DNA from: an uncultured Ruminococcus sp. | Lineage (GTDB): Bacteria; Bacillota; Clostridia; Lachnospirales; Lachnospiraceae | Assembly (NCBI GenBank): GCA_934359255.1 | Contig: CAKRLG010000022.1 | Location: 1 to 37,210, forward strand | Length of the DNA: 37,210 nucleotides | Direction of reading: 5' to 3' | Shown here: positions 1 through 37,210 of the stretch, piece by piece | Layout: every line of letters begins with the position of its first letter | Numbering within the stretch: the stretch's first letter is position 1 | Translations under genes and position numbers: made by a program | Notes under the pieces: generated by a model | Seen by the model: only the letters and a program-made list of their open reading frames with translations | Databases searched by the model: none | What the model was told of the DNA's origin: nothing

Positions 1-465
1 ATGAAAGCAAAGCTGAATCTGATCATTGCATTGACACATCAGGCAGAATTCCTGATGCTGGATGAGCCGACAGCAGGACTTGATGTGGGAGCGAGGGAAG
101 GGATGCTGGATATTTTAAGAGCGTATATGGAAGAGAAACCGGAGAGAAGTATCCTGATCAGCTCACACATTTCTTCGGATCTGGAACATCTCTGTGATGA
201 TATTTATGTGATCCATAAAGGAAAAATTGTGCTTCACGAAGAGATGGATACGATTCTGGAAAAATACGCGGTGTTGAAAGTCAGTGAGGAACAGTATCGG
301 GCAATGGATAAAAGTTATCTTTTGAAAGAGAAAAAAGAGGTTTTCGGGATTGCCTGTCTTACGAATGAAAAACAGTATTATATGGAAAATTATCCGGAAA
401 TCGTAGTGGAGAGCGGATCACTTGATCAGGTGATTCTTATGTTAACAGGAGGCGAGAGAGGATGA
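1..465 (+). CDS. ABC transporter ATP-binding protein, 3' part only
   Basis: This is the C-terminal part of an ABC ATPase that powers an ABC-2 type exporter from the cytoplasmic face. The reading frame is open to the window edge, so the ATG at position 1 is probably internal. Visible are the end of the signature region (KAKLNLIIAL), Walker B with the catalytic Glu (FLMLDEPTAGLD, near residue 18-29) and the H-loop (ILISSHI, near residue 51). Walker A and the Q-loop would lie upstream, outside the window. The last codons overlap the start of the next gene by 4 bp, which indicates translational coupling with the permease at 462. The substrate cannot be read from the sequence; relatives with this two-gene layout (YtrB/BcrA-like) handle peptides or antibiotics. 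Confidence 0.9.
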   Translation: MKAKLNLIIALTHQAEFLMLDEPTAGLDVGAREGMLDILRAYMEEKPERSILISSHISSDLEHLCDDIYVIHKGKIVLHEEMDTILEKYAVLKVSEEQYRAMDKSYLLKEKKEVFGIACLTNEKQYYMENYPEIVVESGSLDQVILMLTGGERG

Positions 466-1133
466 AAGGAATCAGAGGGCTTTTGGAAAAGGATTTTCGG
501 TTGTTTCTTCGGCAAGGCGGCAATCTTTTTCTGGCATTGGCAGTTGTAGCAATCTTTTTTATACTCACGGGGAAAACGGGAGCTACTTTCATTGCAGTGT
601 ATATCCCATCTGTTATGGCAATATATTCAGGTAATACGATTAGTTACGATGAAAATGGTCATGGATACACATATTTATTTTCTTTACCCGTAAATAAAAA
701 AATATATGTCAGAGAAAAATACATTCTTTCTTTTATTATGACAGTATGTGGATGGTGTATCGGGGCAATCTGTGCAGGAATTACTGCACTTATAAATTCT
801 GAAGAGATGTTAAATCTGGAAATGCTGGCAATGGAGGGGATCACATTCTTTGTGGTTCAGGCAGTTGCGGGAATTATGATTGCAATCCGACTGAGGTTTG
901 AAGGAGAGAAGGGGCGAATCGTGCTGCCAATCGCAATTTTAATTATTTTTGCAATTTATTATACAATTGGTTCTTTTCTGAAAACTAACTTGGAATTAAA
1001 AGAAAGCATTCTGAATGTGATAGGAGGAGCAGGGGATCTTGAAATTGCGATTGCACTTATTGTGTTAAGTCTGCTTGTATGGTATGCTTCGTATAAGTAT
1101 AGTATGAGAGTGATGAGAAAGAAAGAGTTTTGA
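462..1133 (+). CDS. ABC-2 type transporter permease
   Basis: A 223-residue integral membrane protein that is the permease partner of the ATPase just upstream (ATGA overlap). It has about six hydrophobic segments: near residues 20-40, 47-58, 92-112, 126-142, 156-173 and 195-207. A charged loop with the motif YLFSLPVNKKIYVREKY follows the second segment, as in ABC-2 permeases of the small Firmicute exporters. The ATG at 462 is preceded by GGAGGCGAGAGG. No terminator with a clear T-tract follows it. The substrate is unknown. Confidence 0.85.
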   Translation: MKGIRGLLEKDFRLFLRQGGNLFLALAVVAIFFILTGKTGATFIAVYIPSVMAIYSGNTISYDENGHGYTYLFSLPVNKKIYVREKYILSFIMTVCGWCIGAICAGITALINSEEMLNLEMLAMEGITFFVVQAVAGIMIAIRLRFEGEKGRIVLPIAILIIFAIYYTIGSFLKTNLELKESILNVIGGAGDLEIAIALIVLSLLVWYASYKYSMRVMRKKEF

Positions 1134-1224
1134 GATAGGAATTGGCAAAAAACGAAAAAAACATTAACCATAAATATACTTTTGTAACAGATGGAATCTT
1201 TGAAAATGAGTATCCGGAGCAGTT

Positions 1225-1328
1225 TTGCCAAATGACATGGCAAGTTATGTAAAATCGTGTTACAATGGCTTTTGTCAAGCTACCTGGGATTATGGAAAAT
1301 AATGAAAAATGAGAGAAAAACAGGTAGC
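1225..1328 (+). promoter_or_regulatory. possible promoter and inverted repeats upstream of MATE gene
   Basis: Two perfect inverted repeats lie in the 245-bp gap before the MATE gene: TTGCCA-7-TGGCAA (1225-1243), and GCTACCTG (1279-1286) facing CAGGTAGC (1321-1328). A TACAAT hexamer at 1261-1266 could be a -10 box 17 bp after the right arm of the first repeat. The -35 match is poor, so this is a weak call; the repeats themselves are directly visible. The first could be an operator and the second a leader stem. Confidence 0.35.
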
Positions 1329-1378
1329 ATAAAATCTGCGGACATTAAATAAAAAACAAAGGAAAGTGGGGGGATTTT

Positions 1379-2731
1379 TTGAATGCAGAGAGCAAAACAC
1401 GAATGACAGAAGGAAGCATCTCCAGGAAAATCATATTTTTTGCGATTCCGCTGTTTATCGGAAATCTGTTTCAACAGTTGTATAATACAGCAGACTCTCT
1501 GATCGTTGGCAATTTTCTTGGCAGTAATGCCCTGGCGGCGGTCAGTTCCTCGGGAAATCTGATCTTTCTGATGGTCGGGTTCATCAACGGAATCGCGCTG
1601 GGTGCAGGCGTTGTTATCGCGAGGTATTATGGGGCGAAAAATAAGGAATATTTACAGAAAGCGATCCACACGACAGTAGCGTTTGGGCTGGCGGCAGGTC
1701 TTGCATTGACGGCGATCGGGATGTTTCTGGCGCCAAAGATTCTGGTGCTGATGGGAACACCGTCGGAGGTGCTTCCGCAGTCGATCGAATATTTCCGTAC
1801 TTATTTTGCGGGTTCTCTTGGATTTGTCATGTACAATATTTTTGTCGGCATCTTACAGTCGGTCGGTGACAGCCGGCATCCGCTGATTTATCTGATCGTG
1901 TCCTCGTGTATCAATGTGGTGCTGGATATTTTCTTTATTGCAGGCCTCGGCATGGGAGTCGGGGCAGCGGCGCTGGCAACGGCGATTTCCCAGTTTGCCA
2001 GTGCGATTTTCTGTATGATTCACCTGATGCGGACAAAAGAAGAATATCGGTTACAGATCAGCAAGATCGGTTTTGACAGTCTCATGATGAAACAGATCAT
2101 TCAGAACGGGGTGCCGTCCGGTTTTCAGAACTCCGTGATCTCTATCGCCAATGTTTTCGTACAGACCAATATCAATGCTTTTGGAAAAATGGCGATGGCA
2201 GGCTGCGGTTCTTATTCAAAGATTGAGGGCTTTGCGTTTCTGCCGGTTACCTGCTTTACGATGGCGCTGACAACTTTTGTCAGCCAGAATCTCGGTGCGA
2301 AGCAGTACGACCGTGCGAAAAAAGGTGCGCGGTTTGGCATCCTGTGTTCCATCGTGATCGCGGAACTGATCGGTGTTCTGATCTATGTGGCGGCTCCGAC
2401 GCTGATCGAGGCATTTAACGGAGATCCGGAGGTGGTACATTATGGAGTGATGCAGGCGCGGACGATTGCGCTGTTCTATTTCCTGCTGGCATTTTCTCAC
2501 TGTATCGCAGCAGTCCTTCGCGGCTCCGGTCATGCAGCAGTTCCTATGATCGTCATGCTCTGCGTCTGGTGTCTGTTCCGTGTCAGCTATATTACTGTTG
2601 CTGTGCATTACATTCCGGATATCCGTGTGATCTTCTGGGCATACCCGCTGACCTGGAGCATCAGCTCGGTGATTTTCCTGTATCTGTTTCTGCGTGGAAA
2701 ATGGGTATATGGATTCGAGAAAAAAAGATAA
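1379..2731 (+). CDS. MATE family efflux transporter
   Basis: A 450-residue multidrug and toxin extrusion protein with about twelve transmembrane helices, which uses the Na+ or H+ gradient to export organic cations. The N-terminal motif QQLYNTADSLIVGNFLGS (residues about 30-47) is typical of Firmicute MATE proteins of the DinF/NorM superfamily, and the second half repeats the fold from about residue 225. The start is a TTG at 1379 directly after GTGGGGGG; an in-frame ATG at 1403 is an alternative with a poorer ribosome site. A second MATE gene follows after 56 bp, so the pair may be co-transcribed. The substrate is unknown. Confidence 0.9.
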   Translation: MNAESKTRMTEGSISRKIIFFAIPLFIGNLFQQLYNTADSLIVGNFLGSNALAAVSSSGNLIFLMVGFINGIALGAGVVIARYYGAKNKEYLQKAIHTTVAFGLAAGLALTAIGMFLAPKILVLMGTPSEVLPQSIEYFRTYFAGSLGFVMYNIFVGILQSVGDSRHPLIYLIVSSCINVVLDIFFIAGLGMGVGAAALATAISQFASAIFCMIHLMRTKEEYRLQISKIGFDSLMMKQIIQNGVPSGFQNSVISIANVFVQTNINAFGKMAMAGCGSYSKIEGFAFLPVTCFTMALTTFVSQNLGAKQYDRAKKGARFGILCSIVIAELIGVLIYVAAPTLIEAFNGDPEVVHYGVMQARTIALFYFLLAFSHCIAAVLRGSGHAAVPMIVMLCVWCLFRVSYITVAVHYIPDIRVIFWAYPLTWSISSVIFLYLFLRGKWVYGFEKKR

Positions 2732-2787
2732 AACAGATAGTTTCATCATAGGTACTATAATTTTCAGAATTGGGGAAGAATGTTTGT

Positions 2788-4143
2788 ATGCTAAATAAAA
2801 AAGAATTCTTAAAATACGCATCAAGATTAGCCTTTCCGATTATGATCCAGAATCTGATCGGAACATTGGTAAATATGGCAGATACGGTGATGCTTGGGTA
2901 TGTGAGTCAGACGGCCATGTCGGCATCCTCCCTTGCCAACCAGTTTACTTTTATTCTTTTCTGCTTATACTACGGTATGGCTGCAGGTACTTCGGTTTTA
3001 TGTGCCCAGTACTGGGGAAAAGGTGACAAAAAGACAGTGGAAAGGATACTTGGTCTGGCGGAACGAATCTCGCTGATCGTTTCTATTATATTTTTTGCGA
3101 TTTCCTTTGCCATGCCAACTACTATTATGAAGATTTTTACCAATAGTCCGGAGACCATTGCTTCCGGTGGTGAATATCTGAGGGTGATTTCCTTCTCGTT
3201 TGTATTTATGGGATTCTCACAGGTATTTATGAGTGCCCTTCGAAGCATCGGGAAGATCATGCTGCCTTCGGTTACGTATGTTGTTTCTCTTTGCGTCAAT
3301 GTAATCTGTAATGCCACCTTTATCTTTGGTTTGTTTGGACTTCCCAAGCTTGGTGTTACCGGAGTCGCCCTTGGTACGGTGATTGCCAGAATCGTAGAAG
3401 TGGTGATCTGTCTCGCCTACTCGTTACATAGTTCCGATGTCAAATTCCGGATAAAATACTTCTTTGCCAAAGCAGGTGTTTTGTTTCAGGATTTCATGAA
3501 GATCTCAACTCCGGCTGTAATCAATGATGTGGTCTGGAGTATGGCCACTTCAGCATTTGCAGCGATCCTTGGTCATATTGGCGATGATATGGTTGCGGCA
3601 AATGCAGTTGCTGTTATGGTGGTAAATATTGGTGCCATCGCCTGTCGTGGCTTTTCCAATGCCACGACCATCATTGTCAGTCAGGAATTGGGTAGAAACA
3701 GCGTTGACACAGCCAGAGAATACGGAAAACGTATGCTCAGGATCACAATTGTTGTCAGCCTGATCGGATGTGGCGTTATTCTGGCGATTCGACCGGTGAT
3801 ACTGAATTTCTATCGTGACAAACTGACAGAGACTGCCATTTATTATCTTGGTGTCTTCATCATTATGACAACCTGGCGTCTTATGGGGGAAAGCATCAAT
3901 ACCTGCCTTATCTGCGGCTGCTTCAGAGGTGGCGGCGATACCAGATTTGGAATGATCACGGATACGATATTTATGTGGCTCGTTGCAGTTCCCCTTACCT
4001 TTCTGGCAGCATATGTATTCAAACTGCCGCCGATCTGGGTATACTTTGTAATGACCCTGGATGAGTTCGAGAAAATGCCGGTGGTATTCGTTCATTATAT
4101 CAGAGGAAAATGGCTTACGAATATTACCAGAGATTTCGAGTGA
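2788..4143 (+). CDS. MATE family efflux transporter (second copy)
   Basis: A 451-residue membrane protein of the MATE family, only distantly similar to the preceding one and so an old paralogue rather than a recent duplicate. Characteristic stretches are LAFPIMIQNLIGTLVNMADT near residues 11-30 and CAQYWGKGD near residue 73, with twelve predicted helices. The ATG at 2788 is chosen because GGGGAAG (2772-2778) sits 9 nt before it. The upstream in-frame TTG at 2770 overlaps that ribosome site and is less likely. A hairpin follows the stop. Confidence 0.9.
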   Translation: MLNKKEFLKYASRLAFPIMIQNLIGTLVNMADTVMLGYVSQTAMSASSLANQFTFILFCLYYGMAAGTSVLCAQYWGKGDKKTVERILGLAERISLIVSIIFFAISFAMPTTIMKIFTNSPETIASGGEYLRVISFSFVFMGFSQVFMSALRSIGKIMLPSVTYVVSLCVNVICNATFIFGLFGLPKLGVTGVALGTVIARIVEVVICLAYSLHSSDVKFRIKYFFAKAGVLFQDFMKISTPAVINDVVWSMATSAFAAILGHIGDDMVAANAVAVMVVNIGAIACRGFSNATTIIVSQELGRNSVDTAREYGKRMLRITIVVSLIGCGVILAIRPVILNFYRDKLTETAIYYLGVFIIMTTWRLMGESINTCLICGCFRGGGDTRFGMITDTIFMWLVAVPLTFLAAYVFKLPPIWVYFVMTLDEFEKMPVVFVHYIRGKWLTNITRDFE

Positions 4144-4192
4144 TCAGGGGAACATTGGAATTAGGATATAAAAGGAACAGTACAAGTAAAAT

Positions 4193-4222
4193 GGGCTGAA
4201 TGGCATTTATGCTATTCAGCCC
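4193..4222. terminator. hairpin between convergent genes
   Basis: GGGCTGAAT (4193-4201) and ATTCAGCCC (4214-4222) form a perfect 9-bp stem with a 12-nt loop. It lies between the end of the second MATE gene and the end of the convergent gene at 4302. The T-tracts on both sides are short and interrupted, so termination is plausible but not strong. Confidence 0.55.
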
Positions 4223-4301
4223 GTTGTTTACGTATCGTTTTAAAATATTTTGTGGAACCAGGGGTCTGTTTCAGGAAAGGATGTTATCCCTGGGCTGCGA
4301 T

Positions 4302-4802
4302 TTATTCGATCCTTTCCTCGTCTGCACCCGTTGGCTTCTTAAAGTGGCCGACAATTATTTGTACAAGAACCATGCCTCCGATAAATGTAAGAAGAAGGCC
4401 TGCCGGAATTCCTATGCAAGCCAGAAGGAACGTTAAAGGGTCGTCGTCGCCTTTCATTTTGTATTTGCCTCGTGGTGTCAGATAAACTTCGACATTTTTT
4501 TCGTCGCCTATGCTGACTTCCTGGTAGTAGGTACGTTTTCCGGTATATTTTATTCCATCCACTTCATACGAAAGCTTCGTCACATACTCGTCGTAATCGT
4601 CATATTCGTCGTCCGAATTCTTTATGTCATAATCGATAACACGGGCTGTGACCGTCCGAACATCCGCTGATTTCTTATATTCTATGCTGGATACAATTCT
4701 GTTAACACTCCATAAAAATATCCCTACAACTGCAAACAGGAATAAAAGACCTATTAGTACCTCACCTATAAAGTGTCCTGTTTTCCTCGATTTGTTTTTC
4801 AT
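4302..4802 (-). CDS. DUF3592-like membrane protein
   Basis: A 166-residue protein with one transmembrane helix near the N-terminus (about residues 10-32), an extracytoplasmic middle domain, and a second helix near residues 128-150. The middle part (TARVIDYDIKNS followed by an acidic Tyr/Asp stretch, then YEVDGIKYTGKRTYY) resembles the DUF3592 family, whose function is unknown. The ATG at 4802 is preceded by GAGAGGGGGA on the minus strand; a TTG two codons upstream is the only longer alternative. A TATAAT on the minus strand (4854-4859) could be its -10 box. It is transcribed alone and converges with the MATE operon. Confidence 0.75.
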   Translation of the reverse strand: MKNKSRKTGHFIGEVLIGLLFLFAVVGIFLWSVNRIVSSIEYKKSADVRTVTARVIDYDIKNSDDEYDDYDEYVTKLSYEVDGIKYTGKRTYYQEVSIGDEKNVEVYLTPRGKYKMKGDDDPLTFLLACIGIPAGLLLTFIGGMVLVQIIVGHFKKPTGADEERIE

Positions 4803-5010
4803 ACACAATCCCCCTCTCAGCTTACATAATCCTGCTTCGCTTTTTTATCTATGATTATATTACCGGAAAAACAGAAAAGTTGCACTATCACTTGTGTCAG
4901 GATAATTTCCCCGCGCCATCTGAAAATTTATAGAGTCATATTTATGAAATAACTAAAAATTTCAATAACTTATCAAAAAAAATTCTATTTTTTTTCAAGG
5001 GTCTTGTGAT

Positions 5011-5016
5011 TATAAT
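5011..5016 (+). promoter_or_regulatory. -10 box upstream of the mgl operon
   Basis: A perfect TATAAT lies 67 bp upstream of the mglB-like start, in an AT-rich intergenic region of about 280 bp (4803-5083). No good -35 box is seen at the expected distance (T-rich sequence instead), which would fit an activator-dependent promoter, for example one driven by the AraC-type regulator at 10020. That link is inference. Confidence 0.45.
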
Positions 5017-5083
5017 GAATTCATCAGCCGGGGACGAAGCAAATCCGGCAAAATCACCAAACGGGAAAACAGGAGGAATAACA

Positions 5084-6415
5084 ATGAAAAGAAAAGCATT
5101 AGCAGCAATTATGGCAGCAGCTATGGCATTGTCCATGGTTGGCTGTGGCGGATCCACATCAGAGTCCACAGACTCTACAAAAACAACAGACACAACAGAA
5201 GCAACAGATTCTGCAGATTCCACAGATTCCACTGCATCAGCAGACGGAACTGTAGAAAATAAAGACAAACCTCTGTGCTGGTTCAACCGTCAGCCATCCA
5301 GCAGTGCTACCGGCGAACTGGATAAAGAAGCTCTGAACTTTAACAAAGATACTTATTACGTAGGTTTCGATGCAAACCAGGGTGCTGAACTGCAGGGAGA
5401 GATGGTTCTGGATTACATCAAAGAAAATGCAGACACTATCGACAGAAACGGTGACGGTGTGATCGGATACGTTCTGGCAATCGGTGATATCGGACATAAC
5501 GATTCCATCGCTCGTACACGTGGTGTTCGTTCTGCACTGGGAACAGGTGTAGAAGCAGACGGCGGAGTAGATTCCACACCGGCTGGAACAAACGTAGATG
5601 GAAAAGCAAAAATGGTACAGGATGCAACTCTGGAAGTAGATGGAAAAACATACACGATCCGTGAGCTGGCTTCTCAGGAAATGAAAAACTCAGCAGGTGC
5701 AACATGGGATGCTGCAACAGCCGGTAATGCGATCGGAACATGGACAGCTTCCTTCGGTGATCAGATCGATGTTGTAGTTTCCAACAACGATGGTATGGGA
5801 ATGTCAATGTTTAACGCATGGGCAAAAGACAACAAAGTTCCTACCTTCGGTTACGATGCAAACAGTGATGCTGTAGCAGCTATCGCTGAAGGATATGGCG
5901 GAACAATTTCTCAGCATGCAGACGTTCAGGCTTATCTGACACTGAGAGTTCTGCGTAACGCACTGGACGGTGTAGACATCGATACAGGTATCGGTACAGC
6001 TGATGAAGCCGGTAACTGCCTGACAGAAGGTGAGGATTACAGATACAGCGAAGAAGACAGATCTTACTACGCATTAAATATTGCTGTAACAGCCGATAAC
6101 TACAACGACTTCACAGACTCCACAAAGGTTTATGACAAAGTTGCTAACCAGCTGGATGAAAGCAAGAGCCCATCCAAAAAAGTATGGCTGGATATCTACA
6201 ATGCATCTGATAACTTCCTGAGTTCTACATATCAGCCACTGCTGGAGAACTATGATGATCTGCTGAACCTGAACGTAGATTACATCGGTGGAGACGGACA
6301 GACAGAGTCCAATATCACCAACCGTCTTGGAAACCCAAGCGAATATGATGCTTTCGCAATTAACATGGTTAAGACCGATAATGCAGCAGCATACACATCA
6401 CTTCTCACCAAATAA
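5084..6415 (+). CDS. mglB: galactose/glucose-binding lipoprotein, apparently circularly permuted
   Basis: A 443-residue extracytoplasmic sugar-binding lipoprotein for the Mgl ABC transporter. The signal peptide ends in a lipobox (SMVG-C, Cys22) followed by a Ser/Thr/Asp-rich linker to about residue 60. The mature part begins with WFNRQP (66-71), which in ordinary MglB proteins is strand 5, and continues with YYVGFDANQG, the calcium loop DRNGDGVIGYV, GHNDSIART, VVVSNNDGMGM and the GYDANSD segment. The piece that normally comes first (VWLDIYNASDNFLSSTY and AFAINMV) is instead at the C-terminus (367-443). The unpermuted paralogue at 14473 shows the normal order. The ATG at 5084 follows AGGAGGAATAACA; the longer upstream frame has no ribosome site. 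A stem-loop follows before mglA. Confidence 0.9.
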   Translation: MKRKALAAIMAAAMALSMVGCGGSTSESTDSTKTTDTTEATDSADSTDSTASADGTVENKDKPLCWFNRQPSSSATGELDKEALNFNKDTYYVGFDANQGAELQGEMVLDYIKENADTIDRNGDGVIGYVLAIGDIGHNDSIARTRGVRSALGTGVEADGGVDSTPAGTNVDGKAKMVQDATLEVDGKTYTIRELASQEMKNSAGATWDAATAGNAIGTWTASFGDQIDVVVSNNDGMGMSMFNAWAKDNKVPTFGYDANSDAVAAIAEGYGGTISQHADVQAYLTLRVLRNALDGVDIDTGIGTADEAGNCLTEGEDYRYSEEDRSYYALNIAVTADNYNDFTDSTKVYDKVANQLDESKSPSKKVWLDIYNASDNFLSSTYQPLLENYDDLLNLNVDYIGGDGQTESNITNRLGNPSEYDAFAINMVKTDNAAAYTSLLTK

Positions 6416-6453
6416 TATTGAGACAGAATAAAAGCGTAAATTGATGAAATTAC

Positions 6454-6481
6454 AGAGGGGTGTCAGCAATGATACCCTTCT
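6454..6481 (+). promoter_or_regulatory. stem-loop between mglB and mglA
   Basis: A 12-bp stem with a GCAA tetraloop: 6454-6465 pairs fully with 6470-6481, counting two G-U pairs. Only a short T-rich run follows. Such intergenic hairpins in binding-protein transport operons commonly protect the upstream mRNA or partly terminate transcription, giving more binding protein than ATPase. The structure is seen; the role is inferred. Confidence 0.6.
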
Positions 6482-6505
6482 TTACTAAGAAAAGGAAGCA
6501 CAGTT

Positions 6506-8014
6506 ATGACAGAAGATAAGAACAAATATATCTTATCGATTAACGGCATGAGTAAATCATTCGGTAGAAATAAGGTTCTGAAACATATTAGCATGAATGT
6601 CAAACCTGGAACCATTATGGGACTGATGGGTGAAAACGGTGCCGGAAAATCGACAATGATGAAATGCCTCTTTGGAACCTATCAGAAAGATGAAGGAACC
6701 ATCATACTGGACGGAAAAGAAGTAAACTTCTCCGGTCCAAAAGACGCACTGGAAAACGGAGTGGCAATGGTACATCAGGAGTTGAACCAGTGTCTTGAAA
6801 GAAGTGTTGTAGACAATATGTTCCTTGGAAGATACCCAAAGAATTCCGTTGGGGTTGTCGACGAAGGAAGAATGAAAAAAGAAACATCAGATCTGTTCAG
6901 AAAACTGGGAATTACAGTTGATCTGACACAGCCAATGAAGAAAATGTCTGTATCTCAGAGACAGATGTGTGAGATCGCAAAAGCGATTTCCTATCATTCT
7001 AAAGTTATCGTACTGGATGAGCCTACCTCTTCTCTGACTGCACCGGAGGTTGAAAAACTCTTTAAGATGATGCGTCAGTTGAAGGCTCAGGGAATTTCTC
7101 TGATTTACATTTCACATAAAATGGATGAAATATTTGAAATCTGTGATGAAATATCAGTGCTGCGAGACGGAAGTCTGGTTATGACCAAGCCGAGCACAGA
7201 AACAGATATGAATGAACTGATCGCCGCCATGGTTGGACGTTCTCTGGATAACAGATTTCCACCTGTAGACAATGCACCGGGAGAAGTTATTCTCTCAGTA
7301 CAGAATATATCGACAAAGTATGCACCAAAGCTGCAGAACATTTCTTTTGATATTAAAAAAGGAGAAATCTTCGGATTCTATGGTCTGGTTGGTGCCGGTC
7401 GTACCGAACTTCTGGAGACCATCTTCGGAATTCGTACAAGAGCAGAAGGAAATATCGTATATGACGGAAAAATGCTGAACTTCTCATCTCCGAAGGATGC
7501 GATGGATCACGGATTTGCTCTGATTACAGAGGAAAGAAAAGCCAATGGCCTGTTCCTGAAGGGCGATATTACATTCAATACTACCATTGCGAATATGAAT
7601 CATTATAAGAGCGGAATCGCATTATCACATGATAAGATGGTACGTGCAACAGCTGAAGAAATCAAGATCATGCATACAAAATGTATGGGACCTGATGATA
7701 TGATTGCCAATCTTTCCGGTGGTAATCAGCAGAAAGTCATCTTCGGTAAGTGGCTGGAGCGTTCGCCGAGCGTATTCATGATGGATGATCCGACACGAGG
7801 AATCGATGTTGGAGCAAAATATGAAATCTATGAACTGATCATCAATATGGCAAAACAGGGAAAAACGATCATCGTTGTTTCTTCCGAGATGCCGGAAATT
7901 CTTGGTATTACCAACCGAATCGGTGTTATGTCTAACGGACGCCTGGCTGGAATCGTCAATACAAAAGAGACAAACCAGGAAGAATTATTGAGACTCAGCG
8001 CTAAATATCTGTAA
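6506..8014 (+). CDS. mglA: galactose/methyl galactoside ABC transporter ATP-binding protein
   Basis: A 502-residue ATPase with two nucleotide-binding domains, as in MglA/RbsA/XylG of the CUT2 sugar-importer family; it acts at the inner face of the membrane. Domain 1 has Walker A GENGAGKS (42-49), signature SVSQRQMCEIAKA and Walker B VIVLDEPTSSL. Domain 2 has the degenerate P-loop GLVGAGRTE, signature LSGGNQQKVIFGKW and MMDDPTRGIDVGAK, in which the usual Glu after Walker B is Asp, as is common in the second half of this family. The length is normal. The start at 6506 follows AAGGAAG. It lies between the binding protein and the permease, 17 bp before the latter. Confidence 0.95.
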   Translation: MTEDKNKYILSINGMSKSFGRNKVLKHISMNVKPGTIMGLMGENGAGKSTMMKCLFGTYQKDEGTIILDGKEVNFSGPKDALENGVAMVHQELNQCLERSVVDNMFLGRYPKNSVGVVDEGRMKKETSDLFRKLGITVDLTQPMKKMSVSQRQMCEIAKAISYHSKVIVLDEPTSSLTAPEVEKLFKMMRQLKAQGISLIYISHKMDEIFEICDEISVLRDGSLVMTKPSTETDMNELIAAMVGRSLDNRFPPVDNAPGEVILSVQNISTKYAPKLQNISFDIKKGEIFGFYGLVGAGRTELLETIFGIRTRAEGNIVYDGKMLNFSSPKDAMDHGFALITEERKANGLFLKGDITFNTTIANMNHYKSGIALSHDKMVRATAEEIKIMHTKCMGPDDMIANLSGGNQQKVIFGKWLERSPSVFMMDDPTRGIDVGAKYEIYELIINMAKQGKTIIVVSSEMPEILGITNRIGVMSNGRLAGIVNTKETNQEELLRLSAKYL

Positions 8015-8031
8015 CAGGAGGGAAATTGGAA

Positions 8032-9684
8032 ATGGCAGAAAACAGTGTTATTATTTCGGCTGAAGAAGAAGCAAAACTTTTGAAACCGATCAATGAATAT
8101 GTGGAAAAGATCCAGAAAAAAATCGATGTGTTACGTGTAGACGGATCTGATAAAGTGAATGATCTGAAAAACCAGATCGCTATCGCAAAAGAGAACAAGA
8201 ACTTATCCAAAGTCCAGAAAGATAAGATCATTGCAAACAGCAAAAAAGAGCTGGAAAGTGCGAAAAAAGTAGAAGCAGCCAACAAAGAAGAAATCAAAAA
8301 GCTGATCGCAGAAGCTGAGGACTATCTGGCTAAACATTACAAAAAAGATTACTACGATGTAGTAAACAACAGCTGCAAGGCTGCAAAAGCAGCAGAAAAC
8401 AGCAGATACGAAAAAATCAAAGCAGATCTGAAGAGCGAGCATCAGAAAAAGATTGCTTCTCTGAAAGATGCAGAAGAGATCAAGGCTGAGAAATATGTGT
8501 TTAAAAATAAATTGTTTGATGCACAGATGGCTCACGAATCAAAGATCCAGGAGATCAAAGACAGAAGACATGATGCATACATGCATAAATATCATCTGAT
8601 CGATCTGCTGAGAACTTCCAAATTCACCTTCCTTCAGCAGAGAGAACAGAAACTGGAAAATTACAGATATTCCTTCAATTTGTCCCAGTTCCTGTACAAA
8701 AACGGTCTGTATATCGTAATCATCCTGATCTTCATCGCACTGTGTATTATCACACCTGTTGTGAAAAACACACAGCTGCTGACAGTTACCAACATTCTGA
8801 ACATCTTACAGCAGGCATCCCCGCGTATGTTCCTTGCACTTGGTGTTGCCGGTCTGATCCTGTTAACAGGTACCGACCTTTCTGTAGGACGTATGGTTGG
8901 TATGGGTATGGTTACAGCAACCATTATCATGCATAACGGAATCAATACAGGTGCCGTATTCGGACATGTATTTGATTTCTCCACCATGCCTTCCACAGTG
9001 AAAGCACTGTTCGCACTGTTAATGTGTGTGATCTTTACAACTGTATTTTCAATGATCGCCGGATTCTTCATGGCAAGATTCAAGATGCATCCGTTTATCT
9101 CTACCATGGCTAACATGCTGATCATCTTCGGTCTGGTTACTTATGCTACCAAGGGTGTATCTTTCGGTGCAATTGATTCTGCGATCCCGAACACCTTCAT
9201 CCCGCAGATCGGCAAATTCCCGACCATCATTCTGTGGGCAGTTGCAGCAGTTATCATTGTATGGTTTATCTGGAACAAAACAACATTCGGTAAAAACCTG
9301 TATGCGGTAGGTGGAAACCCGGAAGCAGCAGCAGTATCCGGTATCTCTGTATTCAAAGTAACTATGGGAGCATTTATTCTGGCAGGTATCCTGTACGGAT
9401 TTGGTTCCTGGTTGGAATGTAACCGTATGGTTGGTTCCGGTAGTGCAGCTTATGGACAGGGATGGGATATGGATGCCATCGCAGCCTGCGTAGTTGGTGG
9501 TGTATCCTTTACCGGTGGTATCGGTAAGATCTCCGGAGTAGTAACCGGTGTACTGATCTTTACCTCCCTGACATACTCCCTGACGATTCTGGGTATTGAT
9601 ACAAACCTTCAGTTTATCTTTGAAGGTATCATCATCCTGGCAGCCGTAACACTTGACTGTCTGAAGTATGTACAGAAAAAATAA
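8032..9684 (+). CDS. mglC: galactose/methyl galactoside ABC transporter permease with long N-terminal coiled coil
   Basis: A 550-residue protein whose C-terminal 330 residues are a standard MglC permease: GVAGLILLTGTDLSVGR, FGKNLYAVGGNPEAAAVSG, AIAACVVGGVSFTGGIG, and a final TLDCLKYVQKK as in the family. The first membrane helix starts near residue 226. Residues 1 to about 215 are an extra cytoplasmic region, very rich in Lys/Glu/Ala with heptad-like spacing, that the usual 336-residue MglC lacks; it is probably a long coiled coil. The ATG at 8032 is preceded at 9 nt by AGGAGGG. The in-frame TTG at 8026 is too close to that site. The role of the extension is unknown. Confidence 0.93.
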   Translation: MAENSVIISAEEEAKLLKPINEYVEKIQKKIDVLRVDGSDKVNDLKNQIAIAKENKNLSKVQKDKIIANSKKELESAKKVEAANKEEIKKLIAEAEDYLAKHYKKDYYDVVNNSCKAAKAAENSRYEKIKADLKSEHQKKIASLKDAEEIKAEKYVFKNKLFDAQMAHESKIQEIKDRRHDAYMHKYHLIDLLRTSKFTFLQQREQKLENYRYSFNLSQFLYKNGLYIVIILIFIALCIITPVVKNTQLLTVTNILNILQQASPRMFLALGVAGLILLTGTDLSVGRMVGMGMVTATIIMHNGINTGAVFGHVFDFSTMPSTVKALFALLMCVIFTTVFSMIAGFFMARFKMHPFISTMANMLIIFGLVTYATKGVSFGAIDSAIPNTFIPQIGKFPTIILWAVAAVIIVWFIWNKTTFGKNLYAVGGNPEAAAVSGISVFKVTMGAFILAGILYGFGSWLECNRMVGSGSAAYGQGWDMDAIAACVVGGVSFTGGIGKISGVVTGVLIFTSLTYSLTILGIDTNLQFIFEGIIILAAVTLDCLKYVQKK

Positions 9685-9685
9685 T

Positions 9686-9827
9686 GTAACTATTCAGTAG
9701 GTAGTATCCCGCGAGGTGTTTTGGCATGAATATGCCAAAATCCCGAGACATACAAGTCAAAATGCCATCACCGAAGGTGATTTTAAATGCATTTTGACTC
9801 GTAACTGTGAAGGTACTGAACAGTTAC
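9686..9827. repeat. palindromic interspersed repeat element (MITE-like)
   Basis: A 142-bp non-coding unit with inverted ends: GTAACTATTCAGTAGG at the left and GGTACTGAACAGTTAC at the right. Inside are two perfect hairpins: TTTTGGCAT-4-ATGCCAAAA (9719-9740) and AGTCAAAATGC (9755-9765) with GCATTTTGACT (9789-9799), the latter with ATCACC-GAA-GGTGAT nested at its tip. The right end is itself a hairpin (GTAACTGT/ACAGTTAC, 9801-9827). A short relative of this unit lies at 34289-34338 and a degenerate one at 34149-34197. It has no ORF. Confidence 0.75.
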
Positions 9828-9860
9828 AAAATAATAAAATATATTGAAACAGACAGAATA

Positions 9861-9903
9861 AAAGACAGCCCGGTCATCCGATGGATGACATGGGCGGTCT
9901 TTT
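9861..9903 (+). terminator. rho-independent terminator after mgl operon
   Basis: AAAGAC (9861-9866) pairs with GTCTTT (9897-9902), GCCC with GGGC, and GTCATCC (9873-9879) with GGATGAC (9883-9889) around a short loop. The right arm runs into TTTTG. It ends the mgl transcript, downstream of the palindromic repeat. The 335-bp gap from 9685 to 10019 thus holds the repeat, this terminator and a TATAAT at 9972-9977 that could serve the next operon. Confidence 0.8.
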
Positions 9904-10019
9904 GTTCTGTTTCGGTAAAATTTTTGGTAAATTTGTTGTATAAATTCATTCAGTAGAGAGCAATTTTCTGTTATAATTAAGAAAATAGCAACACGCTCCG
10001 GAAAAACAGGAGGATAGGA

Positions 10020-11633
10020 ATGGAACAATATAAAGTTATTCTCGTCGATGATGAAGTAGAGGTTATCGATGTTATGAAAATGAAGATCCGCTGGAATGAT
10101 CTGGGATTTGATGTGGTGGGAAGTGCCACCAACGGTGTGAAGGCCATGGAACTGGTGGAGAAACTGCAGCCGGATGTGGTGCTGACGGATATTAAGATGC
10201 CTTACATGGATGGACTGGAACTGGCAAGAAAACTAAACCAGGACTATCCCAATATCTATATTATGCTTTGCACCGGTTTTGATGAGTTCGAATATGCGAA
10301 AGAGGCTGTCCATCTGGAGATCAAAGAATATATGCTGAAACCCATCAGCGCTACAGAATTGACAGAAAGCCTGGTGAAGCTGAAAACCACACTGGACAAG
10401 GAACGAGAAGAAAAGTTAAATGTAAAAAAGCTGGAAGATTATTTTCAGGAAGTATTACCAAAGTTACAGTCCAATTTTTTCATATCTCTGATTGAGGGAA
10501 GAGTCAGGGAAGAGGAATATGAACGATTCCTTCAGGACTATCGGGTGGATATGAAAGGGCCTTTGTTTTGCTGCGTAATCTTCCATACCTCGGAAAATGA
10601 TGTGCCGGATGGCATGAATCCCTTATTGCTGTCCATGTCTGTGGAGAGGGAGATTAAACAGCGGCTGACCGAGAATTACAACTGCCAGGAATTCATCTAT
10701 ATGGGCAATACCATTCTGATCATGGAACTCCACTCAGAGGAGGAGATAGCTCAATTGACGGACAAGTGTGACCGGTTCTGTCGCTGGGCATGGAGAATCA
10801 TGGGAGCGGCGGTTACTGCGGGGATCGGAACTGTATGTAATAGTCTGTACAATATCAGTATTTCCTACGAGGGAGCCAGAGAGGCGGTATCTTATCGTGT
10901 CCTGTACGGAACCAAACGTGCCATCAATATCGCAGAAATCGTTCCCAAAGAGTCAAAAAAGGCGGTTCCCTTAGAAGAAACAAAGATGCAGGAATTGTTC
11001 CGTGCCATTCATGTGGGAAATCAGGAAAAGATCCGGAATGAAGCCATCAAAGAGACGGAAAAACTTCATAAGAATGCAGCCACTATCAGCCAGTACAATC
11101 TGGCTACTATGGAGATCGTCAGCGGATTTTTCAAGTTTTGTGCCAATAATTCCATGGACTTCAATGAGATCTCCGGAAATGTACAGAATCTTTACGAAAG
11201 AGTCACCCAGTTCGATGAAAACTCTATGACAAACTGGATCATCAACATGTCTACTGCCATCAGCGAAAAACTGAGAAGCACCAGAAACAGTACCTCCAGA
11301 CGTATCATCACCGATGCACAGAACATCGTAAAGGACAGATACATGGAGCCGGATCTCTCGCTGGATGATGTGTGTGCAGATCTTGGTGTATCAAACTCCT
11401 ACTTTTCCTCCATCTTTAAAAAGGAGACCGGTCAGTCCTTTGTCTCCTATCTTACCGATTATCGGATGGACAGGGCAGAAGAGCTGGTACTGAATACTGA
11501 TGAAAAAAGCTATAAGATTGCAGAAAAAGCAGGATATCAGGATGCCAATTACTTCAGTTATGTATTCAAAAAGAAGTTTGGTGTTTCGCCTTCCAAATAC
11601 AGAGCTTCCGGGAAACAACAAAACGAAAAGTAG
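10020..11633 (+). CDS. AraC-type response regulator (YesN-like)
   Basis: A 537-residue cytoplasmic DNA-binding response regulator. The receiver domain (1-125) has the acidic pocket D10-D11, the phosphoacceptor D57 (VVLTDIKMPY) and the Lys of MLKPIS. A linker of about 300 residues follows. The C-terminus (about 435-530) is an AraC/XylS double helix-turn-helix: LSLDDVCADLGVSNSYFSSIFKKETG, then YQDANYFSYVFKKKFGVSPSKYR. The start at 10020 follows AGGAGGATAGG. It is the first gene of a four-gene operon with the sensor kinase and two sugar-binding proteins, downstream of mgl, so the mgl operon is its most likely target (inference). Confidence 0.93.
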   Translation: MEQYKVILVDDEVEVIDVMKMKIRWNDLGFDVVGSATNGVKAMELVEKLQPDVVLTDIKMPYMDGLELARKLNQDYPNIYIMLCTGFDEFEYAKEAVHLEIKEYMLKPISATELTESLVKLKTTLDKEREEKLNVKKLEDYFQEVLPKLQSNFFISLIEGRVREEEYERFLQDYRVDMKGPLFCCVIFHTSENDVPDGMNPLLLSMSVEREIKQRLTENYNCQEFIYMGNTILIMELHSEEEIAQLTDKCDRFCRWAWRIMGAAVTAGIGTVCNSLYNISISYEGAREAVSYRVLYGTKRAINIAEIVPKESKKAVPLEETKMQELFRAIHVGNQEKIRNEAIKETEKLHKNAATISQYNLATMEIVSGFFKFCANNSMDFNEISGNVQNLYERVTQFDENSMTNWIINMSTAISEKLRSTRNSTSRRIITDAQNIVKDRYMEPDLSLDDVCADLGVSNSYFSSIFKKETGQSFVSYLTDYRMDRAEELVLNTDEKSYKIAEKAGYQDANYFSYVFKKKFGVSPSKYRASGKQQNEK

Positions 11634-11698
11634 AAAGAGAGAAGACAAAAAAGCTGTGAAATATATAGAAATGAGGGAACAGGTGAAGAGGAAAATGC

Positions 11699-13543
11699 AT
11701 GAAATATAGAAAAAAAGAGTTGAATTCCCGGAAAAATATCGTATTTAACATACAGTCGATCATACTGTCTGTCCTTATGGCGATTTCACTGGTTACGATC
11801 ATTGTCATGGGATTGCTGCTTTACCATCGATTCAAGCTGGCATTGGAAAAGACAGCAGTGGACAACACGGAAGCTACCGTGGAGGCTACCGTGGACCGGT
11901 TAAATGCAGACCTGCTGGATATCCGCCAGATCCTCAATGGGGCAAACTATAACGTAGTCCAGCAGTTTGATATATCCAGCCGAGAATTCTCGGAGCAGTT
12001 CAGTCTGCTCTATGAGACCAATTCTGATCAGATTCAGAGTGTGGCGCTGTATGATCAAAAAGGAAATCTGATTGCATCGGAGCCGGTGGCAGCAGAAAAG
12101 AAAAATGTGAGGGTGCAGACGCAGGAGTGGTTTAAAAATGCGGAAGATGCCATTGAAAATATACACTTTTCCACACCGCATATCCAGGAACTGTTTGAGG
12201 ATGGATCCTATCGGTATCAATGGGTAGTTTCCCTGAGCAGGTATGTAGATGTCAATAAGGGAGAGATACCGGAAACAGGTATCCTTTTGCTGGATATGAA
12301 ATATTCTGTGATCAGGGATGTGATGAAACAGATCAATGATTGCTCCGGCGGAATCTACTATTATCTGACCAGTCAGGACGGTGAGATGATCTATCATCCA
12401 AGGGGAACAGAATTAAACCGCGGATTATTTGAAGAAAATAGCCTGGAAGCGGCAAAATACGAGGACGGAACCTATGAGATCCGTTCCAACGGTCAGAATG
12501 AGACTGTGATCGTAGGAAGCGTAGCCTATACAGGCTGGAAGATGATCGGTGTTGTGCCGGAGAGTGTACAGGCGGCAAACTATAAGAACTTCCGCTACTA
12601 TGTATTTGCCACCATTCTGGTGCTTCTGGTCATGCTTTTGGAGGGAAACCAGCTGGTATCCCAAAAGATATCCAAGCCTATCCGGGAACTGGATGCTTCT
12701 GTCAAGACCTATGAGGCAGGAGGAAAGCCGGATATCTATATCGGCGGCTCATCCGAGATCCGTCATCTGGGACATTCGGTACAAAAGTCTTATGAGCAGA
12801 TTGAAGAACTGATGGATGAGATCATCCAACAGCAAAATGAACGGAGAAAAAGTGAACTGGATGCCCTGCAAAGCCAGATCAATCCCCATTTTCTGTATAA
12901 TACACTGGAGTCGATCACGTGGATGGTGGAAGCCCAGGAAAATGAAGCAGCGGTCCGCATGATCTCAGAACTGGCAAAATTACTTCGTGTCAGTCTGTCC
13001 CGGGGCAAGACCATCATTCCCATCAGGGATGAACTGCAGCATAGCAGAAGCTATATGAACATCCAGCTGGCCAGGTATAAAGAGCGGTTCAAAACAGACT
13101 TCCGGATTGATAAAGAGATCGAAAACTACTGCATCGTTAAGCTAGTGATTCAGCCCATCCTGGAAAATGCCATTTATTATGGTGTCGGTAACATGGATGA
13201 GGATGATGACGGCATGATCATCGTCACCGGAGTAAAGAAGGACGAGGACATCCTGATCACTATTGAAGACAATGGCATGGGCATGCGGGAAGAAGTCCTG
13301 GAAAATATTCTGACGGATAACAGCAAGGTTCCGAAGCATGGTTCCGGTGTGGGTGTGATCAATGTACATTCAAGAATCCGGCTGATGTTTGGGGAAGAAT
13401 ATGGACTTTTCATAGAAAGTGAACCGGACGAAGGAACAAGAGTCACGATCCGTATCCCTGCAATCCCATACACGCCGGAAAATGCAGAAACACTGGAATT
13501 ACAAAAATATATACAGAGGAGACAGGCAGATGAAAAAGAATAG
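11699..13543 (+). CDS. sensor histidine kinase (YesM-like)
   Basis: A 614-residue membrane sensor kinase paired with the regulator at 10020. Transmembrane helix 1 (about 20-44) and helix 2 (about 299-316) enclose a large extracytoplasmic dCache-like domain. HAMP follows, then the His_kinase domain with QSQINPHFLYNTLES, in which His397 is the phosphorylation site. The ATPase domain has VIQPILENAIYYG (N box), EDNGMGM (G1) and GSGVGVINVHSRI. The ATG at 11699 follows AAGAGGAAAATGC. Its 3' end overlaps the next gene by 14 bp. The two following sugar-binding proteins probably present ligand to this kinase (inference from operon structure). Confidence 0.93.
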   Translation: MKYRKKELNSRKNIVFNIQSIILSVLMAISLVTIIVMGLLLYHRFKLALEKTAVDNTEATVEATVDRLNADLLDIRQILNGANYNVVQQFDISSREFSEQFSLLYETNSDQIQSVALYDQKGNLIASEPVAAEKKNVRVQTQEWFKNAEDAIENIHFSTPHIQELFEDGSYRYQWVVSLSRYVDVNKGEIPETGILLLDMKYSVIRDVMKQINDCSGGIYYYLTSQDGEMIYHPRGTELNRGLFEENSLEAAKYEDGTYEIRSNGQNETVIVGSVAYTGWKMIGVVPESVQAANYKNFRYYVFATILVLLVMLLEGNQLVSQKISKPIRELDASVKTYEAGGKPDIYIGGSSEIRHLGHSVQKSYEQIEELMDEIIQQQNERRKSELDALQSQINPHFLYNTLESITWMVEAQENEAAVRMISELAKLLRVSLSRGKTIIPIRDELQHSRSYMNIQLARYKERFKTDFRIDKEIENYCIVKLVIQPILENAIYYGVGNMDEDDDGMIIVTGVKKDEDILITIEDNGMGMREEVLENILTDNSKVPKHGSGVGVINVHSRIRLMFGEEYGLFIESEPDEGTRVTIRIPAIPYTPENAETLELQKYIQRRQADEKE

Positions 13544-14480
13544 AATAAAATTTCTTATGATTGAGTTTCTTTTGCTGATGCTGGCAGTATTCTTTGTATG
13601 GAAGATTTTCGATCAGAATGTAGCAGAGCCAAGGATCGCCGTGATTCTTCCGGAATCCGGTGACAAACGCTGGGATGCCCTGATCAATGGTATGAAACAG
13701 TCTGCAGCAGAGAACAACGTCCATATGATCATCTGTAACACGGAAGAGATCGACGGACCGGAGGTGGAAAGGGAATTTATCAGAGAACAGAAGGACAACG
13801 ACATCGATGGCTTTATCATATATCCCGCACCCGGTCATGAGACCGAAAATATGCTGAAAAAAGAATGTGGAAATAAACCATATTTACTGATCGCAGACAG
13901 TCTGGCGGTAAAAGAAGGAGAAACTGCAAGTCCCACGATCCAGCCGGATCATCGGGAAATCGGAAGACGGCTGGGAGAACAGCTGAAAACAAAAAAGCAG
14001 AAGATCGGAATCATAGCCGACTGGAAAATGTCCGAGGCTGTACAGGCGGAGATCAGCGGATTGACGGAGGCGCTGGAAGGCAGCGGAAGTGAGATCAGCT
14101 GGTGTATTTACCGGAGAAAAGAGCAGAACATTACGGAGCGGATGAAGGAGGAAACAAAGGCGGATGCCCTTGTCATACTGGATCCCGGGGTACTGGAAGA
14201 GTTCGGAGAACAGGCAGAACATGGGAAATACAAGGGTGCAGAACTCTATGGAGTAGGTTACAGTCTGAAGACAGTCGCGCTTTTGGATAAAGGAAACATC
14301 CAGGGCCTTGTTGTGCCGGACGGATATGAGATCGGCTATAAAAGTGTGAAAGAAATAGCCGGAAAGATAGAACATAAGTTTTATAAAATGCAAGGTTACA
14401 CAACAGAATATCAGATATTCAGTAAGAAAGATTTCTTTATGGATGATGATTTAGAAAGGTTTTTATATTCCTATGAATAA
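13530..14480 (+). CDS. membrane-anchored sugar-binding protein (periplasmic-binding type 1), putative co-sensor
   Basis: A 316-residue protein with a single N-terminal transmembrane anchor (about residues 7-24) and no lipobox Cys, followed by a type 1 periplasmic-binding fold: PRIAVILPESGDKRWDALINGMKQSAAE, later DGFIIYPAPG and PTIQPDHREIGRRLGEQL. It resembles the sugar-binding regulators of three-component sugar sensors rather than transport binding proteins. The ATG at 13530 has GAGGAGA (13516-13522) in front. It overlaps the kinase gene upstream by 14 bp and the next gene downstream by 8 bp, so all are translated together. The ligand is not identifiable; a galactoside or related sugar is the best guess. 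Confidence 0.8.
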   Translation: MKKNRIKFLMIEFLLLMLAVFFVWKIFDQNVAEPRIAVILPESGDKRWDALINGMKQSAAENNVHMIICNTEEIDGPEVEREFIREQKDNDIDGFIIYPAPGHETENMLKKECGNKPYLLIADSLAVKEGETASPTIQPDHREIGRRLGEQLKTKKQKIGIIADWKMSEAVQAEISGLTEALEGSGSEISWCIYRRKEQNITERMKEETKADALVILDPGVLEEFGEQAEHGKYKGAELYGVGYSLKTVALLDKGNIQGLVVPDGYEIGYKSVKEIAGKIEHKFYKMQGYTTEYQIFSKKDFFMDDDLERFLYSYE

Positions 14481-15543
14481 AAAGAAGAGAAGGCTGGCAG
14501 TAGTATTATCTGCTGTTACAGGGAGTGCGGTGCTCGCGCTGTCCGGGTGTTCCGGCAAGTCGGAACAGACAGAGAAAACCCTGCGGGTCGGAGTGATAAC
14601 CTACAGTCAGGATGATCCCTTTATCAATGGACTGACCGATGAACTGAAGGTGCAGCTGAAAGCCATGGAAAACAAGCAGCGACGGATTATCGTATCAACA
14701 AAAAGTGGAAATGACGATCAGCAGGAACAGAACGAAAAGGTAGAAGAAATGATCGATGCAGGCTGTGATGTGCTCTGTATCAATCTTGTGGATCGGACAG
14801 CTCCGTCCAGGATCATTCGGATGGCAAGAAACGAAGATATTCCGGTGATCTTCTTTAACCGGGAACCGGTGAGGGAAGACCTGATGCAGTGGGAAAAGCT
14901 GTATTATGTGGGCTGTGATGCAGAACAGTCGGGGATCATGCAGGGGGAGATCGCAGCAGAATACATCAACAGCCATCCGGAAGTAGATAAAAACGAGGAC
15001 GGAAAGATTCAATACGTGCTTCTGGAAGGAGAAGCAGGACATCAGGATGCCATCAGCAGAACAGAGTATTCCGTAAAGACATTGATGAAGAATGATGTTA
15101 TACTGGAAAAGCTAAGTTATCAGTTAGCGGACTGGAACCGTGGACAGGCGGAGAACCGTATGAACCGTCTGATCAGCCAGTACGGAAAAGAGATCGAACT
15201 TGTCATGTCTAACAACGATGAGATGGCACTTGGGGCTGTGGAGGCTTATCGGAAAGCAGGCTATGACCGTGAAGACTGGCCGGTGATCTTCGGAATCGAT
15301 GGTCTGGAAGATGCACTGAAAGCTGTAAAGGCAGGAGAGATGCAGGGCAGCATCCTCAATGACAGAGTAGACCAGGCAAAGGAAATGGCAAAAATGGCGG
15401 TGAAACTGTTCGAGGGAGAGGATTTTGAACAGGAAAATCTGAAAGAAGGTCGATATTATTTTTCGGAATATCAGAAGGTAGACAGCAGCAATATTGATGA
15501 ATATCTGAGTGCAGAAGAGGCAGCTGACCACTCAGGAATGTAA
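14473..15543 (+). CDS. mglB: galactose/glucose-binding lipoprotein (MglB-like, normal order)
   Basis: A 356-residue lipoprotein (lipobox LSGC, Cys26) with the standard MglB order: VGVITYSQDDPF (from 39), AINLVD-like CINLVDRTAPSR, VIFFNREP (127-132), YYVGCDAEQSGIMQGE, the calcium loop DKNEDGKIQYV, GHQDAISRT, LVMSNNDEMALGAVEAY and GIDGLEDALKAVKAGEMQGSILND. It binds a hexose outside the membrane. There is no transporter subunit in this operon, so it either feeds the mgl transporter upstream or acts as a ligand-bound partner of the YesM-like kinase. It is the last gene of the sensor operon proper. It serves as the internal reference showing that the protein at 5084 is permuted. Confidence 0.88.
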   Translation: MNKKKRRLAVVLSAVTGSAVLALSGCSGKSEQTEKTLRVGVITYSQDDPFINGLTDELKVQLKAMENKQRRIIVSTKSGNDDQQEQNEKVEEMIDAGCDVLCINLVDRTAPSRIIRMARNEDIPVIFFNREPVREDLMQWEKLYYVGCDAEQSGIMQGEIAAEYINSHPEVDKNEDGKIQYVLLEGEAGHQDAISRTEYSVKTLMKNDVILEKLSYQLADWNRGQAENRMNRLISQYGKEIELVMSNNDEMALGAVEAYRKAGYDREDWPVIFGIDGLEDALKAVKAGEMQGSILNDRVDQAKEMAKMAVKLFEGEDFEQENLKEGRYYFSEYQKVDSSNIDEYLSAEEAADHSGM

Positions 15544-15617
15544 ACAGGAAGACTGCATGTACAGACAGAAAGAGAAAGTGGATGATGCATCCGCTTCACA
15601 GAATGAGGAAAAAACAG

Positions 15618-16187
15618 ATGGAACATACATGGATCAAAGATTTTTATCAGGAGACAGATCCGGCGAAACGACAGCAGATCTTAAACGCACATACCGGAGA
15701 GGAGGAAGCCTGGGAAGAAGAATACAGAACCCGGCTCTGGACGGCCCGATACGGACAGCGCAGGCTCCAGAAGGATGAATTTGTCAGATGCCTGATGGAA
15801 CTGAAGTATCTGGCGGAAGGAACCTCCCTGGACCTGGGAGGTGACAGAAGAAAGATGGGAGCCCGGATCCTCTCCACGCTGTGCCTGGCAGAAGCCATGC
15901 AGTCAGAGGAGGGATACCAGAAGATTCTTGAGGATGAACTGTACAATGTATTCCTGAAATTTATTCAGGTCAGCAGAGGAGGCAGAGGATTCACCTCCAT
16001 GGTATTTGGCATGGGACAGTTATCCGAAGAAGGAATCGCAAAAAAAATCGCAGAACAGATCAGCGTGATCGCCTTTAAGGCGCCCCTCCTGCTTCGCATG
16101 GAAAAAGAATTTACACTGCTCCGGAAAGCCGCCCTCCGGGCATATCGGCAGGAGTATCCGAACAGGGAGCACTTCCTGAACAAATAG
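15618..16187 (+). CDS. conserved hypothetical protein, about 190 residues
   Basis: A soluble, mostly alpha-helical protein without signal peptide or membrane helix, which I do not recognise with confidence. It contains a Leu/Glu-rich N-terminal half and a region FIQVSRGGRGFTSMVFGMGQLSEEGI before a basic C-terminus. The ATG at 15618 is preferred because GAGGAA lies 7 nt ahead of it; an ATG at 15582 in the same frame would add 12 residues. It follows the sensor operon after 74 bp with no terminator visible, so it may be co-transcribed. It converges with the GntR gene, with only 18 bp between the stops. Confidence 0.65.
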   Translation: MEHTWIKDFYQETDPAKRQQILNAHTGEEEAWEEEYRTRLWTARYGQRRLQKDEFVRCLMELKYLAEGTSLDLGGDRRKMGARILSTLCLAEAMQSEEGYQKILEDELYNVFLKFIQVSRGGRGFTSMVFGMGQLSEEGIAKKIAEQISVIAFKAPLLLRMEKEFTLLRKAALRAYRQEYPNREHFLNK

Positions 16188-16205
16188 TAAAGAGAGGGGA
16201 TCGAG

Positions 16206-16859
16206 TTACGTTTCCGGTAAAAAAGAAAGCGCATATACAAGAGAGTCGTTGAGATGAGATTTCATCATCTCGACGGCTTTTTCAATTTCACCATTCTGAT
16301 ACGCGTCGAAGATAGCCTGATGTTCCTCATCAATCTGTGACTGGATTCCGGTTTCCTGGCTGTACTGGTTGGAGAAGATGGAAATTCCGCTGCGCAGACG
16401 ATCGGCAGATTCGGCGAGGCGGGAATTGTTACAGTAGCGGTAAAAGATGAGATGAAATTCATCGGAACAGCGATTCCAGACTTTGGTGTCTCCGGCGGCA
16501 GCGGCTTTGCGGCCGTTTTCCAGAATCTGTGTTGTCTCGGCGATCAGTTTTTCCTGATCCGGGAAGGCTGAGGCATAGCGGATAGCGAGACCGTCCAGGT
16601 CACCCATGAAAGAATAGATTTCCCGGAGATCCTCTTCGGTAAAACAGATGACGTTGACACCGATATTTGAATAATAAGAAACCAGCTGATCCTGTGTCAG
16701 GCGGGTCAGGGCTTCACGGATCGGAGTGGAGCTGACCTGAAAGCGTTCCTGCAGAATTTTTAAGGTCAGTTTTTCTCCGCATTTGATCTTCTGCGTCAGA
16801 ATATCATTTCTTAAAATCTGATAGATCTGTTCCGATAAAGTTGATTTATTTAATCCCAT
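16206..16859 (-). CDS. GntR family transcriptional regulator (FadR/FCD type)
   Basis: A 217-residue repressor-type regulator. The N-terminal winged helix (1-75) has LSEQIYQILRNDIL, FQVSSTPIREALTRLTQDQLV and a wing; the C-terminal FCD domain (about 80-210) has the helical metal/ligand pocket residues in DEFHLIFYR, EEHQAIFDAY and MKSHLND. The ATG at 16859 is chosen because AGGAGAC sits 6 nt upstream; the longer TTG start would lie on the other side of that site. It diverges from the flavoprotein operon, with 239 bp between the starts and face-to-face promoters, so that operon is its probable target. Ligands of FCD regulators are usually organic acids or amino-acid-like compounds. Confidence 0.92.
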   Translation of the reverse strand: MGLNKSTLSEQIYQILRNDILTQKIKCGEKLTLKILQERFQVSSTPIREALTRLTQDQLVSYYSNIGVNVICFTEEDLREIYSFMGDLDGLAIRYASAFPDQEKLIAETTQILENGRKAAAAGDTKVWNRCSDEFHLIFYRYCNNSRLAESADRLRSGISIFSNQYSQETGIQSQIDEEHQAIFDAYQNGEIEKAVEMMKSHLNDSLVYALSFLPET

Positions 16860-16895
16860 GAAAAAGTCTCCTGTCAAAGTAAGATATTAAACACT

Positions 16896-16924
16896 ATTTT
16901 ATCATGATGAAAAAATCCTTTCAA
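16896..16924 (-). promoter_or_regulatory. sigma-A promoter of the GntR gene
   Basis: On the minus strand TTGAAA (16919-16924) and TAAAAT (16896-16901) are separated by exactly 17 bp. The predicted transcript starts about 30 bp before the GntR start codon. Confidence 0.7.
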
Positions 16925-16957
16925 GAAAAAACGGGTGTAAAGGATTCATTATATCCA

Positions 16958-16986
16958 TTGACATCAACGCGTTGAAGTGCTATAGT
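16958..16986 (+). promoter_or_regulatory. near-consensus promoter with palindromic operator in the spacer
   Basis: TTGACA (16958-16963) and TATAGT (16981-16986) are separated by exactly 17 bp. The spacer begins with the perfect 12-bp palindrome TCAACGCGTTGA (16964-16975). A repressor bound there would sit between the -35 and -10 boxes. The divergent GntR protein is the obvious candidate, although LacI-type operators also centre on CG. Another repeat, GTATTT...AAAATAC (about 16988-17019), lies just downstream. Confidence 0.8.
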
Positions 16987-17098
16987 CGTATTTAGTATAA
17001 TGCATTTTGCAAAATACAAAATAGGAGAGAAGATTACACAAGCAGGGCACAAAAAAGGTTTCCTTTCTGTGCCTTTTGGTTTGAAAGGGAGGAATAAC

Positions 17099-19039
17099 AT
17101 GGCAGAATACAACTGGCCTTACCCGAATGAATTCGGACAGACCGAAACTGTCGATGCAGACATTCTGGTTTTAGGCGGCGGTCTTGCAGGATGCTTCGCA
17201 GCTATTGCGGCAGCGAGGAAAGGAAAAAAGGTCGTACTGGTAGAAAAAGGCGCAACCAAGAGAAGCGGTGCAGCAGGAACCGGATTCGATCACTGGGAAT
17301 CCGCCTGTACGAACCCCTGTTCTCAGGTAACCCCGGAGGAGATCGCGAATGCTTATGTGGATGAGCAGGATCACTACAGCAACGGTATTGCACATTATAT
17401 CGAGTGCAGGGAGGGCTATGACCGTATGCTGGATCTGGAAAGCTTCGGAGGAAAGATTCGTGACACAGAGGATGAATTTAAGGGGGCGGAATTCCGCGAC
17501 GATGAGACGAAGCTGATGTTTGCGTATGATTATAAGAACCGGTTTACCCTTCGGGTATGGGGATCTACATTTAAACCGGCGCTTTATAACGAACTGAAAC
17601 GTCTGGGCGTTACAATCTACGACAGAACAGAGGCTACCGCGCTGCTTACTACGATTGAAGAGGGAAAGAAACGAGGCATCGGTGCCATCGGTATGAATGT
17701 ACATACGGGAAAACTGATGGTATTTCGTGCCAAAGCCACACTGCTTACGATGTCAAGACCGGCGCGTGTCTGGCTGTTTAACCCGGATCTTACCGGACTT
17801 TGTGAATTCCGTCCGATGCAGTCCATCGGAAGCGGACATGCCATGGGCTGGAGAGCCGGTATGGAATTTACTATGATGGAGAAGTCTGTCAAAGGTGAAT
17901 TCTCAGCGGCAGGCAGAAGCTTCCCGCCATATGGAACCGGAAACAACCACAACACCTGGTATGCTGCGACGATGGTAGATGCGAGAGGTGTGGAGATCCC
18001 GTATCTGGATCGTGACGGCAATGTGCTGAAAACGGTTTCTGAGAGATATTATCCGGTAAAAGGACAGAAATTTTTCCTCAAAGGCGGCGTGATCGATGAG
18101 CCGAAATACGAATACCGCGGACCGGAGACGATGCCCTTTGACGAGTTGATCAAACGCGGCTATAAACTGCCGTTTTATGCCGACTTAAGCAGAATGCCGG
18201 AGATGGAGCGAAAAGTTATCTGGGGCATGATGGTAGGAGAGGAAGGAAAAACCAAAATCCCGATTCTTCAGTATTACACCGAGCGTGGCTTTGATCCGGA
18301 AAAACATATGTTGCAAAGCTATGGAAACGGTTGGCAGTCCGCAGCCTTCCTGGATCAGGAGAGACAGTTGTTCGGAGCTCCGGGCGGAATCATGCATGAC
18401 TGGGATCTTAAGACCAATATTGATGGTATCTATGCTGCAGGTGATCAGTTATTTGCCTCCGATTGTGCAGGATTTGCCTGTACAACGGGATATTATGCCG
18501 GAAGAAAAGCGGCCGATTACAGTGACACGATCGCAGAACTGGCCGAGGTGGATCAGGCGGAAGTGGATGCCGAGAGAGAACGGCTGTATGCGCCGATGAA
18601 CCGTACAGAGGGTGTCACATGGAAAGAACTGAATATGGCAATCTCCAAAGCCATGCAGAATTATTGTGGCGGTGTGAAAAATGAGGATCTTCTGGTACAG
18701 GGTATTGATCTGCTGAAGTCTTACCGTGAAGAGGTTGTCCCGCAGCTGTACTGCAACAACCCGCATGAACTGATGCGTACCCACGAAGTGTTGGATATTC
18801 TGGATGTTTCCGAGATGATCCTTCATGCGTGTCTGATGCGGAAATCAAGTTCGAAACAGCTGTGCTTCTATCGAAGCGATTATCCGGAAATGGATCCGAA
18901 AGAAGATCACTGCTTTATCACGATCCGTCAGGAAAACGGAGTTCCGGTGCGCGGAACCGTGCCGGGAGATTATTTCGGTGATCTGAAAACAGAGTATGAG
19001 AAGAGAAATCAGGATTATATCGGAGGTGAGGCGAAATGA
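17099..19039 (+). CDS. FAD-dependent oxidoreductase, AprA/fumarate-reductase flavoprotein family
   Basis: A 646-residue cytoplasmic flavoprotein. The dinucleotide-binding fold is at the N-terminus (ADILVLGGGLAGCFAAIAAA, GGGLAG at 26-31, then VVLVEKG). The C-terminal FAD contact region is GIYAAGDQLFASDCAGFACTTG, followed by a helical domain typical of the adenylylsulfate reductase alpha/succinate dehydrogenase flavoprotein superfamily. The overlapping ferredoxin gene makes an AprAB-like pair. The substrate is unknown; sulfate reduction is unlikely (see rejected items). The ATG at 17099 follows GGGAGG. There is no signal peptide. The pair probably transfers electrons between ferredoxin and an organic substrate imported by the permease at 19417. 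Confidence 0.88.
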   Translation: MAEYNWPYPNEFGQTETVDADILVLGGGLAGCFAAIAAARKGKKVVLVEKGATKRSGAAGTGFDHWESACTNPCSQVTPEEIANAYVDEQDHYSNGIAHYIECREGYDRMLDLESFGGKIRDTEDEFKGAEFRDDETKLMFAYDYKNRFTLRVWGSTFKPALYNELKRLGVTIYDRTEATALLTTIEEGKKRGIGAIGMNVHTGKLMVFRAKATLLTMSRPARVWLFNPDLTGLCEFRPMQSIGSGHAMGWRAGMEFTMMEKSVKGEFSAAGRSFPPYGTGNNHNTWYAATMVDARGVEIPYLDRDGNVLKTVSERYYPVKGQKFFLKGGVIDEPKYEYRGPETMPFDELIKRGYKLPFYADLSRMPEMERKVIWGMMVGEEGKTKIPILQYYTERGFDPEKHMLQSYGNGWQSAAFLDQERQLFGAPGGIMHDWDLKTNIDGIYAAGDQLFASDCAGFACTTGYYAGRKAADYSDTIAELAEVDQAEVDAERERLYAPMNRTEGVTWKELNMAISKAMQNYCGGVKNEDLLVQGIDLLKSYREEVVPQLYCNNPHELMRTHEVLDILDVSEMILHACLMRKSSSKQLCFYRSDYPEMDPKEDHCFITIRQENGVPVRGTVPGDYFGDLKTEYEKRNQDYIGGEAK

Positions 19040-19320
19040 GTCAGATGAAAGTGGAAGTAATCCCGTGCAGCGCCACACCGCTGATCTATAATGAAGAAAA
19101 ATGTATCGGATGTAACGCCTGTGCAGAGATCTGCCAGTGCGATATCATCCTCCCGAATCCGGAAAAGGGAAAACATCCGATCGTGATGTTCCCGGGAGAA
19201 TGTTATTACTGCGGAGCCTGCGTGATGGTCTGTCCGAAAAAGGGTGCGATTCGTCTGCAGCATCCGGTTATGAACCGTGCAAAATTCGTTCCGGTAAAGT
19301 CGGAACCGAAGGCAGAGTAA
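19036..19320 (+). CDS. ferredoxin-like protein with two [4Fe-4S] sites (AprB-like)
   Basis: A 94-residue electron-transfer protein with two cluster motifs: C23-I-G-C-N-A-C-A-E-I-C and C56-Y-Y-C-G-A-C-V-M-V-C-P. It starts inside the last codon of the flavoprotein gene (ATGA overlap), so the two are translated together and very likely form one complex. Compared with AprB of sulfate reducers (about 150 residues) the C-terminal tail is short. A basic end (KFVPVKSEPK) follows the second cluster. Confidence 0.92.
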   Translation: MSQMKVEVIPCSATPLIYNEEKCIGCNACAEICQCDIILPNPEKGKHPIVMFPGECYYCGACVMVCPKKGAIRLQHPVMNRAKFVPVKSEPKAE

Positions 19321-19416
19321 GTCGGAGATAACAAGAGAAAAATCAGAAAAACTGCAGGAGTCAGATAATGGAAGAAAGTATTCGGTCAGATTTCGGGCAG
19401 TATTGGAGGAAAAAAC

Positions 19417-20808
19417 GTGGAAACAAATACAAAAAAGAAGATAGGTCTTCTGGGATGTATCGGAACGGGAATCGGTGCGATCATCGGATCCGGGATTTTC
19501 GGCTCCCTGCCTACCGTAATCAATGATATCGGAACCGGTATCGTGCTGGCATTGCTGGCAACCATCGTGTACACACTTGCAAAGACGATTCCGAATGTTT
19601 ACCTTTCATCGGTAACACCGGCGTCTGGAAGCTTTTTTATCGCACCGACAAAACTGATCCATCCGGCGGTCGGTGTGTTTATGGCAGCACAGAATCTGCT
19701 GCAGCCGGTATTGATTTCAGTATTTGCCGTGCTGTTCGGAGATTATTTTGTGGCGCTGTTCCCGGCGCTGGAAGGATATAAAACGCTGATCAGCATTGTG
19801 ATTCTGCTGATCTATACGGGAATCGCATGGCAGGGCAATCATACCTTTGCGTTTGTCAATAATATCATGGTAGTAGTATTGATGGTGGCTATGGGCTGTT
19901 ATATTTTTGTCGGTATGCCAAGCATTGATACCTCCAGACTGACACTGGGCGAAATCTTCAATCCGGGCGTGAAACTGACCAGCTTTGCGGCAGCAGTCGG
20001 TGTGCTGGCATCTTCGCTGTCCGGTGGAAGCGCGGTTTCCCAGATCGCAGATGATGTAAAGAATCCGAACCGGAACATTCCACTGGCATTACTCCTGTCC
20101 CCAACGATTGTTGCATTTATCTATATCGGTATGGGTATTGTTACCATCGGCTGCATGCCGGCAGGAGAACTGACCACACTTTCAGAGGTGGGAAAAATAT
20201 TCCTGCCTTCCGGTCTTCTGACATTTTTTATCGTAGGAGGTCCGCTGTTCGGTGTTCTGACTTCAATGGTTCCAGTTATTATGTTAACCTGCGCCCAGAT
20301 TCAGGCGGCGGCAGATAATGATCTGTTTCCGGCTTTTGTCGGAAAGAAAAATAAGAATGGAGTATCACCGGTGATTCTTTGCTTCGTTATGCTCTTTTCT
20401 ATCTGCTGTGTGGCGACCGGATCCAGTTTTGGAGTGTTAATGACTGTATTTTCTTTCGTCAATGCACTGTCGGATATCGCTCTTTGTCTGGTACCGTTCT
20501 TCCTGAAAAAGAAATATCCGCATGCCTGCAATCATTCTACCTTCAAGATGGCCATCGGTCTGGTATATGCACTGTCAGCCTTTGCGTTTGTAGTCGCAGC
20601 CTATCTGGCATATGCGATGATCAGTACGCTGGGAATGACCGTATGGCTGATGATCCTTGGTGCAATTGTACTGTTTGTGATCTATATTCTGATCCGTATC
20701 TCTTATCTGAAGAAACACGGCCGGGATCTGATCGCAGAACTGAAACAACCATATGAGCCATGGGAAGCCCGCGAGCGTGAGTGCAAATCGATGGATGAAG
20801 GAAAATGA
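19417..20808 (+). CDS. APC family amino acid permease
   Basis: A 463-residue membrane transporter of the amino acid-polyamine-organocation superfamily with about twelve helices. The N-terminal motif GCIGTGIGAIIGSGIFGSLP (residues 10-29) is the unwound helix 1 that holds the substrate; AQIADDVKNPNRNIPLALL-like sequence follows helix 6. The start is a GTG at 19417 after GGAGGAAAAAAC. It lies 96 bp after the ferredoxin gene and is probably in the same transcript, suggesting that it imports or exchanges the flavoenzyme's substrate. The last 628 bp are present again, diverged, at 29805-30432 on the far side of the CRISPR locus. Confidence 0.9.
   Translation: METNTKKKIGLLGCIGTGIGAIIGSGIFGSLPTVINDIGTGIVLALLATIVYTLAKTIPNVYLSSVTPASGSFFIAPTKLIHPAVGVFMAAQNLLQPVLISVFAVLFGDYFVALFPALEGYKTLISIVILLIYTGIAWQGNHTFAFVNNIMVVVLMVAMGCYIFVGMPSIDTSRLTLGEIFNPGVKLTSFAAAVGVLASSLSGGSAVSQIADDVKNPNRNIPLALLLSPTIVAFIYIGMGIVTIGCMPAGELTTLSEVGKIFLPSGLLTFFIVGGPLFGVLTSMVPVIMLTCAQIQAAADNDLFPAFVGKKNKNGVSPVILCFVMLFSICCVATGSSFGVLMTVFSFVNALSDIALCLVPFFLKKKYPHACNHSTFKMAIGLVYALSAFAFVVAAYLAYAMISTLGMTVWLMILGAIVLFVIYILIRISYLKKHGRDLIAELKQPYEPWEARERECKSMDEGK
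20181..20808 (+). repeat. 628-bp direct repeat, left copy (3' end of permease)
   Basis: This segment aligns without a gap to 29805-30432 (constant offset 9624). The first 69 bp are identical; afterwards the copies differ at roughly 10-20 % of sites, mostly synonymous. The two copies bracket the whole CRISPR-Cas locus. The left copy is part of an intact gene and the right copy is a fragment. Confidence 0.95.
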
Positions 20809-20832
20809 TATACTATTGATTATAGATGATAT

Positions 20833-20881
20833 AAAAAGTGCGTAAGCTTGGTGAGAACAATCCGGGGCTTACGCACTTTTT
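20833..20881. terminator. strong bidirectional terminator
   Basis: AAAAAGTGCGTAAGC (20833-20847) and GCTTACGCACTTTTT (20867-20881) form a perfect 15-bp stem ending in T-runs on both strands. It ends the permease operon from the left and would also end the minus-strand CreR-like RNA coming from the right. Confidence 0.92.
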
Positions 20882-20919
20882 ATGTATTGCTTTTTGAGAT
20901 GTATTGGGAAAGCAATGAA

Positions 20920-21008
20920 AAAAATATTCCAATATGGGACTATTAAAGGTATTTTGCAGGTGTTAAAAACTGCTTCAAATTTACATTCCAAAATGTACGT
21001 AAAATATT
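20920..21008 (-). ncRNA. candidate CreR/CreA-like guide RNA (degenerate repeat, pseudo-spacer, degenerate repeat)
   Basis: Read on the minus strand. The upstream pseudo-repeat (21008-20979) matches the CRISPR repeat at 16 of its last 17 positions (ACATTTTGGAATGTAAA against ACATATTGGAATGTAAA) and then has T, as repeat 4 of the array does. A 29-nt pseudo-spacer (20978-20950) follows, beginning TTGAAGCAGTTTTTAA. The downstream pseudo-repeat (20949-20921) keeps TTAATAG and CATATTGGAAT of the real repeat (19 of 29 positions). A minus-strand promoter lies directly upstream and a strong hairpin terminator at 20833-20881, giving an RNA of about 165 nt. The pseudo-spacer start matches the cas6 promoter at 14 of 16 positions next to CCA. 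Known CreR/CreA RNAs guide Cascade with such partial matches to repress promoters without cleavage. Confidence 0.8.
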
Positions 21009-21034
21009 ATAATGAAATACAGGCGAAAAGTAAA
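21006..21034 (-). promoter_or_regulatory. promoter of the CreR-like RNA
   Basis: On the minus strand TTTACT (21029-21034) and a perfect TATAAT (21006-21011) are separated by exactly 17 bp. The predicted start near 20999 places the well-conserved 3' half of the upstream pseudo-repeat at the very 5' end of the RNA. Confidence 0.65.
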
Positions 21035-21064
21035 TGAGAAAAATAAATGCAAAATTAAATTAAT

Positions 21065-21095
21065 CCATTGGAACAGTTTTTAAAAATGTTATAGT
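21065..21095 (+). promoter_or_regulatory. cas operon promoter overlapping the CreR-like target site
   Basis: TTGGAA (21068-21073) and TATAGT (21090-21095) are 16 bp apart, 23 bp before the cas6 start codon. The stretch 21068-21083 (TTGGAACAGTTTTTAA) matches the first 16 nt of the pseudo-spacer except at positions 4 and 6, and the three bases before it (21065-21067) are CCA, a functional I-B PAM in related clostridia. Cascade bound here would cover the -35 box. Confidence 0.7.
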
Positions 21096-21117
21096 GGGAT
21101 CAGAAGGAGGGATTGAT

Positions 21118-21840
21118 ATGACAGAGCTAAAATTAGAGTTTCTGTTAGAAGAACCGGAAATCCCGGCAGAGGTGGATCGTTTGTTACTAAGTTTTTTAAA
21201 GGCATCTGTAGAAAAATATTCTCCGGAACTTTTCGAAAAACTTTATACAAAAAAGCAATCCGTCATGAAAACATATTGCTGGTCATGCTATCTGCCGGGA
21301 GCACGATTCGCAGCAGACAAGATTTATCTGAAAGAAAATCGGTTTATGGTAACATTTTCCGATGCGGACATGGGAGAACTATTTGAATTCTTTAATGCAT
21401 TTCAGTTAATGCGGAATATAGAGTATCCCATGGGAGGAAACTCGATGAAACTGCGTGAAGTGAAAGCAAAAAAGATTCCGGAGATTAAAGAATCGGAGCT
21501 TATCATAAAAATGCAGAGTTCCTTACTGGCAAGAAAACATGATCCGGAAAATAATACGGATATCTATTATACCTGTGAGGATCCTGAGCTTTCGGATACA
21601 TTAAAAGACAATCTGAAGTTCTTCTTGAACAAGATCGGATGGGACGAAGATGTGGATTGTTTTTCGATTGTTCCGGTGAAAGGAAAAAAGATTGTTGCGA
21701 AAGTATGGGGAAGACCAACAAATGCCAGTATTGGGATATACAAACTACAGGGAACGCCCCGGCTTTTAGATTTCCTGTACTCTGCAGGACTTGGAAGCCG
21801 CAGATCGGAAGGCCATGGGAAATGGGAAATCGTCTGGTAG
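21118..21840 (+). CDS. cas6: CRISPR endoribonuclease Cas6
   Basis: A 240-residue RNase that cuts the CRISPR precursor RNA inside each repeat, leaving an 8-nt 5' handle (ATGTAAAG or ATGTAAAT here). The N-terminal ferredoxin-like fold begins ELKLEFLLEEPEIPAEV, and the C-terminal Gly-rich signature of the family is FLYSAGLGSRRSEGHGKWEIVW. It is the first gene of the cas operon, with AGGAGGG 6 nt before the ATG at 21118; the longer upstream frame has no ribosome site. It should also process the CreR-like RNA at 20920-21008. Confidence 0.92.
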   Translation: MTELKLEFLLEEPEIPAEVDRLLLSFLKASVEKYSPELFEKLYTKKQSVMKTYCWSCYLPGARFAADKIYLKENRFMVTFSDADMGELFEFFNAFQLMRNIEYPMGGNSMKLREVKAKKIPEIKESELIIKMQSSLLARKHDPENNTDIYYTCEDPELSDTLKDNLKFFLNKIGWDEDVDCFSIVPVKGKKIVAKVWGRPTNASIGIYKLQGTPRLLDFLYSAGLGSRRSEGHGKWEIVW

Positions 21841-21856
21841 AGAGAGGTGATATTTT

Positions 21857-23536
21857 ATGGAAAAATATGCAATTACGCCAGGTGATTTTCTGAAAAACGC
21901 CGGAATCGTCGGGATGAAATATATACTGGATTGCGCAAAGGCGCAGGAAGGTGTTGACTTTGGCATATCGGAAGACGGTCAGGAGATGTGGCTGAACTGC
22001 GAATTTATTCAAAATGCGGACTGGACCAGTCTGTATTTCCAGGCATGTGTGCAAAATTTTGGAAGGTTTACTGTTTACCAGGGCGTAATGGAGAAAATCA
22101 AGTGCTGTATCGGGAAAATTCAGAATGAAAAATGGAATCCGGGAAAGAACGAAAAGGATGATTTGAAATTTATCAATGACAAACTGCTCTCGAACAGTTA
22201 CCAGGCCGGCTTTGAAAATATCAAAGATCAGATCGAACATCCGGAAGTTTATATAACACTGAAAAAAGAAAAACTGATTGATAAAATGACAGCGGAAGAA
22301 TTACTGGAAAGGCTTTCGAAATTACAGGTGTTTCTGGAGCAGGAGAAATGCAAAGAGACGTTTATTATGAAAAGTGTAGTCTACAACTATATCAATCGTT
22401 TCTGGGATGGAAAAAGTTTTCTGCTTCGCTCGAATGCAAAAAAAGATATGAGGGAACAGTTTGAAAAAGATTTTTCAGAACCATTCCGAAAATACTTTAT
22501 GACAGATCATACAAAAGCAAAGGATCTGTGTATTGACTGTGGAGAACCTGTAACCACAAAAGAGAAAGTATCCATCACATTTATGAAGGAAGTCGGGGAC
22601 GATTTTACAAGAAAACGGTCTGCGTTCTGGAATTGTAATGTGGATGCGTTCCTGTGTCCGGTCTGTACGTTTCTGTATGCAGCAAGTCCGCTTGGGTTCC
22701 GACTGTTTGCCAATAAATTTGTGTTTGTCAATAATAACAGTGATATGTTCACTCTGCTGGCAGCAAATTCCAAAAACAGGAAAAGCAGTCTGGAAGGAGA
22801 AAAAGAAGAGAATCAGAGATATTCCCAGTGGTTTGCGGAAACTCTGAATATCATATTGAATGAGAAAAGACAGGAACTTTCCAATATTCAGGTGATCCTG
22901 CGTGGAACCGGGGATAAGGACAGATATAAACTTTCTATTATCAACAAGGATATACTGAATATCCTGAAAAGGGAAGATGTAGAAAAAGCATTGAAAAATC
23001 TTGGTCAGTATCCGTTCATAAAGATCAGAAATGATTTTGTAAATGTGCATGAACAGGCTGTTATGAACCTGTTGGGCCATCAGAATCAGTATATTTTGTT
23101 AGATTCCCTGCTGAGAGAAGCCATTGCAGGGAATGCTGCATCAAACTTTCATATACATTGGGTATATGAGATTCAGAAGGGAACAGAGATCAGTTACAAA
23201 AAAGAAGAAGAGAAGGAGGTTCTTATGTATTGCATCAGTATGAAAAAGAGCGGTTCGGAATTACGAAAAGCGATCATGACCGCAAAAAAAGACACGACCG
23301 GAGATAGTCTGCGTGGTATCGAGTATCAGCTGCTTAATGCGCTGTCGGTAAAAAATACAGAGAAATTTATGGATATCGTTGCGAGACTGTACAGTTCCTA
23401 TGGATCGGAAAAACTCCTGATACCGAATGGGATGATTCGGATGTTACAGGACAAAGAAAAATTTTCGGAGTATGGATACGCATTTGTTTTAGGACTGATT
23501 GGATGTTATGAAGGAAAGAAAGAGGTAGAACAATGA
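21857..23536 (+). CDS. cas8b: Cas8, Cst1-type CXXC-CXXC large subunit of type I-B Cascade
   Basis: A 559-residue protein, expected to be the large subunit that recognises the PAM within Cascade. Its hallmark is two CxxC pairs, C225-I-D-C228 and C267-P-V-C270, likely binding zinc, with the conserved RKRSAFWNCNVDAFLCPVCTF context of the Cst1 family. Most of the rest is poorly conserved, as is normal for Cas8. It starts 16 bp after cas6 and overlaps cas7 by 4 bp. Confidence 0.9.
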   Translation: MEKYAITPGDFLKNAGIVGMKYILDCAKAQEGVDFGISEDGQEMWLNCEFIQNADWTSLYFQACVQNFGRFTVYQGVMEKIKCCIGKIQNEKWNPGKNEKDDLKFINDKLLSNSYQAGFENIKDQIEHPEVYITLKKEKLIDKMTAEELLERLSKLQVFLEQEKCKETFIMKSVVYNYINRFWDGKSFLLRSNAKKDMREQFEKDFSEPFRKYFMTDHTKAKDLCIDCGEPVTTKEKVSITFMKEVGDDFTRKRSAFWNCNVDAFLCPVCTFLYAASPLGFRLFANKFVFVNNNSDMFTLLAANSKNRKSSLEGEKEENQRYSQWFAETLNIILNEKRQELSNIQVILRGTGDKDRYKLSIINKDILNILKREDVEKALKNLGQYPFIKIRNDFVNVHEQAVMNLLGHQNQYILLDSLLREAIAGNAASNFHIHWVYEIQKGTEISYKKEEEKEVLMYCISMKKSGSELRKAIMTAKKDTTGDSLRGIEYQLLNALSVKNTEKFMDIVARLYSSYGSEKLLIPNGMIRMLQDKEKFSEYGYAFVLGLIGCYEGKKEVEQ

Positions 23537-24408
23537 GAAGAGAAGGATTGACAGTAACTATGGTTTTTCTTGCGGAAAGTGCCAATTACGGAGAGGGAAT
23601 CGGAAATATTTCTACATTAAAGAAAATGTCAAGAGGAAACCACGAGCAGTATTCGTATATTTCCAGGCAGGCGATGCGTTATAACATTGTCCGGCAGGCA
23701 AACTGGGATCAGACTCCGGTGGACGGAAAAAGCGGTGTGGTTCAGTTTGCACCGTCTGCAACGATTGCGGAATATCCGGAAATCGATCTGTTCGGCTATA
23801 TGAAGACAGCGGCAAAGGATGGCGATCAGAAAGGCGGAGCGTCTACAAGAAGCGCTGTAGTGAGACTGAGTAATGCTATTGCACTGGAGCCGTTTTTGGG
23901 TAATCTGGAGTTCTTAACTAACATGGGACTGGCAGCAAGAGGAAAGCTGGAGAATGGAATTGCACAGAGCGAAATTCAGCGATCATTTTATACTTATACC
24001 ATAACGGTCGATCTGGACCGGGTAGGGATTGACGGAGAAGTGCAGATCACAGGAGAAGAAAAAGCAGATCGTGTGAAAACACTTCTGGATACCGTGCAGT
24101 ATTTGTATCGGGATATCAAAGGTAGAAGGGAAAATCTGAGCCCATTGTTTGCGATCGGGGGAAGATATGAACGGAGAAATCCATTTTTTGAAAACAGGAT
24201 CCGGATAGAAAATGATCAGATCAATGTAGAAACTCTGGCGGAACTGTTAGAGGACGACGCGATCCGCACCCACACATTTACCGGTGTCGTAACAGGAACT
24301 TTTGACAATGAAAATGAGATCCGGGGAAAATTATCCGGAGAATCCGTAGGTGCAGCATTCAGACATTTAAAAGAGGAAGTGGAACAGTATTATGGAGAAA
24401 GCAATTAG
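23533..24408 (+). CDS. cas7: Cas7 (Cst2/DevR family) backbone subunit
   Basis: A 291-residue RRM-fold protein that forms the backbone of Cascade along the crRNA. The N-terminus has the family pattern LTVTMVFLAESANYGEG and SYISRQAMRYNIVRQ; central segments RSAVVRLSNAIALEPFLGN and DRVKTLLDTVQYLYRDIKGRRENLSPLF follow. The ATG at 23533 overlaps the cas8 stop, and the end overlaps cas5 by 17 bp, consistent with coupled translation of the Cascade subunits. Confidence 0.93.
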   Translation: MRREGLTVTMVFLAESANYGEGIGNISTLKKMSRGNHEQYSYISRQAMRYNIVRQANWDQTPVDGKSGVVQFAPSATIAEYPEIDLFGYMKTAAKDGDQKGGASTRSAVVRLSNAIALEPFLGNLEFLTNMGLAARGKLENGIAQSEIQRSFYTYTITVDLDRVGIDGEVQITGEEKADRVKTLLDTVQYLYRDIKGRRENLSPLFAIGGRYERRNPFFENRIRIENDQINVETLAELLEDDAIRTHTFTGVVTGTFDNENEIRGKLSGESVGAAFRHLKEEVEQYYGESN

Positions 24409-25105
24409 AGTTCAGTGTTTTCAGAACCTGGTAAATTATCGAAAACCGAGCAGCTTTATCATAAAAGAGACATTCCCGCTTCCTCCGTATTCTACGGTGC
24501 TTGGAATGATCCATGCGGCCTGCGGATACCAGGAATTTCATCCGATGAAACTGTGTATTCAGGGAACAAACAGCGGAATGGTGTCGGAACTGTATACCAG
24601 ATATTCCTTTTCTTCTGGTACGAAGTATGAAGAGGGAAGACATCAGCTGTGTGTGGATGGAAAATATGGTGTGTTTAAGGGGATCGCGAATGTAGAACTG
24701 GTTTGTGATAATCACATGGTGATTCATATTATTCCGGCAGAGGAAGATTTTGCACATGTATATCAATCTCTTCTATATCCGGGCAGGTATTTATCCCTGG
24801 GAAGATATGAGGATCTCCTGGATATCGAACGGGTTGACATTGTGAAAATTCATCAGGAAGAGGAAGTAGATCTCAAGCGGGATATGTACATACCGGTAGC
24901 GATGGCAGAGACACTGGGGATTGAGAAAAGTCGTATGACGGTGTACCATCTGACAAAGGAATATGAGATTACCAAACAGGGTCTGCGGCGGTGGAAAAAG
25001 GAAAATGGAAGAGTCAATGCTTTTTATTATCCTGCAGGAAATACACTGGGGCAGGGTGCCTACGTGGACGATTTCGAGGAAGATGCAGCGTTAGTGTTCT
25101 GTTAA
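24392..25105 (+). CDS. cas5: Cas5 (Cas5t) subunit
   Basis: A 237-residue RAMP protein that caps the 5' handle of the crRNA in Cascade. The N-terminal signature is RKPSSFIIKETFPLPPYSTVLGMIHAACG, followed by a Gly/Arg-containing region (LLYPGRYLSLGRYEDLLDIE) typical of Cas5. It starts inside the end of cas7. The C-terminus is short, with no added domain. Confidence 0.92.
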   Translation: MEKAIRVQCFQNLVNYRKPSSFIIKETFPLPPYSTVLGMIHAACGYQEFHPMKLCIQGTNSGMVSELYTRYSFSSGTKYEEGRHQLCVDGKYGVFKGIANVELVCDNHMVIHIIPAEEDFAHVYQSLLYPGRYLSLGRYEDLLDIERVDIVKIHQEEEVDLKRDMYIPVAMAETLGIEKSRMTVYHLTKEYEITKQGLRRWKKENGRVNAFYYPAGNTLGQGAYVDDFEEDAALVFC

Positions 25106-25127
25106 AGAAGGTCAGAAAGGCGTGGGA

Positions 25128-27374
25128 ATGAAATACTATGCAAAATCGAAGAAAAAGGGATTATCCGATAAAGAGCGGGGGAAACAGATAAAAGAACCGG
25201 AAGAAGAACAAAAAACACTGAATAGCCATCAGGAAGATATTGTGCGGTGTGCTGAAGCGTTTTTTGAAGAATATGGCCGGTATTTTTCTGAAAAAGAGAA
25301 ACGGCTGGTCATAGAAGCCTGCCGCATTCATGATTGGGGGAAGGCGAATCTGGTCTTTCAGGTAATGATAAATCCGGAACTTGCCGGAGAACGGAAGTTA
25401 AATGTGAAATCTATCAGTCAGATCCCTCATGGACATCTTAGCGCAGTTACTCTGTCACAAAACGAATTCTTTGCAATGGACGATAGTTTTACGAAAGATG
25501 ATTTTGGGGCTTTTGTCACGGCAGTCTATCATCACCATACGAGAAAAGACCAGGAAGACAGTTCGGAGCTTCGTACATATGGAAAGAAATATTATCTGGA
25601 AGAGATCAGTGATTATCTTGGACAGACCAGAACAAAACTGTACTGCAGCAACTTGAACCAGCTTCTGTTTCACAATAACGGATATAGTGGGAAGTTCCTA
25701 TGTGATCCTGCAGTCTGGAATGAATATCTTCTCGTAAAAGGATTGCTGAATAAGTTTGATTATACGGTTAGTGCCGGATATGAGAATGCGGAACTGGCAT
25801 GTGATATCAGGGAAAAAAGGCTGAAAAAAGAAGTGGAGAGTTTTCTGGAAGGAAAAGATTTACGGCCTGCTCAACAGTTCATGAAAGAGCATATGGATGA
25901 TAGCCTTGTTGTTATTGCGCCCACCGGATCCGGAAAAACAGAAGCCGCTTTGTTATGGCTTGACGGGGAGAAAGGATTTTACACGCTGCCTTTGAAAGTT
26001 TCTTCCAATGCAATTTATTCCAGAATAAAAAACGGATATGGTTATGAACATGCGGCGATTTTGCATTCGGACAGCATGGCGATGTATCTGAAAGAAAATC
26101 CGGGATCTGCCTGGGAAAAACAGGAACAGGCAAAGTTGTTAGCGAATCCTGTTACTGTGTGTACGATTGACCAGTTGTTTACGTTTGTTTACAGGGCGCT
26201 GGGGACAGAGATCTTTGCAGCAACTTTGAAGTATTCCAAGCTGATCATAGATGAAATACAGTCTTATGATCCAAGAAGTATTGCTACGATCTTATACGGT
26301 CTGAAAACCATCCAGCAAATGGGCGGCAGATATGCGATTATTACGGCAACTTTTCCACCTGTACTGAAAGATTTTATGGAGCAATACGGATTGGCAGATC
26401 ATTGTTTGTTTGCAGACTTTACAGAAAATCCGGATATTCTCATTCGTCATAAGGTAAGCATCCAGTATTCGGAAATGTATCTGGAAGAGATTGCAAAGCA
26501 GGGGAAAACCAAAAAAGTACTGGTGATTTGTAATACCGTTTCCAGGGCGCAGGAGGTTTATGAAAAACTGCGGGAAAGGAACGATTCTGTGTGGCTGTTA
26601 CATTCCCGTTTTATTCGCAGAGACCGTAATTTACTGGAACAAAAGATTATGGAGTTTTCAGAATCGGATGAAGCGGGGATCTGGGTCACCACGCAGATCG
26701 TTGAAGCCAGTCTGGATATCGATTTTGATATTCTGCACACGGAAATGTGTACAGCAGACAGCTTGTTGCAGCGTATGGGAAGATGTAACCGGAAGGGAAG
26801 AAGGATTCCTGAACTTTCCAATATTTTTGTATATGATAACAAAAATGGAAGCGGAAGTATTTACGAGGAGAACTTGTATCAGCGATCGCTGGAAAAACTG
26901 AAAAAGTATGAAGATATCCTTTTTTCAGAAAAACAGAAGACGAAATATATGAATGAAGTGTATCGGACAGAAGCGATACGGAATACAGAATATTACAGGA
27001 AAATTCAAGACTGTATGGAGAAATTCTCGGAGATCCATCCGGCGGAATATACTCTATCGGAAGCGAAGGTGCGCGATATCAAGAGCATTACGGTCATTCC
27101 GGATACCATCTATGAAGAAAATCAAGAACTGTTTGAAGAAGTAGAAGACAGATATCTATCAAAAGAGAGAAAGCAGGAGATTCGGACAAAGTTGCAGGAT
27201 TTAACCATGGGAATCAATCTGAGGACCTGTTTTGGACATCCGGATGGAATAGATAAGGCAGCAATTGGCTCGACAGACATCCATCGAACACAGTTTGTTT
27301 ATGAGTTTGATTGTGAAACACTGCAAGGACGAGGTCTTTTGCTTGGAGAGAAGGCAGATAGTATCTTTTTATAG
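25128..27374 (+). CDS. cas3: Cas3 helicase-nuclease (HD plus helicase fusion)
   Basis: A 748-residue effector that unwinds and degrades DNA marked by Cascade. The N-terminal HD nuclease domain has H68-D69-W-G-K, the His of PHGHLSA and YHHHTRKD. The SF2 helicase has Walker A APTGSGKT (264-271), the DEIQ box (375-378), TATFPP (motif III) and QRMGRCNRKGR (548-558, motif VI). All key motifs are present, so it looks active. The ATG at 25128 is preferred (AAAGG 7 nt upstream) over a GTG at 25122. Confidence 0.96.
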   Translation: MKYYAKSKKKGLSDKERGKQIKEPEEEQKTLNSHQEDIVRCAEAFFEEYGRYFSEKEKRLVIEACRIHDWGKANLVFQVMINPELAGERKLNVKSISQIPHGHLSAVTLSQNEFFAMDDSFTKDDFGAFVTAVYHHHTRKDQEDSSELRTYGKKYYLEEISDYLGQTRTKLYCSNLNQLLFHNNGYSGKFLCDPAVWNEYLLVKGLLNKFDYTVSAGYENAELACDIREKRLKKEVESFLEGKDLRPAQQFMKEHMDDSLVVIAPTGSGKTEAALLWLDGEKGFYTLPLKVSSNAIYSRIKNGYGYEHAAILHSDSMAMYLKENPGSAWEKQEQAKLLANPVTVCTIDQLFTFVYRALGTEIFAATLKYSKLIIDEIQSYDPRSIATILYGLKTIQQMGGRYAIITATFPPVLKDFMEQYGLADHCLFADFTENPDILIRHKVSIQYSEMYLEEIAKQGKTKKVLVICNTVSRAQEVYEKLRERNDSVWLLHSRFIRRDRNLLEQKIMEFSESDEAGIWVTTQIVEASLDIDFDILHTEMCTADSLLQRMGRCNRKGRRIPELSNIFVYDNKNGSGSIYEENLYQRSLEKLKKYEDILFSEKQKTKYMNEVYRTEAIRNTEYYRKIQDCMEKFSEIHPAEYTLSEAKVRDIKSITVIPDTIYEENQELFEEVEDRYLSKERKQEIRTKLQDLTMGINLRTCFGHPDGIDKAAIGSTDIHRTQFVYEFDCETLQGRGLLLGEKADSIFL

Positions 27375-27384
27375 GAGGTACGAC

Positions 27385-27879
27385 GTGAAAGAAAATATAA
27401 CTGGTATGATGGTATATTATTACTTCGTCTGCAAACGAAAACTCTGGTACTTCTGTCATGAAATCACAATGGAGACGGAGAACGAAGATGTGTTACTCGG
27501 AAAACTGTTGGACGAGAGCAGTTACAAAAAGAATGACAAACACATTTCTATTGATCAGATAATCAACATTGATTTTATGAAAGAATTCGGAGAGCTGCAT
27601 GAGGTGAAAAAGAGTAAGTCTGTAGAAGAAGCAGGGATTTGGCAGATGAAATACTATCTGTATTACCTGCAGCAGCGTGGTGTGACCGGAATGAAAGGAA
27701 AAATCGATTACCCATTATTAAAAAAGACAATGAGTGTGGAGCTTACAGATGAAGACTGCGGGGAAATAGAAAAAATCATTTGTGAAATTACACAGATAAA
27801 AAAGAGGAATATACCACCGGATGATTGTAATAAGAAAATATGCAAGAAATGTGCGTATTATGATTTGTGCTTTATATAA
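27385..27879 (+). CDS. cas4: Cas4 nuclease (RecB-like, Fe-S)
   Basis: A 164-residue adaptation nuclease that helps select PAM-flanked spacers. It has Cys16 (YFVCKRKLWYF) and the C-terminal triplet C153-K-K-C156-A-Y-Y-D-L-C162 for a [4Fe-4S] cluster, the EVK motif and the Gln-Tyr motif of RecB-type nucleases (WQMKYYLYYLQ). The start is a GTG at 27385, 7 nt after AGGAGG (27372-27377); the frame is open upstream within cas3, but that is overlap. Confidence 0.93.
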   Translation: MKENITGMMVYYYFVCKRKLWYFCHEITMETENEDVLLGKLLDESSYKKNDKHISIDQIINIDFMKEFGELHEVKKSKSVEEAGIWQMKYYLYYLQQRGVTGMKGKIDYPLLKKTMSVELTDEDCGEIEKIICEITQIKKRNIPPDDCNKKICKKCAYYDLCFI

Positions 27880-27894
27880 TACGAGGTGAGTGAT

Positions 27895-28887
27895 ATGAAA
27901 CAAAGTTTTTATGTTTATAATAACGGGGACTTAAAACGAAAAGATAACACACTTCAGTTTACGAATCACGATGGAGAAAAGAGAGATATACCGGTTGAAC
28001 GGATTTCTGATATTTATGTGATGTCGGAAATGTCTTTCAATACAGCTTTTATCAATTATATTTCACAATATGGGATTCCGATGCATTTTTTCAATTACTA
28101 TAATTTTTATACGGGAAGTTATTATCCGAGGGAAACGTTGCTGGCAGGGAGATTGCTGGTAAGACAGGTTGAACATTACACGGATTATGAGAAAAGGATT
28201 GTGTTGGCGAGAAAATTTATCGAGGCTGCGGCGGATAATATTTATCGTAATCTCAGATATTATAATGGAAGAGGGAAAGATGTTTCTGTTTATATGAAAG
28301 AAGTGGATTCGTTTCGAAAACAGATTGGCAGTACGACTACAATCGAATCGTTGATGGGTGTGGAAGGTAATATCCGAAAACAATATTATGCTGCGTGGAA
28401 TATTATCATTAATCAGGAAATATCGTTTGAAAAGCGTGTGATGCATCCCCCGGATAATATGATCAATTCATTGATCTCTTTCGTAAATACGCTGATCTAT
28501 ACCAAGGTGCTGGGAGAACTCTACCGTACTCAGCTAAATCCCACCATTAGTTACCTGCATGAACCGGGGGAGAGAAGATTTTCTTTAAGTCTTGATCTTG
28601 CAGAAGTGTTTAAGCCACTGATTGGTGACCGGCTGATTTTTTCCCTGTTGAATCGGAATCAGATCACGGAAAACAGTTTTACGAAAGAACTGAATTTTCT
28701 TCATCTGAAAAAAGATGCCTCCAAACTTATCGTGTCGGAACTGGAAAGTCGGCTCAAGAAAACGGTGATGCATAAAGAACTGGGAAGACAGGTCTCTTAT
28801 CAGTACCTGATTCGTCTGGAAGCGTATAAATTAATTAAGTATCTGATTGGCGAAAAAGAGTATGAGGGATTTCGAATATGGTGGTGA
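27895..28887 (+). CDS. cas1: Cas1 integrase
   Basis: A 330-residue integrase subunit that inserts new spacers at the leader end. Metal ligands are visible: E157 in MGVEGNIRKQYY, H222 in YLHEPGERRFS and D234 in LDLAEVFKP. The N-terminal beta domain (SFYVYNNGDLKRKDNTL) and the family's GIPMHFFNYYNFYTGSYYPRE stretch are intact. The ATG at 27895 follows GAGGTGAG; a GTG at 27886 overlaps that site and is less likely. Confidence 0.96.
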   Translation: MKQSFYVYNNGDLKRKDNTLQFTNHDGEKRDIPVERISDIYVMSEMSFNTAFINYISQYGIPMHFFNYYNFYTGSYYPRETLLAGRLLVRQVEHYTDYEKRIVLARKFIEAAADNIYRNLRYYNGRGKDVSVYMKEVDSFRKQIGSTTTIESLMGVEGNIRKQYYAAWNIIINQEISFEKRVMHPPDNMINSLISFVNTLIYTKVLGELYRTQLNPTISYLHEPGERRFSLSLDLAEVFKPLIGDRLIFSLLNRNQITENSFTKELNFLHLKKDASKLIVSELESRLKKTVMHKELGRQVSYQYLIRLEAYKLIKYLIGEKEYEGFRIWW

Positions 28888-28890
28888 AGT

Positions 28891-29169
28891 ATGTATATCG
28901 TATTAGTATATGATGTAAGTCAGGAAGACCATGGAACTAAGCGATGGTCAAAAATATTCAAGACATGTAAAAGATATTTAACACACATCCAGAACTCTGT
29001 ATTTGAAGGGGAGATAAGCAGAGCGCAGCTGGCAAGCCTGCAGCAGGAACTGAAACAGTATATCGATCCGGAGTTGGATTCTGTTATTCTCTTCAAATCA
29101 CGTCAGGAAAAATGGATGGACAAGGAATTCTGGGGCAGAAAAGATGACCTGACCAGTTTCATCTTGTGA
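28891..29169 (+). CDS. cas2: Cas2
   Basis: A 92-residue adaptation protein of the ferredoxin-like fold that bridges two Cas1 dimers. It begins MYIVLVYDVSQED, with Asp8 at the usual position, and ends FWGRKDDLTSFIL. It starts 3 bp after the cas1 stop and is the last gene before the CRISPR leader. Confidence 0.96.
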   Translation: MYIVLVYDVSQEDHGTKRWSKIFKTCKRYLTHIQNSVFEGEISRAQLASLQQELKQYIDPELDSVILFKSRQEKWMDKEFWGRKDDLTSFIL

Positions 29170-29350
29170 TTGTCGACCTGAGATAGAGATAAAATTACGA
29201 GAGGTCGACAAACGTGAAAAACATAAGCAAAATAGTGCTTCCGGTGAACCGTGTTATATCGAAATAAATAAAAAGATAAAAAAATACAATACCATGGTCG
29301 ACAAAATATGGTATAATATGGAAGAATTAATCGGTGGTTCAGAGGAGCGG
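29170..29350 (+). promoter_or_regulatory. CRISPR leader with extended -10 promoter and GGTCGACAA motifs
   Basis: This is the AT-rich stretch between cas2 and repeat 1. An extended -10 box TGGTATAAT (29309-29317) ends 33 bp before the first repeat; no good -35 is present. The motif GGTCGACAA appears three times: inverted at 29170-29178, direct at 29203-29211 and direct at 29296-29304. The first two form a perfect 10-bp inverted repeat (TTGTCGACCT/AGGTCGACAA). They may be binding sites for adaptation proteins. Confidence 0.75.
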
Positions 29351-29804
29351 GTATTAATAGAAACATATTGGAATGTAAAGCACCATTGAACGTTTTATCC
29401 GCCCTGTCTCGCTTCCCGTATTAATAGAAACATATTGGAATGTAAAGAGAAATCCATGCCGGGCGGTTAAAAGCATTAAATGTATTAATAGAAACATATT
29501 GGAATGTAAAGAGTATAAAATGGACTACGTTTTCGCAATGGAAGAGGTATTAATAGAAACATATTGGAATGTAAATAAAGAAAAGTTGCTTGAAGTACAG
29601 AAAGTAGCTGAGTATTAATAGAAACATATTGGAATGTAAAGCAAATAAGGTCAACTAATTTCTGTCCGACTTTTTTGTATTAATAGAAACATATTGGAAT
29701 GTAAAGGTTGATAGATTTCGAAGAACAGTGGAAGGAGCAGCAGTATTAATAGAAACATATTGGAATGTAAAGGTGCTTTCCGCTGGTGGTTCCGGCGCTC
29801 TATA
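29351..29804 (+). CRISPR. type I-B CRISPR array, 7 repeats, truncated at the trailer end
   Basis: Seven identical 29-nt repeats start at 29351, 29418, 29482, 29547, 29612, 29677 and 29743 (first half GTATTAATAGAAAC, second half ATATTGGAATGTAAA). The thirtieth base is G in six and T in the fourth (29576), so the repeat unit is probably 30 nt. The six complete spacers are 34-37 nt. The repeat end resembles that of C. difficile I-B repeats. No degenerate terminal repeat is seen: after repeat 7 comes about 33 nt of unique sequence (29772-29804) and then the permease fragment. The leader side is the left, next to cas2. Confidence 0.97.
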
Positions 29805-30432
29805 TTCAGAGGTGGGAAAAATATTCCTGCCTTCCGGTCTTCTGACATTTTTTATCGTAGGAGGTCCGCTGTTTGGTGTTCTGACTTCGATGGCTCCGGT
29901 TATTATGTTAACCTGTGCGCAGATCCAGGCGGCAGCAGACAATGATCTGTTCCCTGCATTTGTAGCGAAAAAGAATAAAAACGGTGTCTCACCGGTGATT
30001 CTTTGTTTCGTTATGCTGTTTTCGATTGCATGTGTTGCCACCGGTTCCAGTTTTGGTGTGCTGATGACGGTATTTTCCTTTGTCAATGCCCTGTCTGATA
30101 TCGTGCTTTGTATGGTGCCGTTCTTCCTGAAGAAGAAATATCCTCATGCATGTAATCACTCTACCTTTAAGATGGCGATCGGACTGGTGTATGCGCTGTC
30201 TGCCTTTGCTTTTATCGTTGCGGCTTATCTGGCCTATGCGATGATCAGTACGCTTGGTATGACGGTATGGCTGATGATCATGGGTGCGGTTGTGCTGTTT
30301 GTGATCTACATTCTGATCCGTATCGCTTATCTGAAGAAACATGGTCGGGATCTGATCGCAGAACTGAAACAACCATATGAGCCATGGGAAGCCCGTGAGC
30401 GCGAGTGCAAAGCGCTGGATGAAGTAAAATAG
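29805..30432 (+). pseudogene. 3' fragment of a second APC permease
   Basis: It encodes the last 208 residues of a permease nearly identical in protein to residues 256-463 of the one at 19417 (from EVGKIFLPSGLLTFF to the stop), with about a dozen conservative changes. The first 1.1 kb that should hold the start and helices 1-6 is missing; the frame runs backwards into the CRISPR array, so translation from an internal start is unlikely to give a functional transporter. Many synonymous differences show that this is an old paralogue or foreign allele, not a fresh copy. Confidence 0.93.
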
Positions 30433-30738
30433 CCGTTGCTATTCACGGATACAAATGAATAAGAAACCGGTCGGGAAAGGCCGGTGTTGCGACAGCGTAC
30501 GGATAGTATTCCGTACGCTGTTGTCGTATCCGGGGAAATCCGGAATATGAGTAGAGGATGAGAGAGGAAAGTGAATTCACTGACAATATCCGGCGAAGCG
30601 TGTTGCGAGGATGGAGTGAGCAGCAACAGAAGGATTGTGTGAAATAAATTAAGTATCGAATCGATGTGGAATATGTTATACTGAGAAAAAATGTGAAACC
30701 CTATGTTTGTGAGGGCGGTTTACACAGAAAGGACAGAT
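30433..30738. other. intergenic region with strong hairpins
   Basis: No gene is seen in these 306 bp. ACAGCGTACGGA (30492-30503) pairs with TCCGTACGCTGT (30510-30521), and the flanking GCGAC/GTCG extends the stem across one bulge; there is no T-run on either side, so it is not a typical terminator. TGTTGC (30601-30606) pairs with GCAACA (30623-30628). A TATACT at 30677-30682 could be the -10 box of the next gene. Confidence 0.5.
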
Positions 30739-31011
30739 ATGGAAAAAGCAAGAACAGATGCATTATATTACGCGTTGAAAGAAAAAGGCTACCCCGATGA
30801 TTTCTGCCGGGAGATCGCATATAAGCAGATGAATACGGATTATACCGCAACAAGGATGCTGGGATATCTGTACCGCGTATCGAACCCACGCCCGGAAGAT
30901 GTGGTGGATGAGATGCTGGCAATCTTAAGTGACCGGAACGCGATCATTCAGAAAAAAGAACTGGAACATGCACAGGCAACGATCAACCGGATCTACAGAG
31001 AGGGATTATAA
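30739..31011 (+). CDS. small conserved hypothetical protein (90 residues)
   Basis: A soluble, helical, charged protein that I cannot assign to a named family. It begins MEKARTDALYYALKEKGYPDDFC and contains RMLGYLYRVSNPRPEDVVDEMLAIL in the middle, suggesting a small helical bundle. The ATG at 30739 has AAAGGA 5 nt upstream. The next gene starts 10 bp after its stop, so the two probably form a unit. No membrane helix or signal is present. Confidence 0.7.
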   Translation: MEKARTDALYYALKEKGYPDDFCREIAYKQMNTDYTATRMLGYLYRVSNPRPEDVVDEMLAILSDRNAIIQKKELEHAQATINRIYREGL

Positions 31012-31021
31012 CAGTCAGAAT

Positions 31022-31966
31022 ATGGACAAAAGAAGAACAGCAGTAAACATAGGATGCATCTGCCTCATTTTCCTGTTTATCTTTGGATTTTACAAATGTA
31101 TCCAGTGGGATAATACGAGCAGAAGAGAGCAGGAAGAAGCAAAAGAACAGAAGGAACTGGATGAAAAAGCAGCGGATGAGAAAGCATATGAGCAGGCAAA
31201 GGAATATATGGAAAATTACCGGATCAGTCTGCAAAAAAAGATGCGGGCCGCCGGAATCGAGGATCTCAGAGTATGTTATGAACAATACAATCAGAGAACG
31301 TATTCCGATGTTTATAATTTCCTGGGTGATGATTCCGACTATCAGTATTTTTATTATGAACTGAGCTATTACTGTGACTCAATAGATTCTATATTCGAGG
31401 AGGCTACAAAGGATGGAAATTATGATCCTTTTGCGGAACTGCTGAAAGAGGAGTGCAAAGTAAAAGATCAGCGACCGGTGGAAAGAGATGGTTTCTATAA
31501 AATATTTGTCGGAGACAGAAAATATGCTGTAAAGATCAATGAAAGAGACTCGGAGGGCGAACTGACAATCTCCCGGGAATACGGAGTGTATTACAGGATT
31601 GAGCAGGGAGAAGACGGGTATGAACTTTATACGAACCGGGGAAAAATCTATCCGGAGGAAGAAAAAAATGGATCCGGAAGCAGTGCCGGTTCGGACGGTA
31701 GCGGTAATTCCGGAAGTGCTTCCGGACATGCCGGAGGATCCGGTTCTGGCAGCTTTTACGGAGATGCCGGAGGATCCGGTTCCGGCAGTTTCTCGGGACA
31801 TTCCGGTGGCTCAGGTTCCCTGAAAAAAACAGATCCCTATGATGTGGATGATTACGATGATCCCGATGATTTTGCGGAAGAGTGGGCAGAAGAGTTTGGA
31901 GACGATGATTATGATGACGGATATGACGATGCCTATGATTACTGGGAAGAAGAGTATGATGATTAA
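31022..31966 (+). CDS. membrane-anchored protein with Gly/Ser repeats and acidic tail
   Basis: A 314-residue protein of unknown function. A single transmembrane anchor (about residues 8-24) is followed by a Lys/Glu-rich coiled coil (about 30-65), a domain of about 150 residues with YSDVYNFLGDDSDYQYFYYELSYYCDSID, and a Gly/Ser/Phe repeat of 12-residue units (236 onward: HAGGSGSGSFYG, DAGGSGSGSFSG, HSGGSGSL). The last 40 residues are almost entirely Asp, Glu and Tyr. The ATG at 31022 lies 10 bp after the preceding stop; the ribosome site is weak, which suggests coupling. Topology suggests an outside-facing or linker-tethered domain. Confidence 0.75.
   Translation: MDKRRTAVNIGCICLIFLFIFGFYKCIQWDNTSRREQEEAKEQKELDEKAADEKAYEQAKEYMENYRISLQKKMRAAGIEDLRVCYEQYNQRTYSDVYNFLGDDSDYQYFYYELSYYCDSIDSIFEEATKDGNYDPFAELLKEECKVKDQRPVERDGFYKIFVGDRKYAVKINERDSEGELTISREYGVYYRIEQGEDGYELYTNRGKIYPEEEKNGSGSSAGSDGSGNSGSASGHAGGSGSGSFYGDAGGSGSGSFSGHSGGSGSLKKTDPYDVDDYDDPDDFAEEWAEEFGDDDYDDGYDDAYDYWEEEYDD
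31727..31822 (+). repeat. 36-bp coding tandem repeat
   Basis: Units at 31727-31762 and 31763-31798 and a partial third at 31799-31822 encode the 12-residue Gly/Ser repeat of the protein at 31022. Such units commonly vary in number between strains. Confidence 0.8.
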
Positions 31967-32095
31967 CTAGAATACGTGGGTGTGATATCATGCGATAATG
32001 AATAGCAGAGAATATTAAAAAGAAAAGAAATTCTCACAACGCAGTTTTGCAGAAAATCTCGTGTTTGGGCAGGAGAGGAAAGGTGGAATTAAAGG

Positions 32096-32791
32096 ATGGA
32101 GAAGCAGAAAATATTTGAACAGATCAGGGGAGGGCTTATTGTCTCCTGTCAGGCTTTGGAGCATGAGCCATTGTATACAAAAGAAGGAGGAATCATGCCC
32201 CTGATGGCGAAAGCAGCAGTGCAGTCGGGAGCAGTGGGAATCCGTGCCAATACTGTACGGGATATTACACAAATTAAAGAAGTGGTAGATCTTCCGGTGA
32301 TCGGAATTATTAAAAAAGACTATGAAGGAACACCAATGTATATTACGGTGACGATGAAAGAGGTGGATGCCTTAGTCGCATGTGGTGTGGAGATTGTAGC
32401 AGTGCAGGGAACCGGTTCCAGACGCCCGGACGGAAGCAGTGCACCGGAATTCATCCGCGCAATCAAAGAAAAGTACCCGCAGCAGTTGGTGATGGCAGAC
32501 TGCGCAACGATAGAAGAAGGGATCACATGTGCACAGGCAGGAGCCGATTTTGTGGGGACTACGATGCGTGGCTATACACCGGAGACAAAGGGATGTGATG
32601 ATATCGATTATGCGTTTATCCATGAACTTTCTGAAAAATGTCCGGCAAAGATCATCGCAGAGGGACATATTCATTATCCGGAACAGGCAAAAAAAGCTCT
32701 GGAAGCGGGAGCATTCGCCCTGGTAGTCGGAGGGGCAATCACAAGACCTGCGGAGATCACATCAAGATTTGTTTCGGCGATCCGAAAATAA
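32096..32791 (+). CDS. nanE: N-acetylmannosamine-6-phosphate 2-epimerase
   Basis: A 231-residue cytoplasmic TIM-barrel enzyme that converts ManNAc-6-P to GlcNAc-6-P in sialic acid and amino sugar use. Typical NanE segments are GLIVSCQALEHEPLY near the start, VGIRANTVRDI, GIIKKDYEGTPMYITVT, VMADCATIEEGITCAQAGADFVGTT-type sequence and the phosphate-binding end EGHIHYPEQAKKAL with VVGGAITRPAEIT. The ATG at 32096 follows GGAAAGGTGGAATTAAAGG. No other nan genes (nanA, nanK, transporter) are in the window, so it stands alone here, followed by a strong terminator. Confidence 0.93.
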   Translation: MEKQKIFEQIRGGLIVSCQALEHEPLYTKEGGIMPLMAKAAVQSGAVGIRANTVRDITQIKEVVDLPVIGIIKKDYEGTPMYITVTMKEVDALVACGVEIVAVQGTGSRRPDGSSAPEFIRAIKEKYPQQLVMADCATIEEGITCAQAGADFVGTTMRGYTPETKGCDDIDYAFIHELSEKCPAKIIAEGHIHYPEQAKKALEAGAFALVVGGAITRPAEITSRFVSAIRK

Positions 32792-32818
32792 GAGAGCAAA
32801 TAGAACGTTGTTATAAGA

Positions 32819-32861
32819 AAACAGTGACGGTTGGCTTTATGTAAACCAACCGTCACTGTTT
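32819..32861. terminator. bidirectional terminator between convergent genes
   Basis: AAACAGTGACGGTTGG (32819-32834) pairs perfectly with CCAACCGTCACTGTTT (32846-32861), with T-runs on either strand. It serves nanE and the convergent oxidoreductase gene. Confidence 0.92.
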
Positions 32862-32903
32862 TTCTATGCTGAAATTATATGGAAAAAGCTGCGTTCATAT
32901 GGA

Positions 32904-34121
32904 TTACAGTTCACCGGCTGTGTCCAGACCCATCGCCCATTTTCCGTTGGTAAAATCCGGAATATCAACGACAGCACCGCCTCTGGCTACAGACATCTCG
33001 GACAGGGCTGTGATCGCCATCCAGGAAGCTGCATCGTAGACATCTACCGGCATCGGGCTGTCTTCGCGCAGGCACTGGAAGAACTGTTCGAATTCCAGCC
33101 AGTCCATGCCGCCGTGGCTGCCCTGGACGCCTTCTTCGAGGAATTTTTTCCAGATCGGATGATCGTAGGTTTCGGCGTAGGTATCAGCGTTTCCGCTGCA
33201 CTCTTTTCTCCAGTCAAAATCGTGATCGCGGTCTTCTTTGCGGTCGATGAAGACAGAATCGGTGGCTTCTTCGTACATGCCTTTGGTTCCGCGGACAGTG
33301 AAGTTACGGCTGTAGTATCTCGGCAGGGTGGTGTCGAGGATCAGCTGGATGGTTTCTCCGTTGGCACAGCGGATCATTGTGGTGATGATATCACCCTGGG
33401 CAAAATGTGCCTGTTTCAGTCTTTCGTCATCGCTCTTATTCTGCATGATGAACTCATGGAGTCCTGCGGACTTGGAGGCGAAGGAAGACAGGGTGAGCAT
33501 CCGGTTTCCGTGGTTGATATTCAGGATTCTGGCGATCGGTCCCAGATCGTGAGTCGGATAGTTTTCGCAGTTTCTGGACAGATAATTTCTAAGGCGGTAA
33601 TGTCTGTTCTCTTTTCCGAATGCGATTTCGTCTCTCAGATCATGCTGATATCCACCGGCGCAGTGAACTACCTCACCGAGAACACCCTGTTCTACCATAT
33701 TTAACACCATCAGTTCGCGGCGGCCGAAGCAGCAGTTTTCCAGGAACATGAACGGTGTTTTTGTTTTTTCATAAGCATCGACCAGTTTGTAGCAGTCTTC
33801 CAGAGAATAAGCACCGCCCACTTCCATGGCTACGGCTTTTCTGGCATACATGGCTGCCAGAGCGATCTCCACATGGGATTCCCAGGCGGTTGCGATGATG
33901 ATGGTATTTACGTCTTCGTTTGCGATAATGTCCCGGTAGTCCGTGGATACAAAAGGTGTCGGCTGTCCGGCAGCTTCCACTACTTTTACCCCTTCCCGGG
34001 CGCGATCTTCATAAACATCGCAGACAGCGACAACCTGTTCTTTCTGAGCCAGAACAATATTTTCCAGCAGATCTTTTCCACGGCATCCAAGGCCGATATA
34101 TCCGATTTTAATATTTTCCAT
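32904..34121 (-). CDS. Gfo/Idh/MocA family oxidoreductase
   Basis: A 405-residue NAD(P)-dependent dehydrogenase or glycosidase-like enzyme acting on sugars or inositols. The N-terminal Rossmann fold is IKIGYIGLGCRGKDLLENI (residues 3-21) followed by VVAVCDVYEDRA; the catalytic region has AVAMEVGGAYSLEDCYKLVDA and ENCCFGRRELMVLNMVEQGVLGEVVH, with the His of NYPTHDLGPIARIL. Its length and the YLSRNCENYPTHDLGPI segment recall family members of the GH109 group, but that is not certain. The ATG at 34121 has AGGAGAG upstream; the listed longer frame into the repeats is not supported. It is monocistronic and diverges from the GH31 gene. Confidence 0.9.
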   Translation of the reverse strand: MENIKIGYIGLGCRGKDLLENIVLAQKEQVVAVCDVYEDRAREGVKVVEAAGQPTPFVSTDYRDIIANEDVNTIIIATAWESHVEIALAAMYARKAVAMEVGGAYSLEDCYKLVDAYEKTKTPFMFLENCCFGRRELMVLNMVEQGVLGEVVHCAGGYQHDLRDEIAFGKENRHYRLRNYLSRNCENYPTHDLGPIARILNINHGNRMLTLSSFASKSAGLHEFIMQNKSDDERLKQAHFAQGDIITTMIRCANGETIQLILDTTLPRYYSRNFTVRGTKGMYEEATDSVFIDRKEDRDHDFDWRKECSGNADTYAETYDHPIWKKFLEEGVQGSHGGMDWLEFEQFFQCLREDSPMPVDVYDAASWMAITALSEMSVARGGAVVDIPDFTNGKWAMGLDTAGEL

Positions 34122-34148
34122 TAGAGTCTCTCCTTTATGTGTCTTTTT

Positions 34149-34197
34149 ATAACCATTTAGTAGATAGTGTTCTGCGAGGTTTTTACTCTCGTAACTG
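34149..34197. repeat. degenerate copy of the palindromic repeat family
   Basis: ATAACCATTTAGTAGATAGT followed by TCTGCGAGGTTTTTACTCTC and GTAACTG resembles the left 30 bp and the start of the right end of the element at 9686-9827, with the inner hairpins missing. Confidence 0.5.
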
Positions 34198-34288
34198 CAA
34201 ACATGCCGAATGATTATATTCTGTGGTTTATTATACACGGATACCTGAATTTGACAAGGAAAGTAAAATCTAAATATTATGAAAAATC

Positions 34289-34338
34289 GTAACTATTCAG
34301 CAGCCACTGTCGTAACTGTGAAGGTACTGAACAGTTAC
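34289..34338. repeat. short copy of the palindromic repeat family
   Basis: GTAACTATTCAG at the left and the 27 bp ending GGTACTGAACAGTTAC at the right are identical to the ends of the 142-bp element at 9686-9827, but only about 10 bp lie between them. The 348-bp gap from 34122 to 34469 holds this, the degenerate copy and the GH31 promoter. Confidence 0.75.
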
Positions 34339-34367
34339 GAAAAATCAAAGAAAAGTGAGTGAGAATC

Positions 34368-34396
34368 TTGTGTTTCATGTGGGAAATTTCTATAAT
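34368..34396 (+). promoter_or_regulatory. promoter of the GH31 gene
   Basis: TTGTGT (34368-34373) and a perfect TATAAT (34391-34396) are 17 bp apart, 74 bp before the start codon. Confidence 0.55.
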
Positions 34397-34469
34397 AAAA
34401 GAAGAATCGTTTGAAAAAATGAGAAGATTTCTGAGGGTTACAAACATAATGTAAAGGAGACAGGAAATT

Positions 34470-36719
34470 ATGAAATTTACCAATGGTTACTGGCTGCTTC
34501 GTGATGAGATGAAAGCAGCCTATGCAGTAGAGTATGGAAGTCACCGGATATATGGACAGGAACTGACGATGTATCTGCCGTGTTCCCATATCGTGGATCG
34601 GGGAAGTTGTCTGAATATCCCGCTACTGACGGTGACACTGTCCAGTCCGATGGACGGTGTGATCAAAGTGTCTGCGGTGCATCATGACGGAGCCGTATAT
34701 AACGGACCTTTTGCAAAGATTTATACCGGCGATGCGCATGTGCGGATCGAGGAGAATGAGGAGCAGCTGATCTATCAGACGGGCTCTCTGAAAGCGGTGA
34801 TCGATAAAGCACCGAATGGATACAAGATGGCATTTTATGAAGGAGATACTTTCCTCACAGAGTCGAGTTTCCGGAATCTTGCCTATATGCAGAACACAAA
34901 AACCGGGAAAAACTATATGCTGGAGCAGATGTTCCTCGATGTGGATGAATATGTCTACGGACTCGGGGAACGTTTCACGCCGTTCGTAAAAAACGGACAG
35001 GTGGTGGAAATGTGGAACGAGGATGGCGGAACTGCCAGTGAGATTGCCTATAAAAATATCCCGTTCTATGTGACAAACAAAGGCTACGGTATCCTGGTGG
35101 ACAACGAGGGCGATGTGGCGTATGAGATCGCCAGTGAGAAGGTAGAACGGATCCAGTTTTCCGTAGAGGGGGAACGTCTGGATTACTATGTGATCAGTGG
35201 AAAAACGCCGATGGGAACCGTAGAAAAATACACGGACCTGACCGGAAAACCGGCTCTGCCGCCGGCGTGGTCTTTTGGCCTGTGGCTGACAACTTCCTTT
35301 ACCACCAATTACGATGAGGCAACGACTTCCAGCTTTATTCAGGGAATGGCAGACCGACAGATCCCGCTGCATGTCTTCCATTTTGACTGCTACTGGATGG
35401 ATGCCTATGAGTGGTGTAACTTTGAATGGGATCCTGCGACCTTCCCGGATCCAAAAGGCATGCTGAAACGCTACCACGACCGCGGACTCCACATCTGTGT
35501 ATGGATCAACCCATACATCGGCCAGAAATCCTGCCTGTTTAAAGAAGGAAAAGAAAATGGATATCTGGTGAAGAAGAAAGACGGAAGTGTATGGCAGACG
35601 GACCTGTGGCAGCCGGGCATGGCACTGGTGGACTTTACCAATCCGGATGCGGTAGCCTGGTATCAGGGAAAATTGAAGACGCTGCTGGATATGGGCGTGG
35701 ATTGCTTTAAAACTGATTTTGGTGAGAGAATTCCGGTGAAGGATATCATGTATTTTGACCATTCCGATCCGGTGAAAATGCATAACTACTATACGTATCT
35801 GTATAATCAGGCAGTTTTTGAATTACTGGAGCGTGAGAGAGGAACCGGCGAAGCCGTACTGTTCGCACGTTCTGCAACCGTGGGTGGCCAGCAGTTCCCG
35901 GCACACTGGGGCGGTGACTGTTCTGCAAGCTACGTTTCCATGGCAGAGACTCTTCGTGGAGGACTTTCTCTGTCTTTGGGTGGATTTGGTTTCTGGAGCC
36001 ATGATATCAGCGGTTTTGAGAGCACAGCTCCGGCCGATATCTACAAACGCTGGTGTCAGTTTGGCCTGTTAAGTTCCCACAGCCGTCTGCACGGATCTTC
36101 TTCTTATCGTGTGCCGTGGCTGTTCGATGACGAGGCCTGCGAGATCCTGAAAGAATTTGTCAATTTGAAGTGCCGTCTGATGCCGTATCTGTACGGACAG
36201 GCTGTACGTTCTCACACAGAAGGTCGTCCGGTACTGCGACCGATGGTACTGGATTTTCCGCAGGATCGTGCGTGTGATACCCTGGATCGCCAGTATATGT
36301 TCGGAGATGCCCTGTTAGTGGCACCGATCTTTAAGGAGAACGGCGAAGTGCAGTATTATCTGCCGGAAGGAACCTGGTATAATCTGATCACCGGAGCAGA
36401 GGTGACCGGAGGAAAATGGCAGAAAGAGACGCATGATTATCACAGTCTGCCGTTGATGGTTCGTCCGAACAGCATCTTGCCCCTTGGAAACAACGACCAG
36501 AGACCGGATTATGACTATGCGGACGGCGTGACCCTGGTGGTATCTGCCTTCGATGAGGGAGCAGAAGCTTCTGTAGAGATCCCGGATCTTAGTGGAAAGA
36601 CTGTGATGAAAGTGACTGCGAAACGTGTGGGAGAAGAGATCCACCTGCAGGTGGAAGGCGGAAACGGAAATTATACCGTGAAGAGCCTTTCGGGTTGCAA
36701 GGTAGTTGTGGAAGCGTAA
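34470..36719 (+). CDS. yicI: alpha-xylosidase (GH31, YicI type)
   Basis: A 749-residue cytoplasmic glycoside hydrolase that removes terminal alpha-xylose (for example from isoprimeverose or xyloglucan fragments). The nucleophile D416 lies in CFKTDFGERIP, the same residue number as in E. coli YicI, and the acid/base is D483 in HWGGDCSASY (D482 in E. coli). FGFWSHDISGFE and SSHSRLHGSSSYRVPW are also typical of YicI. No signal peptide is present, so the substrate is taken up first. The ATG at 34470 follows AAAGGAGACAGGAAATT. A strong terminator follows. It is preceded by repeat elements and faces away from the oxidoreductase. Confidence 0.94.
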   Translation: MKFTNGYWLLRDEMKAAYAVEYGSHRIYGQELTMYLPCSHIVDRGSCLNIPLLTVTLSSPMDGVIKVSAVHHDGAVYNGPFAKIYTGDAHVRIEENEEQLIYQTGSLKAVIDKAPNGYKMAFYEGDTFLTESSFRNLAYMQNTKTGKNYMLEQMFLDVDEYVYGLGERFTPFVKNGQVVEMWNEDGGTASEIAYKNIPFYVTNKGYGILVDNEGDVAYEIASEKVERIQFSVEGERLDYYVISGKTPMGTVEKYTDLTGKPALPPAWSFGLWLTTSFTTNYDEATTSSFIQGMADRQIPLHVFHFDCYWMDAYEWCNFEWDPATFPDPKGMLKRYHDRGLHICVWINPYIGQKSCLFKEGKENGYLVKKKDGSVWQTDLWQPGMALVDFTNPDAVAWYQGKLKTLLDMGVDCFKTDFGERIPVKDIMYFDHSDPVKMHNYYTYLYNQAVFELLERERGTGEAVLFARSATVGGQQFPAHWGGDCSASYVSMAETLRGGLSLSLGGFGFWSHDISGFESTAPADIYKRWCQFGLLSSHSRLHGSSSYRVPWLFDDEACEILKEFVNLKCRLMPYLYGQAVRSHTEGRPVLRPMVLDFPQDRACDTLDRQYMFGDALLVAPIFKENGEVQYYLPEGTWYNLITGAEVTGGKWQKETHDYHSLPLMVRPNSILPLGNNDQRPDYDYADGVTLVVSAFDEGAEASVEIPDLSGKTVMKVTAKRVGEEIHLQVEGGNGNYTVKSLSGCKVVVEA

Positions 36720-36770
36720 GAATCTGCGGGGACAGAGAAGAGATACCGAAGCGTATCCGTAGAAATAAAG

Positions 36771-36817
36771 AAAAAGCATGCATACAGAAGCGAAAATATC
36801 CTGTATGCATGCTTTTT
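36771..36817 (+). terminator. rho-independent terminator after yicI
   Basis: AAAAAGCATGCATACAG (36771-36787) pairs with CTGTATGCATGCTTTTT (36801-36817), a perfect 17-bp stem with a 13-nt loop and a terminal T-run. Confidence 0.92.
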
Positions 36818-36906
36818 TGATGCATTGCATATTTAACATAATATATAGCAAGAATTCTCCTTCCTCTACAGGTGGGAGATGAATTGCAAATAATAAAAAA
36901 GAACAC

Positions 36907-36935
36907 TTGTTCTATAATAAAATCCATGGTATAAT
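36907..36935 (+). promoter_or_regulatory. transposase promoter
   Basis: TTGTTC (36907-36912), a 17-bp spacer and TATAAT (36930-36935) with an upstream TGG (extended -10). It lies 44 bp before the transposase start codon. Confidence 0.6.
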
Positions 36936-36979
36936 AGAATCAGTCGATAAGATAATTATTCAAAAAAGGGACTGGTTTT

Positions 36980-37210
36980 ATGGAAAATATGGATCACAAT
37001 GCACATTCAGTATACTTGATGTATTACCACCTGATCATGGTGGTAAAATATCGAAGAAAAGTTATCAATGATCCAATTTCGGAAAGAGCAAAGGAAATAT
37101 GGGAATATATTGCCCCACGGTATGGAATTGTTCTGGAGGAATGGAATCATGATATTGACCATGTGCATGTAATGTTTCGTGCACAGCCTAAAACGGAACT
37201 CAGTAAATTT
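36980..37210 (+). CDS. tnpA: IS200/IS605 family Y1 transposase TnpA, 5' part only
   Basis: The first 77 residues of a single-strand DNA transposase, cut by the window end. The fold begins SVYLMYYHLIMVVKYRRKVI, and the HUH metal site is visible as H61-V-H63 in DIDHVHVMFRAQP. The catalytic Tyr would lie further on. The start codon lies 10 nt after AAAAGGG. No stop or frameshift is seen in the available part, so it may be intact. Confidence 0.9.
   Translation, partial: MENMDHNAHSVYLMYYHLIMVVKYRRKVINDPISERAKEIWEYIAPRYGIVLEEWNHDIDHVHVMFRAQPKTELSKF

What the first reader, a model, noticed from the sequence alone, without database searches (positions are those of the whole stretch)
20920..21095. 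CreR/CreA-like guide RNA that probably directs Cascade to repress its own cas operon
Seen in sequence: two degenerate copies of the CRISPR repeat on the minus strand between the permease terminator and cas6. The first is 16/17 identical over the repeat 3' half including the 8-nt handle; the second keeps TTAATAG and CATATTGGAAT. They flank a 29-nt pseudo-spacer and have their own promoter (TTTACT-17-TATAAT) and terminator. Counting from the repeat boundary, pseudo-spacer positions 1-16 match the cas6 promoter (21068-21083) at 14 positions, mismatching at 4 and 6, with 10 consecutive matches, and the 3 bases before the match are CCA. Established: CreR/CreA RNAs of type I-B systems use partial matches of this kind to repress promoters without Cas3 cleavage, and CCA is a working PAM in clostridial I-B. 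Inference: this RNA sets Cas levels and would derepress cas when crRNA is scarce or an anti-CRISPR blocks Cascade.
Basis: partly seen in the sequence, partly recalled or inferred. Interest (0 to 1): 0.95.

Follow-up and report, generated by a model that had tools for sequence, protein, structure and literature searches.

The report
RNA guide restraining its own CRISPR
Beside its CRISPR immune genes this bacterium carries a tiny degenerate CRISPR unit whose guide sequence matches the promoter of those same genes, and it is predicted to steer the CRISPR complex there to hold back its own production; related bacteria keep the pairing with different letters, which makes this a well-supported new case of a kind of switch that is already known.

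Summary
Upstream of a type I-B cas operon, on the opposite strand, two degenerate CRISPR repeats (psiR1 20979-21008, psiR2 20920-20949) flank a 29-nt pseudo-spacer. Its first 16 nt match the cas6 promoter (21068-21083) at 14 positions, behind CCA. Relatives decide the matter. Of 30 loci (28 Cas8 relatives, the window, nearest genome G001), 17 carry such a unit. In 16 of 17 the guide matches its own cas6 upstream region at 13-16 of 16 positions; 15 of these 16 have CC at -3,-2, which was not asked for. Guides differ between species, and related loci change guide and target together. Of 24 mismatches in positions 1-16, 15 fall at 6 and 12, which a Cascade guide does not read. The system's own spacers suggest the same CCN PAM. 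This is a CreR-type cas-repressing RNA, a new member of a known kind. Two corrections: by the competition model abundant crRNA, not scarce crRNA, lifts repression; and this strain has a seed mismatch (position 4) and a promoter change that G001 lacks, so repression may be weaker here. In passing: 13 of 24 relatives carry a sense-strand half-repeat between cas5 and cas3, a possible Cas6 cut site.

The parts
20979..21008 (-). psiR1, upstream pseudo-repeat; keeps the repeat's last ~18 nt (hairpin TACATT-TTGG-AATGTA and 8-nt handle ATGTAAAT), first 12 nt decayed
20950..20978 (-). 29-nt pseudo-spacer (guide), beginning TTGAAGCAGTTTTTAA; the window's array spacers are 34-37 nt with a 30-nt repeat
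20920..20949 (-). psiR2, downstream pseudo-repeat; keeps TTAATAG...CATATTGGAAT up to about the predicted Cas6 cut, the end decayed
21006..21034 (-). predicted CreR promoter, TTTACT-17-TATAAT; its -10 box overlaps the first 3 nt of psiR1
20831..20883 (-). 17-pair hairpin: predicted terminator shared by permease (+) and CreR (-)
   Evidence: the consensus scan does not report it
21065..21067 (+). CCA, PAM of the promoter target
21068..21083 (+). target of the guide in the cas6 promoter, 14/16 (mismatches 4 and 6; 15/16 in G001)
21068..21095 (+). predicted cas6 promoter, TTGGAA-16-TATAGT (TTGAAA-17-TATAGT in G001)
21118..21840 (+). cas6 (TIGR01877), endoribonuclease
21857..23536 (+). cas8b1/Cst1 (TIGR01908)
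23533..24408 (+). cas7/Cst2/DevR (TIGR02585)
24392..25105 (+). cas5 (TIGR02593; TIGR01895 below its cut-off)
25122..27374 (+). cas3 (TIGR01587, TIGR01596)
27265..27879 (+). cas4 (TIGR00372); ORF as listed, true start probably further in
27886..28887 (+). cas1 (TIGR03641)
28891..29169 (+). cas2 (TIGR01573)
29351..29771 (+). CRISPR array, 7 repeats, 6 spacers

Best explanation
The element is a CreR-type mini-CRISPR whose guide matches its own cas6 promoter behind a CCA PAM, and it is predicted to direct the type I-B Cascade there to repress the cas operon. Inferred steps: a minus-strand RNA starts at about 20999, is cut by Cas6 in both pseudo-repeats, giving about 8 + 29 + 22 nt, and is loaded into Cascade. 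Cascade then binds the -35 region at 21068-21083. Pairing over only about 16 nt holds it there without Cas3 cutting, so cas transcription falls. Array crRNAs compete for the same Cascade, and anti-CRISPR proteins disable it; either would lift the block. Shown by sequence: the two complementary half-repeats, the PAM, the match, its covariation in relatives and the mismatch spacing. Not shown: transcript, processing, repression.
For: Complete type I-B operon, all eight cas ORFs open and 98.5-100% identical to G001. 17 of 30 loci carry psiR1 upstream of cas6 on the opposite strand (picked by eye from the scan list before guides were compared); two more units appear in extra genomes, L060 and L065. 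Own-guide best match 13-16 of 16 in 16 of 17, and 15 of those 16 have CC at -3,-2 although PAM was not used in picking the match. Guides of the other loci, re-optimised over the same regions, average 10.8-11.8 in those 16; the own guide beats every other guide in 10 and ties the best other in 6 (L030, L031, L033, L034, window, G001), four of which share their guide with another locus of the set. Of 24 mismatches in positions 1-16, 9 are at 6 and 6 at 12; none at 3, 5, 7-10, 13, 14. Related loci change guide and target together: L043/L060 at 5, 7, 8 with 6 (and 19) changed in the guide only; L034/L035 at 8 and 17 with 6 and 18 changed in the guide only and 12 in the target only. PAM from array spacers matched to phages: CC at -3,-2 in 6 of 8 alignments of at least 90% identity, 16 of 23 in all. 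Repeat decay is complementary: over 15 loci psiR1 keeps positions 13-16 and 19-29, psiR2 keeps 4-10, 13-16 and 19-23, fitting the 8-nt 5' handle and 22-nt 3' handle measured for CreA (abstract and passages of PMC8501985). One exact site in the G001 genome.
Against: No expression or binding data. The window has a seed mismatch at position 4 that G001 does not have; in a haloarchaeal CreTA, promoter changes at position 4 or 10 ended repression (passages). The 29-nt guide is longer than the 26-nt limit for repression without cutting reported for fully matched guides in another I-B system (passages), so safety here must rest on the match ending at 16. One of 17 loci (L028) has both pseudo-repeats but no promoter match. 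L041 lacks the CC PAM (TTG). For L022, L033 and L041 the match alone is not clearly beyond shuffles (27, 149 and 19 of 300). Each best match was the best of many sites in an AT-rich region, and 9 of the 24 mismatches in positions 1-16 lie outside 6 and 12. Nine relatives with ample upstream sequence show no such unit, so it is dispensable.
Confidence: 0.9

Rival explanations
1. In this strain the CreR unit is on the way to losing function: the promoter change TTGAAA to TTGGAA and the 1-nt shorter spacer weaken both seed pairing and promoter, so the pairing is a relic.
For: Seed mismatch at position 4 and -35/-10 spacing 16 instead of 17 compared with G001, while the CreR unit itself is identical; only 6 spacers in the array against 84 in G001.
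Against: All cas ORFs intact and 98.5-100% identical to G001; CreR promoter, guide, both psi-repeats and terminator identical to G001; setting position 6 aside, 14 of the 15 other positions still match.
Confidence: 0.2
2. A chance inverted repeat, or an operator for a DNA-binding protein, between two remnants of a dying array; no guide RNA function.
For: The window match alone is reached by 3 of 300 shuffled guides; AT-rich promoters readily give best matches of 10-13 of 16.
Against: CC at -3,-2 in 15 of 16, mismatches concentrated at 6 and 12, covariation in related loci, guide always taken from the exact end of the handle. A protein operator would not be expected to follow the repeat end or the 6-nt spacing.
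Confidence: 0.03
3. CreA-type antitoxin guide: the unit mainly represses a hidden toxin gene, and the cas promoter match is secondary.
For: Same anatomy as creA (two psi-repeats, partial match).
Against: The match lies in the promoter directly ahead of cas6 with 34 nt between target end and cas6 ATG; no other exact site in the G001 genome; in 16 of 17 loci the target lies upstream of cas6.
Confidence: 0.03
4. An ordinary immune mini-array (one spacer taken up by mistake from the host's own promoter), kept as a relic of self-targeting.
For: Such units may well arise this way; spacer flanked by repeats. The guide was not searched against phages.
Against: Matching falls off after position 16-17 in most pairs, guides are often shorter (13-34 nt, 10 of 17 at 21-24) than array spacers, and guide and target change together, which points to continuing selection. 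L035 is the exception that matches over all 20 positions compared.
Confidence: 0.04

Closest known systems
CreR, cas-regulating RNAs from mini-CRISPRs (Liu et al. 2023, Cell Host Microbe; paper not held, recalled; review PMC12737573, passages read)
   Same: Degenerate mini-array by the cas operon, guide partly matches the cas promoter, no toxin gene, predicted Cascade-mediated autorepression.
   Different: Here in Cst-type I-B systems of Lachnospiraceae and related genomes, on the strand opposite to cas6; in window and G001 the match lies on the -35 box itself, whereas in 12 of the 15 other pairs a -35-like hexamer follows it at guide position 17-27.
crRNA-like mini-arrays with spacers matching cas promoters (Shmakov et al. 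2023, NAR 51:8150; not held, recalled; seen as a reference)
   Same: Standalone conserved repeats around a spacer partly complementary to a cas promoter; a systematic survey that may already list these loci.
   Different: Cannot be checked here; paper and supplements not available.
CreA of CreTA (PMC8501985: abstract and passages; PMC9458426: start of abstract and passages)
   Same: Two psi-repeats decayed in complementary halves, 8-nt and 22-nt handles, repression by partial match with PAM.
   Different: CreA represses a toxin promoter; here the target is the cas6 promoter.
Long-form tracrRNA autoregulation of type II-A Cas9 (Workman et al. 2021; seen only as a reference, rest recalled)
   Same: RNA-guided effector repressing its own operon by a short match.
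   Different: Class 2, long-form tracrRNA; unrelated parts.

Membership tests
CreR | crRNA-like unit: spacer flanked by degenerate copies of the cognate repeat | tested here: met
CreR | guide partially matches the promoter of its own cas operon, with the system's PAM | tested here: met
   14/16 behind CCA; CCN suggested by phage protospacers, 6 of 8 good alignments
CreR | guide and promoter conserved as a pair | tested here: met
   16 of 17 loci, covariation
CreR | not coupled to a toxin gene | tested here: met
   34 nt between target and cas6 ATG; one exact site in the G001 genome; no dedicated toxin search was made
CreR | transcribed, Cas6-processed, Cascade-bound | not testable with these tools
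   promoter-like site and terminator hairpin only
CreR | represses cas expression; responds to crRNA level or Acr | not testable with these tools
   none
CreA (CreTA) | guide matches the promoter of a toxin gene (creT/creP) | tested here: not met
   target promoter leads straight into cas6
CreA (CreTA) | two psi-repeats yielding 8-nt and 22-nt handles | tested here: inconclusive
   sequence fits; processing not measured
Rfam RNA families | match above gathering score | tested here: not met
   0 matches in the window

The most novel reading that the evidence does not exclude
In this clade of I-B systems pieces of the CRISPR repeat run two layers of cas control: a CreR guide that silences the promoter, and, in many relatives, a sense-strand half-repeat between cas5 and cas3 where Cas6 would cut the cas mRNA and so set Cascade against Cas3. 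In the window the guide sits on the -35 box itself, so single promoter mutations change promoter strength and repression together, as between this strain and G001.
Probability: 0.35. Interest if true: 0.6.

Novelty: new member of a known kind. Interest (0 to 1): 0.42.

Why it matters
It gives a family of natural guide-promoter pairs that show which bases Cascade seems to read when it represses: positions 1-16 except 6 and 12. That lets the CreR model be tested by comparison as well as at the bench. If it works as predicted, cas dosage in these bacteria is set by competition between one resident guide and the immune crRNAs, and loss of Cascade to an anti-CRISPR would raise cas expression.

Tried and rejected
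Rfam scan: nothing. Plasmid collection for the 309-nt region: nothing. Viral contigs for relatives of Cas8: none confirmed. Viral contigs for the psiR1 core: 15 single hits, not followed; my guess is that chance gives about as many in so large a collection (not computed). Idea that larger arrays go with better CreR matches: too few loci with complete arrays, no claim made. The relatives without a psi-repeat (L038 and others with no usable upstream sequence apart), L028 and L033 were rescanned with a looser model (14 loci); it gave no new unit. The permutation (213 of 225 matches against a permuted mean of 119.3, maximum 159) overstates the effect because each target had been picked to suit its own guide; the re-optimised control is the fair one.

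Dropped before counts: among the 13 of 30 loci without a unit, L029, L038 and L044 have too little upstream sequence and L021 only 178 nt. Near-duplicates G001 and L031 were left out of the permutation, G001 and L041 out of the repeat-decay count, L028 out of the mismatch profile. In one search six loci without a readable array (L022, L028, L031, L032, L033, L043) were compared with a consensus repeat. Positions 19 and 20 are mismatched in 9 of 16 pairs each, so the 12 of 16 at position 18 is not clean evidence of the 6-nt rhythm; I rest it on 6 and 12.

Full report
What is there. The window holds a complete type I-B (Cst-type) operon, cas6-cas8b1-cas7-cas5-cas3-cas4-cas1-cas2 followed by a 7-repeat array. 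Between an amino-acid permease and cas6, on the strand opposite to cas6, lie two degenerate copies of the 30-nt repeat around a 29-nt pseudo-spacer. psiR1 (20979-21008) matches the last 17 nt of the 29-nt core at 16 positions; the best other non-array site in the window reaches 13. psiR2 (20920-20949) keeps the first part of the repeat. A sigma-70-like promoter (TTTACT-17-TATAAT) overlaps the start of psiR1, so the transcript would begin within psiR1, ahead of its hairpin (inferred). A 17-pair hairpin, 20831-20883, shared with the permease, would end it. The first 16 nt after psiR1 match 21068-21083 in the cas6 promoter at 14 positions behind CCA.

Is it more than chance. In the window alone, 3 of 300 dinucleotide-shuffled guides reach 14 of 16 in the same region: suggestive, not decisive. 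I therefore fetched relatives by Cas8: 28 loci from named genomes (12 of the 28 titles say Lachnospiraceae, the others are mostly other Clostridia by title, with odd ones such as Bacteroides and Thermoguttaceae MAGs), plus the nearest whole genome G001, whose Cas8 is 99% identical. Of these 30 loci including the window, 17 have a degenerate repeat upstream of cas6 on the opposite strand (chosen by eye from the best-scoring sites, weakest 13 of 18 in L017). Of the 13 without, L029, L038, L044 and L021 have little or no upstream sequence, and nine (L019, L023, L025, L026, L027, L036, L037, L040, L042) have enough and show none even in a looser search. Among 397 genomes of G001's family, 12 have the Cas8 at E <= 1e-20. 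Eight of these loci were new to the session and scanned: five share DNA with a named locus, L060 (sharing DNA with the cut locus L038) and L065 add units, and L063 (little upstream sequence), L064 and L066 show none.

The guide-promoter pairs. In 16 of the 17 loci the sequence starting exactly after the handle matches its own cas6 upstream region at 13-16 of 16 positions. The PAM was not used in choosing the site, yet 15 of 16 have CC at -3,-2 (CCA 9, CCT 6); L041 has TTG. L028 keeps both pseudo-repeats but has no match. Shuffled guides reach the own score in 0-8 of 300 trials in 13 of the 16, but in 27, 149 and 19 of 300 for L022, L033 and L041. Guides of the other loci, re-optimised over the same regions, average 10.8-11.8; the own guide is best alone in 10 of 16 and tied in 6 (L030, L031, L033, L034, window, G001). 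L030/L031 and window/G001 have identical guides. The guides otherwise differ, so this is not simple sequence conservation. L060 fits too, 15 of 16 behind CCT with the mismatch at 6. L065 has the unit on the same strand as cas6, with the target on the other strand directly upstream, 14 of 16 behind CCA with mismatches at 6 and 12; there the guide probably represses a promoter shared by unit and operon (inference).

The 6-nt rhythm. Over the 16 pairs there are 24 mismatches in positions 1-16; 9 are at position 6 and 6 at 12, then 3 at 11, 2 at 15 and one each at 1, 2, 4 and 16; positions 3, 5, 7-10, 13 and 14 have none. Position 18 is mismatched in 12, but 19 and 20 in 9 each, so the match simply fades there. 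In type I Cascade every sixth guide base is flipped out and unpaired (established from structures; recalled). Related loci show the same: between L043 and L060 guide and target both change at 5, 7 and 8, while 6 and 19 change in the guide only; between L034 and L035 both change at 8 and 17, while 6 and 18 change only in the guide and 12 only in the target. Against this, L030/L031 and window/G001 differ in the target alone (at 15, 18, 20 and at 4, 20). On balance this argues for selection on guide-DNA pairing inside Cascade, not for a protein operator.

The PAM, independently. The G001 array (84 spacers) was compared with the phage collection; 147 records had some match at E up to 1. Twelve of the 40 listed were fetched. 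In one search, 16 of 23 alignments, and 6 of the 8 with at least 90% identity (5 of 7 spacers), have CC at -3,-2 when the repeat is taken as 30 nt; one fetched stretch (L052) gave no alignment. That also supports the first guide position used above. The repeat's own end (AAG/AAT) is not CCN, so neither array nor CreR unit should be targeted.

Decay of the two repeats. Over 15 loci psiR1 keeps repeat positions 13-16 and 19-29 (12-15 of 15) and loses 1-12 (1-10 of 15); psiR2 keeps 4-10, 13-16 and 19-23 (11-15 of 15) and loses 25-30 (1-7 of 15). This is what is needed for an 8-nt 5' handle and a 22-nt 3' handle, as measured for the CreA RNA (PMC8501985, abstract and passages). Guides are 13-34 nt, 10 of 17 of them 21-24, against 34-38 in the G001 array; fully matched guides of 26 nt or less repress without cutting in another I-B system (PMC10551041, passages). 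The window's guide is 29 nt, so the early end of the match would have to prevent cutting.

This strain. The unit is identical in window and G001, but the promoter differs at two places: TTGGAA for TTGAAA (guide position 4) and one A fewer between -35 and -10. In G001 the only mismatch in 1-16 is at 6. In window and G001 the target lies on the -35 box, whereas in 12 of the 15 other pairs a -35-like hexamer follows it at guide position 17-27. Hence a promoter mutation here also alters the operator. Repression in this strain may be weaker than in G001; I cannot tell by how much.

How it most likely works. RNA from the unit is cut by Cas6, joins Cascade and holds it on the cas6 promoter; partial pairing avoids Cas3 attack; cas transcription falls. 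crRNAs compete for Cascade, so many crRNAs or an anti-CRISPR would lift repression. This follows the CreR model as described in PMC12737573 (passages) and one passage of PMC12948488.

Novelty. CreR RNAs are known for type I and V-A systems (I-B, I-E and V-A in Liu et al. 2023, recalled; not held), and a survey of such mini-arrays exists (Shmakov et al. 2023, recalled; not held). The paper searches (listings, several capped at 20) showed no paper on CreR in Lachnospiraceae, and a search with both words among its terms (three of four required) found none, but the two key papers were not readable here and may include such loci. I file this as a new member of a known kind.

Beyond the finding. In 13 of the 24 relatives holding both genes, and in neither window nor G001, a sense-strand half-repeat (TTAATAG..ACAT..TGGAAT, at least 14 of 17) lies between cas5 and cas3, within 30 nt of the cas5 stop in 11 of 13. 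The core pattern has 56 hits in 207 kb of these loci (CreR units and parts of arrays included) against 1 for the reversed pattern. Most are of the psiR2 type, so they look like a Cas6 cut site in the cas mRNA, not a guide (inference). L022 is different: its copy keeps the handle and a second copy follows 66 nt on, like a repeat-spacer-repeat unit. A paper search for such repeats listed three papers, none on this by title or abstract start.

Noticed in passing
L018:13265, L019:13256, L022:13291, L023:13289, L024:13292, L026:13277, L027:11650, L032:12999, L034:4460, L035:13271, L037:13311, L038:2826, L039:13313: Sense-strand half CRISPR repeat between cas5 and cas3 in 13 of 24 relatives with both genes; a possible Cas6 cut site in the cas mRNA. 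L029 has a weaker one (13/17). In L022 a second copy follows 66 nt on. Absent from window and G001 (16-nt gap).
   Followed up: partly
20181-20480 and 29805-30104: The permease 3' half is duplicated (87%) on both sides of the CRISPR-Cas island; G001 has the same arrangement, with about 1.3 kb inserted between array end and the permease remnant (an ORF there looks IS3-like by eye).
   Followed up: partly
19386-29771: Island 97.3% identical to G001 while the matching flank pieces are 79-95%, mostly 84-91%: the island, CreR unit included, may have moved or recombined as a block.
   Followed up: partly
29351-29771: None of the window's 6 spacers is found exactly among the 84 of G001, and the array is far shorter.
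   Followed up: no
L009 array: Many of the phage records matched by this I-B array are Microviridae (single-stranded DNA phages) from animal or human feces, though through a few spacers and often at weak E-values.
   Followed up: no
L028, about 9131-9209: Both pseudo-repeats present but no match to the cas6 promoter: orphan CreR, or a target elsewhere.
   Followed up: partly
L065, about 137-188 nt upstream of cas6: CreR-like unit on the same strand as cas6 with its target on the opposite strand directly upstream, mismatches at 6 and 12.
   Followed up: partly
L033:2-283: A second, unrelated CRISPR-like repeat (GTTAAGAAAAGAAAACCCCGAAAGGGGACGGAAAC) upstream of the operon.
   Followed up: no
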